From assembly GCF_010747475.1 (NCBI RefSeq), contig NZ_VSLZ01000007.1, positions 62,001 to 126,000 on the forward strand: 64,000 nucleotides of DNA. The letters are read 5' to 3'. The stretch comes from Halorussus sp. MSC15.2 (GTDB lineage Archaea > Halobacteriota > Halobacteria > Halobacteriales > Haladaptataceae). Below the pieces are notes generated by a model that was given only the letters and a program-made list of their open reading frames with translations, did not search any database and was not told the origin of the DNA. Shown here piece by piece: positions 1 to 64,000 of the stretch; the stretch's first letter is position 1; every line of letters begins with the position of its first letter. Both the position numbers and the translations under genes were made by a program.

Positions 1-1644
1 CTGGCCGGGTTCGAGACCGACCGCCTCCATGAGTTCGGCGACGCGGTTACGGCGCTGTTGTTTCTTGGACGTGTCGCCCTCGGGGGCCTCCTCGGGCAGA
101 TTGTGTATCTTGAGGGGTTCGGCGATTATCTGGCCCACTGTCATCCGCGGGTCGAGACTCGACAGCGGGTCCTGAAAAATCATCTGCATGTCCTTGCGCT
201 TGTCGCGCAGTCCCTCGCGGTCGAGTTCCGAGAGGTCGGTGCCTTGGAACACGATTCGGCCCTCGGTCGGTTCTTCGAGGTGGAGCAGGGTCCGGCCCGC
301 CGTGGACTTCCCGCACCCGGACTCGCCCACGAGACCGACCGTCTCGCCCTCGTAGATGTCGAAGCTCACGCCGTCCACGGCTTTGACGCTCTCCACCTCG
401 TCGGCCAGCCACTCGTCGAGCAGGCCGTCGGCCCGCGAGAAGTGCTTCTTCATCCCGTCCACTTCGAGGATTCGGTCGCCGATGTCGTGGTCGGTCGTGG
501 TAATCCCGTCGAGGTCCGACCCGTACTGGCTCTCGTCGAACTCTTCGAGGACGCACTTCGCGTGGTGGTCCACGTCGTCGGGACCGTGCTGGAGGTTCGG
601 AATCTCGCCCTCGGTACACTCGGGTTGGGACCACGGACACCGCGGCGCGAAGTGACACCCTTCCGGCATGTCGATGAGGTCCGGGACGTTACCCTCGATG
701 GGCGTGAGTCGCTCCTTGTCCTCCTGCGGGATGGACTCCAGCAGTGCGTAGGTGTAGGGGTGGCTCGGGTTGTGGAAGATTTCGTCCACCGGGCCGACCT
801 CCACGATGTCGCCGGCGTACATCACGGCCACGCGGTCGCAGGTCTCGGCCACCACGCCGAGGTCGTGGGTGATGAAGAAGACGGACATGCCGAGTTCGTC
901 CTGCAGGTCGTTGATGAGGTCGAGAATCTGGGCCTGAATCGTCACGTCGAGCGCGGTGGTCGGTTCGTCGGCGACGAGGAGTTTCGGTTGGCAGGCCAGC
1001 GCGATGGCGATGAGGACGCGCTGGCGCATCCCGCCGGAGAACTCGTGCGGGTACTCCTCGACCCGTTCGGTCGGTTCGGGGATGCCCACCTCCTCCAGAA
1101 TGTCGATGGTGTCCTGCAGGACCTCCTCGTCGATGTCCTTCCCGCCGAGACTCGGTGCGATTTCCCGGACTGCGTTCCACCACGAGTCCTTTCGCTGGCC
1201 GCCGTACTGGTGGAGTCGCAGGCTCTCGGCGACCTGCTCGCCCACGGTCAGCGCGGGGTTGAGCGAGGTCATCGGGTCTTGGAAAATCATGCTCATCTCC
1301 CCGCCGCGAATCTCGCGCATCGCGTTTTCGGGTGCCGCGAGCAGGTCGATGTACCCTTCGTCGGGGAAGACGAAGTCGCCGACGCCAGTGGGGTATCGCT
1401 CCGCGAACTCGGCGGTCAGTTCCTCGTGACGGAATGCCGCCTCGCCGCTCACTACTTCGCCGGGGTCGTCCACCAACTGCATCAGCGACAGGGCGCTGAC
1501 GCTCTTGCCGGACCCGGACTCGCCGACGAGACCGACCGTCTCACCCTCGCGAATCGACAGGTCGAAATCGTCGACCGCCTCGACCACACCGCGCTCCGTG
1601 TTGAACTGCGTCCGCAGATTCGAGATTGACAGTAAGTCACTCAC
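1..1644 (-). CDS. Fused oligopeptide/dipeptide ABC transporter ATPase (DppD-DppF-like), partial
   Basis: Two ABC ATPase units are read in one uninterrupted frame. The first has Walker A GESGSGKS, signature FSGGMRQR and Walker B/D-loop [11 protein letters not shown], followed by the Cys-containing oligopeptide-ATPase tail ([14 protein letters not shown]). After a linker of about 60 residues a second unit begins with [12 protein letters not shown] and [12 protein letters not shown] and runs off the left edge. In most organisms these are two proteins (DppD/OppD and DppF/OppF); here no stop separates them. The product would power a peptide or solute importer at the inner face of the membrane. The GTG at 1644 is chosen because no upstream in-frame start is visible. 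The C-terminus is missing. Confidence 0.9.
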
Positions 1645-1796
1645 AATTAGTCGAAAGTGGAAGGTCCGCGGGCAAATACCTTTCCACTTTCCGGGTCGCC
1701 GCTCCGCGGAGTTCCGCCACGATATCCGCCGTGTCACTCCGTTAGACGCCTGACCGTGTTCCGACAACTCCGACAGTACTTGAGCGAGATAAAAGG

Positions 1797-1804
1797 TTTA
1801 AATA
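1797..1804 (+). promoter_or_regulatory. TATA box of the 1831 gene
   Basis: TTTAAATA lies about 30 bases before the ATG at 1831, in an AT-rich patch. This is the archaeal TATA spacing expected for a nearly leaderless transcript. Confidence 0.5.
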
Positions 1805-1830
1805 TCAACAAGAACGTACCATAACGAATA

Positions 1831-2299
1831 ATGGCCAACCAGCACCTCCCGCTCAGGGAGTCCATCGCACGCTCGATAACCAGCGGAGAGTTCGCCACGT
1901 CCGTACTGTGGGGCACTATCGCCGGATGTCTCGCCGTCATCGCGGAGTACAACCTGTCCCGAATGCTCTCGGACGGTCACACCGTCCAGTACGGACTCCT
2001 CGTCGCTGGCGCGGTCGCGGGACTGCTCTACGCGGACTCTTGGCGGGCCGCGACAGAAGTCGGTGCCTACGCCGGTGCCATCCCGATACTCGTTCTCGCA
2101 CCGCTCGCGTACCTGTTCGGATTGGTGGAGTTCCTGCCCCCCCCTCGCAATCGACGGTGGGGTACTAATTTGGGCGGTCGGGAGCGCCCTCCTCATCTAT
2201 CCGGCGCTAATCCTCTTCGGTGCCTTGGGCGGTGCGCTCGGTGGTCTCGCCGGTTACGCGTCGAAGGTCGCGATTGGGAGCGGCCAGCAGTCCCACTGA
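1831..2299 (+). pseudogene. Small multi-pass membrane protein, frameshifted at a C8 run
   Basis: The reading frame from ATG 1831 gives three hydrophobic segments, then breaks at eight consecutive C residues (2137-2144). Removing one C joins it to the next frame, which continues LAIDGGVLIWAVG and a glycine-rich helix GALGGALGGLAGYAS, ending at 2299. The restored protein of about 155 residues resembles the short glycine-zipper membrane proteins common in haloarchaea (DUF5518-like), but I do not recognise the family with certainty. Function unknown. The break is probably a homopolymer miscall. Confidence 0.6.
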
Positions 2300-2421
2300 C
2301 GGTTCAGAACGCTCGAAATCGGTGTCTCGGCGTTCGCGTCTCTCAGTTCCCACCTCCTTCCACGTCGTCGTTCTCGTTTGCTCAGTGCGTTCCGGAGTTC
2401 CCTCGAAGCAGACGGACCGGG

Positions 2422-2634
2422 CTACGTCTCTTCGCCGGGGTCCGACTCGTATTGGAACCGGTACGTACCCGGCCGAAGCAACTTGAGAGCCGACAGGCCG
2501 GTCCCGACCAGTCCCACGCCCAGATTCACGCCCATGACGAACGTCGTCAACTCCGCGGAGGACGAGAGGAACCACGCGGACTGAACGACCACGATGCCGC
2601 CGTACAGTAGGAGAAGCATCATGTCCTTTCTCAT
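2422..2634 (-). CDS. Small hypothetical membrane protein (70 aa)
   Basis: Met-Arg-Lys start followed by two hydrophobic helices (about residues 5-22 and 29-48), then a basic/polar tail ending PGEET. The positive-inside pattern and hydrophobic runs support a real two-pass membrane protein. It is divergent from the universal stress gene at 2841. No family recognised. Confidence 0.6.
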   Translation of the reverse strand: MRKDMMLLLLYGGIVVVQSAWFLSSSAELTTFVMGVNLGVGLVGTGLSALKLLRPGTYRFQYESDPGEET

Positions 2635-2840
2635 CTTTTCGGTGTTCGCAGGGACAGATGGTAAAAGTGGTCTTCAGGCGACACTCTCTCGGGCCAGACG
2701 CTACCGCCGTCTCGTTTTCCATCCTCTGTCGCAGCGCCGTCTTCTCCCGGCCGTCCGTCTCTTCTCCCGTCTCGTTGGGTCTCTCCTCGCCACCGAACGT
2801 CCCACCGAAGTTTAAGAGGCGTCCGACAGTAGGGGTGGCT

Positions 2841-3272
2841 ATGATAGACACCGTCGTCATCGCCACGGACGGGTCCGAGAGCGTCACTCGCGCCGTGCAA
2901 ATCGCCCTCGACCTCGCCGAGCGCTTCGACGCCGCCGTTCACGCCCTCTACGTCGTGGATACCGGCGAAGTCGAATCTTCGCCGGACGAACTCCGCGGCG
3001 AACTCCGCGACGCGCTGGAGTCGCAGGGCGAGGACGCGCTCGACGCCGTGCGAGACCACGCCGACCGGGAGTTGGTGACGGCCGTCCGCGAGGGCCGTCC
3101 GGCGGCCGAAATCACCGAGTACGCCCGCGAACAGGAGGCCGACGTCGTTGCGACCGGGACGCGCGGCCGTCACGGCGAGAACCGATTCCTCATCGGCAGC
3201 GTGGCCGAGCGCGTCGTCCGGTCGTGTCCCGTCCCCGTGCTGACGGTCCGCCAACTCGAAGGCGACGAGTGA
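2841..3272 (+). CDS. Universal stress protein, UspA family
   Basis: 143 residues with the Usp fold: N-terminal MIDTVVIATDGSES, where the Asp of TDGS starts the nucleotide site, and the C-terminal ATP-binding motif GTRGRHGENRFLIGSVAE (G-2x-G-9x-G-S type). Usp proteins bind ATP and are stress-linked regulators or chaperones in the cytoplasm; the exact role here is unknown. The ATG at 2841 is chosen because the Usp domain starts immediately; the longer upstream frame has no domain content. Confidence 0.9.
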   Translation: MIDTVVIATDGSESVTRAVQIALDLAERFDAAVHALYVVDTGEVESSPDELRGELRDALESQGEDALDAVRDHADRELVTAVREGRPAAEITEYAREQEADVVATGTRGRHGENRFLIGSVAERVVRSCPVPVLTVRQLEGDE

Positions 3273-3339
3273 GACTCCGCGAGGACCCGACCGACCCACA
3301 ACCGGGGATTACTTCCCCGCTGCACCCGGACGAACGGGT

Positions 3340-4473
3340 ATGCAAGACTGGGTCATCGACGACGATACTCTCTCTGTCGAGCGCAAATCCATTCTACCCG
3401 GAGAGGGCTTTTTCGTGCCCGATTCCGTGGAGCAAGCGAAAGAGGAGGCCGAGGCCGAGGCCACGCTAACCGGCGCGGACGTGGCGGTCGTGGCCGACCC
3501 CGACGCCGACGGTCTGGCCTGCACCGCGCTCGTTCGGGAGGCCTACGGCGAGGGCGCGCTCATCGACGCCGGGCCTCACGACCTCGAAGACGCGCTGGAG
3601 CGCGTCGCCGACTACAGCGAACCCGGCGCGCAAATCTTCGTCTGCGACCTCTGTCCGGACACCTACGACGAGGTCGGCGAGGCGCTCGAAACCCTCGTCG
3701 AGCAGGCGGGCGCGGTCAGATGGTTCGACCACCACCAGTGGACCGACACCGTGGCCGACGCCGTCCGGGACGCGGGCGTGGACCTCGTGGTCGGCGACAG
3801 CGAGGAGGAGTGTACCGCCGACGTGGCGGCCCGAGCGATAGACTACGACTTCCCGGCGTATCTGGTCGAACTCGCGGCGGTCACCCGCGACCACGACCTC
3901 TGGATTCGAGACGACCCGCGGAGCGACGACCTCGCGGACTTCTCCTACTGGGCCGAACCCGAGGAGTACATCGAGGCGGTCGCCGAACACGGCGCGGACC
4001 TGCCCGAGGAAATCGAGGAGTTCCTCGCCGAGATGCGCGTCGAGAAGGAGGCGCTCATCGAGAAGGCGGTCGCCCGCGCCGACATCGAGGAGGTCGGCCC
4101 GTGGACGGTCGGCGTGACCTACGGCCGGTGTTCCCAGAACGAGGTGGCCGAGGCACTCCGCCAGCAGGGAACCGACGCCGCGGTCATCGTCAAGCCCTCC
4201 GGAAGCGCCTCGATTCGGGGCACGGACGACTTCGAGCGCGCTCACGAGGTCGCCCGGCAGGTCAACGGCGGCGGCCACCCCAAGGCCGCGGGATGTAAAC
4301 CGAGCATCTACGACGACATGCTCGACTACGCCCACCACTGGACGACCCGCGGCGCGGTGACCAAGCAGGTGATTCTGGAGGCGTTCTGGAATCTGGAGTG
4401 GGACGAGGACGAGACGGCGGACGACGCCGAAGCGGAGGCTGACGACGACACCGCGGACGGAACCGACGAATGA
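3340..4473 (+). CDS. DHH-family phosphoesterase / RecJ-like exonuclease
   Basis: 377 residues. The N-terminal DHH domain shows VVADPDADGLACTAL and WFDHHQWTD (the DHH motif, about residue 129), and the C-terminal DHHA1 domain shows VNGGGHPKAAGC near residue 310. These bind two metal ions for phosphodiester hydrolysis, as in archaeal RecJ/GAN-type nucleases and related nanoRNA or cyclic-nucleotide phosphodiesterases. The substrate cannot be decided from sequence. The last 25 residues are an acidic tail. Its stop overlaps the btpA start (ATGA), so the two are probably co-transcribed and translationally coupled. Confidence 0.85.
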   Translation: MQDWVIDDDTLSVERKSILPGEGFFVPDSVEQAKEEAEAEATLTGADVAVVADPDADGLACTALVREAYGEGALIDAGPHDLEDALERVADYSEPGAQIFVCDLCPDTYDEVGEALETLVEQAGAVRWFDHHQWTDTVADAVRDAGVDLVVGDSEEECTADVAARAIDYDFPAYLVELAAVTRDHDLWIRDDPRSDDLADFSYWAEPEEYIEAVAEHGADLPEEIEEFLAEMRVEKEALIEKAVARADIEEVGPWTVGVTYGRCSQNEVAEALRQQGTDAAVIVKPSGSASIRGTDDFERAHEVARQVNGGGHPKAAGCKPSIYDDMLDYAHHWTTRGAVTKQVILEAFWNLEWDEDETADDAEAEADDDTADGTDE

Positions 4474-5288
4474 CGACCGCAGACCTCCCAATCGACGCCG
4501 AGAAGCCCATCGTCGGCATGGTCCACCTCCCGCCGCTCCCCGGCGCGCCCAAGTTCTCCGGGGACTTCGAGCAGGTTCTGGAGACCGCCCTCCGCGACGC
4601 CCGCCGACTGGAAGCCGGTGGCGTTGACGCGCTGATGCTCGAAAACTTCGGGGACGCGCCGTTCTATCCCGACGACGTCCCTAAACACGTCGTCGCGTCG
4701 ATGACCCGAATCGCCGCGGAAATCCGTGAAGAAGTGGACCTCCCGATGGGAATCAACGTCCTCCGGAACGACGCCGACGCCGCGCTCTCGGTCGCGGCCG
4801 CAGTCGAGGCCGCGCTCGTTCGCGTGAACGTTCACGTGGGTGCGCGCGTGACCGACCAAGGCGTCATCGAGGGGCAGGCCCACGAGACGGTCCGCTTGCG
4901 CGAGCGTCTCGACAGCGACGTCGCCATCCTCGCGGATTTGGACGTGAAGCATTCGGCCCCGCTCGCCGAGCGCCCGCTCGACGCCGAAGCGGTCGCCGAA
5001 CCCGTCGAACGCGGCTTCGCCGAGGGCGTCGTCGTCTCCGGCGCGGGGACCGGCCACGAGGTCTCGGGCGACCACCTCCGCGCGGTCGCGGCGGCCCGCG
5101 ACGAGGCCGGACTGGACGCGCCGGTCTTCGTCGGGAGCGGCGTGACCACCGAGAACGTCGCCGACGTCCTCGGCGTCGCGGACGGGGCCATCGTCGGGAC
5201 GGCACTGAAGGAGGGCGGCGAGACCACGAACCCGGTCTCCGAGGAGCGCGTCCGGCGACTGGTCGAGACCGCCGACGAGGCGCGCTAG
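4470..5288 (+). CDS. btpA: BtpA/SgcQ family protein
   Basis: 272-residue TIM-barrel protein with the family start KPIVGMVHLPPLPGAP, the ALMLENFGDAPF segment, and the phosphate-binding C-terminus FVGSGVTTENVADVL followed by ADGAIVGTALK. BtpA was linked to photosystem I biogenesis in cyanobacteria. In archaea its role is unclear; its barrel and its kinase neighbour suggest nucleoside or sugar-phosphate metabolism, which is inference. It overlaps the upstream DHH gene by four bases and ends in a CTAG shared with the convergent PfkB kinase stop. Confidence 0.88.
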   Translation: MTTADLPIDAEKPIVGMVHLPPLPGAPKFSGDFEQVLETALRDARRLEAGGVDALMLENFGDAPFYPDDVPKHVVASMTRIAAEIREEVDLPMGINVLRNDADAALSVAAAVEAALVRVNVHVGARVTDQGVIEGQAHETVRLRERLDSDVAILADLDVKHSAPLAERPLDAEAVAEPVERGFAEGVVVSGAGTGHEVSGDHLRAVAAARDEAGLDAPVFVGSGVTTENVADVLGVADGAIVGTALKEGGETTNPVSEERVRRLVETADEAR

Positions 5289-6277
5289 CGGTCGTTCAGA
5301 AACGCCTCGACCTCGGATTCGGTCGGGAGACCGCCCCGCGCGTTCTCGGCGGTGCAGTTGAGCGCCGCGGTGGCGGCCGCGAAGCGTCCGGCGTCCTCGG
5401 GTGTTCGGTCGTCGAGAATCCATCCGTGGACGAGGCCCGCGGTGAAGGCGTCGCCCGCGCCCGTGGTGTCCACCGTCTCGACCTCGAACGCCGGGATTTC
5501 TACGATTGCCTCGCCGTCGAGTAGCAGCGCCCCGTCAGTTCCACGGGTGACCGCGGCCCGGCGGACGCCCCGCTCGCGGAGCGTCTCTATCGCACTTCGG
5601 GGGTCCGCGCCGAGGTACGACCGAGCAGAGACTTCGTTGGCCACGAAGAGGTCACAGACCGGCAGTAGGTCGTCGAGCGTCTCCGGCCGGGTGGCCCTCT
5701 CTTCGAGTTCCGAGAGCGGTCCCGCGAGGTCGAACACCAGCGGCGGGAAGTCCACGCGGTCGCTCGCCCCGTCCGCGGCGGTCCCGTCGGCCGCTTCGAC
5801 GAGCGCGGCGACTACAGGGTCGGGCGCGTACGCGCTGGCGAACGCGAGGTCGGCCCGCCGGAGGTACGCGAGGTCGTCGTCGGTCAGTCGGAGGTTCGGA
5901 ACGGCCTCGCCGCCGTTGACTATCATGCGCTCGCCGTCCGGGTCGCGCAGAATCATCGAGTAGGTGGTCCGCTCGCCGGGGTCGCCCCGGCGAACGCGCT
6001 CGGCGTCGATGCCGCGCTCGCGGAGGTCGGCCAGAATCAGGTCGGCCGCGTCGTCGTCGCCGAGGCGGGAGACCACGCCGGTCTCGCGGCCGAGTCGGGC
6101 GAGCGCGGCCGCGACGTTCGCGGCGACGCCGCCGACCGCGGTCGATTCCTCGCGGACGAACGCGCCGCCGTCGGGTTCGGGGAGGTTGGTCAGCGCGTAG
6201 ACCCGGTCCTCGACCGCGCTGCCGACCGCCACCGCGTCGAGGCGCGCCGAGTCCGCTCGGTCGTCGGAGTCAGTCAT
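5285..6277 (-). CDS. PfkB/ribokinase family carbohydrate kinase
   Basis: 330 residues. The second PfkB signature DTTGAGDAFTAGLVHGW near the C-terminus carries the catalytic Asp (GAGD). The N-terminal half has VGGVAANVAAALARLG, the glycine-rich substrate lid region. It phosphorylates a sugar or nucleoside with ATP; the substrate cannot be told. It converges on btpA, the two stop codons sharing bases 5285-5288. The physical pairing with BtpA suggests a common substrate pathway (inference). Confidence 0.88.
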   Translation of the reverse strand: MTDSDDRADSARLDAVAVGSAVEDRVYALTNLPEPDGGAFVREESTAVGGVAANVAAALARLGRETGVVSRLGDDDAADLILADLRERGIDAERVRRGDPGERTTYSMILRDPDGERMIVNGGEAVPNLRLTDDDLAYLRRADLAFASAYAPDPVVAALVEAADGTAADGASDRVDFPPLVFDLAGPLSELEERATRPETLDDLLPVCDLFVANEVSARSYLGADPRSAIETLRERGVRRAAVTRGTDGALLLDGEAIVEIPAFEVETVDTTGAGDAFTAGLVHGWILDDRTPEDAGRFAAATAALNCTAENARGGLPTESEVEAFLNDR

Positions 6278-6332
6278 CGACGCTACCGAGACGCCGCGGG
6301 ATGAAACCGCTTACGACGCGGGTCCGCGCCGG

Positions 6333-6614
6333 TTACGACGGCGCTCGGAACTCGTAGGAGCGGTCGCCGTTCTCGACGCGCACGGCCCCGCGGTCGTGGT
6401 CGAAGTAGAGCACCTCGACCTCGCCGTCCTCGAAGTCGTGGAGCGGCATCCCGGCCGAGACCCGGCCGTCCTTCGTGACGAGGAAGGTCGCGCTCCCCAC
6501 CGTGATTTCGATGCCTTCGTCGCTCTCGGACACCTCGCCGTCCGCGGCGAGTTTGCGGAGGCGGTCCGTGACGTCGGACCAGTCCTCGACGGGGACGCGC
6601 TCGTAGTCACCCAT
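6333..6614 (-). CDS. Conserved haloarchaeal hypothetical protein (93 aa)
   Basis: Starts MGDYERVPVEDWSDVTDRL and alternates short beta-like stretches (IEITVGSATFLVTKDGRV, EVLYFDHDRGAVRVE). No membrane segment or known catalytic motif. The ATG at 6614 is preferred over a longer start because the upstream codons are not acidic or conserved-looking. It lies alone between two minus-strand genes. Function unknown. Confidence 0.7.
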   Translation of the reverse strand: MGDYERVPVEDWSDVTDRLRKLAADGEVSESDEGIEITVGSATFLVTKDGRVSAGMPLHDFEDGEVEVLYFDHDRGAVRVENGDRSYEFRAPS

Positions 6615-6737
6615 AGCGGGCCTGCGATACTGAGCGGCAAAACGGCTTGGGCCGGTGAACACCCGCGACTGGTTCCTCTCGGACTCGAAACCGAACGTCG
6701 GCCGAAATCGAACGCCGGTCAGAAGAGCGGTCTGGGT

Positions 6738-7163
6738 CTACTCGGTCTCGCCGGCGAGCCACTTGTCGGAGTAGGCGGTCCCGCACTCGCAGTAGGAGTA
6801 GGCGTGAATCACGTCACCTTCGGCGTAGAGGTCGCCGACCTCCTCGTTCTGCTCCTCGGCGAACGCGAAGACGAACTCGGCGTCGCCGTCGCAGTCGGGG
6901 CAGTGGCCGCCCGAGAGGTCCCGAGCGATGTCGCCGCCCTCGGTTCCCATCGCCTGCTTGGCGAATCCCATCGCGTCCATGCCGGTCGCGGTCTTGAACA
7001 CGCTCCGGCCTTGGTCGCCCTCGACCACGAGTATCACGCCGTTCTCAACCTGTTCGCCGTGCTTGGCCAGTCCGTCGCCCTCGCCCTCGACGAAGGAGTC
7101 CGAGAGGAACAGCGCCACGTCCTCGGGTCGCTCGCCGGCGAGGAACTGCTCGCGTTTGCTCAT
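6738..7163 (-). CDS. DUF5807 family protein
   Basis: 141 residues, start MSKREQFLAGERPEDVALFL. Contains HCPDCDG and a later YCECGTAYSDKW, four Cys that could form a zinc ribbon, with EFVFAFAEEQNEEVG between them. I recognise this as the haloarchaeal DUF5807 family. Cytoplasmic, function unknown. Divergent from the DUF1684 gene across a long spacer. Confidence 0.82.
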   Translation of the reverse strand: MSKREQFLAGERPEDVALFLSDSFVEGEGDGLAKHGEQVENGVILVVEGDQGRSVFKTATGMDAMGFAKQAMGTEGGDIARDLSGGHCPDCDGDAEFVFAFAEEQNEEVGDLYAEGDVIHAYSYCECGTAYSDKWLAGETE

Positions 7164-7569
7164 ACGGCCGGTAGGGAACAGGACGGGAAAAGGGCCGCGT
7201 TCTCGTCGGGACGCGATTGGTGTCCTCGACAGTCTCCCGGCGGCGCGTACTGTCGGGCCATCACTGACGGCGCGTGCTGGCGTGGCCTCGTGCCACGCCA
7301 CGGCGCGCGAGGGAGGCGGCCGCCGAGGCTGGGGAGGTCCGAGAGGTCCGCGGTCGCGGTGTCGTGCGGTCTGATTGGCTCAAGCAGTAGCTAGCCTCTC
7401 CGCGACAGACTCTTCACACCACTGTACTCCGAACCACATCCCCTCGAACCACACCTCTCAAACCACACCCTCCCACGACATCACTCTAAACCCTATCTCC
7501 ACCCCTCTCCCTCGAACCGAAAGACGAGCGATGAGAAGCGTTACCCGGCGCGAACGACTACGCCCGACC
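7164..7569. other. Divergent intergenic region with hairpin and C/A-rich tract
   Basis: No convincing gene. Bases 7278-7300 form a perfect 9-bp hairpin (TGGCGTGGC / GCCACGCCA, loop CTCGT). From about 7410 to 7525 the plus strand is strikingly poor in G and rich in C and A with a recurring CGAACCACAC/CAAACCACAC word. It presumably holds promoters for both flanking genes. Confidence 0.4.
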
Positions 7570-8154
7570 ATGACCGACAGTGCGACCGACGAGGACGCCG
7601 ATTCGACCGACGCCGACTTCGACGTCGAGGAGTGGCGCGAGCGACTCCGCTCGCACCGCGCCGAGAAAGACGACTTCTTCGCCGACCATCCCCAGTCGCC
7701 CATCCCGCCCGAGGAGCGCGACGACTTCGACGGTCTGGACTACTTCGACCCGGACCCCGACTACCGAGTCACCGCGACCGTCGAGGTCCACGACCGACCA
7801 GAACCCGTCGAGATGGACGTGACCGCGGGCGCGCCGCAGCGATACCTCCGCATCGCGACTCTTCACTTCGAACTCGGCGGCGAGGAGTACGAAGTCGCGG
7901 GCTACCGTCAGCGAGAGGACGGCGAGGGCCTGTTCGTCCCGTTCCGCGACAAGACGACCGGCCAGCAGACCTACGAGAACGGGCGGTACATGGAGTTCGA
8001 GGCCGAGGGCGGGTTGGAGGACGGGACCGAGATGGTACTCGACTTCAACCTCGCGTACTCGCCGTTCTGCGCGTATAGCGAGACGTTCGCCTGTCCGCTC
8101 CCGCCCGAGGAGAACTGGCTCGATGCCGAGATTCTCGCCGGGGAGAAGGCGTAA
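7570..8154 (+). CDS. DUF1684 domain-containing protein
   Basis: 194 residues. The C-terminal half carries the DUF1684 signature: FRDKTTGQQTYENGRYME, LDFNLAYSPFCAYSETFACP and LPPEENWLDAEI. The N-terminal 60 residues are acidic and include EEWRERLRSHRAEKDDFFA, the helix that usually opens the family. The start at 7570 (MTDSATDEDAD) is chosen over 7531 because it begins the usual acidic leader. DUF1684 proteins are cytoplasmic beta-rich proteins without a settled role. Confidence 0.85.
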   Translation: MTDSATDEDADSTDADFDVEEWRERLRSHRAEKDDFFADHPQSPIPPEERDDFDGLDYFDPDPDYRVTATVEVHDRPEPVEMDVTAGAPQRYLRIATLHFELGGEEYEVAGYRQREDGEGLFVPFRDKTTGQQTYENGRYMEFEAEGGLEDGTEMVLDFNLAYSPFCAYSETFACPLPPEENWLDAEILAGEKA

Positions 8155-8233
8155 CGGGTCAGAACAGCCAGAGCGCATCTGACGTCGCGGCTACCCGCCA
8201 GTATCTTCAGCGAGGCCCTCCACGTTCTGCCCG

Positions 8234-9241
8234 ATGAGTCTCATCTTCTGGTATCTCCTGCTGGCGGTCGGAGCGACCGCGGTTATCTGGAAGGGGAGCG
8301 AACTCCTCGAACGCTCCGCGGAGCGACTCAGCAAGCACTACGGACTTCCGGTCGCGGTCCACGGGGCCGTCGTCATCGCCATCGGGTCGAGTTTCCCCGA
8401 ACTCAGTTCGGTCGTCATCAGCACGCTCGTCCACGGCGAGTTCGGACTCGGCGTTGGGGCCATCGTCGGCAGCGCCATCTTCAACCTGCTCGTCATCCCG
8501 GCGCTCTCGGCGCTCGCCAGCGAGACGCTCGAAGCGACCCGCGACATCGTCCACAAGGACGCCCAGTTCTACATCATCAGCGTCCTCGTGCTGTTCATCA
8601 CGTTCGCGCTTGGAGCGACCTACGTCCCCGGCGGGACGAACTCGGCGGCGATTCTGACGCCCGCGCTCGTGGTGATGCCCCTCGCCACCTACGGCATCTA
8701 CGTCTTCCTCCAGTATCAGGACACCCGCGACTACGTGCCGACCGACGTCGTCGACGTGAACCCCGGCCGCGAGTGGGCCGTCCTCGCCGTCTCGCTCGTC
8801 CTCATCGCGGTCGGCGTCGAGGGCATCGTCCGCGCCGCGCTCGGCTTCGGACGGATATTCGACACGCCGAGTTTCCTCTGGGGGCTGACCGTCATCGCCG
8901 CCGCGACGAGCCTCCCGGACGCGTTCGTCAGCATCAACGCCGCGAAGAACGACGAGAGCATCACCAGCCTCACGAACGTCCTCGGGAGTAACACGTTCAA
9001 CCTGCTCGTCGCCATCCCGGTCGGCGTCATCCTCGGCGGGTCGGCCACCGTCAACTTCCTCGCGGCCATCCCGATGATGGGATTCCTCGCGTTCGCCACG
9101 CTCGTGTTCGTCGTCGTCACCCGCACCCACCTCGAACTCACCGACGCCGAGGCCTACCTCCTGCTCGGTCTCTACGGGCTGTTTCTCCTGTGGATGACGC
9201 TCGAAAGCACGGGCGTCGTCGAGACGGTTCGGGGAATCTGA
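8234..9241 (+). CDS. Calcium/sodium antiporter, CaCA family (YrbG-like)
   Basis: 335 residues, about ten transmembrane segments in two inverted halves. The alpha repeats are visible: GSSFPELSSVVIS and GAIVGSAIFNLLVIPAL in the first half, AATSLPDAFVS and LGSNTFNLLVAIPVGV in the second. The acidic residue in each SxPE/SxPD motif coordinates the cation. It exchanges Na+ or H+ for Ca2+ or a similar ion across the membrane. Stands alone; the GNAT gene follows in the same direction. Confidence 0.9.
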   Translation: MSLIFWYLLLAVGATAVIWKGSELLERSAERLSKHYGLPVAVHGAVVIAIGSSFPELSSVVISTLVHGEFGLGVGAIVGSAIFNLLVIPALSALASETLEATRDIVHKDAQFYIISVLVLFITFALGATYVPGGTNSAAILTPALVVMPLATYGIYVFLQYQDTRDYVPTDVVDVNPGREWAVLAVSLVLIAVGVEGIVRAALGFGRIFDTPSFLWGLTVIAAATSLPDAFVSINAAKNDESITSLTNVLGSNTFNLLVAIPVGVILGGSATVNFLAAIPMMGFLAFATLVFVVVTRTHLELTDAEAYLLLGLYGLFLLWMTLESTGVVETVRGI

Positions 9242-9312
9242 CCGGCACGGTAGTCGGGAACGTCTCTCACGCTTGCCCAAAGCATATGCGCCGCGTCCGC
9301 ATCGGTGTCGCC

Positions 9313-9872
9313 ATGCCGGGCGCACGTATTTCGAGCGGCGAGCGAGTCACGCTCCGGACCGTCGAGCGCGAGGACCTTCCCTTCCTCCAGCGTTCGCGCG
9401 CCAATCCGGAGATTCGTTATCCGCTCGGCTCGCCACTCGCCAACCGGGAGGAGATAGAGGAGTTCTTCGAAGACGACGACGCGGACCGGTTCCTCGTCTG
9501 TCTCGACGGAGACGACGCGGGACCGGGCGACCCCGACGAGGGCGACGTCCAGCGACTCGGCGTCGTCTCGTCGAGGACGCCGACTGGCGACGCCCCGAAC
9601 TGGGCTACTGGCTCGCGCCTGAGGTCCACGGCGAGGGCTACGGCACGGAGGCGGTGTCGCTGGTCGTCGAGTACGTCTTCCGGACGTACGACCACCCTGC
9701 CGTGGGCGCACGCGCCTACGATTTCAACGAGGCTTCCCGCGGCCTGCTCGAATCGCTCGGGTTCGAGGAGGAGGGGCGCGTCCGCAGGGACCGCTTCATC
9801 GACGGCGAGTACGTCGATACCGTTCAGTACGGACTCCTCCGCGAGGAATGGCGCGAGGCGGACGACGGGTAG
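9313..9872 (+). pseudogene. GNAT family N-acetyltransferase, frameshifted
   Basis: The N-terminal part from ATG 9313 reads MPGARISSGERVTLRTVERED through the LGVVS strand. About position 9565 the frame must step back one base to continue VEDADWRRPELGYWLAPEVH and then the acetyl-CoA loop GEGYGTEAVSLVVEY (R/Q-x-x-G-x-G/A type) and NEASRGLLESLGFEEEGRVR. The restored protein of about 186 residues is a RimJ/RimL-like acetyltransferase acting on a protein N-terminus or small amine. One base appears to be missing; likely intact in the organism. Confidence 0.8.
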
Positions 9873-9963
9873 CGGGGACACGGATGTGACGGAGAGCGAG
9901 AGGTCGGAAAAGGACAGGGAGGGGTGAACACTGAATAGCCGACCGGCAGTACGACACACTGTC

Positions 9964-10149
9964 ATGTCCGACGAACCGATGACCAACTTCCCGGTTCCCG
10001 ACGTCGAGGACCTGCCCGAGGACCTCCGAGAGTACATCGTGGGGGGGTCAAGCGTAGAAACAGACGGCCGAGGTTTGACCAACGAAGCTCTCGAGATACG
10101 TCAAATAGTGCATGTTGGGGTATTTGTCAACCGTAGTAAAAACGGTTGA
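9964..10149 (+). pseudogene. Truncated N-terminus, probably a carboxymuconolactone decarboxylase-like gene
   Basis: The first 26 codons (MSDEPMTNFPVPDVEDLPEDLREYIV) look like the start of a haloarchaeal alkylhydroperoxidase/carboxymuconolactone decarboxylase-like protein. After a G7 run at about 10041-10047 the sequence stops looking like that family and base composition changes. The rest of the frame is probably foreign DNA joined at that point. The family assignment rests only on the short N-terminus. Confidence 0.45.
10127..10149 (+). repeat. Inverted repeat at the insertion-like scar
   Basis: TCAACCGT (10127-10134) and ACGGTTGA (10142-10149) form a perfect 8-bp stem with a 7-base loop. 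It lies in the AT-richer DNA that follows the truncated 9964 gene and could be the end of a lost mobile element or a terminator. Confidence 0.5.
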
Positions 10150-10255
10150 TGAGCGACCCTTTATAGATAGTCGTACGTTATCGTGCCTTCGTTGAAGCTG
10201 AATTACTCCCTCTTCAATTGGAAAGTCATATGATTTAGTAATATTTATTTAAATT

Positions 10256-10435
10256 ATGGCATCGGACAATATCCTCGTTCTGTTGATGGTAGAGGTGCTT
10301 GGAATGATGATATTGCTTTTCGGTGTATACTTGGAAGCACTAATTACCGTCCCCGGCTCCCATGAGTGGCTCATTTACGTAGGATTGTTGATGGGCGTTC
10401 TCACGACCGGAGCGGGCCTATTTTCGAGGAAGTGA
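10256..10435 (+). CDS. Small hypothetical membrane protein (59 aa)
   Basis: ATG at 10256 gives MASDNILVLLMVEVLGMMIL with two hydrophobic helices separated by VPGSHEW, ending FSRK. Base composition is much lower in GC than the surroundings. A strong TATA-like TTTATTTAAA lies directly upstream, perhaps too close for this ATG, so translation may begin at an internal Met (residue 11). No family recognised; probably acquired DNA. Confidence 0.45.
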   Translation: MASDNILVLLMVEVLGMMILLFGVYLEALITVPGSHEWLIYVGLLMGVLTTGAGLFSRK

Positions 10436-10487
10436 TAACAGTCGGGTAAGTTCGTAACACCGCGACCCTCGATTTTCTCAAGTCGGT

Positions 10488-11186
10488 TCAACGCGCCACG
10501 CCGACAGTCAACAGCGTCCCCAACTCCCGGTAGCGCTCGACCATCTCCGCTCGGGAGTCCCAGTCGTCGGTCGGGAACTCGCTCTCGTCGGGAATCTCGA
10601 TGTCGCGGTCGGGGACGTTGTCCTGCTCGGCGACGTGGAGACCCGCCTCGCGGAACGCCTCGCGGTACTCCGCGGCCGACCAGCGCGTCATCTCCACGTC
10701 GATGTTGTCCTGCCACTCGTGGGAGGCGACGTTCTCCTCGTAGTAGTTCACGGCGCAGAAGAAAGTCCCGCCGGGCCGCAGGACGCGGGCGACTTCCCGG
10801 AGGGTCTGGTGCGGGTCGTTGGCGTAGTAGAACGCCTCCATGGTGAAGACGTGGTCCACGCTGTCGTCCTCGAAGGGGAGGTGGTCGAAGTCGCCGACGA
10901 GGAACCCCGCGTCGCCCTCGCTCTCTCCGGACTCGTTCTCGGTGTACCCTTGGGCGTTTCGCGCCATCTCGGGCGACCCGTCGAGTCCGTAGGCCCGGCC
11001 CGCGGCCTTGGTGTCGCGGAGCGCGCGAGCGGCGTACCCGCTTCCCGTCCCGAGGTCCAGCACGGTCTCGCCCGCCTCGACCGGCATCCGGGCCAGTACG
11101 TACTTCGCGGTGTGCCAGTGGCGGTCCTCCATTCCCTTGTCGCGGCCGTCGGCCGCCCAGTCGTCGAACTCCTCGCGCACGCTCAT
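10488..11186 (-). CDS. Class I SAM-dependent methyltransferase
   Basis: 232 residues. Motif I VLDLGTGSGYAARAL binds SAM; motif II region AYGLDGSPEMARNA; GDFDHLPFEDDSVDHVFTMEAFYY matches motifs III/IV; VLRPGGTFFCAVNYYEEN is post-motif. This is the Methyltransf_11 type that methylates small molecules, often quinone-like or lipid acceptors; the substrate is unknown. The ATG at 11186 (MSVREEFDDWA) starts the domain properly. Confidence 0.85.
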   Translation of the reverse strand: MSVREEFDDWAADGRDKGMEDRHWHTAKYVLARMPVEAGETVLDLGTGSGYAARALRDTKAAGRAYGLDGSPEMARNAQGYTENESGESEGDAGFLVGDFDHLPFEDDSVDHVFTMEAFYYANDPHQTLREVARVLRPGGTFFCAVNYYEENVASHEWQDNIDVEMTRWSAAEYREAFREAGLHVAEQDNVPDRDIEIPDESEFPTDDWDSRAEMVERYRELGTLLTVGVAR

Positions 11187-11365
11187 GCGGGGAGGGAGAC
11201 GCGCCACCGACAAAACGGATTCGGAACGGCGACCGGATTCGGACTCGATATCCGGGCGTCGGACCGAGCGACCCCCGGTCGAACGAGTAGCTCCGAGACG
11301 GAACGACCGCTCGTACGGCCCCGAGAGACGCGGGTCTTTTAGCCCCGCGGTGTATCACAGCGGGT

Positions 11366-11806
11366 ATGGTCGGACGAAAGAAGCGGTACGCGCTGGCAGA
11401 CTCCGCCCAACAGATAGTCGGCGGGTTCCTGCTGGCCGGACCGTTCGTCGTCACCGAGGAGGTGTGGGACTTGGCCGCGGACATGACGTGGTTTCAGGCC
11501 GTGGCCACGGTCCTCCTCGTGTTCCTCATCGGGTACGGGGCGCTCTACAAGGCCGACGACGACCGCGACCCCGACCGCGAGTCAGAGGTCGCTGGCGTCC
11601 CGATTCGGTTCGTCTCGCTGATGCTGGTCTCGTACGGGTCGGTCGCCATCCTCTCGCTGTCGTTCGGCGCGCCCGGCACCTTCCTCGAAGACACCTTCGT
11701 GAACGGCGGGCCGTCGATGGAGACCGTGGCCATCACGCTCCGGGCCATCAGCGTCGGCGCGGTGTTCAGCGTGGTCGGTGCCGCGACCGCCGACAGCGTG
11801 TTCTGA
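11366..11806 (+). CDS. DUF2391 family integral membrane protein
   Basis: 146 residues with about four transmembrane helices. The opening YALADSAQQIVGGFLLAGPFVVTEEVW and the charged loop KADDDRDPDRESEVAG between helices 2 and 3 match the DUF2391 membrane family. No catalytic residues are evident. Function unknown. Confidence 0.78.
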   Translation: MVGRKKRYALADSAQQIVGGFLLAGPFVVTEEVWDLAADMTWFQAVATVLLVFLIGYGALYKADDDRDPDRESEVAGVPIRFVSLMLVSYGSVAILSLSFGAPGTFLEDTFVNGGPSMETVAITLRAISVGAVFSVVGAATADSVF

Positions 11807-11873
11807 CCCCTACAGGCGACGCTCGCGCGCCTGACCCGCATTCTTAAGGTGGCGCACCGTAATACCGCACGAT

Positions 11874-12461
11874 ATGGATTATCAAATCGCCATCGAAAAT
11901 ACACCCGAGACAATTCCCGGCGGAACGGGAGTTCTCCTCCTCCATCCGAGTACGGGCGAGACCGACCGCATCGACACCGACTTTCTCAAGACGGACACCG
12001 ACCACTTCCTCGTCATCTCGACTCGGACCACGGCGCGAGAGGTCAAGCAGAAACTCGACCACTACGACGTGGACGAGAGCAAAGCCGAGATTCTGGACAC
12101 GCTGAGCATCGAACGCGGCTACTCCCGACGGAGCACCGAGAACGTCCACTACGTCTCCTCGCCCGACGACCTCGACGGGATTCTGGAGGTCACCCGCGAC
12201 TTCCTCGAGAAGACCGACGGGAAGCGCCGCATCAGCCTCGACTCCATCACCGAGATGGCGTACTACGCTGACGAGTCGCGCGTCCGAGACGTAATTCGCG
12301 AGATTCTGAGCCTCCTCGACGAACACGACGCCGTGGGTCTGTTCCACCTCTCGAAGGGCGTCCACGACGAGGAACACGTCGAGAAGTTCATGGGCCTGTT
12401 CGACGCCATTATCGACCTCGACCGCGACGGGAACGTGAACAGCGACTTCGACGACGTCTGA
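11874..12461 (+). CDS. HTR-like conserved haloarchaeal protein, RecA/KaiC-like fold
   Basis: 195 residues, starting MDYQIAIENTPETIPGGTGV. It has a RecA-like beginning in which a degenerate loop (PGGTGVLLLHPSTG) replaces a Walker A, then FLVISTRTTAREV and LDTLSIERGYSR typical of haloarchaeal KaiC-like HTR proteins. The lysine of a true P-loop is absent, so ATP binding is doubtful. A signalling role is suggested by relatives; that is inference. Confidence 0.65.
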   Translation: MDYQIAIENTPETIPGGTGVLLLHPSTGETDRIDTDFLKTDTDHFLVISTRTTAREVKQKLDHYDVDESKAEILDTLSIERGYSRRSTENVHYVSSPDDLDGILEVTRDFLEKTDGKRRISLDSITEMAYYADESRVRDVIREILSLLDEHDAVGLFHLSKGVHDEEHVEKFMGLFDAIIDLDRDGNVNSDFDDV

Positions 12462-12526
12462 GGGTCGGCGTCTCTATCTGTCGGTCGCGACGCTAGCTTT
12501 CGCCGCCCGGTGTTGTCGCAGTACGG

Positions 12527-12605
12527 TCGCGGTGGAGTTGCGGTCCTGTCGCGGTGGGGTTGCATGCTGTCGCGGTGGGATTGCGGCGTTGTCGCGGTGA
12601 TTCCA
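12527..12605 (+). repeat. Imperfect tandem repeat, about 22-base unit, four copies
   Basis: The word TCGCGGTGG followed by A/G-A/G-TTGC recurs starting at 12527, 12549, 12570 and 12592, a spacing of 21-22 bases, two DNA turns. A weaker half copy precedes at 12516. Lies downstream of the HTR-like gene and upstream of the DUF5790 promoter. Confidence 0.7.
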
Positions 12606-12780
12606 TGGTTCGACCAGTAGCAACCACGCTGCCGATTCTGTCCGGTCGCCTCGGACGGAACAGTTCGTCGGTTACTTGTCGAAAGCGTTAGTCCCGAACA
12701 CGGAGTCAGGTCGTTCCTTACGATTCCGGTCGAAGAGACCCCAGCGAGTAGCCGGTTTCACTTTCAGTTTCGGGCGTGGG

Positions 12781-12788
12781 TTTAAAAG
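12781..12788 (+). promoter_or_regulatory. TATA box of the DUF5790 gene
   Basis: TTTAAAAG starts 30 bases before the ATG at 12811, the spacing of a leaderless haloarchaeal promoter. Confidence 0.6.
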
Positions 12789-12810
12789 GAATCGCGCCGA
12801 ACTGGAACGT

Positions 12811-13284
12811 ATGAGCCAATCGACACTCGACGAGGACGAACTGTTCGGCGAGGCCGCCAACGAGGTTCGCGAGGACGTGGAGGCCAGTCTCGAAGCGGCG
12901 AGCGAGACGCTCCCCGACGCCGACGCGATTTGGAACGTCGAGGCCGACAACACCCTCGGAGCGCTCAACGCCCTCCGGTCGGCGCTCGACACCGGGGACG
13001 CCGAGGACGCGCTCCGAGACGCCAAGAAGTGGTATACGATGGGCGAGCGCGCCGACGCGTTCGAGGACGCCGACGACCTCGAAGCCGAAATCGAGCGCGT
13101 CGGCGACGCCATCGAGGAAATCGAGGACGCCAAGGAGCAGGTCGGCGACCTCACCAGCACGATTCCCGGCCTGAAGAACACGCTGGAGGACATCCAGACC
13201 GAAAACGAGTCTGCTGACGCCGACGACGCCGCGACCGAGGAGGCCGACGCTGACGACGCCGAGGAAGCCGAGGCCGCGGACTGA
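12811..13284 (+). CDS. DUF5790 family protein
   Basis: 157 residues. Starts MSQSTLDEDELFGEAANEVR and continues with an all-helical acidic core including DAKKWYTMGERADAFEDADD and a predicted coiled coil (EIERVGDAIEEIEDAKEQV). The last 25 residues are an Asp/Glu/Ala tail. I recognise the haloarchaeal DUF5790 family. Function unknown; the leaderless promoter suggests it is well expressed. Convergent with the DUF5789 gene. Confidence 0.82.
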   Translation: MSQSTLDEDELFGEAANEVREDVEASLEAASETLPDADAIWNVEADNTLGALNALRSALDTGDAEDALRDAKKWYTMGERADAFEDADDLEAEIERVGDAIEEIEDAKEQVGDLTSTIPGLKNTLEDIQTENESADADDAATEEADADDAEEAEAAD

Positions 13285-13291
13285 GTCCGCC

Positions 13292-13609
13292 TCAGAACGA
13301 CTCGTCGCTGTCCTCGCCCTCGGCGCTTCCCGCACCGCGGTCGGTGTAGCCCTTCCGACCGACGGCCTCGCTACCGACGCGGTTCAGCACGGTCTGCCTG
13401 ACCTCGTCGGCGGACTCGAACTCCTCGTCGCCCCCCGTCACCAGCACCTCGCGGAACGATTCCGACCCGTCAGACATCCCGATTTCGCGGTCGCCGTACC
13501 GTTCGAGCAGTTCGTCCGCGGAGATGGGATACTCCTCGTTTTCGAGGTCGTCCTCGATATTGCTGAAGTCCAGTCCGAGCGTCCGGTCGTCGTCCCCTGA
13601 TTCACTCAT
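13292..13609 (-). CDS. DUF5789 family protein
   Basis: 105 residues. Core YPISADELLERYGDREIGMSDG and ESFREVLVTGG followed by DEVRQTVLNRVGSEAVGRKGYTDRG matches the small acidic haloarchaeal DUF5789 family. No enzyme motif. Convergent with DUF5790, stops 8 bases apart. Confidence 0.8.
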   Translation of the reverse strand: MSESGDDDRTLGLDFSNIEDDLENEEYPISADELLERYGDREIGMSDGSESFREVLVTGGDEEFESADEVRQTVLNRVGSEAVGRKGYTDRGAGSAEGEDSDESF

Positions 13610-13717
13610 ACCCCGAGGTACGCCGCGAACTCGAATAAGGTGTGTGGCCCGTTCGGCGTACTTGCGGTTCCTTTCGGTCTTTCACGTCCATAGAGCGTCC
13701 GCAAACCGAGGGTCCGA

Positions 13718-14455
13718 TTACTTGTGCGGCGGCAGGGGTACGTTTCGCGATTCGACGGCTTCGAGCAGTCGTCCCAGCGCCTCGCTCGCCAGTTCCAGCA
13801 GTTCCGCCCCGCGCTCGGCCGGACCGTCCGCGGGGTCGCCGACCACGCCGTTCTCCGTGAACTCCGCCGAGTCGTACGTCAGATTCGAGTAGCTGACCCA
13901 CTCGCCCCACCGGTCGCTGGCCCCTTCGCGGGCCTCCGCGACGCGCTCCTCGGCCACGAGGTCCGGAGCGACGTGGCGCAGCATCGCGGTTTCGAGCGGT
14001 CCGCCGTGGCCCATCTCGTCGCCGTGGTCGCCGACCGCGTCGAACCACGTGAACGGGACGGCGTAGGCGTCGTCCTCGCGGGTGATGGTGCCCGCGACCT
14101 CGCGGAGCGCGCCGACGTTGCCGCCGTGGCCGTTCACGAGGACCACTCGGTCCCAGCCGTGGTGGGCGAGACTGGCGACCGTCTCGCGGACGTAGTCCCG
14201 GAACGTGTCGGGACTGACCCAGAGCGTGCCGGTGAACTGGCGGTGTTCGGCCGCGACTCCGACCGGAATCGCCGGCGCGACGACTACCTCGCCGCCGTAG
14301 GCGTCCGCGCCCGCCTCGGCGACCGCCTCGGCGGTGAGTACGTCGGTGCCGAGGGGCGCGTGCGGACCGTGCTGTTCGGTGCTGCCGACCGGCAGGAGCG
14401 CGAGGTCGGTCTCCGCGGCGTCGGCGTCGGTCCACGTCGAGTCGAAGAGGTTCAT
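13718..14455 (-). CDS. Creatininase family protein
   Basis: 245 residues from MNLFDSTWTDADAAETD. Metal-binding motifs of the family are present: LPVGSTEQHGPHAPLGTD (Glu, His and Asp ligands), VLVNGHGGNVGAL and GDEMGHGGPLETAML. Family members include creatininase and the archaeal formamide hydrolase ArfB of riboflavin/F420 biosynthesis, which is the more likely role in a haloarchaeon; the sequence alone does not settle it. The start at 14455 is preferred over a longer upstream frame. Divergent from the ornithine cyclodeaminase gene. Confidence 0.87.
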   Translation of the reverse strand: MNLFDSTWTDADAAETDLALLPVGSTEQHGPHAPLGTDVLTAEAVAEAGADAYGGEVVVAPAIPVGVAAEHRQFTGTLWVSPDTFRDYVRETVASLAHHGWDRVVLVNGHGGNVGALREVAGTITREDDAYAVPFTWFDAVGDHGDEMGHGGPLETAMLRHVAPDLVAEERVAEAREGASDRWGEWVSYSNLTYDSAEFTENGVVGDPADGPAERGAELLELASEALGRLLEAVESRNVPLPPHK

Positions 14456-14566
14456 GTCCGAGCAGAGGGCGAGCGCGGACTTGTAGCCGGGGGATTCGGG
14501 ACCACTCTCGACTGCCGACCTCAGTGCGGAGGAAATCATAACCTTCGGGCCGCCGAACCCCCGCGC

Positions 14567-15568
14567 ATGGTCCGCATCCTCTCAGACTCGCAGGTCGCCG
14601 ACTGCCTCGACCTCGCCGACCTCTTGCCCGTCGTCCGCGAGGCGTTCGTCAAGCAGGGCCGGGGCGAAGTCGAACGCCCCGACCGACCGCACTTCCCGGT
14701 CGGGGCGGGACTCGACGGTCCCGACCCCGCGGGCACCGGTCTCGTCATGCCCGCGTACCTCCACGGGGCCGCGTTCTACGCGACGAAGTTGGTCGGGGTC
14801 CACGAGGGCAACGCAGAGCGCGGCCTGCCGACCGTCAACGCCCAAATAGCGCTCACCGAGGCCGGAACCGGTCTCCCGGCGGCCTACCTCGCGGGGACGA
14901 GAATCACCAACGCCCGGACGGGGTGCATCGGCGGACTCGCGGCGGCCGAACTCGCGGTAACTCCGGCGGCTCCGGACTCCGGCCTCACGCTCGCGCTCCT
15001 CGGCGCGGGCACGCAGGCGCGCTGGCAGGCCCGGGCTATCGCGGACGCGACCGACCTCGAATCGGTGCGCATCTACTCGCCCAGCGACTCGAAGGACGAC
15101 TGCGTCGCCGACCTCCGCGAGGAACTCGACCTGCCCCCGGACGCAATCGTGACCGCCGACTCTCCAGAAGACGCAGTTAGGGGCGCGAACGTGGTCGTGA
15201 CCGCGACGACAGCGACCGACCCCGTCTTCCCCGGCGCGGCGCTGGACCCCGGCGCACTCGTCGTCGCGGTCGGAGCCTACACCGCCGAGATGCGGGAGTT
15301 GGACGCCGAGACGTTCGAGCGCGCGAGTCGCGTCTTCGCCGACGTGCCAGAGGAGGTCGCAGAAATCGGGGACGCGCTAGAGGCCGACCTCGCGGCGGAC
15401 GACCTCGTGCCCTTCTCGGCGGTGCTGGAGGGTCGGGCTGGCCGCGACTCCGGCGACGATATCCTCGTGGTCGAGAGCGTCGGAACTGCAGTGTTGGACG
15501 CGGCGGCCGCCGAACACGTCTTCGGGGTAGCCGAGGAGAAGGGCGTCGGCATCGAGGTTTCGCTGTAG
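14567..15568 (+). CDS. Ornithine cyclodeaminase / mu-crystallin family protein
   Basis: 333 residues. N-terminal substrate domain (VRILSDSQVADCLDLADLL, YATKLVGVHEGNAERGLPT) and a Rossmann NAD(P) domain with LLGAGTQARWQARAI. Family members convert ornithine to proline or reduce imines such as pyrroline-2-carboxylate (ketimine reductase, alanine dehydrogenase types). Which reaction is catalysed is not clear. Its stop abuts the stop of the convergent MATE gene. Confidence 0.87.
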   Translation: MVRILSDSQVADCLDLADLLPVVREAFVKQGRGEVERPDRPHFPVGAGLDGPDPAGTGLVMPAYLHGAAFYATKLVGVHEGNAERGLPTVNAQIALTEAGTGLPAAYLAGTRITNARTGCIGGLAAAELAVTPAAPDSGLTLALLGAGTQARWQARAIADATDLESVRIYSPSDSKDDCVADLREELDLPPDAIVTADSPEDAVRGANVVVTATTATDPVFPGAALDPGALVVAVGAYTAEMRELDAETFERASRVFADVPEEVAEIGDALEADLAADDLVPFSAVLEGRAGRDSGDDILVVESVGTAVLDAAAAEHVFGVAEEKGVGIEVSL

Positions 15569-17080
15569 CTACTTCCCGTCCGATGGACCTGTGGGTCCAG
15601 TCTCCGACACCTCTGGTTCCGCGCCCGGCGGCGGCGCTCGGTCGCTCTCGGGCGTCTCGTCCTCGTCGATGACGGTCGCCTTCCACGTCCCACGGGTGAA
15701 CCACAGCGCGGCCGCGACGGCTCCGAGGACGTTGCCCAGCGCCATCCCGACCCAGATGCCGGTCGCGCCCATGTCCGCGACGAACGCGAGGTAGTAGACC
15801 GTCGGCACCCGGCCGACCCAGAGCGCCACCGCCGAGAACGCCATCGCGGTCTTGGTGTTGCCCGCGCCGCGGTACGCCCCGAGCATGACCTGCAGAATCG
15901 CCATGAAGGTGAACTCCACCGAGCGAATCCGGAGGTATTCCGCGCCGTGGCGGACCGTCTCGCGGGCGGCGTCGGTGCCGGTGGCCATGAACACCGAGAC
16001 GATGGGTTCGGGGAACAGCGCCGCGATTACTGCGACCCCGAACATCACGGCCGCGCCGACCTTCGCGGCTATCCACGCGGCGCGCTCGGCCCGGTCGGAC
16101 TTGCCCGCGCCGAGGTTCTGGCCCACCATCGTGTTGGTCGCCCGGCCGAGACCCATCGCCGGGAGGAAGACCAGCGAGGCGAGGCGGTTGCCCAGTCCGT
16201 AGGCCGAGACCACCGGCGGTGCGAACTGGACCACCATCGCGGTCAGCGTTATCATCGCCAGCGCGCTCATCGACTGTTCGAGCGTCGAGGGGACGCCGAT
16301 GCGCACGATGTCCCAGATGTAGCTCAGGTCCGGAACGAGATACCTCGTCTGCACGTCCGGTCCGACTCTGGCGACGAACAGGACGTAGAACCCGAGGACG
16401 CTGGCGACGCCGCGCGAGAGGATGGTCGCCAGCGCCGCGCCCTCGATGCCCATCCCGGAGAGTATCTCGGTTTCGATGCCCAGCGCCGGAACTGGACCGA
16501 CCCCGAAGATGAGCAGGGGGTCGAGGACGACGTTCATCGCGACCGAGACCACCATCACGCGCATGGGCGTCCTCGTGTCGCCGTACCCGCGCATCAGCGA
16601 CGTGAACACGAAGAAGCCGAACAGGAACGGGAGACCGAGGAAGAACACCTCCATGTACTGACCCGCGAGCGGGATTATCTGGTCGGTGGTCGCGCCCTGA
16701 CTCGGCAGCAGTTCGAGCATCGAATCGGTGGCGACGTAGCCGAGCGCGCCCAGTGCGACCGCCAGCAGCGTGACGAACGTCAGAATCTGGCCCGCGACCT
16801 TTCCGGCGGAGCCTTCGCTGTCCGCGCCCGTGTACTGTGCGACGAGGATGGACCCCGCGGTCGTGAACCCGCCCGCGATGGAGATGAGCAGGAAGATGAG
16901 CGGAAACGCGAGGCTCAGCGCGCCCACCGCGTCGGCCGACAGTCGCCCGAGCCAGAACGTGTCTGCGATGTTGTACGTGACCTGCAGTAACTGGATGACG
17001 ACGATGGGCCACGCCAGTTTGAACATCGGGCCGAGGAGTCCACCCTCGGTAATCGTATCGTCGGTGCTTGTGGTGTTCAT
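15569..17080 (-). CDS. MATE family efflux transporter (copy 1)
   Basis: 503 residues, about twelve transmembrane helices. MATE features: GPMFKLAWPIVVIQLLQVTYNIADTF start, ADAVGALSLAFPLIFLL, MRGYGDTRTPMRVM and MVGQNLGAGKSDRAERAAW. The protein exports drugs or metabolites using a Na+ or H+ gradient. The last 40 residues are an acidic cytoplasmic tail. A close paralog lies at 19528-20990, same strand. Confidence 0.92.
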   Translation of the reverse strand: MNTTSTDDTITEGGLLGPMFKLAWPIVVIQLLQVTYNIADTFWLGRLSADAVGALSLAFPLIFLLISIAGGFTTAGSILVAQYTGADSEGSAGKVAGQILTFVTLLAVALGALGYVATDSMLELLPSQGATTDQIIPLAGQYMEVFFLGLPFLFGFFVFTSLMRGYGDTRTPMRVMVVSVAMNVVLDPLLIFGVGPVPALGIETEILSGMGIEGAALATILSRGVASVLGFYVLFVARVGPDVQTRYLVPDLSYIWDIVRIGVPSTLEQSMSALAMITLTAMVVQFAPPVVSAYGLGNRLASLVFLPAMGLGRATNTMVGQNLGAGKSDRAERAAWIAAKVGAAVMFGVAVIAALFPEPIVSVFMATGTDAARETVRHGAEYLRIRSVEFTFMAILQVMLGAYRGAGNTKTAMAFSAVALWVGRVPTVYYLAFVADMGATGIWVGMALGNVLGAVAAALWFTRGTWKATVIDEDETPESDRAPPPGAEPEVSETGPTGPSDGK

Positions 17081-17419
17081 GATACTTCGAAACGAAAGGG
17101 GTATTTTTGAAGGTTGCGAGTTGTTCGCTCTACGACCAGTCTCGGACAGCTATCCTACACGTCTGATAAGTAAGGAGAAACGTAAATGGATTGCCGAGAT
17201 ACGGTAACGTATCCCATAATGTAAACTGTCGCACGCTTTCCGTCTCGGACACCGGACAAAACGCACGACGCGGGAGTAGAACCCGAAGTCCGGTCCTACT
17301 TGCTCCGATTGTCGCTGCGCCGACTCCGACTGGCAGGGGTGCAAATCCGTCTCCGAATTGCGTCCTACGCTGGGCGAGACCGGGTTCACGCATCGCTCGC
17401 CGTTTCGTGAGAGGAAAAG
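17081..17419. other. Intergenic region upstream of MATE copy 1
   Basis: Between the MATE start and tRNA-Arg. Open frames here show no protein-like features. Presumably holds the MATE promoter. Confidence 0.4.
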
Positions 17420-17492
17420 CGGGCGACGTGGGATTTGAACCCACGACCTCTTGGTCCGGAACCAAGCGTTCTGTCCGCTGAACTAGCCGCCC
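17420..17492 (-). tRNA. tRNA-Arg (anticodon CCG)
   Basis: Read on the minus strand: acceptor GGGCGGC paired with GTCGCCC (one G-U), discriminator G, anticodon arm CTTGG-TTCCGGA-CCAAG giving anticodon CCG (codon CGG), and T arm GTGGG-TTCAAAT-CCCAC. No CCA is encoded. Confidence 0.93.
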
Positions 17493-17607
17493 TCAGTACT
17501 TCGTACCCCGGTCTCCGACTTAATCGTTGGGAAAGCCCCACATTTCGCCCTGCGTAGTCAGCGAGTTCGTTTAAGAAACTAGCGCGAGTCCATCCGATGG
17601 GTTTCCA

Positions 17608-18102
17608 ACGACCGTAAACACTCTCGAAGAACTGTTCGAGCACGAACTGGAAGGCATCTACTGCGCCGAACACGAGATACGGGACGCGCTCGAAAACCTC
17701 GAATCACAGGTCGAACACGAAGACATCGAGGAGGCGTTCCGCGACCACCACGAGGAGACGCAGGGCCACATCGACCGCCTCGAAGAAGTAATCGATAGGC
17801 TCAGCGAACCCGCCGAAGAGGAAGAGTGCGAAGCGATTCAGGGTATCATCACCGAGCAGGAACACTTCGCCGAGGAGGACCCCGACCAAGCGGTCTTGGA
17901 CGCGTTCAACCTCCCTGCCGCCCAGAAGGTTGAACACTACGAGATAGCCGCCTACGGGAGCCTCGCCATGCTAGCCGACCGACTCAGGATGGACGAGGCT
18001 GGCGATATCTTCCACGAGAACTTGGAGGAAGAAGAGGCCACGCTGGAGAAACTCAAAGACCTCGCGGCGAACTTCGGCTACCGGCAGATAGCCCCGGATT
18101 GA
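17608..18102 (+). CDS. DUF892 (YciE/YciF) ferritin-like protein, start codon unresolved
   Basis: About 164 residues: TVNTLEELFEHELEGIYCAE and later ECEAIQGIITEQEHFAEED, AAQKVEHYEIAAYGSLAMLAD and LEEEEATLEKLKDLA. The Glu/His pattern is that of DUF892 four-helix ferritin-like stress proteins. The frame has no ATG, GTG or TTG before the domain; where Met is expected there is ACG (17608). Either ACG is used or a base is missing after the out-of-frame ATG at 17597. A TATA-like TTTAAG at 17570 supports transcription from here. Confidence 0.78.
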   Translation, partial: TTVNTLEELFEHELEGIYCAEHEIRDALENLESQVEHEDIEEAFRDHHEETQGHIDRLEEVIDRLSEPAEEEECEAIQGIITEQEHFAEEDPDQAVLDAFNLPAAQKVEHYEIAAYGSLAMLADRLRMDEAGDIFHENLEEEEATLEKLKDLAANFGYRQIAPD

Positions 18103-18226
18103 ATTTCTTCGTCTCTCGCCGTTTGTTGGCCTTGGGCGAATTGAATAACGGCTCCGTTAGCGTTTATTCTTATTTAACTTCGTATTGCTATTGGGATTTT
18201 AGCGAGACCGTGACCGGGAATTCTAT

Positions 18227-18577
18227 TCATTTGTCGTTCCGGGTTCTTTCGTGCAGCATTCCTGAAGAGAGACCGACTGCGAGAGCTAAAAGAACAGTCA
18301 GTGAGTGAACTATTCCTATCATGGAAGTCTCTCCTGATACACCGAGTGTCAGCATGAGAGACGTGCCTACTGCGATTACGAATTGACCCTCGTTTCTCGA
18401 CTCTCCACCGTAAAGTAGCCAGTTCCAGACTTCTCGTCTCGATATTACGACGATAAGATTTGCCACTATTATCCCAATACCAAGGGAGAGGTACAGTTTC
18501 CCGGTATTGAGTATCGTTGCGATGGACGCCGCTAATCCGATGAGTGTTGATAATATGTAACGAGTAGAGTCTTTCAT
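18227..18577 (-). CDS. Hypothetical membrane protein (116 aa), possible partner of the Tat protein upstream
   Basis: Four hydrophobic helices (about residues 8-24, 28-46, 66-82, 85-105) in a small protein starting MKDSTRYILSTLIGLAAS and ending MLHERTRNDK. Codon use is AT-richer than neighbours. It follows the Tat-exported protein on the same strand, 58 bases after that gene's stop, so the two may be co-transcribed. No family recognised. An immunity or accessory role for the exported protein is speculation. Confidence 0.6.
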   Translation of the reverse strand: MKDSTRYILSTLIGLAASIATILNTGKLYLSLGIGIIVANLIVVISRREVWNWLLYGGESRNEGQFVIAVGTSLMLTLGVSGETSMIGIVHSLTVLLALAVGLSSGMLHERTRNDK

Positions 18578-18635
18578 AGGAAATCAATTGATTCTGTTTG
18601 TGATTGTGTCGCCCGAACCTGCAGCCTGCACTACA

Positions 18636-19375
18636 TCAATTACCGCACTCGGGATTAAATTTTCCTCCAAGGTGACCGTCTCCGCGACTATACTGAGTAA
18701 CTTCACTGGGTCCTTTGTCCCATCCTAGAGCTGCGCACTTCTGTATCTCGGGACCAAAGAAACCGTCGTAGTCTTTCGGCATAAGTGTGTACGCCGATCC
18801 CGAAGCCGCTTTGAGAACCCATCCAATAAACGCACTGACTGCCCACGTTTCCGGATTATATTTCGTCGCACTACGTATCAGAGTGAGGACGGCTCCAGTC
18901 AACGCGCTCTTTGACCAGTAATCTGCTGGCTCGGAAAGTTCGAAAGTCAGCCCACCGTATTTGTGACCGTATTCTCGATTTTGACAGTAATTGTATTTAC
19001 AGTCCTTATGAAGTGATCCTCCTGTGTTCTTTGACCGCTCAATAATCACATTTCCTTGGGTACTAACCATCGTACTTACATCTACGCTTTTGACATCAGA
19101 CGTACTCACGCTAGCATCAGAAGCACTTAGGTACTCTACCCGTCCTTCCTTTTCCCCACTAGTATACACTAGCATGTAGAATGTTTCACCATCTACGGTA
19201 ACTCTTTCAACTGTACGGTCGGACTCGGATTGGAGTGTCTCTGCTTCGTCAATCGAAGAACCCTCGTTGGCTGTTGCTGTTGCGCTTAAAAAAGGAGCAC
19301 CAACCGTTAGCAGTCCCGCAGATTTGACGAACTTTCTTCTACTGTTAGATTCCGGGTTTTTCGCATTGCAACCAT
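18636..19375 (-). CDS. Tat-exported hypothetical protein, N-terminus probably frameshifted
   Basis: The frame opens with NPESNSRRKFVKSAGLL and ends LSATATANEG, a Tat signal (twin Arg, hydrophobic core, small-residue cleavage site). The mature part of about 200 residues has Cys in CKYNYCQ, QKCAALG and PECGN, and a long hydrophobic stretch (ALTGAVLTLIRSA, WAVSAFIGWVLKAASG). No start codon is in frame upstream. Adding one base in the A5/C3 run near 19354-19362 joins it to the ATGs at 19375 or 19366 (MVAMRKNPES). AT-rich relative to the window. No family recognised; general layout recalls secreted halocins, with no sequence proof. Confidence 0.6.
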
Positions 19376-19527
19376 CGCTTGATAATACTTTAACTAATAA
19401 ATTTTGACTTTACCATAGTTAAAATAGGAGTAAGAAACTTGAATACATCGGGGGGTATTTTATATATGCCGGTATCTATATTAGAAGACCCTATTATGGT
19501 AATTTGTTATTGCAATAATATCGCAAA

Positions 19528-20990
19528 TTATTCGTGGTGGTCGGAAACCTCGCCACCATCCGGGCCGACTGCCTGCCCCTCCGATTTGGTGGCGCGCTCC
19601 TCGACGGCGTCGATGACGGCGTCCTTCCACGTCCCGCGGGTGAACCACAGCGCGGCCGCGATGGCCCCGACGACGTGACCGACCGCGACGCGACCCAGAT
19701 ACCGGTCGGGCCGAGTGCGGTCTGGAAGGCGAGCAGGTAGACAACCGGAACGCGGACGAACCAGAGCGTAATCATCGAGAACGCCAGCGCTGTCTTGGTG
19801 TTCCCCGCACCGCGATAGGCCCCGACCAGCACTTGGAAGACCCCGATGAAGGCGAACTCGACCGTCCTGATGCGGAGATACTCCGAGGCGAACTCGACCG
19901 TCCTCGCCGCATCGCTCGACCCGGTGGCCATGAACACCGAGACGATGGGTTCGGGGAACAGCGCGGCGAGGACCGCCAGCACGAACATCACGCTCGCGCC
20001 GACCGTCGCCGCGAGTTTGACCGCCTGCTCGGCGCGGTCGGGGTTGCCCGCGCCGAGGTTCTGGCCCACCATCGTGTTGGTCGCTCGGCCGAGACCGACC
20101 GCCGGGAGGAAGACCAGCGAGATGAGTCGGTTACCCAGTCCGTAGGCGGCGATGACCGCCGGTTCGAACGTCACTATCATCACGGTCAGCGTCACCATCG
20201 CCAGCGCACCCGCCGACTGCTCGAACGCCGACGGCGTCCCGATGCGGACGATATCTCTGATATATTCGAAGTCGGGCGCGAGGTGCCTGAGATGAACGTC
20301 CGGACCCACGTCGGTCCCGAAGAGGATGGCGACGCCGACGAGACCCGCGACCGCACGCGCGACCAGCGTCGCCCACGCCGCACCCTCGATGCCCATCTTG
20401 TCGAATGGACCGACACCGAAGATGAGAATCGGGTCGAGAACGACGTTCAGCGCGACGCTGACGGCCATCACGCGCATCGGCGTCCGGGTGTCGCCGTACC
20501 CCCGGAGGAGCGCGGAGAACGCCCGGAAGCCGAACATGAGGGGGAGACCGAGGAAGAATATCTTCATGTACTGCTCGGCCAGCGGGACGACCTGTTCGGC
20601 GGTGGCGTCGTCGCTGGGGAACACCGACAGCATCGGTCCCGCGCCGTAGTAGCCGACGACACTCAGGAGGACGCCGACGGCGACGACGAACCCCAGCGTC
20701 TGGCCCGCGACTTTCCCGGCCGACCCGTCGCTGTCCGCGCCCATGTACTGAGCGACGAGCGTACTCCCCGCGACGCTGAACCCGCCGCCGAACGCGATGA
20801 GGAGGAAGATTATCGGGAACGAGAGACTGATCGCGCCGACCGCATCGGCCGAGTAGCGACCCAACCAGAACGCGTCGGCGACGTTGTAGGCGACCTGTAG
20901 GAGTTGTGTGACCACGATGGGCCACGCGAGGTGGAAGAGTGGACGCGCTAACCCACCCTCCGTGATACCGTCGGACTGGGTCGATGGCAC
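19528..20990 (-). pseudogene. MATE family efflux transporter (copy 2), frameshifted near the C-terminus
   Basis: Start MPSTQSDGITEGGLARPLFH, then the same MATE landmarks as copy 1 (LLRGYGDTRTPMRVM, MVGQNLGAGNPDRAEQAV). After GPTGIWV the frame breaks at about 19690; restoring one base continues VGHVVGAIAAALWFTRGTW and ends with an acidic tail at TAA 19528-19530, exactly as in copy 1. As given, the frame runs on to 19494 with unlike residues. Probably a complete exporter in the organism. Substrate unknown. Confidence 0.87.
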
Positions 20991-21121
20991 TGTTCTCCTT
21001 CAGAACTTCTTAGGATTTCAATGCTTCGGGTTGAAATTTCAACCGGCTAAGCGGAAAACGAGCGCGTAGAGAGGCGTGAAAATCGCGGCAGTCCCGTTCG
21101 CGTCGGGGTGTTCCGTCTGCG

Positions 21122-21697
21122 TCAGGGCGTCTCGTTCGTTTCGAGTGCGAGGTCGTCGGTCGGGTACGCGGTGCAGGTGAGGACGTACCCCTTCTCGACT
21201 TCGTCCTCGCCGAGCGTCTCGTTGTTGCTGTGTTGGACGTACTCGGTTGCGTCGCCGTTCTGAACCTTGCCACCACAGGAGAGACACTGGCCCTGCCGAC
21301 AGGCGTAGGGCAGGTCCCAGCCTTCGTCCTCACCGGCTTCCAGCAGCGTCTCGTTGTTGGCGACTTCGATGGTCTCGCCCTCGTTGACGTACTCGACGTC
21401 GAAGTACTCCACCTCGTCGTCGGAGATGGCGGCGGGGTCGAAACCGGCGTCCTCGTCGTCTTCGCCTTCGAGTTCACCTTCGGCACCACCGCCGACCGCG
21501 ACCGCGCCGCCACCGCCGCCGATGGAGCGGTTCATCGGTTCGGGGAAGTCGGTTTCCGCCACGGTCTCGGCTCGGCGTTCGAGCACCTCTTGGGAGATAT
21601 CGTCGGGAGTCCGCCACTCGGTGCCCTCCGAGTAGTGGAGCGCCACCACGATGAGGACGAGCGTTAGCCCGAGTCCCAGACCCAGTACGTCTACCAT
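21122..21697 (-). CDS. Membrane-anchored 2Fe-2S ferredoxin
   Basis: 191 residues. An N-terminal helix (MVDVLGLGLGLTLVLIVVAL) anchors it in the membrane, followed by a Gly/Ala/acidic linker and a plant-type ferredoxin domain: LPYACRQGQCLSCGGKV supplies three cluster Cys (C-x4-C-x2-C) and YVLTCTAYP the fourth. The domain also shows the halophilic acidic insertion style. It carries electrons at the membrane; the partner is unknown. The ATG at 21697 is chosen because it starts the anchor. Confidence 0.85.
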   Translation of the reverse strand: MVDVLGLGLGLTLVLIVVALHYSEGTEWRTPDDISQEVLERRAETVAETDFPEPMNRSIGGGGGAVAVGGGAEGELEGEDDEDAGFDPAAISDDEVEYFDVEYVNEGETIEVANNETLLEAGEDEGWDLPYACRQGQCLSCGGKVQNGDATEYVQHSNNETLGEDEVEKGYVLTCTAYPTDDLALETNETP

Positions 21698-21789
21698 GGG
21701 TGAGGCTACGGAAGGGTGGTTTAACAGCATTGTGATTGCCATCCGACAGCGGGCACACGTTTTTGCCCTCCGCGCGACGAGAGTACGCC

Positions 21790-22446
21790 GTGACCACCGA
21801 CATCGTAGTCGTCGTCTACGAGGGGTTCGACGAGATGGACGCCATCGCTCCATACGAAGTGTTTTCGCACGCGAGCGACCGCGGGTGCGACCTCGACGTG
21901 AGCGTCCGCACGCTCGACTCGGCCGACCGAGTGACCGCCAGTCACGGTCTCGACGTCGAGGTAGACGGCCGACTCGCCGACGCGGACCCCGATTTCGTGG
22001 TCGTCCCCGGCGGCGGGTGGAACGACCGCGCAGATACAAGCGCGTGGGCCGAGGCCCAGCGCGGCGACCTCCCGCGAGCGCTCACAGACCTCCACGAGGA
22101 CGGGGTCGGACTCGCGGCGGTCTGCACCGGCGGGATGCTTCTCGCGGAGGCAGGGATTCTGGACGACCGTCCTGCGGTCACGCACGCGAGCGCACTGGAC
22201 GACCTCCGGGAGACCGACGCCGAAGTCGTGGACGCCCGCGTAGTGGACGCCTCCGGTGGCACTCTGTCGAGCGGTGCCACGCCGTCGGACGACGGCGACG
22301 TACTGACCGCGGGCGGCGTCACCTCGGGACTCGACCTGTCGCTGTATCTGGTCGGGCGAATCTGCGGCGAAGAGGTCGCCGAGCAGGTAGCGACCGAAAT
22401 CGAGTACGAACCGCGCGAGGACGTGTACGTCGCCCGCGAGGAGTGA
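21790..22446 (+). CDS. DJ-1/PfpI family protein
   Basis: 218 residues. VVVVYEGFDEMDAIAPYEVF, then FVVVPGGGWND and the nucleophile elbow LAAVCTGGMLLAEAGIL with Cys in the AVCTGG turn, followed by THASALDDL. This is the DJ-1/PfpI glutamine-amidotransferase-like fold, in the branch related to isonitrile hydratase and AraC-linked sensors. Activity is uncertain: hydrolase, glyoxalase or hydratase. GTG at 21790 is preferred because the domain begins at once. Confidence 0.85.
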   Translation: MTTDIVVVVYEGFDEMDAIAPYEVFSHASDRGCDLDVSVRTLDSADRVTASHGLDVEVDGRLADADPDFVVVPGGGWNDRADTSAWAEAQRGDLPRALTDLHEDGVGLAAVCTGGMLLAEAGILDDRPAVTHASALDDLRETDAEVVDARVVDASGGTLSSGATPSDDGDVLTAGGVTSGLDLSLYLVGRICGEEVAEQVATEIEYEPREDVYVAREE

Positions 22447-22474
22447 GGCGTCTGCGAAGAGCGTGTCATTCGAT

Positions 22475-22488
22475 TTAGGACGGCCTAA
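22475..22488. promoter_or_regulatory. DtxR/IdeR-like operator 1
   Basis: TTAGG-ACGG-CCTAA, a perfect inverted repeat with a 4-base spacer, resembling metal-dependent DtxR/SirR-family boxes. It lies 42 bases before the binding-protein start. Confidence 0.65.
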
Positions 22489-22509
22489 AATCGAAGTTCT
22501 TAACCCGGA

Positions 22510-22523
22510 TTAGGCAGACCTAA
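22510..22523. promoter_or_regulatory. DtxR/IdeR-like operator 2
   Basis: TTAGG-CAGA-CCTAA, the same inverted repeat 35 bases downstream of operator 1 and just before the ATG at 22530, where a bound repressor would block transcription. Both copies are followed by AA. Confidence 0.68.
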
Positions 22524-22529
22524 AAGTCA

Positions 22530-23719
22530 ATGGCAAGAGACGATTCGGTACGGACGACTCGACGCAAGTACCTCACTGTCAGCGGCGCACTGGCGGCCTC
22601 CGGAATCCTCGCGGGGTGTACCGGCGGGTCGAGCGACGAGCAGACCACCACGACGACCGAGGAGACGACGACCACGACCGAAGAGACGACGACCACGGAG
22701 GAAGCCACCGAGACGACGACCGAGGGCGAGTCCTACACCGTCTCGATGGAACCCGTCGGCGACGTGACGTTCGACTCCGTGCCCCAGACGTGGGTGGCCA
22801 ACAACGGTAGCTGGGCCGACATGGGCGTCGCGCTCGGCGTCGAACCGCCGAAGGCGCTGTGGCTCACCAGCCGCTATCACACCAAGTACTACGACGCCAT
22901 CGACGGCGTCTCCGTGGACAAGAGCGACATGGTGAGCCTGTATCAGGACGGAGTGAGCAAGGAACTGTTCTACGAACTCGACGCCGACGTTCACGTCATC
23001 GACCCCAACTTCCTGATGAACCGGTTCAAGGGCTGGAAGCAGGCCGACATCGACGAGGTCAGCCAGAACATCGCGCCCTTCTTCGGTAACAGCATCTTCT
23101 CGCGCGGCTACGGTTGGCACGAGAACTACCGCTACTACACACTCTACGAGGCGTTCGGAAAGCTCGCGGAGCTGTTCCAGCGCACCGACCGCTACGAGGC
23201 GTTCAGCACGCTCCACGACGAGTTCCAGACGAAGTCTCGGAGGTCGTTCCGCCGAAGAACGAGCGCCCGGCCGTCGCCGTCCTGTGGGCCGGCGGCGACG
23301 AACCCGAGAGCTTCCTCCCCTACATCATCAGCGAAGGGACGAGTTTCAAGCAGTGGCGCGACCTGAAGGTCCGCGACGCGCTCGCCGAGACCGACGTCAA
23401 GGACTTCCACAGCAACCGCGGCGAAATCGACTACGAGACCCTACTGGAGGTGGACCCCGACGTGCTCCTGCTCCGCGGACAGGAGGGCAAGACCGCCAAG
23501 CAGTTCCAGGACACGGTCGTCTCGTTCATGAAGGACCACGACGTCGCGAGCAGTCTGACCGCCGTCAAGAACGGTGACGTCTACCGCGGCGGGTCGCTGT
23601 ATCAGGGTCCCATCACGAACCTCGTCCTCACCGAACGCGCCGCCAAACAGGTCTACGACGCCGAGGGTCAACTGTTCGACCGCCAGCGCGTCGCCGACAT
23701 CGTGAACGGCGACTTCTGA
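22530..23719 (+). pseudogene. Iron/siderophore ABC transporter substrate-binding lipoprotein, frameshifted
   Basis: N-terminus TRRKYLTVSGALAASGILAGC is a Tat signal with a lipobox; a Thr/Glu-rich linker follows, then a type III binding-protein fold (VPQTWVANNGSWADMGVALGV; VDPDVLLLRGQEG; GDVYRGGSLYQGP). After DEFQTK, near 23233, one base is missing; the next frame continues SEVVPPKNERPAVAVLWAGG to the stop at 23719. It would capture ferric siderophore or haem-like ligands outside the cell. Two DtxR-like operators upstream fit iron control. No permease or ATPase lies next to it. Confidence 0.82.
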
Positions 23720-23782
23720 CCGGTGGCCCGACTCGCGCCGTCGAGTCGTTCCGGTAGCTCACGGTCACGCGCGAACAATTTT

Positions 23783-23878
23783 GGCTTCTCGACCCTCGAC
23801 GCCTACATCGAGCGGTACGAGTTCGACGGCCGACCGTTCGTCGAGAAGCACCCGGTGCTAGAGTCGGTCGTCGGATAG
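23783..23878 (+). pseudogene. Possible C-terminal gene fragment
   Basis: A short open stretch reads FGFSTLDAYIERYEFDGRPF and ends LESVVG with a TAG at 23876-23878. It looks protein-like but has no start codon, so it may be the tail of a lost gene. The family is not recognised. Confidence 0.25.
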
Positions 23879-23917
23879 TCCGCTCTCTTCGTTCTCCGGT
23901 CTAAATCGCGACCCGCG

Positions 23918-24742
23918 TCACCACCACCGCTCGCTCGACCCGTCGGTGGATTCTGGCCGGACGCCCCACAGCGCGGCGGAGTGGAGTTCGGTCGGGCCGA
24001 ACGCCTCGAAATCACCCTGACCGCACATGTCCCACCACTGTTCTTTCAGTCGGTTCCAGTAGACGCCATTGAAGTTGAACTCGGTACAGTACCAGTCTCC
24101 GCGAGTGTCGAGGACGAAGTCGACGCCCCACGTCGCCTCGTCGAACTCCGCGGCGATTCGCTCGGCGTACCGGCGCGGCGTCTCGAACGACACGTCGTGG
24201 CGGAGTGGTTCGAGGTAGTCGTACCGGCCTGCACAGACCATCGAGTCGACGACGGAGTTGTCCGCACCGTTACCTCTGGTCTCGCACGGCGTCCGGCCGA
24301 TTACCTCGCCGCCGTCCACGAAGAACCGGACCGAGGGGTGACACGAGTGAGTCGGAACCCGGCAGAAATCGAGGTCAAGCTACTCCCGGACGACGAGACC
24401 GCCGCCGTGGGGCCAGCCCTGCTCGTCGTTCTGATTCAGGAGTGACTCGACTGTCCGGTCCACGGTCTCGGAGTTGGGACGCGAGACGAACGACCCCTCG
24501 CGCAGTCGGACCGTCGCGGCCTTGAACTGCGTTCGGACGAACGCGCGGTGGAGGTCGTTGTCGTCCATGAACGCCAGAATGGCGTCGGTGTCCCACCGAT
24601 AGCCGTCGTCGGTCGGTTCGAGGGCCACGAACGTCGTCCGGGGGACCGGCACGTCGAGCGACCGGAGGCGCGACCAGTAGTAGTCGACCCGTCCGCGCTC
24701 GTCCGTGAAGTCGCTGAAGAAGAGGGAGACGGGCGACGGCAT
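23918..24742 (-). pseudogene. ATP-grasp-like protein interrupted by an in-frame TAG
   Basis: Starts MPSPVSLFFSDFTDERGRVD. The first part contains HRAFVRTQFKAATVRLREG, like the Arg/Lys region of ATP-grasp enzymes, and WPHGGGLVVRE. At 24380-24382 a TAG replaces a sense codon; the same frame continues LDLDFCRVPTHSCHPSVRFF to WGVDFVLDTRGDWYCTEFN, NGVYWNRLKEQWWDM and a TGA at 23918. The Glu and Asn of TEFNFNG resemble the metal ligands of ATP-grasp ligases. Length about 274 residues if read through. Substrate unknown; a point change or sequence error. Confidence 0.65.
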
Positions 24743-24870
24743 ACTCCTCCCGTTCGCGTCGGTCGCCTATCAAGTTGGCGCAGGTGTGAGTGTCGGTCAC
24801 ATCGCTGGGACTGCGCCGCCAAACGGAACGGAAAATGACACGCAGAGCAGCGGAACTCTGTCTGCTGTCG

Positions 24871-25776
24871 TTACTTCTCCCGGCGCGCGACCTCGTGCCG
24901 ACCGAATCCGTACCGCAGTCGGTTCGCCAGACGCCGGGAGAACCGCCCGTCCTCGCGCACCCGAGAGCCGAACCGCTCGCCGAGCGCCTGATAGATGAGC
25001 GGCACCGGGACCTCCTGCTCCAGCGCCTCCTGTACGGTCCACGTGCCCGTCGAACCACCGGCCACGTAGTCGTCCACGTCCCCGAGGTCGGTGCCCTCCT
25101 CGCGGAAGGCCTCCTCGCAGAGTTCCAGCAGCCACGACCGGATGACCGCGCCGTTGTTCCACGTCCGGGCGACCGCTTCGAGGTCGAGGTCGTACCGGCC
25201 CTCCGCGAGCAACTCGAAGCCCTCGCCGTAGGCCTGCATGAGCGCGTACTCGACGCCGTTGTGGACCATCTTGACGTAGTGACCCGACCCCGCGGGACCC
25301 ATGCGGTCGTGGCCCGCGGGTCCGGTCGCCACCGCGTCGAAGACCGGGACCATCTCCCCGTAGGCCCACTCCGGGCCGCCGACCATCAGCGAGAAGCCGA
25401 GTTCGGCCCCGGCGGGACCGCCGGAGGTGCCGCAGTCGAGGTACGCCGCCGGGGTCTCCTCGGCCCGGCGCGTCGAGTCCTCGAAGTGGGAGTTGCCGCC
25501 GTCCACCACGACGTCCTCGTCGGTCAGGTAGGGTTCGAGGTCGTCGAGCGCGGCGTCCACGGGTTCGCCCGCTGGCACCATCAGCCAGATGCGCTTCTCG
25601 TCGCCGAGTCGCTCGGCGAGGTCCACCACGGAGTCGGCGGGGGTCGCGCCCGCCTCGGCGGCCGACGCCACCGCCTCCTCGTCCAAGTCGAAGGCCACCA
25701 CGTCGTGGCCAGCGTCGAGTACTCGGTCCACGACGATGCGGCCCATCCGGCCCAGTCCGATGACGCCCAGTTGCAT
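24871..25776 (-). CDS. gnd: 6-phosphogluconate dehydrogenase (decarboxylating)
   Basis: 301 residues, the short GndA-type. NAD(P) fold MQLGVIGLGRMGRIVVDRVL; IWLMVPAGEPVD; DGGNSHFEDSTRRAEE; substrate site DCGTSGGPAGAELGFSLMVGG; catalytic Lys in HYVKMVHNGVEYALMQAYGE. It oxidises 6-phosphogluconate to ribulose 5-phosphate and CO2, the haloarchaeal oxidative pentose phosphate route. No operon partner is obvious. Confidence 0.93.
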   Translation of the reverse strand: MQLGVIGLGRMGRIVVDRVLDAGHDVVAFDLDEEAVASAAEAGATPADSVVDLAERLGDEKRIWLMVPAGEPVDAALDDLEPYLTDEDVVVDGGNSHFEDSTRRAEETPAAYLDCGTSGGPAGAELGFSLMVGGPEWAYGEMVPVFDAVATGPAGHDRMGPAGSGHYVKMVHNGVEYALMQAYGEGFELLAEGRYDLDLEAVARTWNNGAVIRSWLLELCEEAFREEGTDLGDVDDYVAGGSTGTWTVQEALEQEVPVPLIYQALGERFGSRVREDGRFSRRLANRLRYGFGRHEVARREK

Positions 25777-26076
25777 GGGAGAGGGTGCGGGGAGGGTGCA
25801 GGTAGGGGTTGCGGTTCTGCTCCACGCCGAACGACTACCTTTCGAGAATGGAACGACGAGGCGATGCTACTACGCTACCAGCCAAACGCAGTTAGCAGAA
25901 TATAGTCTCGAGCGAGGCGACCCTGTTAACCGCCATACGAAGACGATTCGGTAGCCGCCCTTCGCCGTGACCGGGAACGAACTAATTCACATAATATTTT
26001 CAACCTCTCGGTCTGAATCTAGGAGAGAGATGACTCTCTCGTCTGTTCCTCGTGTACGAAGGAATCGGAGTGAACC
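25777..26076. other. Divergent spacer between gnd and a lipoprotein gene
   Basis: No gene seen. An AT-rich CATAATATTTTC at about 25988-25999 may include a promoter for the lipoprotein, and GAGAG/CTCTC around 26020-26040 can form a small hairpin. Confidence 0.3.
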
Positions 26077-26583
26077 ATGAAACGGCGGTCCGTCCTCGGA
26101 CTCGCAGTGACGGCCGGTGTCGTCGGTAGTACCGGGTGTACCCGATTTATACCTCGCAGTCAGCAGTACCGACTCTGGTTCGTTCGCATCCACAACGGAA
26201 CAGCTAGCGAACAACGAGTCGATATCCGCGTCCTTCGCGACGGCGAGGTGGTATTCGAGCGCGACTACGAGAACATTCCGAGTTTCCAAGACAGCCAGAA
26301 CGAAGAAGCATCGTTCGCGGCGATGGACAGTGCCCGATTAGTCGAAGACGAGTGGGACATACAGAAAGGAACCTACACCATCGAATACCGAACTGCTGGA
26401 CAGGAATCGTTCGTGTCGGTTGATGTCGGCGGTATCGACGAGTTCGAGGCGGAGGACATCGGAGTCAAGATGCAACTTTACGGTGGGAAGCGAGCGACCG
26501 TGGCGTTCGGCGTGCTCGAATTCGATTCGAATGGACAGGCGGCGCAGTTCGTCAGTACGGTTACGAACCAGAGCGAGGACTGA
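26077..26583 (+). CDS. Hypothetical lipoprotein
   Basis: 168 residues. MKRRSVLGLAVTAGVVGSTGC is a twin-arginine signal with a lipobox Cys at residue 21. The mature part is beta-rich, with FVRIHNGTASEQRVDIRVLR and GTYTIEYRTAGQESFVSV, like an Ig-type domain of haloarchaeal surface lipoproteins. Function unknown. Confidence 0.75.
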   Translation: MKRRSVLGLAVTAGVVGSTGCTRFIPRSQQYRLWFVRIHNGTASEQRVDIRVLRDGEVVFERDYENIPSFQDSQNEEASFAAMDSARLVEDEWDIQKGTYTIEYRTAGQESFVSVDVGGIDEFEAEDIGVKMQLYGGKRATVAFGVLEFDSNGQAAQFVSTVTNQSED

Positions 26584-26781
26584 TATTTTGCCCCACGAAG
26601 GTCGTCGTCGGACGAGATATCGCACTGAGCGACCCACACACAGACGAGAACCTTTATCACTACCCGTCCACTCCGTTTTCGTATGAGGCTGACTGCGTCG
26701 GTAGTACGTTGAACTGTCCAGCGCAGCGGCGCGTCTTTCTGATTGGACTACTCCCCCGACAGAGTCAGCTATACCCACACC

Positions 26782-29406
26782 ATGACTGACGTTCCCGACA
26801 GCTACGACCCCGAGCGAGTCGAACCGAAGTGGCAGGAAGAGTGGCGCGGTTCCGAGATTTACAACCCCGACGGCGAACCCGACTACGTCGTGGACACGCC
26901 GCCGCCGTACCCGACCGGACAGCTCCACCTCGGCCACGCGCTCGGGTGGAGTTACATGGACTTCGCGGCCCGGTTTCACCGACTCATCGGCGACGAGGTG
27001 CTGTTCCCGCAGGGCTGGGACTGTCACGGCCTGCCGACCGAAGTGAAGGTCGAGGAGGAGGAGGACATCCACCGGACCGACGTCCCCCGCGAGGAGTTCC
27101 GGGACCTCTGCGTCGAGTACACCGAGGACCGCATCGACGGGATGAAGGAGACGATGCAGTCGCTGGGGTTCTCGCAGGACTGGTCGGCCGAGTACCGGAC
27201 GATGGACGCCGACTACTGGGAGAAGACCCAGCGCTCGTTCGTCGAGATGGCCCACGGCGACGAGGAGGAGAGTTACGTCTACCGCGACGAACACCCCGTC
27301 AACTGGTGTCCGCGCTGTGAGACCGCCATCGCCGACGCCGAGGTCGAGAACATCGACCGCGAGGGGACACTCCACTACGTCACGTTCCCCGGCGTGGACA
27401 ACGACGACATCGAAATCGCGACCACCCGACCGGAACTGCTGGCGGCCTGCGTCGGCATGGCCGTGGACCCCGACGACGAGCGCTACGAGGGTCGCATCGG
27501 CGACACCTTCGAGGTCCCCCTGTTCGGACAGGAGGTCGAACTCGTCGCCGACGACGACGTGGACGGCGACTTCGGGACCGGCGCGGTGATGATATGCACG
27601 TTCGGCGACAAGCAGGACGTTGACTGGTGGGCCGAACACGACCTCGACCTCCGCTCGGTCTTCACCGAGGACGGCCGCCTCAACGAACTCGCGGGCGAGT
27701 ACGAGGGCCTGACCATCGAGGAGGCAAAGGCGCTCATCGCCGACGACCTCGACGAAGCGGGCTACCTCGAAGACACGGAACCCACCGACCAGTCGGTCGG
27801 CGCGTGCTGGCGGTGTGACACGCCCATCGAAATCCTGAGCAAGGAACAGTGGTTCGTGGAGGTCCGGCAGGACGAGATTCTGGAGAAGGCCCAGCAGGTC
27901 GAGTGGATTCCCGAGCACATGTACGACCGCCTCGAAGACTGGACCGAGGGGATGGAGTGGGACTGGGTCATCTCCCGCCAGCGCGTGTTCGCCACGCCCA
28001 TCCCGGCGTGGTTCTGCCGCGAGTGCGGCCACGCCCACGTCGCGGACGTGTCGGAACTCCCGCTGGACCCGACCGAGACCGACCCCGCGGTCGATTCGTG
28101 CCCCGAGTGCGGTGCGGACGACTGGGAGGGCGAGACCGACGTGATGGACACGTGGATGGACTCGTCCATCTCGCCGATGCACGTTCAGGGTTGGCCGGAC
28201 GAGGAGTTCACCCCGACGACGCTCCGCGAGCAGGGTCACGACATCATCCGGACGTGGGCGTTCTACACCCTCCTGCGGGTCACGGCGCTCGAAGACGAGA
28301 TTCCGTGGGAGGAGTCGCTGGTCAACGGGATGGTGTTCGGCGACGACGGCCACAAGATGAGCAAGTCCCGGGGTAACGCGGTCGGCCCCGAGGAGGCCAT
28401 CGAGGAGTACAGCGCCGACTCGGTCCGGCAGGCCCTCGCGCTCGGCGGCCAACCCGGCAGCGACATCCAGTTCCAGTGGAAGGAGGTCAAGTCGGCCTCC
28501 CGGTTCCTCACCAAGTTCTGGAACATCTTCCAGTTCTCGGCCGAACACTTCGACGAGGAGACGCCCGACATCGCGGCCCCGGCGTACCGCGACGCCGACG
28601 AGTGGATTCTGTCGAAACTCTCCCGAACCGCCGAGGACGTCGAGGCCGACATGGAGGCCTACCGTTTCGACGCGGCGCTCCGCAAACTGCGGGAGTTCGT
28701 CTGGAACGACCTCGCCGACGACTACCTCGAACTCGTCAAGGGTCGCCTCTACGAGGGCCGACCCGGCGAGCGCGACGCCGCCCGCCACGCGCTCTACACC
28801 GCGGTCTCGGCGTCGATACGGATGCTCGCACCGTTCTCGCCCCACTTCGCCGACGAGGTGTATCACCACCTCCCCGGCACCGAGGGGAGCGTCCACACCG
28901 CGGACTGGCCCGCGGTCGAGTTCGCCGACGAGGAGGCCGAGCGCAGGGGCGACCTCATCGCGGAGGTCGCCAGCGAGATTCGGGCGTGGAAGTCCGACGC
29001 GGGGATGGCGCTCAACGCCGACCTCGACCGCGTCGAGGTGTACTCCGAGCAGGGTCGCGGGTGGGACACCTACGACCTGTCCGAAGCGGTCAGCGCGCCG
29101 GTCTACCCCGAGGAGGGGCAACCGAACGTCGAACTCGTCCCGGTGGGCGTGGACCCCGACCACAGCGTCATCGGACCGCAGTTCCGCGACGAGGCCGGGC
29201 AGGTCGTCGCCGCGCTGGAGTCGGCGGACTTCACCCAACTCGAGAACCAGAAGAAAATCGAGGGCGAAATCACGCTGACGGTGAACGGCGAAGAGGTCAC
29301 CATCGACGGTGACGCCGTGGAAATCGAGAAAGAGTACCGCGCCGAGAGCGGCGAAGAGGTCGAAGTGCTGGAGACCGAGCAGGCGACCGTGCTGGTCTTC
29401 GCTTGA
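26782..29406 (+). CDS. valS: Valyl-tRNA synthetase
   Basis: 874 residues, the expected class I ValRS length. HIGH-type motif [13 protein letters not shown] near residue 50, editing-domain region [20 protein letters not shown], and [20 protein letters not shown] (KMSKS) near residue 525, followed by the anticodon-binding helical domain. Cys pairs (CPRCE, CWRCD, CRECG, CPECG) suggest zinc knuckles. It attaches valine to tRNA-Val. The ATG at 26782 ([18 protein letters not shown]) starts the domain; the longer upstream frame lacks support. Confidence 0.96.
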
Positions 29407-29592
29407 GATAGTTCGACTCACCGACCTCCCGGTCCGTTACCGGTCTCCGTGTTCGTTCGAGAGTGTACTCCCGAACCCGTAGCAGAACACGCTCACCGAG
29501 TCGTGAAACGACGTTCTCTCTGCGGGCGCGTGCCGTCGCGGTCGTTCGAACCACTGCCGTTTTCACCTCGACGCGCCAAGCGAAACTAACCC

Positions 29593-30690
29593 ATGGACCA
29601 GCGAATTCACGACCACGCGGAGGTTCTCGTTGACTGGAGCGCCCGAATCGAGGACGGCGACGACGTAGTGTTGCGCGTGGACGAAGGTGCGCACGACCTC
29701 GCGGTCGCCGTCGCCGAGAAACTCGGCGAACGCGGCGCGAACGTCCTCCCCGTCTACGGTTCCGACGAGGTGGAGTCGGCGTTCGTCCGAGGCCACGACG
29801 GCGACTTCGACCAAGACCCGGACTTCGAGGTGGCGATGCTCGAACGCGCGGACGCGGTGCTGTCGCTGCGGGGCCAGCACAACACCGCCGCGAAAGCCGC
29901 CGTGTCGGGCGAGAAGCGCTCGGCCTACAAGAAGTCCCGAACCGCAATCAAGACCCGCCAGATGGACACCGACTGGGTCTCGACGCTGCACCCGACGCGC
30001 GCTCACGCCCAGAACGCGGGCATGGGCTACGAGGAGTACAAGGACTTCGTGTACGACGCCATCCTCCGGGACTGGGAGAGCCTCGCCGACGAGATGGCGA
30101 ACCTCAAGGACCTGCTCGACGAGGGGAGCGAAGTCCGACTCGTCAAGGAGGACACCGACCTCACGATGTCCATCGAGGACCGCACCGCGGTCAACAGCGC
30201 CGCGTCGGTCGCGTACGACTCGCACAACCTCCCGAGCGGCGAGGTGTTCACCGCGCCGGAGGCCACCGAGGGCGAGGTGTACTTCGACGTGCCGATGACC
30301 CACGACGGCGTCCGAATCCGCGACGTTCGCCTCGCCTTCGAGGACGGCGAGGTCGTGGACTGGTCGGCCGAAGTCGGCGAAGCGGCCCTCGAAGACATCC
30401 TCACGACCGACGAGGGTGCCAAGCGCCTCGGCGAACTCGGCATCGGGATGAACCGCGGCATCGACCGCTTCACCGACAGCATCCTCTTCGACGAGAAGAT
30501 GGGCGACACGGTCCACCTCGCGGTCGGCCGCGCGTACTCCTCGTGCCTGCCGGAGGGCGAGGAGGGCAACCAGAGCGCGGTCCACGTGGACATGATTACC
30601 GACGTGAGCGAGGACTCTCGGATGGAAATCGACGGCGAAGTCGTCCAGCGCAACGGCACGTTCCGGTGGGAAGACGGCTTCGAGGGCTGA
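29593..30690 (+). CDS. M29 family aminopeptidase
   Basis: 365 residues. Typical M29 (thermophilic aminopeptidase T) landmarks: a glutamate-rich core, SGEVFTAPEATEGEVYFDVPM, IGMNRGIDRFTDSILFDEKMGDTVHLAVGRAYSSC and a VHVDMI near the end, which supply the dinuclear metal ligands. It removes N-terminal residues from peptides in the cytoplasm. Copies of its 3' end are repeated downstream. Confidence 0.88.
   Translation: MDQRIHDHAEVLVDWSARIEDGDDVVLRVDEGAHDLAVAVAEKLGERGANVLPVYGSDEVESAFVRGHDGDFDQDPDFEVAMLERADAVLSLRGQHNTAAKAAVSGEKRSAYKKSRTAIKTRQMDTDWVSTLHPTRAHAQNAGMGYEEYKDFVYDAILRDWESLADEMANLKDLLDEGSEVRLVKEDTDLTMSIEDRTAVNSAASVAYDSHNLPSGEVFTAPEATEGEVYFDVPMTHDGVRIRDVRLAFEDGEVVDWSAEVGEAALEDILTTDEGAKRLGELGIGMNRGIDRFTDSILFDEKMGDTVHLAVGRAYSSCLPEGEEGNQSAVHVDMITDVSEDSRMEIDGEVVQRNGTFRWEDGFEG
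30641..30685 (+). repeat. Duplicated 45-bp segment from the aminopeptidase 3' end
   Basis: Identical to 30780-30824. Here it is the last coding stretch of the aminopeptidase (encoding QRNGTFRWEDGFE); the second copy lies outside any gene. Confidence 0.85.
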
Positions 30691-30729
30691 GCGTCCGCCT
30701 TTTGGTGCAGATTTTACGAGTGAGCGAGG
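30658..30729 (+). repeat. 72-bp segment repeated downstream (copy 1)
   Basis: Matches 30969-31040 with one difference (G to A). It covers the aminopeptidase stop codon and the T-rich sequence TTTTGGTGCAGATTTTACGAG after it. Confidence 0.85.
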
Positions 30730-30779
30730 CGAGCGGCGAAGCCGTGAGCAGAGCGACCGAGATAAAAGGTGCGCGCAGG

Positions 30780-30824
30780 TCGTCCAGCGCAACGGCACGT
30801 TCCGGTGGGAAGACGGCTTCGAGG
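30780..30824 (+). repeat. Non-coding copy of the 45-bp segment
   Basis: Exact copy of 30641-30685, 139 bases downstream. Confidence 0.85.
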
Positions 30825-30825
30825 A

Positions 30826-30897
30826 GAGCGAGGCCTGAGCGGAGCGAAGGCCTCGAACCGAAGCGGGGAGCGAAGCGACCCGCGGAGGAGTAGGGCG
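30826..30897 (+). repeat. 72-bp purine-rich repeat, copy 1
   Basis: Identical to 31033-31104. Rich in GAGCG/GAAGCG words, the kind of low-complexity sequence often found just after haloarchaeal genes. Confidence 0.85.
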
Positions 30898-30968
30898 GTC
30901 TTTTTCGTCGACGTTTTTGCGAGGAACGTCGCCGGAGGCGACGCGACGAGGAAAAAGGTCGGACGCGG

Positions 30969-31040
30969 ACGTTCCAGTGGGAAGACGGCTTCGAGGGCTG
31001 AGCGTCCGCCTTTTGGTGCAGATTTTACGAGTGAGCGAGG
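30969..31040 (+). repeat. 72-bp segment repeated downstream (copy 2)
   Basis: Second copy of 30658-30729. Confidence 0.85.
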
Positions 31041-31104
31041 CCTGAGCGGAGCGAAGGCCTCGAACCGAAGCGGGGAGCGAAGCGACCCGCGGAGGAGTAG
31101 GGCG
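31033..31104 (+). repeat. 72-bp purine-rich repeat, copy 2
   Basis: Second copy of 30826-30897. Confidence 0.85.
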
Positions 31105-31234
31105 CTCTTCGTCTGTCGTTCCGAGGCGACCGCCCGGTGGTTCCGAAACGACTCTGAGAACGGCCCAGATAGGATTCACTCACCGTCCTTAATTATTTAT
31201 GGCATCATACCGTTATGATTGTTGGATTCCGACA

Positions 31235-32545
31235 ATGGATTACGATAGACGCACATTTATCAAAGCCGTAGCGGCCGCGGGACTGACCGTCAGCGCAGTT
31301 CGACCCGTCGCCGCCGGAAGCGACACTCGCTACGTGGTCAACACCGACGGAAGCGGTGTCCAATCGCACGTCGAAGACGCTGGCTACAGCATCCAGCACG
31401 AACTCGGTGGGAACGTCCTCCTCGTGACCGGTTCCAGCGAGAATCGGACCGCCCTCGAAGACGTCAACGGCGTCGGCGCGGTCGCCCGCGACGTGAGCAT
31501 CGAGTTCGAGAAACCCGAGAAGGAGGCCGACGAGACGACCGACGAGGACTACTACTCGCTCCAGTGGGACAAGCAGGTCACGGACGTGTCCGCGGCCCAC
31601 GACACCGCCACCGGTGACGGCACACGCCTCGCCATCATCGACACCGGTATCGACGTGGACCACCCCGACCTGCAAGCTAACGTCGACGCCGACGCGGGCC
31701 GACTGTTCAAGTTCGGCGACGTGAGCCACGACACGACCGACGTGTACGGCCACGGTAGCCACGTCGCGGGTATCGCCGCCGCGAGCGACGACGGGACCAC
31801 GGGCGTCGTCGGCACCGCGCCCGACGCCGAACTCGTCTCGCTCCGCGTGTTCTACTACTACGACTACGACGGCGACGGCGAGACGGAACTGTACACCACG
31901 GTCGGGGACATCTTCACCGCCATCGACCACGCCGCGTCCATCGACGCCGACGCGGCGAACATGAGCATCGGGACGCCACCGCTCCCGCCCGAGGTCAACG
32001 CCGGGGGCATCCGAGGGGCCTACGAGCGCGTGATTCGGAGCGCGACCCAGCGCGGCACGGTCGTCGTCGCCAGCGCCGGGAACAGCGACGCCAACCTCCA
32101 GCAGGGCGGCTACTTCACCACGCCGAACAGCGTCTCGGGCGCGATGAGCATCTCGGCCACCGGGCCGAACGACGAGCGCGTCTTCTACTCGAACTACGGC
32201 ACCGACGAAATCGACGTGGGCGCGCCCGGCGGAGGGTACGAGACCCTCGAAAAGACGCTCGCCAGCGACACCGAGTGGCCGTATCCGACCAACCTCGTAC
32301 TCTCGTCGGTCCCGCCGGAGATATACGGCGCGAACTACGCCTACTTCGCGGGCACCTCGATGGCCGCCCCGCAGGTTACCGGGACGGTCGGTCTCGTGCG
32401 GAGCATCGACCCCGACGCCCCGACCGAGGCGGTCGAGCAAGCTATTCGCTCGGGCGCGGAGGGCGTGGACGGCCAGAGCAGCGCCGACCTCGGCGCGGGC
32501 CGCCTCAACGCCGACAAGGCGCTCGACGCCAACAACATCAACTGA
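31235..32545 (+). CDS. Tat-exported subtilisin-like serine protease (S8, halolysin type)
   Basis: 436 residues from MDYDRRTFIKAVAAAGL, a Tat signal. A propeptide of about 80 residues (YVVNTDGSGVQSHVEDAGY) precedes the S8 domain with catalytic Asp in LAIIDTGIDVDHPDL, His in YGHGSHVAGIAA and Ser in AGTSMAAPQVTG, plus the oxyanion Asn in VVVASAGNSD. It degrades extracellular protein. There is no C-terminal extension, unlike some halolysins. An ATG 36 bases upstream is possible but adds residues before the Tat motif. Follows the repeat region. Confidence 0.92.
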   Translation: MDYDRRTFIKAVAAAGLTVSAVRPVAAGSDTRYVVNTDGSGVQSHVEDAGYSIQHELGGNVLLVTGSSENRTALEDVNGVGAVARDVSIEFEKPEKEADETTDEDYYSLQWDKQVTDVSAAHDTATGDGTRLAIIDTGIDVDHPDLQANVDADAGRLFKFGDVSHDTTDVYGHGSHVAGIAAASDDGTTGVVGTAPDAELVSLRVFYYYDYDGDGETELYTTVGDIFTAIDHAASIDADAANMSIGTPPLPPEVNAGGIRGAYERVIRSATQRGTVVVASAGNSDANLQQGGYFTTPNSVSGAMSISATGPNDERVFYSNYGTDEIDVGAPGGGYETLEKTLASDTEWPYPTNLVLSSVPPEIYGANYAYFAGTSMAAPQVTGTVGLVRSIDPDAPTEAVEQAIRSGAEGVDGQSSADLGAGRLNADKALDANNIN

Positions 32546-32624
32546 CGCGACTGGGACCCGACCGGACTCCGAGTCGATACCTTCTTTCGTAGCACCCAAC
32601 CGCGTCCAACGTTTGCCGTCCAAT

Positions 32625-33107
32625 ATGGAACCGGAAGCCGAGTCTGCGTGGGACTTGGACGCCGTCCTCGTCGGTGCGGGCGTCGACGCCGCGATTGCAG
32701 TCGTCGCCGCGACGCTGGCGCTCCCCGAACGAGTACGCTGGCCCGCCTTCGCCGGAGTCCTCGCGGGTGGACTCCTCGGCGGTTATCTCGCCGGGCGACT
32801 CGCCGCCGGGTCGTGGCGACGCCGCCCCCGTCACGGCCTGCTCGCCGGCGTCGTCGGCGGCGCGGCGTTCGCGCTCGCGGTCCGGTGGTCGTTCGAACCG
32901 GGCACGCCGCCCGGCGCGCTCCGGCCCGCGAACTACCTGTTGGCGACCGCCGCGGGGTGGTTCCCGTCGGGGTTCACCGCGCGTTACGACGCCCTCATCG
33001 GGGTCGCGGCCGCGCTGGCGTTCGGAGTCCTGTACGCCGTCGAGGGCGCGCTCGCGGCCGGGGCCGCACCCGGCGACGAGTCGGGCATCGTCGCGGTTCG
33101 CGAGTGA
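32625..33107 (+). CDS. DUF5518-like membrane protein
   Basis: 160 residues with about four hydrophobic, glycine/alanine-rich helices, including FAGVLAGGLLGGYLAGRLAA and GLLAGVVGGAAFALAV. The glycine-zipper pattern resembles the haloarchaeal DUF5518 family, without certainty. The ATG at 32625 is chosen, giving an acidic lead-in MEPEAESAWDLD. Function unknown. Convergent with the matrixin-like gene. Confidence 0.55.
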   Translation: MEPEAESAWDLDAVLVGAGVDAAIAVVAATLALPERVRWPAFAGVLAGGLLGGYLAGRLAAGSWRRRPRHGLLAGVVGGAAFALAVRWSFEPGTPPGALRPANYLLATAAGWFPSGFTARYDALIGVAAALAFGVLYAVEGALAAGAAPGDESGIVAVRE

Positions 33108-34132
33108 CTACTCCGACTCCCACCACTCACTCCTGCGGTCGTCGTACGTCGCGTTCCGGAAGGGCGCGGGCCAGTCGGAGTCGTTCTCGAACCCGAAGCC
33201 GTAGCCCAGCCAGTAGCCGACGTGCCAGCCCACGGCCTCGGTGTCGATGTCGCTGAGCGTGATTCGGAGGCTATCGTAGCGTTCGAGCGCGCCGTCGCTG
33301 TCCGGGTCGACGCCGCGGACTCGACCGCAGGACCCGGTGTCGCCGTTCCGACAGGGGAGGTCGTCGGCGAACGTCACGACCACCTCCGCGTCGCTCCGGT
33401 TCGTCACGAACTCGAACGACACGTCCTCGGGGACGGTTCCGTTGGCTCCCCGGGCGTAGTAGTCGAGGGCGTGGCGGACCTGTTCGCGGACCGCTGCGGG
33501 GTCGTCGGTGGCGTTCGCGTCGAGGTACACCGTGAAGTTGGCGTCGCTCCACGGGAGTCGTCGCTCGGTGGCGTTCGGCCGCGGCAGCGACGTCAGCGGC
33601 GACGACGGAGCCATGACCGACTCTGGCCCGGCCGAGTGGTTCAGCCCCAGCGTGTGCCCGAGTTCGTGTTTTAGGATGAGTCGCGTCGATTCGTTGGAGT
33701 AGGACCCGACGACCTCGATGGATATCGGCCGGGAGACCTGCCCGCGGTGGTTCACGTAGGGAGCGCACCCGGCCGGGTCGGTGACGTTGGCGCACCCCTC
33801 TATGTTCTCGACGAACTCGACCACGATGTCGGGACTCGAAGCGTTCGGTTCTAGTCGGTAGTCGATAGAGAATCCGGCGAAGCGCGTGCTGTTGTTCGCC
33901 CAGAAGTCGAGGGCGTCGGACACGAGCGGTCGGAAGTTCCGCGATTCGTTCGCAGCGTTGTCGATAGCTACCGTCAACTCCCTCTCCCCCCACGGATTCG
34001 GCCGGTCCGGCGCTTCTTCGGACGTGAGCGCCCGTTGGTCGGCGAACCCCCGGTTTCCGCCCCGTTGTCGGGTGCCTCGGTCGCGCACCCGGCAAGCACG
34101 AGGAGGGCAGCGACGAACAGTGTTCGCCACAT
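33108..34132 (-). pseudogene. Matrixin-like zinc metalloprotease lipoprotein, frameshifted
   Basis: The N-terminus MWRTLFVAALLVLAGC (ATG 34132) is a lipoprotein signal. About position 34056 a G5 run should be G6; one base more joins it to ADQRALTSEEAPDRPNPWGE and the rest of the protein. The catalytic motif HELGHTLGLNH (HExxHxxGxxH) marks a metzincin. A second, weaker repeat of the fold follows (VDANATDDPAAVREQVRHAL). Likely a surface-anchored peptidase. Substrate unknown. Confidence 0.8.
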
Positions 34133-34371
34133 CAGCAACCACGACAACGGTATCACGTATCAAACTTGGCGTGGGTTTCGACCTGCCAGAATTCGCAGCA
34201 GGGGACTAGGACGCGGACTCGATTTCTAAGGCGTCCCGATGGAGACTGAAGGGGCGGCTTAACCGGACCCGCGTTCTCGGTGAGCCATCCCGTTCCGTCT
34301 GTCGGTGGCCGAGATGGTCATCCCGGGCGAGTAGACGTCCCAATGCTCAGACGGTGCCGCCCCGACCCCGG

Positions 34372-35778
34372 TCAGGGTTCGGGGTCGAAGAACTCGGCCA
34401 ACTCCGCGCCGAACTCCGCGGCGAGTTCGCCGACCGCCTCGCCGACGAGCAGGTCGTAGCCGTTCGCTAGTGCCGACTCGACGTGGACCCCCAGCGCCAC
34501 GCCGAAGAGGGCGTCGCTCTCCAGAAACGCCGCGGCCGTCTCGAACTCCCGTTCGCGCTCCACGACGTAGCGGTCGCCGTCGATGAACGGCCCGTACGGC
34601 GGTCCGGACCCCGCGGCCGTCCCACTGCCTCCGGAGTCGTCGGAACCGTCGGCGTACTTCCCGTAGAACCCCTCGGCGTGCTGGCGGACGTGGACCGGCG
34701 GCCCCTCGTGGCGCTCGACCGCCGGGCGCTCGGCCACCGCCAACTCGACGAAGAGGACCGCCGACTCGTCGGCGAACGTCGCGGCCCGGAGCGCGTCGAA
34801 CCCCCGGCGGTCCAACTCCTTGCGCACACCGGACACCGACTTCCGGAGTTGGGGGTACAACTGGTCTTCGACCACGTCGGGCGCGTCGAACCGGAGCGCG
34901 ACCGGGGTCGTCCCCCGCTTCCGGACGTGGTCGCGCACCTCGTCCGCGGAGAGGGGGTCGGTCGGGTCCGGGAAGAACAGGTCCTCGCGGGGGCGCTCCA
35001 GCAGCTCGCGGGCGTAGTGCTGGAGGCGCGCGACGTTCTCGGGGGCGCAGACCGCCGCCACGTTGCGCTCGGGGTCGGTCGGGTCGATGACCACCAGCGG
35101 GTCGTCGAACTCCGCCTGCCCGTGGTCCTCGGGGTCGAACCGGACCGGCGGGTGCCAGTCCTCGGCGGCCGCCTCGACCGTCTCCCGGAACCCGCCGTAT
35201 TCGAGGACCAGCAGTTCGGTCAGGTAGCCCGAGAACCCCCGCGTGCGGAGGTCGCTCCCGTAGGCCCCGATTCCCTTGAGGAACTGCTTGAACAGGCGCA
35301 CCTCCCCGGCGAGGTCCGCGTCGATGCGCTCGTCGAGGTACTCGTTGTGGAACGGCGTCCGGTCCACCGCCGACCGGATGTCGGTCGCCGAGTCGAGACG
35401 GTAACAGGGGACGAGGTCCACGTCGAAGCCGTCGTACTCGCCGGTCACGTAGGGATGTTCGGCGTACTCCTCGCGGCCCTCCGGCAGGACGGCGTGGCCC
35501 ACCCTGAGACCGTAGGACTCCAACTCCTCGCGGTCCGCGTCGGCGGGGAACCGGACGAACAGGTCGATGTCGCGGTCGCCGCTTATCCACGTTCCGCGGG
35601 CGGTGCTCCCGACCTGAATCACGTCGCCCGACACCGGGAGGTCCGCGATGGCCTCCTCGGCGCGCTCGGTCAGCGCCGCCACGGCCTCGCGCATCCGCTG
35701 GCGCTCGCGCTCGCCGGGGTCGATTCGGTCGCCCACCGCGGCGACCACCGCCTCGAAGTCGTCGTCCTCGCCGGTCAT
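34372..35778 (-). CDS. cca: CCA tRNA nucleotidyltransferase (archaeal class I)
   Basis: 468 residues. Nucleotidyltransferase site VIQVGSTARGTWISGDRDIDLFVRF, in which the two Asp of DIDLF bind metal, then FDVDLVPCYRL with the third carboxylate, and FHNEYLDERI with LFKQFLKGIGAYGSDL. It adds CCA to tRNA 3' ends, needed because haloarchaeal tRNA genes, including the three here, do not encode CCA. It lies near two tRNA genes. Confidence 0.94.
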   Translation of the reverse strand: MTGEDDDFEAVVAAVGDRIDPGERERQRMREAVAALTERAEEAIADLPVSGDVIQVGSTARGTWISGDRDIDLFVRFPADADREELESYGLRVGHAVLPEGREEYAEHPYVTGEYDGFDVDLVPCYRLDSATDIRSAVDRTPFHNEYLDERIDADLAGEVRLFKQFLKGIGAYGSDLRTRGFSGYLTELLVLEYGGFRETVEAAAEDWHPPVRFDPEDHGQAEFDDPLVVIDPTDPERNVAAVCAPENVARLQHYARELLERPREDLFFPDPTDPLSADEVRDHVRKRGTTPVALRFDAPDVVEDQLYPQLRKSVSGVRKELDRRGFDALRAATFADESAVLFVELAVAERPAVERHEGPPVHVRQHAEGFYGKYADGSDDSGGSGTAAGSGPPYGPFIDGDRYVVEREREFETAAAFLESDALFGVALGVHVESALANGYDLLVGEAVGELAAEFGAELAEFFDPEP

Positions 35779-35941
35779 ACCCGTGGATTCTCGGCCCTCG
35801 GTCGAAAACGTGTCGTCTCGTCACGCCGGGTCTCCGCGGTGGGTGAACCGGGGTTCTACGCCGTGTGAACGCATCACGGCGTCAGGGCGAAAGCGAAAGC
35901 CCTATCAAATAACTCCCGCATATGCACGAATGCAGCAGGAA

Positions 35942-36014
<73 letters not shown>

Positions 36015-36149
36015 CTACTTTCTCGCGGCGAACAACGACGACGAGTGGAGTCTCGTCCCCGGACGCAGGACGCGCCGGTTGGATTCCCGGGGATGTCGTC
36101 GTCACAAACCGAAGTGGTTTAAAGAATCGACGCGTTACCTGCAACCGAA

Positions 36150-36255
36150 GGGCCCGTAGCTAAGTCTGGTAAAGCACCCGGCTCATATTGGCGGCTGGGA
36201 CATCCAGCGTCATGGGACACCGGGCGATTCCTTGGTTCGAATCCGAGCGGGCCCA
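36150..36255 (+). tRNA. tRNA-Met (elongator, anticodon CAT) with a 31-base intron
   Basis: Exons 36150-36187 and 36219-36255. Acceptor GGGCCCG/CGGGCCC, anticodon stem CCCGG/CCGGG, loop CTCATAA once spliced, T arm CTTGG-TTCGAAT-CCGAG, discriminator A. The intron sits after position 37. CTCAT pairs with ATGGG between 3-base bulges ATT and ACA, a bulge-helix-bulge, and the intron folds on GCTGG/CCAGC. Confidence 0.88.
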
Positions 36256-36311
36256 CTTTCTGCCGACGCAACTCGCGAGCGCCGCGTAGCGTGCGAGACA
36301 CACGGCGAAAA

Positions 36312-39300
36312 TCACTCGTCGGGCGTCTCGACGCCGGTGAACTCGAAGCGCGCCCCGCCCGACTCGCCCTCGGTGATTTCGCAGTCCCAGTCGTGGGCGT
36401 CTACCAACTGTTCGACCACCGCGAGACCGAACCCGACACCGACGTTGCTGGTCGAGTAACCCGGTTCGAACACCGACTCGCGCTCGTCCTCGGGGATGCC
36501 CGGCCCGTCGTCCTCGACGTAGAAGCCGTCCGGTAGACTCCCGACTCGGACCGTCGCGTCTGGTCCGCCGTGTTCGGCCGCGTTCCGGAAGAGGTTCTCC
36601 AGCAGTTGGCGCAGGCGCGAGGGGTCGGCCCGAATCTCGCGGTCGGTCTCGACCGAGAGCGCCCCGTCGGGGTCGAGGTCCGCCCACCACTCGCGGGCCG
36701 CCTCGCCGAGGTTCAGCGGTTCGGTCGTGTCCACCGACCCGCCGCGGCGCGTGACCACGAGCAGGGTGTCTATCATCTCCTCGATGCGGTCCAAGGCGCG
36801 CTCGACCTCCCGGAACGCCGACGCGTCGGCGTCCTCGCCGAGCGCGTTCTCGACGCCCGTGTCGAGGTAAATCTGGGCTATCTCCAGCGGGTTGCGGAGT
36901 TCGTGGGCGAGCATGCTGGCGAAGGCGTCGAGTCGCTCGTTCTGCGCTTCGAGTTCGCGCTCGTGTTCCCGGCGCTCGCGCTCTCGCTCGACGCGGTCCA
37001 GCGCGGCTTCCGTCGTGGCCGCCAGCAGGTCGGCGAGTTCCCTGTCGTCGGCGTCGAACGCGCCGACTTCCTCGGAGACGACCGCGAGGACGCCGTGGTC
37101 GCCGAGCGGAATCCAGATACCGCTCCGGAGCGGCGTGTCGTCGCGGTACGTCAGGTCGGTCTCGGCCACGTCGTCGAACGTGACGGTCTCGCCATCGGCG
37201 AACGCGCGCCACGTGATTGACTCGTCGCCCGGACCGAACGTCGGGAGGTCGCCGAACATGTCGGCGACGTGGTCCGAGACCGCACACGGGGCCAGTTCCG
37301 ACGCCTCGTCGTCGTACAGGTAGATTCCGGCACCCCGAATGCCCAAGACGTCGGTGGTGGTCTGGAGGACCGCCTCGCAGACCTCGTCGGCGGTCTCGAG
37401 TCCGAGGAGTTCCCGACTCGACTCGTGGAGCGCGGTCAGCGTCTGCTCGAACCGCACGCGCTCGGTGATGTCGCGCACGACGCCGGTCCGGGCGAACGCC
37501 TCGTCGTCGTACCGATACGGACCGAACCGGGTCTCGACCGGGACGGTGCCGCCGTCCTTCGTCCGGAGTTCGAGTTCGAGCGTCGCGCTCCCCATCTCGT
37601 CGGTGACCGCGTCGGTCATCTCGGCGGCCTCCTCGTTGATTCGCTCGCTGTGAACGACCGACGCGTGTTCGCCGAGAATCTCCTCCCGGTCGTAGTTAAT
37701 CATCTCGCAGAAGGCGTCGTTGACCATCACGAACCGCTCGTCGGAGTCGAGGGCGTACACGCCGTCGCCGACCGTCTCCACGATGGTCTCGTAGCGTTCG
37801 AGTTCGCGCTCGCGCTCCTTGCGCTCGGTCACGTTCCGAAGCACGCCGATTCGCTCGTAGTCGGCGTCCGACCCGTCGTCGGTCGGCCTGACCACGAACG
37901 TCACCTCGACGTGAACCGTGTCGCCGTCGGCGGTCTTCAGGTCGTGTTCGACGGTCGCCGCGGACCGCTCCCCGGCGACGAGTTCCCGGTGTCGCTGCTC
38001 GACCTCTCGCTCGATTTCGTCGTCGTAGAATATCGACGGCGAGACCTCCCGGAGTTCGTCGAATTCGTAGCCGGTTATCTCCTCGAACGCGGAGTTGACC
38101 ATCGAGAACGTCCCGTCGGGACCGACGACGTAGATACCGTCGTCCACCGTCTCCACGATGGTCTCGTAGCGTTCGAGTTCGCGTTCGCGCTCCTTGCGCT
38201 CGGTCACGTCTCGGAAGTACACCGACAGGCCGGTCTCCGAGGGGTAGGCCCGCACCTCGAACCACGTGGAGAGCGGCGAGTAGTACTCCACGAACGAGAC
38301 CGGTTCCTGCGTCTCCATGGCTCGCTCGTACTGGCGCTGAAACGTCGTTCCCACGGCCTCCGAGAACACGTCCCAGACGTTCTCGCCGACCAGTTCCGCC
38401 TCGCTCTGGAGGAGCAGTTGCTCGGCTTCGTCGTTGACGTAGGTGACGTTCCAGTCGGTGTCCAGCGCGAAGAACGCGTCGGTGATGCGGGTGAACACCT
38501 CCGAGAGTTCTGTTTCGAGTTCGTCACGGCGCTGTTCGAGTTCGTACTGGCTCTCTTTGAGTTCGGTGATGTCCTCGGCCGCGCTGACGACTCGCTCGAC
38601 GTCGCCGTCCTCGCGCACCGGGGCCGCGCTGACCGAGAGGTGGACTCGCTTGCCGGACGGTTGCTCCACGATGACCTCCTCGTTACAGACGGGGTCGCCG
38701 GTCTCGAAGGCGTGGCTGACGGGGTACTCGTCCTTCGACAGTCGGTTGCCCTCCGTGTCGTAGACCGTCCACTCCTCGGCGTCGCCCTCCGCGTCGTAGG
38801 GGAGTTTGTCGTCCCCGACGCCGACCAGTTCGGCCGCTCGCTCGTTCGCCCGCAACAGTTCGCCGTCGGCGTCCCGCACGGCTAACGCCGTCGGACTCGT
38901 GTCGAATATCTCCGCGACCAGCGCCTCCTCCTCGCGGAGTCGCTCGCCCGACGCGTCCGTGTCGGGCGCTTCGCGGACGAACCCCGTGAACAGCGACCGG
39001 CCGTCGCTCTCGTGAGTGAACCCCGAGACGGAGAGTCGCGTCTCGGTCCCGTCGGCGGTCAGCAACGTCACCTCGTAGTTCTCGTCGTCGAGCGGCGTCC
39101 CGCTCTCGCCGCCGACGTGGCGCTCGAACCAACTGGCGTATCGCTCCCGGAGGCGTTCGGGGACGAACTCGACGAACCGCTCGCCCCGCATCTCCGCCGG
39201 GTCGTAGCCGAGGAGGTCCTCGACTGCCGGGTTCGCGTAGACGATGGTCCCGTCGGCGTCGGCGGTGAGAACCGCGTCGGTCGCCGCCGCGACCATCCCG

Positions 39301-39380
39301 TCGAAGAAGCCCTCGTCGAACCCCGACGGCGCTTCCGGCGGTCGTTCGCTGTCTCCATCGGGACTCTCTTCGGCTTCCAT
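36312..39380 (-). CDS. Multi-PAS sensor histidine kinase
   Basis: 1022 residues. Five PAS-like units in the first 655 residues (for example AAATDAVLTADADGTIVYAN and IVETVDDGIYVVGPDGTFSM), each ending in a PAC-type VTERKERERELERYE or similar; a GAF domain about 665-790; HisKA with phospho-acceptor His in SMLAHELRNPLEIAQ near 810; and HATPase_c with NLFRNAAEHGG, VEDDGPGIPEDE and GVGFGLAVV. No transmembrane helix, so it senses a cytoplasmic cue. Two PAS units share near-identical linkers, suggesting internal duplication. No response regulator adjacent. Confidence 0.93.
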   Translation of the reverse strand: MEAEESPDGDSERPPEAPSGFDEGFFDGMVAAATDAVLTADADGTIVYANPAVEDLLGYDPAEMRGERFVEFVPERLRERYASWFERHVGGESGTPLDDENYEVTLLTADGTETRLSVSGFTHESDGRSLFTGFVREAPDTDASGERLREEEALVAEIFDTSPTALAVRDADGELLRANERAAELVGVGDDKLPYDAEGDAEEWTVYDTEGNRLSKDEYPVSHAFETGDPVCNEEVIVEQPSGKRVHLSVSAAPVREDGDVERVVSAAEDITELKESQYELEQRRDELETELSEVFTRITDAFFALDTDWNVTYVNDEAEQLLLQSEAELVGENVWDVFSEAVGTTFQRQYERAMETQEPVSFVEYYSPLSTWFEVRAYPSETGLSVYFRDVTERKERERELERYETIVETVDDGIYVVGPDGTFSMVNSAFEEITGYEFDELREVSPSIFYDDEIEREVEQRHRELVAGERSAATVEHDLKTADGDTVHVEVTFVVRPTDDGSDADYERIGVLRNVTERKERERELERYETIVETVGDGVYALDSDERFVMVNDAFCEMINYDREEILGEHASVVHSERINEEAAEMTDAVTDEMGSATLELELRTKDGGTVPVETRFGPYRYDDEAFARTGVVRDITERVRFEQTLTALHESSRELLGLETADEVCEAVLQTTTDVLGIRGAGIYLYDDEASELAPCAVSDHVADMFGDLPTFGPGDESITWRAFADGETVTFDDVAETDLTYRDDTPLRSGIWIPLGDHGVLAVVSEEVGAFDADDRELADLLAATTEAALDRVERERERREHERELEAQNERLDAFASMLAHELRNPLEIAQIYLDTGVENALGEDADASAFREVERALDRIEEMIDTLLVVTRRGGSVDTTEPLNLGEAAREWWADLDPDGALSVETDREIRADPSRLRQLLENLFRNAAEHGGPDATVRVGSLPDGFYVEDDGPGIPEDERESVFEPGYSTSNVGVGFGLAVVEQLVDAHDWDCEITEGESGGARFEFTGVETPDE

Positions 39381-39589
39381 TGATGGGTGTACGGACTAGT
39401 GGATGAATAGTGTGGCGCTCGCCGGGGTTCGCGGGTGACTCCTCGCACGAGTATCTACACCCGGTCGTTTCGACTTCTGGTCGTACGGAAACCGATGGCT
39501 CGTCTCGGGCGTCGGTTTCGCCGGATTCCTCGAAGGTCGAACGAGCGACTCGACTCGTGCCCGGCGTTGCGGACCGAGAACGTCGCGAC

Positions 39590-40069
39590 CTACACCGACG
39601 CCAGACGGGCGATGTACACCAGACTCAGCACGTGGTCGTCCACGTCGAGGTCGGCCGGGCCGGGCTTGTCGGGGTCGAAGCTATCGACCTCGGAGAACCC
39701 TCGCATGTACTCCCGGAGGTTCTCGCGGACCCGCGTGGTTATCCAGCCGACTTCCTCGTAGTATTCGAGCGCGTTGCCCGTGTTCTCGAACCCGGCCTTG
39801 TTGATGAGCAGGTCGAGCCACTCGAAGACGACGACCTCGGTGCTGTACTGGTTCGGGAGGGCTTCGAGGTACGGTCGCTCGGGGAGCACCCCCGCGGCCG
39901 AGAACTGGCTCTGGAGTCGGACGAGTTCGTCGCGCTCGCTGTGGCGCAGCACCTCCTCGGGCGACGCGGGCAACTCCGCGTCGTCTTCGAACTCCTCGGG
40001 GGTCTCCCGGTTCGGGTCCGCGAGGCGACGCAGTTCGCGCAGGTCGTAATCTCCGGTCGTCGTCGGCAT
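39590..40069 (-). CDS. FlaD/E-like (archaellum accessory) domain protein
   Basis: 159 residues. The C-terminal half RPYLEALPNQYSTEVVVFEW and LLINKAGFENTGNALEYYEE with VGWITTRVRENLREYMRGF matches the Arch_fla_DE domain of archaellum proteins FlaD/FlaE (ArlD/E), which link motor and chemotaxis. The N-terminal 50 residues are acidic and unstructured. No other archaellum gene is in the window, so it may be a stand-alone paralog with another role. Confidence 0.7.
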   Translation of the reverse strand: MPTTTGDYDLRELRRLADPNRETPEEFEDDAELPASPEEVLRHSERDELVRLQSQFSAAGVLPERPYLEALPNQYSTEVVVFEWLDLLINKAGFENTGNALEYYEEVGWITTRVRENLREYMRGFSEVDSFDPDKPGPADLDVDDHVLSLVYIARLASV

Positions 40070-40447
40070 AGTAGTCGGGTACGTTCGGGTAACTCACACC
40101 GACCATTTAAGTTTTCTTGCCCTTCTACTGACTGACAGAACGGAAGTCGCCGTTTGAGTCGCGAACCGACCGGGTCTCGTTACCGGTCTCTGCCAGCAGT
40201 ATCGCGGTCAGGCCGCGGTATCTGCGCCTCCGAACCGTGGTCATCGCAATTTCCCGACCTCCGACCGCAACGTGTCGGTCACCGCTGCCTTCCGTCTCCC
40301 AGTAGCCGTGTTCTATCTCGCAATCACGATATTGGACAGGAAGCGGACAGTTGGGGGGAAACAGACGCCGAACCGACACGACCTCCGCAGACCGAGAGGA
40401 CCGAAGTAGCCGCAACCTATTCGTATCTGAGCGCCGAACTATATCGC
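40070..40447. other. Divergent intergenic region
   Basis: No gene I can support; minus-strand frames here are open but unconvincing. It includes a TATA-like CTTAAATGG read leftwards near 40107-40115 for the FlaD/E-like gene. Confidence 0.3.
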
Positions 40448-40825
40448 ATGGCAATCGTAGAAATAAATCTGGAAAAGCCCGCTCTCGTCGAGGAGTACCG
40501 TTACTCTGGCGAGACCTCCGAGGGAACGCAGTCGTCCGCTACTCACTCGAAGTCGTCCTCCGGTTCGAAGTCGTCCGGCGGCGGCAAGGGCAAACTGCTC
40601 GGTCTGCTCGCGCTCGTGGCCGCGGTCGGCGTCCTCGTCTGGAAGCGCAAGAGCGGCGGCAGCGGCGGACAGTCCCAGTCCGAAGAGGGGCAGTACGAAC
40701 ACGGTCCCGAACCGGAAATCGGCGGCGACGAGAGCGGCGGCCCGAAGCGCAAGGTCGCCAGCGCCCTCGGCCTGATGGTCGCCGTCGCGACGCTCGGTGC
40801 CGCCGTCCGGAAGCGCCGCCGGTAA
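40448..40825 (+). CDS. Hypothetical two-pass membrane protein
   Basis: 125 residues. A short N-terminal domain (MAIVEINLEKPALVEEYRYS), a Ser/Lys-rich linker, then two glycine/alanine helices (KLLGLLALVAAVGVLVWKRK and VASALGLMVAVATLGAAVRK) each ending in a basic cluster, separated by an acidic loop. Positively charged helix ends are consistent with cytoplasmic anchoring. No family recognised. Confidence 0.6.
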   Translation: MAIVEINLEKPALVEEYRYSGETSEGTQSSATHSKSSSGSKSSGGGKGKLLGLLALVAAVGVLVWKRKSGGSGGQSQSEEGQYEHGPEPEIGGDESGGPKRKVASALGLMVAVATLGAAVRKRRR

Positions 40826-40840
40826 CGTCCTCCTTTTTCG
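40826..40840 (+). terminator. Probable terminator, T-rich
   Basis: TCCTTTTTC right after the 40825 stop; archaeal termination typically occurs at such T runs. Confidence 0.35.
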
Positions 40841-40879
40841 AAATAACGGACTACAAAAACGGGAAGAGCTATCGCCTGA

Positions 40880-42169
40880 CTACCGACTCCGGGCGAACAG
40901 GGCGGCCGCGAGGAGCGCGACGACCGCGGTCGCGGCGGTGAACCCGGGGACAGTCGCGCCGTTGTCCGTCTCGTCGTCCACGACCGTCGTCGTGTTCGTC
41001 TCGCCGGTGGTCTCTCCGTCGTCGGTCGTCTGAGTGTCGTCGGCCGTCTGGGTGTCGTCCGCAGTCTGGCCGTCGTCGGTCGTCTCCGTGGTCGTCTCGT
41101 TGGACGACGCCGACTGCATCGAGACCGTGCGCTCCGAGAAGTGGTTGACCGCGACCAGCACGTCCGCGCTGGCGTCGGCCGACGCGCTTCCCTCGCTCTG
41201 GAGCATGTAGCGCGACTGCTCGCTCCCGACCGCGCTCTTCAGTTGACTGTAGGTCGCGGCCTCGACCGCGGCCTCGCCGTCGACGCTCACCGCCACGCCC
41301 TCCGAGGCGTTCACGACGTTCTCGGAGACGCTGGTGATGAGGACGGTTCCTTCGTGGGTCGTCCGGTTGACCGCGAGGGTGACCGTCCCTTCGGCGGTCT
41401 GCTCGGTCTCGACCGTGGTGTTCTGGTCGTAGCTCACGGTATCCACGACGACGTTACCGCTGGCGCTGTCGCCGTCGCTCGCGTTCTCGGCCATCACGTA
41501 GGTCTCGGCCTTCGCGTCGCCCTCGGCGATGAGCGTCTCCTGCTCGTCGTCGCTCTCGTCCTTGCCCTCGGGGTACGACCGGAAGACGAGTCGGCCGTCC
41601 TCGCCGAGGTGGGCGGTCACGTCGCCGTCGTCGTTGACGGTGACGTTCCCCTCGCCGACGACGAGGAAGGTGCCTTCGGTCCCGTTCTCGGTCGTCACTT
41701 CGACCTGCGACTCGCTCTCGGCGGAGGCGTTCGCGCCCGCCGAGAGGTTGGCGACCGCGTAGTTCGACTTGTTGGACTCCACGACGAGGACGCCGTGTCC
41801 GTTGTCGTGGGCGGTCACGGTCGCGCCGCTCTCGGCCCGGACGCGGGCCTCGGTCTTCGTCGTCGCGCCGACGCTGAGACCTGCGCCGTCGATTCGGGTC
41901 ACGGCCGACAGCGAGGCCCCGACGTCGACGAGACCGCCGCTCTCGACTTCGCTCGCGGACTGGACCTTCAGGGAGTCGAACATCGTCTCGCCGCGGACCG
42001 CGTAGTCGGTCACGGCGCTGTTCTCGGCGTCGAACGAGACGTGCGTTCCGGCGTACGCTTGCCCGGACGCCTGTTTCGCGTTCGTGGAGGCGGTGCTACC
42101 TGCGAGCGCTGCGGGGGCGATACTCGCCGTCACGACGAGTACCATCAGTGCGGTCGCTACTCGTTTCAT
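40880..42169 (-). CDS. Secreted surface protein with PGF-CTERM sorting signal
   Basis: 429 residues. Sec signal MKRVATALMVLVVTASIAPAALA; a long beta-rich region full of NxS/T sites (possible N-glycosylation); a Thr/Asp/Gln stalk with TADDTQTADDTQTTDD repeats; and a C-terminal VPGFTAATAVVALLAAALFA with Arg-Ser-Arg end, the PGF-CTERM signal that archaeosortase ArtA cleaves to attach a lipid. It would be displayed on the cell surface. Function unknown. Confidence 0.85.
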   Translation of the reverse strand: MKRVATALMVLVVTASIAPAALAGSTASTNAKQASGQAYAGTHVSFDAENSAVTDYAVRGETMFDSLKVQSASEVESGGLVDVGASLSAVTRIDGAGLSVGATTKTEARVRAESGATVTAHDNGHGVLVVESNKSNYAVANLSAGANASAESESQVEVTTENGTEGTFLVVGEGNVTVNDDGDVTAHLGEDGRLVFRSYPEGKDESDDEQETLIAEGDAKAETYVMAENASDGDSASGNVVVDTVSYDQNTTVETEQTAEGTVTLAVNRTTHEGTVLITSVSENVVNASEGVAVSVDGEAAVEAATYSQLKSAVGSEQSRYMLQSEGSASADASADVLVAVNHFSERTVSMQSASSNETTTETTDDGQTADDTQTADDTQTTDDGETTGETNTTTVVDDETDNGATVPGFTAATAVVALLAAALFARSR

Positions 42170-42299
42170 GGCGGTTCGCCCTGAAACAGCAGTCCGTTAT
42201 ACGTCTTCTGGCCTCGTGAAAATCGCGTGACGGGAGCGACCTCTACCGATGGACGACCCCGTACATCGGTCTCCGAACCTGTCCGCCGGAACGCCTCGG

Positions 42300-43253
42300 T
42301 TACCGCGATATTTCGTCGCCCTCCTCGGCCAGCACGGACTCGACCTCCTCGCGGGTGACGACCGCCACGTCGCCCGGAATCGTGCGCTTGAGGGCGGCGG
42401 TCGCCGACCCGTATTCGAGCGCGGTCGCCACGCCGTCGCCCGCGAGTCGCCGCGCGAGGAACGCGCCGAGGAAGGCATCGCCCGTGCCGATGGGGTCGAG
42501 GGTGTCGGTCTCGATTGCGGACTGCTCGTACACCTCGCCCCCGTGGCGTGCCAGCGCGCCGTCTTCGCCTCGGGTGACGATGACGGTCCGGAAGTCGAAC
42601 TCCTCGACCAGTCCCGCCGCGATGTCGGCGGCGTCGCCCTCCCGGCCCAACACGTCGCGGGCGTCGCGTTCGGCGACCAGCAGGAGGTCCACGTCGGGGA
42701 ACAGCGCCTCCATCGTCTCGCGGGCCTCCGCGGGGTCCCAGAGCTTCGACCGGTAGTTCACGTCGAAGGAGGTCGTCGTCCCGGCCTCCCGTGCGGCCGC
42801 GAGCAGGTCGGCCGTGGTCGATTCGAGCGTCTCCGAGAGCGCCGGCGTGATGCCGCTCGTGTGGAACCGGTCGGCCTCGCGGACCCGCTCGACGGGCAAC
42901 TCCTCGGACTCGGCGGTCGTGACCGCCGCGCCCGCCCGGTCGTAGATGACGTTCGTTCCGCGCGGCTTGCCGCCGTGTTCGAGGTAGTAGGTCCCCTGTC
43001 GGCCGTCGTCGCTCCACACCACGTCCGTCTCGACGCCGTGCTGTCGCAGACTCGACGCCACGCGCCGCCCGAGCGGCGAGTCGGGGAGTTTCGAGGTCCA
43101 CGCCGCGGTCGCGCCGAGGCGCGAGGCCGCGACCGCGACGTTGCTCTCGGCCCCCGCCGCCCGGAGTTCGAGGTCGTCGGCGGTCTCCAGTCGCTCGCCG
43201 TCGGGCGGGGAGAGTCTGAGCATCGTCTCGCCGAAGGTCACGAGGTCGGTCAT
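42300..43253 (-). CDS. kdgK: 2-keto-3-deoxygluconate kinase (PfkB family)
   Basis: 317 residues from [20 protein letters not shown]. PfkB signatures: [17 protein letters not shown] near the N-terminus and [19 protein letters not shown] near the C-terminus, with [13 protein letters not shown] between. This matches haloarchaeal KDG kinases of the semi-phosphorylated Entner-Doudoroff pathway; a related sugar kinase activity is possible. Divergent from the Sir2 gene. Confidence 0.85.
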
Positions 43254-43386
43254 ACGTCGTTCGTCGCGGGGGTGGGCCATAATTTACTCGGTCGCGGATA
43301 GCTTTCGCCTCCCGGCGTTCGAGCGGTCCGCCCCGAGCGACCGCGCCGTCGCGTGGCTTTTGTCCGCCGGACCCTAACCCGCGGAC

Positions 43387-44189
43387 ATGAATCGAATCGA
43401 CGCCGCCGCCCGCGAACTCCGGACCGCGGACGCCGCGACGCGCTCACCGGCGCGGGCGTCAGCGTCCCGTCTGGCGTCCCCCCGTTCCGCGGCGAGGGCG
43501 GCATCTCCGCGAGCGAAGCGAGCGGAGGCTCGTCGGACGTGTCCGACGGCATCTGGTCGGAGTACGACCCCGATACCTTCGACGTCCACCGATTCCGGCG
43601 CGACCCCGGCGGGTTCTGGGCCGACTGGCTCGAACTCCGGTCGGACCTGTTCGACGCCAGCGTCGAACCGAACGCGGCCCACGACGCGCTGGCGGCCCTC
43701 TCCGCGCGGAACCACCTCGACGCCGTCGTCACGCAGAACATCGACGGTCTCCACGGCGACGCCGGTTCCGACGAGGTGCTGGAACTCCACGGCAACGCCC
43801 GCCGCGCGGTCTGCCAGCGGTGCGGTCGCGCGGTGCCCGCCGCCGACGTTCGAGAGCGCGTGCGGGACGGGGAGCGACCGCCCCGGTGCGAGACAGAGAA
43901 CTGCGACGGCGTGTTGAAACCCGACGCCGTGCTGTTCGGCGAACGTCTCCCGGCCGAGGCGCTCGCCCGCGCCGAGCGTCTCGCGGCCGACAGCGATGTG
44001 TTTCTGGTCGCCGGGTCGTCGCTCACGGTCGAACCCGCCGCGTCGCTGCCCGCGAGGGCGGCGGAGTCGGGCGCGACCCTGATTCTGGTCAATCTGGACG
44101 AGACGCCGCTGGACGCGCGGGCCGACTACGTGTTCCGCGAGGACGTGACCGAGGTGTTACCCGCGCTCCGGGACGCGGTGGTCGGGTAA
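43387..44189 (+). pseudogene. Sir2 family NAD-dependent protein deacylase, frameshifted
   Basis: ATG 43387 gives MNRIDAAARELRTADA, then at about 43433 one base is missing; the next frame reads DALTGAGVSVPSGVPPFRGE, VTQNIDGLHGDAGSDEVLEL, zinc Cys in CQRCGR and CETENC, and LVAGSSLTVEPA, ending at 44189. The GAG(I/V)S and QNIDGLH motifs bind NAD+; the fold removes acyl groups from lysines, including those of chromatin protein Alba. The usual GIPDFR reads GVPPFR, so one residue is unusual. Confidence 0.83.
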
Positions 44190-44281
44190 TCTGACCCAAA
44201 TTTGCCGGGGTCGCGTCGCCCGAGCAGAAGTTGCATCTTTCCGCCGACGTAAGCCGGTGGTCGTCGTAACTCCGAACGAAC

Positions 44282-45571
<1,290 letters not shown>

Positions 45572-45592
45572 CGGGCGAGGCTGACGGCGGAC

Positions 45593-45599
45593 TTTTTTT
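45593..45599 (+). terminator. T7 tract after metY
   Basis: Seven T after the metY stop, the usual haloarchaeal terminator signature. Confidence 0.4.
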
Positions 45600-45606
45600 A
45601 CTCTCG

Positions 45607-45852
45607 ATGAGACTACCGAAAGTGATGGAGATAAAACAAGTTGTGCTGCAGGTCGGCGTCCTCCTGATAGCGTGTCTCTCGTTCCGGGTCTACTTCGACG
45701 GGCTAGAGCGAGTCTCCAATCTAGAGGCGAACCTCTGGGCGGTCGCGGTCCTGTTCGCCGGCGTCGCCGCATCGTTCGTCGGAGCGGTAGAAGGTGTCGC
45801 CGTCGCGCTCTTTTCGGTGCTCTTGTACGCGGCGCGGACGCGACTGGCCTGA
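45607..45852 (+). CDS. Small hypothetical membrane protein (81 aa)
   Basis: Two or three hydrophobic helices (VVLQVGVLLIACLSFRVYF; ANLWAVAVLFAGVAASFVGA; VALFSVLLYAA) ending in ARTRLA. The Met at 45625 (MEIKQVV) is an alternative start. No family recognised; convergent with the transporter. Confidence 0.5.
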   Translation: MRLPKVMEIKQVVLQVGVLLIACLSFRVYFDGLERVSNLEANLWAVAVLFAGVAASFVGAVEGVAVALFSVLLYAARTRLA

Positions 45853-45866
45853 CCGTTCCGGCCGAC

Positions 45867-47264
45867 TCAGTACAGCAGGACGAGGATGCCCACCTGAATC
45901 GGGACCAGCACCACGATACTGAGCAGCGAGAAGACGGTCGCGCTCCGAATCAGTTCCGGGGCGTCCACCACGTCCTCGGCCAGAATCCCGACCAACACCG
46001 CCGACTGGAACGGGAAGAAGTAGGTGGCCAGCGCCATCGCTTCGGTCATCATCACGGGTTCGACCGGCACCCCGACCTGCCCGGCGTACTCGACGACGAC
46101 CGGCGTGACGACGCTCGCGACCGCCAGTCCCTCCATCAGGAACGTCAGCGCGAGCGTCGCGAGGAAGACGACCCCCAGCGTGACCGGGAGTCCCGCGTCG
46201 GTCGGAACCAGCGCGAGCAGCGACTCGGCGGCCGAATCGGCGAACCCGGTCCGGGCCAGTCCTTCGCCGACGGCGAACACCGCGCCGATGAAGAACAGAA
46301 TCGAGTAATCGACCGCCCCGCTCACGTCCTCGAAATCGACCACGCCGACTCTCGGCAGGAAGGCCAGCACGACCACCGCGATAGCGCCGAACAGCGGGTG
46401 GAGACCGTGGACGGAGTCCGTCATCCAGACGGCGACCCCGACCAACAGGAACAGGAACATGCGCCGGACCGAGGCGCTGGGCGTCGCCGGTCCGCCCTCC
46501 GGAACGTCCACCGTCGCGGACGCCGACGGGCGGTACATGACGAAGGTCGCGCCCGCGATGAGCAGCGTCCGCCCGACCGTCATCACGGGGAACAGGGTCG
46601 CGGTCCACCGCGTCCACGACACCGAGGGACCGCCGACCGACTCGGCGATGCCGGAGATGACGATGTTGGGCAACCCCGCGGTGAAGATGCCGACCGACCC
46701 GTAGAAGGTCGCGAACAGCGGCGCGACGAACAGTCCGACTTTCGCCTCTCGGGAGTCGAACAGCGACCCGGTCTCCCGGAGGACGGGGGCGAGCACGAGG
46801 ACCCGGACGAGCGTCGAGGGGACCAGAAAGGCCAGCGACACGGCCCCGGCGCACATCGCGGCCAGCAGGGAAGCGTAGGCCCGGACCGGGTCGTCGCGCG
46901 CTCGGTCGGGGACGCTCCGCGCGACCAGCCATCGCCCCGCCCACGACCCCAGTCCGCTCCGGCGGGTCGCCTCGCCCACGAGGAGTCCGAACCCGACCAG
47001 CCACGTCGCCGGCGACTGGAACCCGACCAGCGCGAGGTCCGCCGAGAACGTCGCACCCACGAGTCCGATGCAGACGAGACCGGTGTACGACGGCGGAATC
47101 GGCGTGAGTACCCACAGCACGATGCAGAACGCCGCGATTCCGAGCATCGTCGCCGTCTCGCTCCCGACGGGGGTCCCCCGCCACGCGAGTGCTCCGGCGA
47201 CGGCGGCGAGTAGCAACGCGACGGCCGGTGAACGAATCCGCCCGACGACTCGGCTATCGACCAT
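45867..47264 (-). CDS. SLC13/DASS family anion transporter
   Basis: 465 residues from the ATG at 47264 (a GTG at 47282 is also possible), about eleven transmembrane helices. DASS traits: TPIPPSYTGLVCIGLVG, SLAFLVPSTLVRVLVLAP, TAGLPNIVISGIAESVGG (an SNT-like hairpin), and a repeat in the second half with ITSF-type helices. Such proteins import dicarboxylates, citrate or sulfate with Na+. Substrate unknown. Confidence 0.82.
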   Translation of the reverse strand: MVDSRVVGRIRSPAVALLLAAVAGALAWRGTPVGSETATMLGIAAFCIVLWVLTPIPPSYTGLVCIGLVGATFSADLALVGFQSPATWLVGFGLLVGEATRRSGLGSWAGRWLVARSVPDRARDDPVRAYASLLAAMCAGAVSLAFLVPSTLVRVLVLAPVLRETGSLFDSREAKVGLFVAPLFATFYGSVGIFTAGLPNIVISGIAESVGGPSVSWTRWTATLFPVMTVGRTLLIAGATFVMYRPSASATVDVPEGGPATPSASVRRMFLFLLVGVAVWMTDSVHGLHPLFGAIAVVVLAFLPRVGVVDFEDVSGAVDYSILFFIGAVFAVGEGLARTGFADSAAESLLALVPTDAGLPVTLGVVFLATLALTFLMEGLAVASVVTPVVVEYAGQVGVPVEPVMMTEAMALATYFFPFQSAVLVGILAEDVVDAPELIRSATVFSLLSIVVLVPIQVGILVLLY

Positions 47265-47333
47265 CGCTCCGACGGTTGTCACAGCGGCCGTTTAACTGAC
47301 CTGCTCGGCCCCGGACTTGCCTGTAAATTCGGT

Positions 47334-49580
47334 CTACTCCTGCGGACGCCGCCCGACGTGGCCGGGGTAGTCGCGCTCGAACCGGTCCTCTATCTCCGCC
47401 TCGCCGAACTCGATGATTACCGGCCGACCGTGGGGGCAGGCGTAGGGGTTCTCGCAGTCGTCCAGCGCCGAGAGGAGTTCCACGACCGACCCCTCCCGGA
47501 GCGAGGTGTTCCCCGTAATCGAGGGGTAACAGGCGAGGTCCGCCAGCAGGTCGTCGGCGACCGCCGCGACCGTGTCGCCTCGGTCGTCGGGGTCGGTCGA
47601 GACGAACTCGCCGAGCGCGTCCCGGAGGAGTTCGGGGTCGAGCGCGGCGTCCAGCACGGTCGGTACGGTCCGGACGACCACTCGGCGGTCGCTCTCGCCG
47701 TCTCCCTCGGCGCGCTCGGCCCGAAAGCCGAGTCGCTCCAGCGGTTCGCGGTACTCCTCGAACACCGCGGCCTCGCCCGCGGTCAGTTCGAGTTCCACCG
47801 GTTGGGCGAGCATCTGTGTGGTCGCGTCGTCTTCGAACTCCGCCTGTAGCCGCTCGTAGTTGACCCGCTCGTCGGCGGCGTGCTGGTCCACCAGCACCAG
47901 TCCCTCGGGCGTCTCGGCCACGACGTAGGTGTCGTGGAGTTGGCCCAGAATCCGCATCCGCGGGAGGGTGTCGAACGCCGGGTCGTCGGTCGTCTCCCCC
48001 GAGAGCGTCCCGGACTCCGTGGGAGCCGAGAACTTCCGCGCGGCGTCCGCGTCGGCGGACGGAGACCCCTCGGACGCAGCGTCGGTCTCCCAGGACTCGC
48101 GCTCGGATGTGGACGGAGTCGCGTCAGTTGCGTTCGGGGACGAACTCGGGTCAGTTCCGCTCGGGGACGGACCCGCCTCAGGTCCGACTGTCGTCCCGTC
48201 GCTCGCGTCGCTCGAACGCGGTTCCGCCGCCGCGCTCCCGCGCTCGCTCGCGTGCGAACTCGTCCGCTCGCTGGCGGTCGAACTGCGTCCTCCGGTCTCC
48301 GGCGACCCAGCGTCCGCTTCCGCGGTCTCCGGGTCCGCCTCGGCAGTTCCGGACGTGGCCCCCGCGGTCTCCGAGGCGTCGAGCGTCGATTGCTCGCGCT
48401 CTGCACTGTCGGCTTCTGGGGTCAGTTCGGTCTGCTCGACTCTGGTGCTATTTCCGCGGTCACTCCCTCGGTCGGGGTCGCTCCGGTGCTCGGTCGCGCC
48501 GCCGCCGTCGTCACGCTCGGGTTCGACGCGGGCCTCGTCGGGCGCGCTCCGGCCTCGGGGGGCCGACGACCGGACCAGTCCGTGGTCCAGCAGGGCCTCT
48601 TCGACCGCGGTCTCGACCGTCTCCTTCACGGCGCTCTCGTCGCCCCACCGGACCTCCATCTTGCGCGGGTGGACGTTGACGTCCACCTCGTCTGGGGCCA
48701 CGTCGAGGAACAGGACCGCGAAGGGGTAGCGCTCGGCCGATAGCTGGCCGCCGTAAGCCGAGAGGACCGCCTCGCGGACGACCGGCGAACTCACGTACCG
48801 ACCGTTGACGTAGGTGGAGACGTACTCGCGGGTGCTTCGGGTCGTCTCGGGGTCGCTGACGTAGCCCGAGACCGTGACGCCGCGGTCGGTCTCGGACTCT
48901 TCGACCGCTATCATCGACGTGGCGACCTCCCGGCCGTAGACCGACAGGAGCGCCGACTGGAGGTCGCCGCGGCCGGTCGTGGCGAACACCTCGCGGTCGT
49001 CGTGGGTCAGCGACACCGCCACGTCGGGGTTGGCCAGCGCGTAGCGCGTGACGACCGTGTTGACGTGCGAGAACTCGGTGGTCGTCGTCTTGAGGTACTT
49101 CCGGCGCGCGGGGGTGTTGTAGAACAGGTCGGTGACCTCCACGGTGGTCCCTTCCGGGCACCCCGCGGGACCCACCGACTCGACCTCGCCGCCTTCCAGT
49201 CGGAGTTCGGTGCCCTCGGTCCCGCCGCGCGGTTTCGAGGTAATTGTCACCCGCGCCACCGCGCCGATAGTGTGGAGCGCCTCGCCCCGGAAGCCCAGCG
49301 TCGTCACGCCCGCTTCGAGGTCGTCGGCGTCCTCGATTTTGCTCGTGGTGTGTTCGCGGACCGCGGCCCGGAGGTCGGTCTCGCTCATGCCGATACCGTC
49401 GTCGCTGACCGCGATTCCCTCCGTGCCGCCCTCCTCGACCGTCACGTCGATGCGGTCGGCGTCGGCGTCGAGGCTGTTCTCGACGAGTTCCTTGACGACC
49501 GAGGCGGGTCGCTCGACGACCTCGCCCGCGGCTATCTGGCGGATGGTGGCGTCGTCCAACTGGGTGATTCGGTCGCTCAT
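47334..49580 (-). CDS. mutL: DNA mismatch repair protein MutL
   Basis: 748 residues. GHKL ATPase: RQIAAGEVVERPASVVKELV, NSLDADADRIDV, DDGIGMSETDL, TTLGFRGEALHTI and the transducer STYVNGRYV. A long acidic Ser/Thr/Glu linker (about 340-545) joins the C-terminal domain with DQHAADERVNYERLQ, which fits the DQHA(x2)E(x4)E endonuclease motif, and CPHGRP near the end. It coordinates mismatch repair and can nick DNA. mutS lies about 12.5 kb away, not adjacent. Confidence 0.94.
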   Translation of the reverse strand: MSDRITQLDDATIRQIAAGEVVERPASVVKELVENSLDADADRIDVTVEEGGTEGIAVSDDGIGMSETDLRAAVREHTTSKIEDADDLEAGVTTLGFRGEALHTIGAVARVTITSKPRGGTEGTELRLEGGEVESVGPAGCPEGTTVEVTDLFYNTPARRKYLKTTTTEFSHVNTVVTRYALANPDVAVSLTHDDREVFATTGRGDLQSALLSVYGREVATSMIAVEESETDRGVTVSGYVSDPETTRSTREYVSTYVNGRYVSSPVVREAVLSAYGGQLSAERYPFAVLFLDVAPDEVDVNVHPRKMEVRWGDESAVKETVETAVEEALLDHGLVRSSAPRGRSAPDEARVEPERDDGGGATEHRSDPDRGSDRGNSTRVEQTELTPEADSAEREQSTLDASETAGATSGTAEADPETAEADAGSPETGGRSSTASERTSSHASERGSAAAEPRSSDASDGTTVGPEAGPSPSGTDPSSSPNATDATPSTSERESWETDAASEGSPSADADAARKFSAPTESGTLSGETTDDPAFDTLPRMRILGQLHDTYVVAETPEGLVLVDQHAADERVNYERLQAEFEDDATTQMLAQPVELELTAGEAAVFEEYREPLERLGFRAERAEGDGESDRRVVVRTVPTVLDAALDPELLRDALGEFVSTDPDDRGDTVAAVADDLLADLACYPSITGNTSLREGSVVELLSALDDCENPYACPHGRPVIIEFGEAEIEDRFERDYPGHVGRRPQE

Positions 49581-49950
49581 CTCCGTTCCCTCCTTTGCGA
49601 ACGACGGTCGGCGGTCATGTGCCCACCCACGGAGCAGGCGACTATCAATCCGGTGTTACAGTCCCAGTACACTCCAGTCTCCCGTCCGGACGCGACCTAC
49701 CGCGACGTGAAGTTCCTCTCAATCGACGGCGGTGGGAATGGGGTTCACAGGAACAGTATTGCGGACGACTTGCTCTTCGGACGAGCGCAAAGCGCTCTCT
49801 TGCTCGCGACGAATCGCTCGAGGCCAACTTGCACTTCAGTGCCCGATGGGGGCTATTAACGTGCTCATCTCAGAGAACGAAGCTGCGAGCGAAGCCGACT
49901 CTTACTCCTCACACGAGAATTTAAAACAACGTAACGTTTCGAGGAAAACG
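49581..49950. other. Intergenic region after MutL start, little content
   Basis: No reliable gene. Its right end holds the TATA box of the 49951 lipoprotein. Confidence 0.35.
49920..49927 (+). promoter_or_regulatory. TATA box of the 49951 gene
   Basis: TTTAAAAC 31 bases before the ATG; fits a leaderless start. Confidence 0.5.
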
Positions 49951-50355
49951 ATGAGCGGTCCTCCGTCCAAGCTCCGGTTGATTACGACCGGTATCGTAAT
50001 CGCATTTTCAGTTTTTGCAGGATGTACCGCCCTCGATAGCCATACTCTTCAAGGGACGCCTCACGTCTACGCCGAGGTGGTTAACGAAGTACCTAGCGAC
50101 GTCGTCGTCCTCGAACGACGGAACGACTCGATTCAGGACATTGAGCCGGTACAAACTGCAATTGCCGAGGTCGATTCGCAGAACAAGTATCGAAAGAACA
50201 TCTCGGAAGCGGAGTATAGACGTATAAAAGAGACGATGGACGCTCTTCCAACTACAACGGCCACGCGAGATAGATGGGGTGGAAAACGGGGATTCTACGT
50301 CGAAGCAGAAGTCGGTATCATTCGAGTCAGTATCGATACAATCGAAGCAGGGTAA
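49951..50355 (+). CDS. Hypothetical lipoprotein (134 aa)
   Basis: MSGPPSKLRLITTGIVIAFS and VFAGC form a Sec-type lipoprotein signal. The mature part is charged, with VYAEVVNEVPSDVVVLERR and a C-terminal strand YVEAEVGIIRVSIDTIEAG. Lower GC than its neighbours. No family recognised. Confidence 0.65.
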   Translation: MSGPPSKLRLITTGIVIAFSVFAGCTALDSHTLQGTPHVYAEVVNEVPSDVVVLERRNDSIQDIEPVQTAIAEVDSQNKYRKNISEAEYRRIKETMDALPTTTATRDRWGGKRGFYVEAEVGIIRVSIDTIEAG

Positions 50356-50598
50356 AACTGCGTCGGCGGCGGATTAGAACTCGAGATTCGGATTCGCCAG
50401 ATACTCCGACGAAATCCCGTGTGACGAGCTTACAATGTTGTTGTTATTGCACTCGGACACGCTGGCCGGTTCCTCTACGCCGGTCACGACGTTCGAGCGC
50501 ACGAACGACGGACGAAAAGGGTTCAGCAACCGGCAGGCGCTGGGGTGTACGCCCGGCGCGAGACCGGTCGGGTCGGCGCGTCCGGGAATCCGCGGGCG

Positions 50599-50844
50599 TC
50601 ACGCCTCGCGCTCGGCCACCTCCAGCGACGCGAAGAAGCCGAAGTAGGCCACGACGCCGCCCGCCAGCGATAGGTGGTACGCCCACGTCGGCCCCTGAAG
50701 CACGTCGAACAGCACGGACACTGCGGCGACCCAGACGACGGCGAACACGAAGTCGGTGACCATGCCCGACCGATGCTCGCGGACGTGGTCTCGGACGTTG
50801 TCGCGGACCGTCTCCGCGACGGTCCCGACTCGACTCGCCGTCAC
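50599..50844 (-). CDS. Small membrane protein following the UspA gene in the acetate operon
   Basis: 81 residues, GTG start at 50844, one base past the UspA stop. An amphipathic N-terminal helix (VAETVRDNVRDHVREH) is followed by two hydrophobic helices (VTDFVFAVVWVAAVSVLF; LSLAGGVVAYFGFFASLEV). Co-transcription with the symporter cluster is likely; function unknown. An internal ATG at 50763 is an alternative start. Confidence 0.68.
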   Translation of the reverse strand: MTASRVGTVAETVRDNVRDHVREHRSGMVTDFVFAVVWVAAVSVLFDVLQGPTWAYHLSLAGGVVAYFGFFASLEVAEREA

Positions 50845-50845
50845 G

Positions 50846-51307
50846 TTATTCGCCCTCCCGTTCGTCTACGACCAGTACCGACCGGTGGGTCGAGCGGAGG
50901 ACGCGCTCGGTGACGCTCCCGAGGAGCATCCGTCGGACGCCCGACCGACCGTGGCTACCCATGACGACGAGGTCCACGTCGTGGTCCTCGGCGAAGTCGG
51001 CGATGACGTCGTGGGGTCGGCCCGCGCGGAAGTGCTCCGCGACGTCGATGCCGCGCTCGCGGCCGCGGGCCGCGACGTGTTCGGTCGCCTCCCGGGCGCG
51101 GGCTTCGAGTTCGTCCATCTCGCCGAAGCGCCCCGACCGGATGCGCTCGACCTGCTCGGTACCGAGGCTCAACTCCGCAGCGTCGGTGTCCACGACGTAG
51201 AGCGTGTACACCTCCGCGTCGAACTTCTCGGCGATGTCGAGTGCCTCCTCGACAGCCAGTTCGGCGGTTTCGCTCCCGTCGGTGGGGATGAGGATGCGCT
51301 CGTACAT
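50846..51307 (-). CDS. Universal stress protein in the acetate-transport operon
   Basis: 153 residues: MYERILIPTDGSETAELAVE and the ATP loop VVMGSHGRSGVRRMLLGSVTE (GxxGRSG-x9-GS). Its start is one base from the symporter stop. In haloarchaea UspA often sits with transporters and may tune them in response to energy state (inference). Confidence 0.9.
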   Translation of the reverse strand: MYERILIPTDGSETAELAVEEALDIAEKFDAEVYTLYVVDTDAAELSLGTEQVERIRSGRFGEMDELEARAREATEHVAARGRERGIDVAEHFRAGRPHDVIADFAEDHDVDLVVMGSHGRSGVRRMLLGSVTERVLRSTHRSVLVVDEREGE

Positions 51308-51308
51308 C

Positions 51309-52952
51309 TCAGTCGTCCCCCGAAACCTGACCGCCGTCCGTCGAGACGACGTCCTCGGCGCTCTGCTGTTGGCCCATCGGTTCCGGACTGTGACACTGCC
51401 GGACGATGCGCTTGATTCGCTCGGGCGGTTCGTCGGTCGCCAGCGAGACGCCGATGGTGACCGCGAAGACGATGGGCGTCCCGGCGAGCGCCGCCCCGAC
51501 CGCGGGGAAGATGTCGGCGTAAATCTGGACGACCGGACCGGCGTCGGTGGCGAAGATGAGTTCGTTGAACACCGCCGCGGTCCAGATGGCGAGGCCGGTG
51601 GTCATCCCGGCCAGCGCGCCCTGTCGGTTGGCGTTCTCCCACCAGAGACCGAGGAAGAACATCGGGAACAGCACGAGTCCGGCCAGCGAGAAGGCCAGCG
51701 CGACCAGTTCGCCGACCAGCGCGGGCGGGTTGAGCGCGGTGACCGTCACGATAGCGCCCAGCACCACGATGGTCGCGCGACCGATGAGGAGTTGCTGGCG
51801 CTGGGTCGCGTCGGAGTTGATGATGTTCGTGTAGATGTCGTGTGCAGCCGCCGACGACGCGGCGATGAACAGTCCCGCGGTCGTGGCGATGGCGGCGGCG
51901 ATGCCGCCCGCCGCGACGAGTCCGACGAACCACGTCGGGAGGTTGGCGAGTTGGGACGCCAGCACGACGATGACGTCGCCTTCCGCGCCGCTCATGCCGC
52001 TCGCGCCGTACACGTCGCCGACCTTCTTCGCGTAGAGGTCGGTCCCGAACGCCGCGAAGGCGGGGGCGCTCAGGTAGAGCAGGCAGATGAAGAACAGGCC
52101 CCAGACGGTGGACCAGCGCGCGGTCCGCTCGCTCTCGACCGTGTAGAACCGCACCAGCACGTGCGGGAGTCCGCAGGTGCCGACGATGAGCGAGAACGCG
52201 GTCGCGACCCAGAGGTAGAAGCCGCCGTTCGTGAACGGTTGGGTGAACTCGCTGTTGAGTTGGCTCAGGAGCGCGCCGTACTCGACCTGCGGCAGGAACG
52301 TCGAGTAGCCCTGCGTCCAACCCACCGCGTACAGTCCCGCGAGGAACGCCACGATGAGGATGACGTACTGGACGGCCATGTTCTTGGTCGCGCCCAGCAT
52401 CCCCGACAGCGCGAGGTAACCCACCGTGATAGCCATCAGCAGGACGACCATCGTGGTGTAGTCGCCGCCGAAGACGTAGATGCCGACCAGTCCCATGCCC
52501 CGGGCCTGTCCGACCGAGTAGACGAACCCAATGAGGATGGTCGTCAGCGCGGCGATGGCTCGCGCGGTGTCGGAGTCGAATCGGTCGCCGACGAAGTCGG
52601 GCGCGGTGTACTTCCCGAACCTGCGCATCTGGGCCGCGAGGAAGATGAGCAGGATGAAGTAGCCCGTGGACCAGCCGACCACGAACGCGAGTCCGTAGTA
52701 GCCCGATAACGCGATGAGCGCGGCCATGCCGAGGTACGACGCGGCCGACATCCAGTTCGCGCCGATGGCCATCCCGTTCTCGACGTTCCCGATGGACCGG
52801 CCCGCGACCCACAGGTCTTCGGTGTCGGCCACGCGGAACACGTACCCGATGCCGAGGAACAGCAGCAGCATCGCCGAGACCATCACGGCCGGAATCGCCT
52901 TGAACGAGGCGTTGAGCGCGTCCGGCAGGAGGTCGAGCGGCGTGAACATCAT
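51309..52952 (-). CDS. Sodium:solute symporter, acetate-type (VC_2705 family)
   Basis: 547 residues, about thirteen transmembrane helices. SSS landmarks: LWVAGRSIGNVENGMAIGAN, SAASYLGMAALIALSGY, APDFVGDRFDSDTARA and GGIAAAIATTAGLFIAASSA. With the DUF4212 subunit upstream it forms the two-part monocarboxylate symporter. The acs genes nearby make acetate the likely substrate. Stop and start of neighbours overlap or nearly so, indicating one transcript. Confidence 0.9.
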   Translation of the reverse strand: MMFTPLDLLPDALNASFKAIPAVMVSAMLLLFLGIGYVFRVADTEDLWVAGRSIGNVENGMAIGANWMSAASYLGMAALIALSGYYGLAFVVGWSTGYFILLIFLAAQMRRFGKYTAPDFVGDRFDSDTARAIAALTTILIGFVYSVGQARGMGLVGIYVFGGDYTTMVVLLMAITVGYLALSGMLGATKNMAVQYVILIVAFLAGLYAVGWTQGYSTFLPQVEYGALLSQLNSEFTQPFTNGGFYLWVATAFSLIVGTCGLPHVLVRFYTVESERTARWSTVWGLFFICLLYLSAPAFAAFGTDLYAKKVGDVYGASGMSGAEGDVIVVLASQLANLPTWFVGLVAAGGIAAAIATTAGLFIAASSAAAHDIYTNIINSDATQRQQLLIGRATIVVLGAIVTVTALNPPALVGELVALAFSLAGLVLFPMFFLGLWWENANRQGALAGMTTGLAIWTAAVFNELIFATDAGPVVQIYADIFPAVGAALAGTPIVFAVTIGVSLATDEPPERIKRIVRQCHSPEPMGQQQSAEDVVSTDGGQVSGDD

Positions 52953-53371
52953 CGGTCGGACCCTCCGTCAGTCGCGGCCGCTTCCGGTTCCTGTCGCCGG
53001 GTCGAGTGGTCGATACCGTACTTCTCGTCGAGTCGGTCGCGCTTCCGCGCGTAGACGAACGAGAGCACGAGCGCGCCCGCCGGTGCCCCCGTCGCGGTCA
53101 GGAGGTAGTGGAGCGGGAAGCCGATTACGGTCACGCTCGTCATAAAGTCGGTCGCGAGGTACGTCGCCGTCACGGGTCCGAACACGAGGAGCGCCCACGC
53201 CGCGAACATCGTCCACACGACCCTGAGGTGGTCCCGCATGAACGGGGTGGATGGTTTGAAGATGTTGACTTCCGCATCGAGGTAGTCGGCGGTCTCTCGA
53301 CCGGCCGCCACGCCGCCGTCGGTCTCGATGTCGGCGTTCGATTCGTCCTTTCGTGAGTTATTATCTGTCAT
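52949..53371 (-). CDS. DUF4212 protein, small subunit of the symporter
   Basis: 140 residues, an acidic N-terminus, then DHLRVVWTMFAAWALLVFGP and FPLHYLLTATGAPAGALVLS (two helices) and FVYARKRDRLDEKYGID, the DUF4212 signature. Such proteins pair with SSS symporters. Overlaps the symporter start by four bases (ATGA). Confidence 0.9.
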   Translation of the reverse strand: MTDNNSRKDESNADIETDGGVAAGRETADYLDAEVNIFKPSTPFMRDHLRVVWTMFAAWALLVFGPVTATYLATDFMTSVTVIGFPLHYLLTATGAPAGALVLSFVYARKRDRLDEKYGIDHSTRRQEPEAAATDGGSDR

Positions 53372-53429
53372 GGTTCAAAGTTCGTTTTGGTCTGGTCGTC
53401 GTTCGTCGTATCGAGAGGTGGAGCGGTGG

Positions 53430-55421
53430 TCAGTCGTCGCCGACCTTCGACGCTATCTCGCTGACGATTTCAGGGTTGCGAAGCGTCGAGGTGTTGCCCA
53501 ACTCCTCGCCGTTAGCCACGTCCTCCAGAAGTCGTCGCATGATTTTGCCCGAGCGGGTCTTGGGGAGTTCGGGAGTGAAGACGACGGCTTCGGGCCGAGC
53601 AATCGGTCCGATGGCGTCTTCGACACCCTCGACGATGCGGTCGCGCATCTCGTCGCCCTCCTCGTAGCCGTCCTCGGTGATGACGTAGGCGTAGACCGCT
53701 TCGCCTTTCACGTCGTGGTTCCCGCCGACGACGGCGGCCTCGGCGACGCCTTCGACGCCGACGATGGCCGACTCGATTTCCATCGTGCCGAGGCGGTGGC
53801 CCGAGACGTTCAGTACGTCGTCCACGCGCCCGAGGACCGTGATGTAGCCGTCCTCGTCGATTTTCGCGCCGTCCTCCGGGAAGTAGACCCAGTCGTCGGG
53901 GTCGTCGCTGTCGGTGTCGGAGTACTCCGCCCAGTACTCCTCGATATAGCGCTCGTCGTTGTTGTACAACGTCCGGAGCATCCCCGGCCACGGCTTCTGG
54001 ACCGTGAGGTGGCCCGCGCGCCCCGGTTCGACCTGCTCACCCTCGGTGTCTACGACCTGTACGTCTACGCCCGGGAGGGGCGGTCCCGCGGACCCCGGTT
54101 TCATGTCTTTCACGCCGGGGAGCGTGGTGACCATCATGCCGCCGGTCTCGGTCTGCCACCACGTGTCGATGATGGGGCAGTCCTCGCCGCCGATGTGCTT
54201 GTAGTACCACTTCCACGCCCGCGGGTTGATGGGTTCGCCGACCGTCCCGAGCAGGCGGAGACTCGACAGGTCGTGTTTGTCGGGGTACTCCGAACCCCAC
54301 TTCATGAACGCCCGAATCGCGGTTGGCGCGGTGTAGAGCTGGTCGGCCTCGTACTCTTCGATAATCTCCCAGAGGCGGTCCTGCTCGGGGTGGTCCGGCG
54401 TTCCCTCGTACATCATCGTCGTGGTGCCCAGCGAGAGTGGGCCGTAGACGATGTAGGAGTGGCCGGTAATCCAGCCGATGTCCGCCGAGCAGAAGTACGT
54501 GTCCTCGGGCTTGATGTCGAGGACTGCCTGCGACGTCCACGCCGTCCACGCCAGATAACCGCCGGTCGTGTGCTTGACGCCCTTCGGTTGCCCCGTCGTA
54601 CCGGAGGTGTACATCAGGAACAGCATGTCCTCCGCGTCGCGCGACACCGGTTCGACCTCCGCGCCAGCGTGGTCGGCCACGAGGTCGTCGTAATCGCGGT
54701 GGTTCTCGCCCATCGGGTGGTCGTAGTCGTCGCCGAGTCGGTCCACGACGACCACGTCCGACACCTCGTGTTCGACGCCGTCGAGGCCCTCGTCGGCCTT
54801 GGCCTTGTGTTCCAGCGCGTCGCCGCGCCGGTAGTAGCCGTCGCAGGTCACGAGGTACTCGGAGTCGGCCGAGTTCATCCGGGTGGCGAGGGCGTCCGCG
54901 GAGAAGCCCGCGAAGACGACCGAGTGGGGTGCGCCGATGCGGGCGCACGCCAGCATGGCGATGGGGAGTTCCGGAATCATCGGCATGTACATCGTCACCA
55001 CGTCGTCCTCGCCGACGCCCATCTCGCGGAGCGCCGCGGCGAACTCGTTGACCTCGCGGTGGAGTTCCTCGTAGGTGTAGGTGCGGTTCTCCTCGTCGGT
55101 GGGTTCACCGACCCACTCGATTGCAGCCTCGTCGCCGCGCTCGTCCAGATGCCGGTCGAGGCAGTTCGCCGAGGCGTTGAGTTCCCCGCCGGTGAACCAT
55201 TCGTAGAACGGCGGGTTCGAGTCGTCCAGCACCGTGTCGTACTCCTCGTTCCAATCGAGCAGGTCCGCGGCCTGCTCCCAGCACTCGGGCCACTCCTCTT
55301 CGAACGTCTCGTAGACGGAATTGTCCGAGACGTTCGCCTGCGAGACGAACGATTCGGAGGGGACGAATCGCTCTTGGTCGGCGAGTCGGGCTTCGAGTTC
55401 GACGTCTTGTTCTTCCGGCAT
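53430..55421 (-). CDS. acs: Acetyl-CoA synthetase
   Basis: 663 residues, the standard ACS length. Motifs: MYTSGTTGQPKGVKHTTGGY (P-loop-like), DTWWQTETGGMMVTTLPG, DGYITVLGRVDDVLNVSGHR and PKTRSGKIMRRLL, whose Lys is the acetylation-regulated catalytic residue. It makes acetyl-CoA from acetate, ATP and CoA. Lies just upstream of the acetate symporter operon, so uptake and activation are probably co-regulated. TATA box at 55448-55456. Confidence 0.95.
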   Translation of the reverse strand: MPEEQDVELEARLADQERFVPSESFVSQANVSDNSVYETFEEEWPECWEQAADLLDWNEEYDTVLDDSNPPFYEWFTGGELNASANCLDRHLDERGDEAAIEWVGEPTDEENRTYTYEELHREVNEFAAALREMGVGEDDVVTMYMPMIPELPIAMLACARIGAPHSVVFAGFSADALATRMNSADSEYLVTCDGYYRRGDALEHKAKADEGLDGVEHEVSDVVVVDRLGDDYDHPMGENHRDYDDLVADHAGAEVEPVSRDAEDMLFLMYTSGTTGQPKGVKHTTGGYLAWTAWTSQAVLDIKPEDTYFCSADIGWITGHSYIVYGPLSLGTTTMMYEGTPDHPEQDRLWEIIEEYEADQLYTAPTAIRAFMKWGSEYPDKHDLSSLRLLGTVGEPINPRAWKWYYKHIGGEDCPIIDTWWQTETGGMMVTTLPGVKDMKPGSAGPPLPGVDVQVVDTEGEQVEPGRAGHLTVQKPWPGMLRTLYNNDERYIEEYWAEYSDTDSDDPDDWVYFPEDGAKIDEDGYITVLGRVDDVLNVSGHRLGTMEIESAIVGVEGVAEAAVVGGNHDVKGEAVYAYVITEDGYEEGDEMRDRIVEGVEDAIGPIARPEAVVFTPELPKTRSGKIMRRLLEDVANGEELGNTSTLRNPEIVSEIASKVGDD

Positions 55422-55447
55422 GAGCCGTCTTCACAACCACAACATAG

Positions 55448-55456
55448 CTATATAAG
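55448..55456 (-). promoter_or_regulatory. TATA box of acs
   Basis: TTATATAGC read on the minus strand, about 27-35 bases before the ATG at 55421. Confidence 0.6.
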
Positions 55457-55582
55457 TGATGGAACTAACTATTCCAAACGGCATCGTTCGCCGCGTATAG
55501 CCGTCGTAAGTGTATTTTATGGTGTTTAATGTCTGCGGTAGGAGGTTTAACTGAACCGGCGTTCGCACGCGAGGCTAAATAG

Positions 55583-57361
55583 TTAGTGTCCGTCGGCGTC
55601 CACCGTCCGGGGGTCGGGGTCGTCGAACACCGCTTCGAGCACCTTCTGCTGGGCCTTCCGGAGGTGGTTGTGGAGCGTGGGCGAGGAGACGTCCATCGAG
55701 GCCGCGAGTTCCTCCGCGGTGCTGCCCCGGGGCCACTCGAAGTACCCGGCGAGGTAGGCGGCCCGGAGGACGGTCCGCTGGCGCTCGGTCACGCGGTCGT
55801 GGACAGTCTGCTGGACGGTGGCCGCGCTCTGAACCGGTTCCTCGACGTCGCGCTTCGACCGGAGATTCGTCGCCGGGAACGCCTCCTCGACGGCCTCCAC
55901 GACTCGCCGGACGTCTACGCGCGACGAGAAGACCCCGGACACGTCCGCGACGCCGCCCTCGACGGAGAGTTCGCGGACGGTGCCGCCGCGCTCGACCAGC
56001 ATCGGCGCGATGGAGTCGCCCGAGACGGCGAACTCGAAGAGCGCGCCGTCGCCGTAGTCGCGGATGAGGCGGGCGTCGTCCACGGCGTCGGCGCTCGACA
56101 CTCGTTCCAACACGCCCCCCACCGCGGCACCGCTCGCAGTGACGAAGTAGAGCAACGAGTGGTCCTCGACCGGGACGACGCCTTCGAGTTCGAACCGACA
56201 CCCGAGGTCGGCCGAGGCCGCCACGAGGAAGACGCCGCGGTCGGTGGTCCGCAGCGAGAGCGCGACGCCGGTGTCGGCCAACAGCAACTGCTTGCGAGCG
56301 ATGGCGGTGACGGTCCGGCCGACGCGCCGTCCGACGTCCGCGACGAACGTCCGGTCGGCCGAGGCGAACGCATCGTGGGCCACGCAGAGCAGTCCGTGGA
56401 CCGTCTCGCTCGACCGGAGCGGCGCGACGGCGACCGAACATCCCGACAGCGCCCCGCTGGATAGCGCCTCGTCGGACAGTCCTCCTCCGGCCGACGCGGT
56501 ATCGATTACTTTCACGTCTGCGATGTTCTCACCGTCCGTGACGCCCGCCGCGTCGAGAACGTCGGCGGGGACGCCGTCGGTGGACTTCGGGGCGGCGCTC
56601 GTCCGGACGTCGCCGCGCTCGTCGCAGACCCACACCGCGTGGTACGCGTCGGACAGACTGTCGCAGACGACCTGCTCGGCGTCCTCGGTCGTGGACGCGT
56701 CCGCGAGCGCCTCGCCGAGTGCGCCGGCGCACGCGAGGAGGTCGTCGCTCCGCGCGTCGGCGGTGCCTCGCTGGCGGGCGAGCGGACGGCGTTCGATTCG
56801 CGGACCTGCGGCCGGTTCCTCGGCGAAAGCCTCCACGACCTCCGCGGTGGTCGGGTCGTCGAGGTACGGCGCGAGACTCTGGAGGCTCTGCCACCCGCCG
56901 ACCGCCTGCACGACTCGGGGGGCGACGCCCTCCTCCACGAGCAGTCGCCACGCGAAGTGCTGGCGGAGGTCCCGGCAGGTCACGTCGCGGAGTCCGTCGG
57001 TCCGGTCGGCCACGTCGCCGACCAGCATCTGAACGCGCCGGGGCGACACGTCCACGAGCGGGTCGTAGCGGTCCACGTCGTTCGCGTTGGCGAACTTCCG
57101 GAGGTCGTGGGCCACCTCCTGTGGCACGTACGCCTCGCGGGTCTCGCCGTCGCCCTCGGGCACCGTGAGCAGGTAGTGAACCTCGCCGCCGCGCTCGCGC
57201 TCGCGGAGGTCCGCCGGGCGAACGCGGGTTATCTCCGAGGCCCGGAGACCGACGCGCCCGGCGAGTGCCACCACGAGGTCCTCGCGGTACGTCTCGGCCC
57301 GCCGCCGGAGGCGCTCGTACTCGGCGGTCGTCAGGAACGCGTCGCGGGATTCGACGGCCAT
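55583..57361 (-). CDS. Bat-type HTH regulator with integrase-like N-terminal domain
   Basis: 592 residues. Residues about 10-185 resemble the catalytic domain of a tyrosine recombinase: GLRASEITRVRPADL (first Arg), CRDLRQHFAWRLLVEEGVAP (second Arg; usual His is Arg), VVQAVGGWQSLQSLAPYLD (Tyr). Then a GAF domain, a bacterio-opsin activator GAF/HTH-associated domain and a C-terminal HTH_10 (RAAYLAGYFEWPRGSTAEEL, PTLHNHLRKAQQKVLE). It is likely a transcription factor using the recombinase fold to bind DNA. Set between two acs genes, so acetate control is likely (inference). Confidence 0.85.
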   Translation of the reverse strand: MAVESRDAFLTTAEYERLRRRAETYREDLVVALAGRVGLRASEITRVRPADLRERERGGEVHYLLTVPEGDGETREAYVPQEVAHDLRKFANANDVDRYDPLVDVSPRRVQMLVGDVADRTDGLRDVTCRDLRQHFAWRLLVEEGVAPRVVQAVGGWQSLQSLAPYLDDPTTAEVVEAFAEEPAAGPRIERRPLARQRGTADARSDDLLACAGALGEALADASTTEDAEQVVCDSLSDAYHAVWVCDERGDVRTSAAPKSTDGVPADVLDAAGVTDGENIADVKVIDTASAGGGLSDEALSSGALSGCSVAVAPLRSSETVHGLLCVAHDAFASADRTFVADVGRRVGRTVTAIARKQLLLADTGVALSLRTTDRGVFLVAASADLGCRFELEGVVPVEDHSLLYFVTASGAAVGGVLERVSSADAVDDARLIRDYGDGALFEFAVSGDSIAPMLVERGGTVRELSVEGGVADVSGVFSSRVDVRRVVEAVEEAFPATNLRSKRDVEEPVQSAATVQQTVHDRVTERQRTVLRAAYLAGYFEWPRGSTAEELAASMDVSSPTLHNHLRKAQQKVLEAVFDDPDPRTVDADGH

Positions 57362-57674
57362 TCTATTTCGTATTCCTTCAGAAGAGCGAATAAACGTTCC
57401 GAAACGAGCTTCGAATGGTAACCCGATTCGAGCGGTGGATTTCGTCGGGTCGGAGTTGTGTCCCGACTCACTGAAACGGTATATTGTAGCCTCTCAGGGT
57501 ATATGGGGCGTTCTGCGGTTCGTCGGTGAGGGTGAAGTCCACCTCCGAATTGCGGGTCCACTCCGGACTGTACGAGTGGGTCAGCCGATTTATGGATTTC
57601 CCGTTTTATCGCCGAATAGATACCCAAGAAACGATATTTCGAACCTTCAGAAAAAGACGAAATACCTCGGATTC
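57362..57674. other. Intergenic region between the regulator and the second acs
   Basis: No gene seen. Includes TTTATTCG on the minus strand (57388-57395), a TATA-like box about 30 bases before the regulator start, and AT-rich runs that may be targets of the regulator. Confidence 0.4.
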
Positions 57675-59603
57675 CTATCGGTCCAGCAGCGATTCGAGTT
57701 CGCCGACGACTTCCGGGTTCCGGAGCGCGCTCGTGTCGCCGAGGTCCTCCCCGTTGGCGATGGCCGCGAGGTAGCGGCGGACGACCTTCCCCGAGCGCGT
57801 CTTCGGGAGCGACGGCGTGAACGTCACCACGTCGGGTGCCGCGATGGGGCCGATGGCCTCCTCGACCGCCTCGCGGACGCGCCCGCGGAGCGCGTCGTCG
57901 CCGGCCACGTTCGACTCGGGGCTGACGAAGGCGTGTATCTCCGACTTCCGGACGGCGTCGGCGTCCTCGCCCACGACGACGGCGGCCTCCGCGACGCCCC
58001 CGACGCCGACGATGGCCGACTCGATTTCGGTGGTACTCAGCCGCCTGTCTGAGACCTTGAGGACGTCGTCGGCCCGTCCGAGCAGGTGGACGTAGCCGTC
58101 CTCGTCGCGGACGGCGTTGTCGCCCGTGGCGTACTGCCACTCCCCGCCGACGGTGCGCGTCCGGCGCGCGCCCCACCCGGACCCCTCGCACAGCGACCGG
58201 GCCATCCCCGGCCACGGGCGCGTGACGACCAGTTGGCCCGACTCTCCGGGTGGAGCGGATTCGCCCAACTCGTCGACGACGTCCGTCTCGATGCCGGGGA
58301 GGCTCTTCCCGACCGCTCCCGGGCGCATCCGGTCAACGCCGGGGAGCGTCGAGAGGACGATGCCGCCGGTTTCGGTCTGCCACCACGTGTCCACGACCGG
58401 GCACTCGCCGTCGCCGACGTGGTCGCGGTACCAGTGCCACGCCGTCTCGTCGATGGGCTCGCCGACGGTCCCGAGCAGGCGCAGACTCGACAGGTCGTGG
58501 CTCTCTGGGTGCTGTTCGCCCCACTTCATGAACGCCCGGATGGACGTGGGTGCGGTGTAGAACACGTCCACCTCGTTGCGCTCGATTATCTCCCAGAGGC
58601 GGTCGGTCTCTGGGTGGTCGGGCGTCCCCTCGTAGAGGACGGTGGTCGCGCCGAGCGCGAGCGGGCCGTACACCGCGTAGGAGTGGCCCGTAATCCAGCC
58701 CACGTCGGCCGAACACCAGTGGGTGTCCTCGGGACCCAAATCGAGGACGGCGTGGCTGGTCCACGCGACGTGTGTCAGGTAGCCGCCGGTGGTGTGGCGG
58801 ACCAGCGTGGGTTCGCCCGTCGTTCCTGAGGTGTAGATGAGAAAGAGGAGGTCGTCGGTCTCGCGCGAGACGGGTTCGATTTCCGCCCCGGCGTGGTCGG
58901 CCACGAGGTCGGCGTAGGCGCGGTGGTCGCCCGCCGCGGGGTCGTCGTCGAGGCGGTTCACCACGACCTGCTCGACGCCGTGGTCCACCGACAGACAGGC
59001 GTTGTCCGCCCTGCGCTTCAGGTCGAGCGCGGCCCCCCGCCGGTAGTAGCCGTCGCAGGTCACGAGGTACTCCGACTCCGCGCCCTCCAACCGAGTCGCG
59101 AGGGCGTCCGCGGAGAACCCCGCGAAGACGACCGAGTGGGGTGCGCCGATGCGGGCGCACGCCAGCATGGCGACCGGCAGTTCGGGAATCATCGGCAGGT
59201 AGAGCGTGACCACGTCGTCCTCGCCGACGCCCATCTCGCGGAGCGCCGCGGCGAACGCGTTCACCTCGTCGGCGAGTTCCCGGTAACTGTACGTCCGGGT
59301 CTCGCCGAGTTTCCCCTCCCACGAGATGGCGATTTCCTCGCCGCGACCCGCCTCGACGTGGCGGTCCACGCAGTTGTACGAGGCGTTGAGTCGCCCGCCG
59401 GGGAACCAGCGAGTGGTCCCCTCGTCGTCGAGTACCGAGTCGAACGAGCGGCCCCAGTCCAGCAGGTCGGCGGGTCGCTTCCAGCACTCGGGCCACCCCG
59501 CCTCGCGGAACGCTTCGCAGTCGGCCGCCGTGACGTTCGCCGTTTCGACGAACGACTCCGGCGGCGACACCCACTCGCGTTCGTCGGGACTGCTATCGAC
59601 CAT
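57675..59603 (-). CDS. Acetyl-CoA synthetase-like protein, divergent second copy
   Basis: 642 residues. Clear ACS relative: GAPHSVVFAGFSADALATRL, DTWWQTETGGIVLSTLPG, PKTRSGKVVRRYLAA (the catalytic Lys is kept). Departures: the P-loop TSGTTGEPTLVRHTTGG lacks the usual PKG lysine, and the hinge GRADDVLKVSDRRLST differs from GRVDDVLNVSGHRLGT. It carries an insert at ARRTRTVGGEW. May prefer another acid (propionate, for example) or act more slowly. Same strand as the first acs and the regulator. Confidence 0.88.
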   Translation of the reverse strand: MVDSSPDEREWVSPPESFVETANVTAADCEAFREAGWPECWKRPADLLDWGRSFDSVLDDEGTTRWFPGGRLNASYNCVDRHVEAGRGEEIAISWEGKLGETRTYSYRELADEVNAFAAALREMGVGEDDVVTLYLPMIPELPVAMLACARIGAPHSVVFAGFSADALATRLEGAESEYLVTCDGYYRRGAALDLKRRADNACLSVDHGVEQVVVNRLDDDPAAGDHRAYADLVADHAGAEIEPVSRETDDLLFLIYTSGTTGEPTLVRHTTGGYLTHVAWTSHAVLDLGPEDTHWCSADVGWITGHSYAVYGPLALGATTVLYEGTPDHPETDRLWEIIERNEVDVFYTAPTSIRAFMKWGEQHPESHDLSSLRLLGTVGEPIDETAWHWYRDHVGDGECPVVDTWWQTETGGIVLSTLPGVDRMRPGAVGKSLPGIETDVVDELGESAPPGESGQLVVTRPWPGMARSLCEGSGWGARRTRTVGGEWQYATGDNAVRDEDGYVHLLGRADDVLKVSDRRLSTTEIESAIVGVGGVAEAAVVVGEDADAVRKSEIHAFVSPESNVAGDDALRGRVREAVEEAIGPIAAPDVVTFTPSLPKTRSGKVVRRYLAAIANGEDLGDTSALRNPEVVGELESLLDR

Positions 59604-59757
59604 TCGTCTCGGACTTCGCGTAAACAGGGGAAAAATGGTTCGCCTCTCAGCGGTCGGTCGCCCGGAGTCGGGGGTCGATTCGGGGTCGCGCTACCGACAC
59701 GACTACCGACTCGTCACTCCTCCGTCAGTGCCACCTCTCACCGTCGTTCGGTGTCGC

Positions 59758-61360
59758 TCAGCTATCGCTCGCGAGTTGCGCTCCGACGACCGCCGTGACC
59801 TCGTCCTCCGAGAGGTCGCCGAGCCGCGAGTCCTCGCCGAGCGTCGCCATGATGGTCGCCGGTTGCTCGTTGAACGTGAACTCGATGAACATCCCCGAGG
59901 ACGGCCCGTGGCTCTTGCGCTCGGACTCCACGATGGAGTAGGTCGTCAGCTCCTTCATCTTGTTGACGTACGTCTCCTGATGGTACTGGTCGGTGTCGAG
60001 CGCGTCGGTGAGGAACTGGTAGACATGATACCCGGTCGTGCTCCGCGCCGAACTGCTCCCGCTCTGGTTCGCCACCGCGGCCGTCGCGTACAGACAGAGC
60101 TTCTTCTGCGTGCTGATTCCGCGCGTGACCTCCAGCACGCGGTTCCGCTCGACCTTGTCCTGAGCCTTCCGGACGTGGCGCTCGCCGACCCGGTCGGCAC
60201 CCTCCCGCTCGGCGAGGTCGCCCGCGACCCGCATGAGGTCGATGGCCTTCCGGGCGTCGCCGTGGGTCTGGGCGGCGAACGCCGCCGCGAGCGGAATCAC
60301 GTCGTCTTCGAGCACGTCGTCGTAGAAAGCGTCCTTCCGGTGGTGGAGGATTGCGCGCAACTGGTTGGCGTCGTAGTCGTCGAAGTGAACGTCCTCCGGG
60401 GTGAACGAACTCAGCGCCCGACTGCGACCGATTCGAGCATCTTCGTGTCGTTCGTGATGGCGGCGATGGACACCTGCGCGGTGATGTCGTTGCTCGACCC
60501 GGCCCGCGAGAGTTGATAGAGCAGTCGCGAGAACGCCGGTTGGTCCTTGTCGCGCCGACCCACCAGCATGTCCAACTCGTCGAGGACGAACACGACCGTC
60601 TCGTAGTTCTCGTTGACGAGTCGGTAGAGTTCCCGCCACTTCTCCTTGGTCGAGACGCCGTGCTGGGGCACCTCCAGCGGGACGCCCGCCCGGTCGGCGA
60701 CCTTCCGAGCGAGTTCGTAGACCGCCGACCCGAGCGTCCCGATGTCCTGACAGTTCATCTCGATGACGCCGAACCGAATCCCCCGGTTGTCGCAGAGGCG
60801 GCCGATGTTCTCGCACACCGCGTTGATGATGAGCGACTTCCCGGTCCCCGACGGCCCGTAGAGGAAGAGGTTCGGCGGGCGATTGTCGCCGATGGCGACT
60901 CGCAGCATCTTCGTGACCTGTGTGAGTTGCTCGTCGCGCCCGACGATTCGCTCCTCCTCGACGACCTCGTTCGGGTTGAGCAGCGACCGATTCCGGATGA
61001 GCGACTTCTGCTCGTCGAACTCCAGCAGCATCTCCTCTATCGACTTCGAGTCCGGTTCCCCTGACTCCGCGTCGAGTTCCGCGGACGTCGGGTCCCGGTT
61101 CGCGGACTCCGAATCTGCTTCGGAGGCGGCCGCCTTCCGGAGGTCCGACGCACGTCGGCGCTCGGGGTCGCCTCGGAGCGTCGCGTTACCGGGGTCCGAT
61201 ACGGTGTCGTCGCCGACGTTCGATACCGCGTCTTCGCCGGTATCGGATACCGCGTCCTCGCTGTCGTCCGAAACCGCGTCCGCCGGTCGATTCTCGCCCG
61301 GCGGTCCCGCAGAGAAGCGTCCCCGTCTTCGTCGTCTCCAACTGGGGCGTCAGAATCCAT
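59758..61360 (-). pseudogene. orc: Orc1/Cdc6 replication initiator, frameshifted
   Basis: AAA+ core: DEQKSLIRNRSLLNPNEVVE, NLFLYGPSGTGKSLIIN (Walker A), VVFVLDELDMLVGRRD (Walker B), sensor region AAITNDTKMLESV; then the frame breaks near 60424, where one missing base joins it to ALSSFTPEDVHFDDYDANQL and the winged-helix domain (TYVNKMKELTTYSIVESERK). The N-terminus is acidic with an eight-residue repeat (DAVSDDSE...); it lacks a start, but a second missing base near 61308 links it to ATG 61360 (MDSDAPVGDDEDG). It binds the origin repeats next door and loads the MCM helicase. Confidence 0.88.
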
Positions 61361-61398
61361 GCTTCGGCCGTCTCGGTCCGCCCATTAAACGTTGCCGT

Positions 61399-61410
61399 TA
61401 TCGATGTGTT
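61399..61410 (+). repeat. Origin recognition element 1
   Basis: TATCGATGTGTT, followed by TTCCCGGGG. Confidence 0.75.
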
Positions 61411-61538
61411 TTCCCGGGGTACGACTCGGGACGGAATCGGATTCCGGAGACGCGAAACCGAGTATCAGATTTCGTACGGAGTTCCGACGAAGTGTCCGTC
61501 CGGCGTTACTGTGAGCACCTCCGACCCAGAGACACCTC

Positions 61539-61550
61539 TATCGAAGTGTT
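61539..61550 (+). repeat. Origin recognition element 2
   Basis: TATCGAAGTGTT within ACACCTC...CGGAGGGGTCGGGTGGGG. Confidence 0.78.
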
Positions 61551-61761
61551 CGGAGGGGTCGGGTGGGGTCGAGGAGAGACCGTCGCTCGGCGGTGAGAGG
61601 AGACCCTATTTCGCGCTTCACACCCACGTGACGGAATTTCCGGAGGCTGGGCGGTCTCGCGGAACGTTTTATCTCTACTTCTGCTCTCTTCTTCCTCACC
61701 TCCCGTCTCTTCTTTCTTTCACTCTCCTTCCCCCTCTTCGAACGACCCTCACACCCACCTC

Positions 61762-61773
61762 TATCGATGTGTT
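61762..61773 (+). repeat. Origin recognition element 3
   Basis: TATCGATGTGTT, with a second CGATGTGTT right after it. Confidence 0.75.
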
Positions 61774-61921
61774 CGATGTGTTCCGTCTGTTCGACATCGC
61801 CGTCTCGCCGCCTCGATTCTGCTCGGCTCTCACGCGGAAAACCTACGGAAGGCGAGTAGTTGTGGCATCAAGCGTCCACGACTGCTTCGCGATTCCGCCG
61901 CTCCCCGCTCTCCGACGACCG

Positions 61922-61933
61922 AACACATCGATA
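61922..61933 (-). repeat. Origin recognition element 4 (inverted)
   Basis: AACACATCGATA followed by GAGGTGTC. Confidence 0.75.
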
Positions 61934-61965
61934 GAGGTGTCTCCGTCCGTACCGTCCCGTAAGGT

Positions 61966-61977
61966 AACACTTCGATA
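61966..61977 (-). repeat. Origin recognition element 5 (inverted)
   Basis: AACACTTCGATA followed by GAGGTGCCCC. Confidence 0.75.
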
Positions 61978-62011
61978 GAGGTGCCCCTTCCCAGAACCGG
62001 CTTCGCGACGA

Positions 62012-62023
62012 AACACTTCGATA
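62012..62023 (-). repeat. Origin recognition element 6 (inverted)
   Basis: AACACTTCGATA followed by GTGGTGTG. Confidence 0.75.
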
Positions 62024-62112
62024 GTGGTGTGTGACCGCGTTTCAGGCAGGTGTCGCGGCCCGGCGAGTCACGGACGCTCTCACTTCCGAAGTCGCGTCTC
62101 GATATCGGCGAG

Positions 62113-64000
62113 TCACTCCCGCAACCGCTCTTGCCACTCCTGAACTCGATTCATCAACTCGATGGGCGAGGTGTCGCTCAGGTCCGTGTCCTTCACCGCC
62201 TCCATCACGGCCTCCGTTTCCGGGTCCACAGACTCTGCATCGACTGACTCCGAACCCGCTGGTTCGGCACCTGCCGACTCGACCGACGCCTCGTCACGTC
62301 CGCCAGCGCCGTCTCCACCGGCGTCGTCGGCCCCGCGGAACTGCCCCGACCCGAGGTCGAACACGACCTGTTGCGGGTCGCTCTCCCCGCGCTGGCCGCC
62401 TCCGTCGCCGCTCTGGCCGCCGCGCACGTCGATGGCCTCGTCCTCGCGGAGTCGCCGGAGGACGTCGCGCGAGCGCTCGACCACCGGTTCGGGAACCCCT
62501 GCGAGGTCCGCGACGTGAATCCCGTACGAGCGATTCGTCGGCCCGTCCTCGACTGTCCGGAGGAAGGTCACGTCGCCGTCGGACTCGTCCGCCGCGACGT
62601 GGACGTTCTGGACGCCGGGGAGTCGGTCCGCGAGGCTCGTGAGTTCGTGGTAGTGAGTCGCGAACAGGGTCTTCGAACCGACCTGATTGGCGAGGTACTC
62701 CGTGGCGGCCCACGCGATGGAGATGCCGTCGTAGGTCGCGGTGCCTCGGCCAACCTCGTCCAGAATGACCAGCGAGTCCTCGGTGGCCGAATGGAGGATG
62801 TTCGATAGCTCCTGCATCTCGACCATGAACGTCGAGCGACCCTGCGCGAGTTCGTCCAGCGCGCCGACTCGGGTGTAGATGCCGTCCACGACCCGACCTC
62901 CGCGGCGTCGGCCGGGACGAAGCTCCCGATTTGGGCGAGCAGGGTTATCAGCGCGGCCTGTCGCATGTACGTCGATTTGCCCGACATGTTGGGTCCCGTG
63001 ACGACGAGGAAGCGGCGTTCGTCGCGGTCGCCGGTGCGCCCGCGGTCGGACGAGGAGGAAGCACGCGCCCCGTCCATCCGGAGGTCGTTCGGGACGAACT
63101 CGGTCGTACGTTCGACCACGGGGTGGCGGCCCGCGTCGATGCGGAGGTCCCCCGACTCGGTGAGTTCGGGTCGGACCCAGTCGTTCTCGACGGCGTGGAC
63201 CGCGAGGCTGGCGAGGGCGTCGAGTTCCGCGAGGGCGCGCCCCACCGACTGCAGAAGGTCGGCACGCCGGGCGACTCCCTCCCGCAGGTCGCCGAATAGT
63301 TCGTACTCCAGTTCGCCCCGGCGCTCTTCGAGGCGGAATATCTGGCGCTCGCGCTCGTCCAACTCGTCGGTGGTGTAGCGCTCGGAGTTCTTCAGGCTCT
63401 TGAGTCGGTCGTAGCGGTCGGGCACCTTCCCGGTCTCGGAGTTGCCGACCTGAATGTAGTAGCCGTCGGTCTTGTTGCGGTCCACTTGGAGGTGTCCGAT
63501 GCCGGTCTTTCGCTTCTCGCGGTCGTCCAGCGTCGCAAGCCACTCTTTCGCCTCCTCGTGCTGGTCGATAATCTCGTCCAACTCGTCGTCGTAGCCCCGT
63601 CGGAACAGACCGCCCTCCGTGACGGTTCCCGGCGGGTCCTCGGCGAGCGCTCCCAACTCTTCGCGGAGGGCGGCGGCCGCCTCGCGGTCGGGCCGGGCGA
63701 CAACCTCGGCGAGCGGTGAGTCCGATAGCCGGGGGTCGTTAGCGACGGCGTCGGCGACCTCGGGCAGGAGCGCGAGGGTCTCGCGCACCCGCAGGAGGTC
63801 GCGGGCGTCCGCGCTCCCGTGGGCCGCCTTGCTCGCCAGTCGTTCGAGGTCGTAGGCCCCGTCGAGGGTCTCCCGGACCGTCTCGCGGGCCAGTGCGGAG
63901 TCGGCGAACGCGGCCACGCCGTCGGCCCGTTCGCGGAGAGTCGGCAGGTCCTGTCGGGGGCGCTGGAGCCACTCCTTCAGGAGGCGCTTGCCCGGACTCG
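62113..64000 (-). pseudogene. mutS: DNA mismatch repair protein MutS, frameshifted and partial
   Basis: The N-terminal part is beyond the right edge. Visible: SPGKRLLKEWLQRPRQDL (core domain), [17 protein letters not shown], then the ATPase with [20 protein letters not shown] (Walker A), and after a break [40 protein letters not shown] (Walker B) and [12 protein letters not shown]. The frame breaks near 62895 where GGG should be GGGG ([15 protein letters not shown]). The acidic C-terminal tail ends at TGA 62113. It recognises mismatches with MutL. Probably intact in the organism. Confidence 0.92.

Follow-up and report, generated by a model that had tools for sequence, protein, structure and literature searches.

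A recombinase fold with a decayed catalytic site in a probable regulator of haloarchaeal acetate activation

A gene between two acetate--CoA ligase (acs) genes of Halorussus sp. MSC15.2 encodes a 592-residue protein in which a tyrosine-recombinase fold is joined to a GAF-like region, a BAT domain, and an HTH_10 domain. It lies in a 64,000-nucleotide stretch of contig NZ_VSLZ01000007.1 (hereafter the window, to which all positions refer). The protein is probably a cassette-bound transcription regulator of haloarchaeal acetate activation and uptake, with the dead recombinase domain as a DNA-binding module. This reading builds on the fold, the catalytic loss, purifying selection on the dead domain, the synteny, and both DNA elements found in the cassette; the assignment of domains to elements, the sign of regulation, the ligand, and autoregulation are what we infer. 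Our best reading of the recombinase domain, as a DNA-binding module, takes the phage repressor MrpR (discussed below) as its analogue, and a former DNA-rearranging enzyme now seems to be part of a metabolic switch.

The preliminary description of this gene placed it exactly, at 55583-57361, and left the strand unstated. The plus-strand frame of this interval is interrupted by an internal stop, while the minus strand from 57361 to 55583 is open and encodes 592 aa. The gene and its domains are as follows:

55583..57361 (-), regulator gene of 592 aa, open from ATG to stop, with recombinase-fold, GAF-like, BAT, and HTH_10 parts
56822..57340 (-), tyrosine-recombinase catalytic-domain fold, residues 8-180 (PF00589, AlphaFold, and XerA match)
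56279..56761 (-), GAF-like region, residues 201-361 (sub-threshold GAF match; folded in the full-length model)
55811..56275 (-), BAT domain, residues 363-517 (PF15915, E 3e-42)
55634..55789 (-), HTH_10 DNA-binding domain, residues 525-576 (PF04967, E 3e-20)

In Pfam, PF00589 (Phage_integrase) matches residues 9-168 with 28.6 bits against a cut-off of 27.1, and PF15915 BAT (144 bits) and PF04967 HTH_10 (72 bits) are both far over theirs. The preliminary description read the rest of the protein as GAF, BAT, and HTH_10; the last two parts stand, but the GAF match (residues 309-349) has 16.2 bits and falls under its cut-off of 22.4. The GAF-like region has an alpha/beta fold in the full-length predicted model, and since its GAF match is under threshold, a sensor role for it is a guess.

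The recombinase fold that had been proposed for residues 1-185 is borne out by structure prediction with AlphaFold (pLDDT 93.8, pTM 0.88). The closest PDB structures are XerA 5hxy (Z 19.0) and 4a8e (Z 17.5), and the top solved-structure matches are XerA, XerH, IntI, and Cre; a profile built from 83 N-domains finds XerA-type chains at E 2e-17 and Cre weakly. XerA, whose catalytic-domain fold is thus the best structural match, has its catalytic residues and an N-terminal domain, and the regulator lacks both: neither Pfam nor AlphaFold places a core-binding domain, which is typical but not universal in tyrosine recombinases, N-terminal to the catalytic fold, which begins at residue 9. The passed Pfam cut-off and purifying selection rule out a chance match or a wrong reading frame.

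The catalytic set R, K, H/K, R, H/W, Y is incomplete in the window protein. R40 (in GLRASE), R133 (in CRDLR, C129-R133), W157, and Y166 are present, R130 occupies the position of the XerA His, and the catalytic Lys is absent; the two Arg, the Tyr, and the replacement of His by Arg in CRDLR are as originally described. In XerA the catalytic Lys lies two residues ahead of the aligned Arg, and at the corresponding place, two residues ahead of R75, it is found in 0/143 distinct fusions versus 9/9 stand-alone relatives. The fusions have His at 130 (the HxxR position) in 5/143 and Tyr at 166 in 94/143, and they keep the first Arg in 129/143, the second Arg in 140/143, and Trp at the His/Trp position in 142/143. 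Only six of the 143 have the R-H/K-R-H/W-Y set when Lys is ignored, while Arg, His, Arg, Trp, and Tyr are all present in 9/9 stand-alone relatives. The fused domain is therefore a pseudo-recombinase, and its stand-alone kin look active. These fusion figures describe the best-scoring listed N-domain matches together with the loci of a full-protein search rather than all 306 genomes with a match (see below), and listed matches on, for example, G169, G270, G271, G102, and G379 lie outside the sample. Identical proteins are counted once, the split or cut genes L056, L132, and L135 are outside the fusion counts, and 15 loci of the full-protein search that have no N-domain are set apart. The N-domain alignment (A1) holds 83/84 prepared rows, with L118 left out, and alignment A2 holds 59/77.

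Seven residues (R26, G38, E43, R75, R108, R109, and L132) are invariant across 143/143 fusions. We take R108 to be the counterpart of the base-contacting Arg259 of Cre, in an alignment that presumably also places the helix opened by R108 and R109 in the major groove, and both are putative DNA-contact residues. In six comparisons, dN/dS is 0.19-0.33 for the N-domain and 0.08-0.28 for BAT+HTH, with the GAF/linker region the least constrained part of the regulator (0.35-0.52); many HTH_10 positions are invariant too (alignment A2). The invariant residues and the low dN/dS indicate that the N-domain is maintained for a non-cutting role, most simply DNA binding. On sequence grounds, the best reading is of a recombinase domain without strand-cutting chemistry, retained as a predicted DNA-binding module. 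The reuse of a lesioned recombinase fold in a BAT/HTH_10 regulator, as first proposed, thus agrees with the lost catalytic residues and with domain matches over cut-off.

The N-domain query matches 306/391 Halobacteria-class genomes at E 1e-8, a figure that includes stand-alone relatives of about 200 aa. The window genome has a single fusion of the N-domain type, and the nearest named genome is that of Halorussus aquaticus, with 94% identity over query residues 1-592. The closest relatives of the N-domain are stand-alone haloarchaeal integrases of 201-203 aa without the BAT/HTH_10 part (L074 and L136-L143). The phylogeny proposed for the N-domain, now built, places them with the fusion N-domain and separates both from the other integrases of the genome (support 92/90); the fusion group itself is weakly supported (47/14) and fits one or several fusion origins. 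These integrases consist of a catalytic domain only, with all catalytic residues (Lys, His, and Tyr in 9/9, unlike the fusions), and several are on small contigs. Judged by sequence, these proteins may be active recombinases of minimal size that belong to mobile elements. Proteins with GAF-BAT-HTH_10 and no N-domain also exist.

Bat, the haloarchaeal bacterio-opsin activator, has BAT followed by HTH_10. The regulator has these two domains in the same order, and its N-terminal module is a recombinase fold instead. Reuse of this kind was originally expected to be unusual, but the fusion is not rare in haloarchaea, as the genome counts above indicate, and its domain combination equals that of fam30-04, an archaeal tyrosine recombinase family named in 2021 (Badel et al. 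2021, PMC8371274) with PF00589, BAT, HTH_10, and in some members GAF_2; our assignment to this family is by domain set. The portion of that paper available to us gives no function, acs synteny, catalytic decay, or DNA sites for fam30-04. The family is thus already known, and the role and DNA sites described here are apparently new. Such reuse also has a precedent outside haloarchaea: in the available part of its description, MrpR/YopR, the master repressor of prophage SPbeta, has a recombinase fold with lost catalysis and acts as a DNA-binding transcription regulator (PMC10516654). MrpR/YopR and SroF of phi3T match the N-domain structurally at Z 13.1-15.3, and MrpR shares the decayed catalytic site. 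MrpR, as presented there, controls Bacillus phage lysogeny, has a core-binding domain, and is not fused to a sensor or HTH, whereas the regulator has only the catalytic domain, is fused to BAT/HTH_10, and sits in a conserved acs cassette of archaeal cellular metabolism. The MrpR authors surmised, in the same text, that tyrosine recombinases have been recruited as transcription factors more widely than had been assumed (PMC10516654). The regulator would be a large, conserved archaeal case of it, in central metabolism.

The cassette around the regulator contains the following genes:

57675..59603 (-), acs8-like acetate--CoA ligase upstream of the regulator (NF001208 748 bits, over cut-off; TIGR02188 just below)
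53430..55421 (-), acs7-like acetate--CoA ligase downstream of the regulator (TIGR02188 862 bits, over cut-off; NF001208 passed)
52949..53371 (-), sodium/substrate symporter small subunit, DUF4212-like (TIGR03647; same place in Haloferax)
51309..52952 (-), sodium/solute symporter, actP-like, VC_2705 family (TIGR03648)
50846..51307 (-), universal stress protein, which by synteny closes the acs7 operon

The order is thus acs8-like, regulator, acs7-like, symporter small subunit, symporter, and universal stress protein, and it is identical in Haloferax alexandrinus, regulator included. The placement between two acs genes noted at the outset holds, both flanks being acetate--CoA ligases by NCBIfam. 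It is also general: 136/143 distinct fusions have acs on both sides and on the same strand, five have it upstream only and two downstream only, and some of these seven are close to a contig end.

In Haloferax volcanii, the acs7-HVO_A0155-ssf-uspA28 genes form one transcript, which a Northern blot shows on acetate but on neither glucose nor casamino acids, according to the accessible part of PMC7746861, where ACS8 is reported as not involved in acetate activation and where the word 'regulator' is absent. Because of that report on ACS8, the upstream acs may have another substrate. From its tag order, between acs7 (HVO_A0156) and acs8 (HVO_A0158), HVO_A0157 would be the H. volcanii ortholog of the regulator. 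The acetate-induced acs7-actP operon of this model archaeon, whose regulator is unnamed, thereby gains a candidate. Open-licence PubMed Central papers yielded no known regulator of the acs cassette and no binding, expression, or deletion experiment on this one. Synteny, the promoter elements described below, and the published Northern of the downstream operon together point to control of acetate use by the regulator.

Haloferax, Haladaptatus, Halocatena, and Halococcus carry the regulator on large plasmids of about 285-816 kb; the metabolic cassette is therefore chromosomal in some lineages and megaplasmid-borne in others. In Haladaptatus pallidirubidus NZ_CP085301.1 the cassette is duplicated, with two whole acs-regulator-acs copies (L086 and L087) about 552 kb apart whose regulators have equal length and equal identity to the query. 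In L096/L135 of Haloferax denitrificans and in L056 the regulator frame stops after about 200-220 aa and the BAT part is detectable beyond; these split genes are possibly natural knock-outs or sequencing errors.

Two kinds of DNA element occur in the cassette. The first lies at the acs7 promoter:

55465..55472 (-), putative upstream activating element ATAGTTAG, with 8 nt between it and the TATA-like box of acs7
55449-55456 (-), acs7 TATA-like box CTTATATA
55579..55586 (-), inverted copy of the acs7 element, CTAACTAT, overlapping the regulator stop codon

Its general form, AYANNTAG, is present in 34/60 loci (shuffles: mean 0.17, max 2), in most cases 51 nt ahead of the acs7 ATG, and in 0/63 regulator or acs8 promoters. 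Twelve genomes without a fusion-type match (eleven with no N-domain match at E 1e-8, and G024 with a weak one at 1.4e-10) have an acs7-type paralog with neither the N- nor the C-part of the regulator within about 1.5 kb of flank, and the element is found at 0/12 of these paralogs. The exact element matches once in the window genome, in the acs cassette. With up to 2 mismatches it has seven genome matches, and a reversed-pattern control also has seven, so no further targets of a wider regulon can be named.

The second element, a 26-bp palindrome with the consensus TTTCG-N15/16-CGAAA, lies in the acs8-regulator gap:

57366..57391 (-), palindrome 1, ATTCG-N16-CGAAA, immediately ahead of the regulator's start (single genome-wide match of TTATTCG-N14-18-CGAAA)
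57637..57662 (-), palindrome 2, TTTCG-N16-CGAAA, just past the acs8-like stop codon

Typically one palindrome is just past the acs8 stop and the other mostly starts 12-42 nt before the regulator start; Haloferax alexandrinus has both, 109 bp apart. At 9/10, at least one palindrome is present in 61/62 non-redundant loci (shuffled gaps: mean 3.4, max 9) and two are present in 42/62 (mean 0.06, max 1). Held-out fusion loci give similar occurrences of 57/58 and 26/58, respectively; this set has 60 loci, of which two without an upstream acs match were left out and 58 scanned. Relaxing the threshold to 8/10 yields two palindromes in 105/110 loci (shuffles: mean 6.9, max 12). Perfect palindromes number 137 in 28.9 kb of gaps versus 29 in the 2.02 Mb rest of the same loci; 19 of these 29 are within the called regulator gene, and wrongly called starts may explain some of them. 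In the window genome the exact palindrome motif matches once, in the acs cassette. The inner runs of T and A are weaker in the consensus, so that the arms are about 10-11 bp each. Arms of 10-11 bp round a short centre are the geometry of recombinase core sites.

The palindrome is absent upstream of 15/15 BAT relatives without an N-domain and upstream of 9/9 stand-alone integrases; as those BAT relatives are distant, their lack of it favours N-domain binding only weakly. It is present in 49/49 scanned loci whose protein lacks Tyr. We rejected an apparent tie between Tyr loss and paired palindromes: the raw 9/10 counts look strong (two palindromes in 45/49 loci without Tyr versus 39/92 with Tyr), but independent tree pairs lend the link no support (median p 1), and it is also undone at 8/10, where two are found in 68/72 loci with Tyr and 37/38 without.

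Joining the dead domain with its invariant basic residues, the recombinase-like palindrome, and the activator-like site suggests how the regulator may work. The N-domain would be a sequence-specific DNA-binding and probably dimerising module, pairs of which could bind the 26-bp palindromes, one over the regulator's own promoter/start region and one just past acs8. Through this binding the regulator may set its own level. The GAF-like/BAT part would sense a signal, for which an acetate- or acetyl-CoA-linked one would fit, and HTH_10 would bind the ATAGTTAG-type element next to the TATA box of acs7, turning on the acs7-symporter-usp operon. The decayed active site, the invariant basic residues, and the strongly conserved operator-like site make this a directly testable system.

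An extension of this model that does not exclude it, which is possible and which we regard as tentative, is that the dead recombinase still forms a synapse: dimers bound to the two palindromes could assemble into a recombinase-like tetramer, looping the DNA of the regulator promoter as an allosteric switch coupled via BAT/HTH_10 to acetate supply. The presence of two palindromes in nearly all loci at 8/10 would suit such a loop, as would their spacings, which pile up at 77-78, 84-87, 95-99, 105-110, and 117-120 bp, in clusters about one helical turn apart; held-out loci have spacings of 96-97 (12 loci), 106-109 (13 loci), and 142 bp (1 locus). A Rayleigh test at period 10.5 over 42 loci gives p 2e-5 with kinship ignored, but shared ancestry inflates the phasing: p is 0.02-0.04 on distinct spacings alone, and when nearest pairs are compared, with 19 changed spacings, it is 0.07-0.35 and not significant. 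The window spacing of 271 bp and those over 500 bp in some relatives also fit the loop poorly. As the relatedness-aware test is not significant, we do not claim looping.

Comparably tentative is the view that the protein is an ordinary Bat-type regulator whose HTH_10 binds all of the DNA sites, palindromes included, with the recombinase fold only a module for dimerisation or protein contact. In Bat proteins, DNA binding is the known role of HTH_10. Its many invariant residues here, and the existence of GAF-BAT-HTH_10 proteins without the N-domain, speak for this explanation, but it leaves unexplained the invariance of the N-domain basic residues despite active-site decay, the recombinase-core geometry of the palindrome, and its absence upstream of every BAT relative that lacks the N-domain.

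It is unlikely that the regulator controls something else and that both DNA elements serve other factors. With no second site of either exact motif, the window genome offers no regulon cross-check against this, but the cassette is kept in nearly all distinct fusions, both elements sit within it, and in the 12 genomes without a fusion-type match the acs7-type paralog lacks the acs7 element. Finally, a recombinase that remains active and works as a genetic switch by inverting or deleting the stretch between the palindromes, to which R40, R133, W157, and Y166 of the window protein and the likeness of the paired palindromes to core sites might point, is highly improbable and was rejected on catalytic residues, since Lys is missing in 143/143, His in 138/143, and Tyr in 49/143 fusions, there is no core-binding domain, and the palindromes persist beside every scanned Tyr-less protein. 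Cassette-bound regulation with the dead domain as a DNA-binding module accordingly remains the probable explanation.

Two other genes of the window are interrupted. An orc1/cdc6-like gene at 59758-61031 (-) has halves in different frames that meet near 60414-60417, and its Halorussus aquaticus counterpart (L079) has the two halves in a single frame. A mutS-like gene at about 62113-64000 (-) reads in two frames, with a switch near 63000, and is either a decayed copy or an assembly error.

Follow-up and report, generated by a model that had tools for sequence, protein, structure and literature searches.

A putative Orc1/Cdc6-dependent replication origin of a plasmid-associated class in the chromosome of Halorussus

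We judge it highly probable, on sequence comparisons, that a region of the Halorussus sp. MSC15.2 genome is an Orc1/Cdc6-dependent replication origin, belonging to a class that is common on haloarchaeal plasmids and is now found in the Halorussus chromosome. The unit occupies 59604..62112 of the window (the whole 64,000-nucleotide stretch of DNA that was analyzed) and consists of an orc1/cdc6 gene and a region of origin recognition boxes (ORBs), together about 2.5 kb, inserted between an acetate--CoA ligase gene and mutS. The initial annotation had proposed a likely replication origin beside orc1/cdc6, and the proposal is supported by the elements themselves, their uniqueness in the genome, their co-occurrence with one type of Orc and their conserved layout. 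The unit is also inserted at alternative chromosomal sites. The features sought in a haloarchaeal orc/cdc6-associated origin were those of Wu et al. 2012 (PMC3528665).

ORB elements

Three direct copies (61399, 61539, 61762) and three inverted copies (61922, 61966, 62012) of TATCGAWGTGTT had been listed in the initial annotation, and all six are exact. The 12-mer TATCGA(A/T)GTGTT is not widespread: its six exact copies in the 4.41 Mb genome all lie at 61399-62023, and a search that tolerates one mismatch still has a chance expectation of 0.14 for the window. Five of the six copies extend, with at most one mismatch, to the full element CACCTCTATCGAWGTGTT; the ACACCTC lead described earlier is thereby borne out, whereas the G run said to accompany it follows only some elements, mainly the one at 61539. 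On the opposite strand the element reads AACACWTCGATAGAGGTG, so that the "lead" is better understood as a weak G-string ending an ORB. The ORB core is AACAC(A/T)TCGATA, and the G-string side, GAGGTGT, faces outwards in both clusters. This weak G-rich end is complementary to the CACCTC lead, and a long G run is absent from most elements.

On the forward strand, F1 (61399..61410) is an exact 12-mer at the orc promoter, F2 (61533..61552, core 61539-61550) is followed by the G run, and F3 (61756..61775, core 61762-61773) matches both the 12-mer and the 20-mer. A seventh, partial copy (GTTCGATGTGTT, 61771..61782, same strand), overlooked in the initial annotation, comes directly after F3 and overlaps it, an arrangement repeated in the Halorussus relatives and at many other loci. 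The reverse-strand elements R1 (61920..61939, core 61922-61933), R2 (61964..61983, core 61966-61977) and R3 (62010..62029, core 62012-62023) likewise match the 12-mer and 20-mer. The inverted ORBs that characterize haloarchaeal orc/cdc6 origins are present here as three plus three convergent elements.

The orc1/cdc6 gene and its promoter

The initiator gene does adjoin the elements, as had been noted: orc1/cdc6 (59758..61360, reverse strand; matches to TIGR02928, AAA_16, Cdc6_lid and Cdc6_C) has its ATG at 61360, and the ORBs span 61399-62023. The protein begins MDSDAPVG... with an acidic N-terminal linker, its conserved part starts from MLLEFDEQ (61031), and the domain order after the linker is AAA+ domain, lid and winged helix. 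The best matches among named relatives are in H. ruber, H. aquaticus and halophilic archaeon LT46. Across its AAA+ and winged-helix domains the protein shares its family with the structures 2qby and 2v1u, which are distant in sequence. We take them to be the Sulfolobus and Aeropyrum Orc1-Cdc6 structures, with different ORBs.

A TATA-like TTTAAT (61384..61389, reverse strand), about 25 bp from the ATG and identical in eight Halorussus genomes, presumably belongs to the orc promoter. F1 lies beside it, 39 bp upstream of the ATG, in all eight genomes, with small variations in some; the start codon is conserved, and the positions of these three features are constant throughout. F1 is a possible autoregulatory site judged by this placement. 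Since the ORB at 61399 abuts the TATA-like box, bound initiator would probably repress orc itself.

The genome has several further orc genes, which we count against the reading as an active origin. These other loci adjoin different inverted elements, in line with the published specificity of Orcs for their ORBs (PMC3528665, PMC3936714).

Distribution of the Orc family and its element

An orthologous Orc is encoded by 8 of the 18 Halorussus genomes. All eight have at least two copies of CTATCGAWGTGTT, and the ten without the Orc have none or one. Among named haloarchaea, 80 loci (Orc at least 67% identical in the best segment), largely plasmid-like, encode the same Orc family, and in nearly all of them the element lies upstream of orc in convergent clusters, typically with 5-7 copies. 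Orcs of the MSC15.2 type (identity of 60% or more) are encoded on 51 PLSDB plasmids, on 27 of which this is the sole Orc-like match. Plasmid pL131 of N. pharaonis is one example, with the plasmid-type Orc as its only Orc-like match and with ORBs present too. Its Orc and that of Halorubrum lacusprofundi pHLAC01 are 75-76% identical to the Halorussus protein, and both plasmids have the same 12-mer ORB in convergent clusters upstream of orc.

The shared Orc and element, and the plasmids on which this Orc stands alone, make a role as plasmid replicator a well-grounded inference and mean that the element class is not new. The ORB sequence goes with its Orc family, as seen in the co-occurrence within Halorussus, at the roughly 80 loci and in the other elements beside other orc genes. 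The suggestion that this might be a distinct origin class matched to its Orc therefore holds with respect to the other Orc/ORB pairs of the genome, from which it differs, but the class is common on haloarchaeal plasmids. A literature search with the letters of the ORB found no haloarchaeal paper.

The Orc tree of a sample of these loci contained two plasmid-type subfamilies (L114-L148 and L078-L113), in which the downstream ORBs are mostly opposite in direction. At about a dozen loci (L117, L119, L120 and L123 among them) an ORB-like 12-mer with at most one mismatch occurs inside the orc coding sequence, at +421 from the conserved start; it may result from codon conservation.

Chromosomal insertion sites

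The unit is found at three places in Halorussus. At site A, between the acetate--CoA ligase gene (acs; 57675..59603, reverse strand) and mutS (3' part in the window, 62113..64000, reverse strand, MutS domains), it is present in MSC15.2, G004 and G015; the species with this arrangement include H. aquaticus and H. ruber, the latter with an intact orc. The same site is empty in G002, G014, G016, G008 and G001, with an acs-mutS gap of only about 75-130 bp. At site B, the unit lies between a gene for a sodium/bile-acid-type transporter and a glycosyltransferase region in G005, G008, G010 and G014; this site is closed in G000, G004 and G007 (about 20 bp between the aligned flanks) and similarly in G002, G015 and G016. 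The third location, site C, is occupied in G007. Two of the three sites, A and B, thus have clean empty counterparts, and the flanking genes change from site to site around a constant unit. In G004, G010 and G014 the contig bearing the unit measures about 3.6 Mb; that of G004 corresponds to the complete chromosome of H. aquaticus.

In the Orc tree the Halorussus proteins form one clade with three parts, matching the three sites. One acquisition followed by moves appears to be the simplest reading of this pattern; the alternative is that an unsampled plasmid lineage of Halorussus integrated more than once. No clear target-site duplication was seen in the site B junctions viewed, and the insert of about 2.5 kb showed neither a transposase nor any other plasmid gene.

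Two further observations concern the surroundings of site A. In G002, acs and mutS occur at both ends of contig C1 (7-11 kb and 3.453-3.458 Mb, the second mutS match being partial), which is probably the untrimmed overlap of a circular chromosome. In the MSC15.2 window, 55583-57361 encodes a BAT/HTH_10 regulator with a phage-integrase-like N-terminal domain.

The region downstream of orc

Most plasmid-like copies have 2-5 further elements 3' of orc, and the Halorussus copies have none; in MSC15.2, orc and acs are 154 bp apart with no ORB between them, the closest sequence there differing at 7 of 18 positions. The pL131 and pHLAC01 copies are on plasmids and carry four more ORBs in a direct array 3' of orc, whereas the Halorussus copies are chromosomal and lack the array. 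Regular direct ORB arrays 3' of orc, with a spacing of 40-53 bp and an iteron-like look, are also seen at L121, L142, L104 and L086. Absence of the array does not track chromosomal location strictly: two downstream elements are retained on a 3.6 Mb scaffold of Haloquadratum walsbyi (L153). Halorubrum sp. Atlit-26R has a second, high-GC (68%) origin copy without a downstream array (L130), possibly another chromosomal capture.

The activity of oriC2 in Haloarcula hispanica is lowered by oriC2D, an ORB-rich stretch with 11 ORBs that lies downstream of cdc6E. This stretch probably acts by binding Cdc6E, and its deletion was possible only together with that of oriC2 (PMC3936714). The MSC15.2 origin differs in having no downstream ORBs, and by analogy the Halorussus unit may be a less restrained form.

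Base composition and the proposed mechanism

The initial annotation had the orientation of the elements switching exactly across an AT-rich part. This is not the case: the interval in which it switches, 61783..61921 between the converging ORB clusters, is 139 bp long and 64% GC. A strongly AT-rich stretch was not found in the GC profile, whose minimum was 45% GC over 60 bp. The tract at 61660..61760, between F2 and F3, is 51% GC and 81% pyrimidine (window mean 66% GC). At haloarchaeal origins an AT-rich element is looked for between the inverted ORBs; the corresponding intervals of the plasmid relatives are moderately GC-poor, and central intervals are mostly 109-200 bp long. The central interval here is without AT-richness, and this counts against an active origin.

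Orc binding, unwinding, autoregulation and actual firing we infer from the arrangement described above. The adjacent Orc1/Cdc6 would bind the ORBs, and the two head-to-head clusters would load initiator around the central stretch. This stretch would open for MCM loading either at the pyrimidine-rich, lower-GC tract, a candidate unwinding element, or in the 139 bp interval as an alternative candidate.

A GC-skew profile, one of the checks proposed initially, was run over 400 kb in G004 and G014. It showed no turn at the site in G004 and, in G014, a weak local maximum 8 kb away. We dropped skew as support for an origin, the signal being weak and inconsistent between the two genomes.

Reading frame of orc and alternative explanations

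The orc frame of MSC15.2 is broken by a one-base deletion at 60425 (CC to C) and by another at 61303, in a G run of the N-terminal linker, both seen by comparison with G004 and both probable errors of sequencing or assembly. The mutS frame is broken by a one-base deletion at 62892, and all three lesions are single-base losses in G/C runs. Intact orc orthologues, 93-94% identical to each other, are present in G005, G007, G008, G010, G014 and G015. Between MSC15.2 and its sister G004, dN/dS is 0.037 for orc and 0.11 for the neighboring acs, and orc is under strong purifying selection. We set the frameshifts aside as evidence for a pseudogene because the deletions are in G/C runs, mutS is hit too and dN/dS is so low; sequencing error is the likelier cause. 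Two more orc loci (C4:372 kb and C6:67 kb) are likewise split in the MSC15.2 assembly. The H. aquaticus (G004) orc (L063) has an in-frame TAG in place of CAG (Gln) in a chromosome deposited as complete, and this TAG, which is either a real nonsense mutation or an error, is why we keep the pseudogene reading open.

The main rival explanation is accordingly a dormant or decaying origin, intact-looking in structure and not normally firing, whether from an inactive initiator or from the dominance of other origins. The broken frame here and the TAG in the nearest relative suggest that the origin might be dormant in this clade. The absence of a skew change in G004 points the same way, and inactive or dormant haloarchaeal origins with conserved structure have been described (PMC3936714, PMC4595724). 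We regard dormancy as a serious possibility without favoring it, given that the lesions are of the kind typical of sequencing error, that orc is so constrained, and that the ORBs and promoter are intact here and the genes are intact in relatives.

Much less can be said for the repeats being operators, with which an Orc homologue mainly regulates its own gene and its neighbors in a region that is no origin. F1 does abut the orc promoter, and an archaeal Orc1-2 is presented as a DNA-damage regulator and no initiator in PMC9738581. Five further elements, however, lie far from that promoter in convergent clusters, the flanking genes vary by insertion site beside an unchanged unit, and this is the sole Orc family on 27 plasmids, which need an initiator; we consider the operator explanation very unlikely. 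It is scarcely credible, finally, that an integrated plasmid left the region behind as an inert relic, or that the repeats cluster by chance. The unit is indeed common to plasmids and inserted at variable sites, but the number and exclusive location of the copies exclude chance, the insert lacks other plasmid genes, and ORBs, promoter and protein are conserved across eight species at three sites under purifying selection.

Relation to known origins and significance

Taken as an Orc1/Cdc6-dependent origin, the Halorussus unit can be likened to oriC2-cdc6E of Haloarcula hispanica, which is chromosomal, is thought to have been acquired by integration and has its own specific Cdc6 and ORBs (PMC3936714). 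The haloarchaeal oriC1 likewise has inverted ORBs with G-strings beside orc/cdc6 (PMC3528665, PMC3936714). It is reported to occur in all haloarchaea in syntenic surroundings, whereas the orc and ORB unit described here is at three sites in fewer than half of the Halorussus genomes. Because gain, loss and disruption of origins in haloarchaeal chromosomes have already been described (PMC4441112), the origin is of a known kind. By our comparisons the Orc/ORB class, too, is known and common on haloarchaeal plasmids, and it appears to have an unusually clear relocation history in Halorussus. What seems to be new is the chromosomal location of the unit in this genus, at three alternative sites, two with empty counterparts, and without the 3' array.

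Plasmid integration is believed to have given archaeal chromosomes their additional origins, and to our knowledge clean before-and-after comparisons of such integration are uncommon. Within this one genus the same orc and ORB unit can be compared across three locations in the chromosome, and for two of these, sister species show the matching site empty. We suggest, as a speculation that we would not ourselves rate as probable, that the pair is a movable chromosomal origin, domesticated once from a plasmid-like source with loss of its downstream titration array and then moved among at least three positions, so that congeners would fire the same origin from different places. Halorussus bears in this way on two questions: whether moving an origin shifts the start of replication, and whether loss of the array permits chromosomal life.
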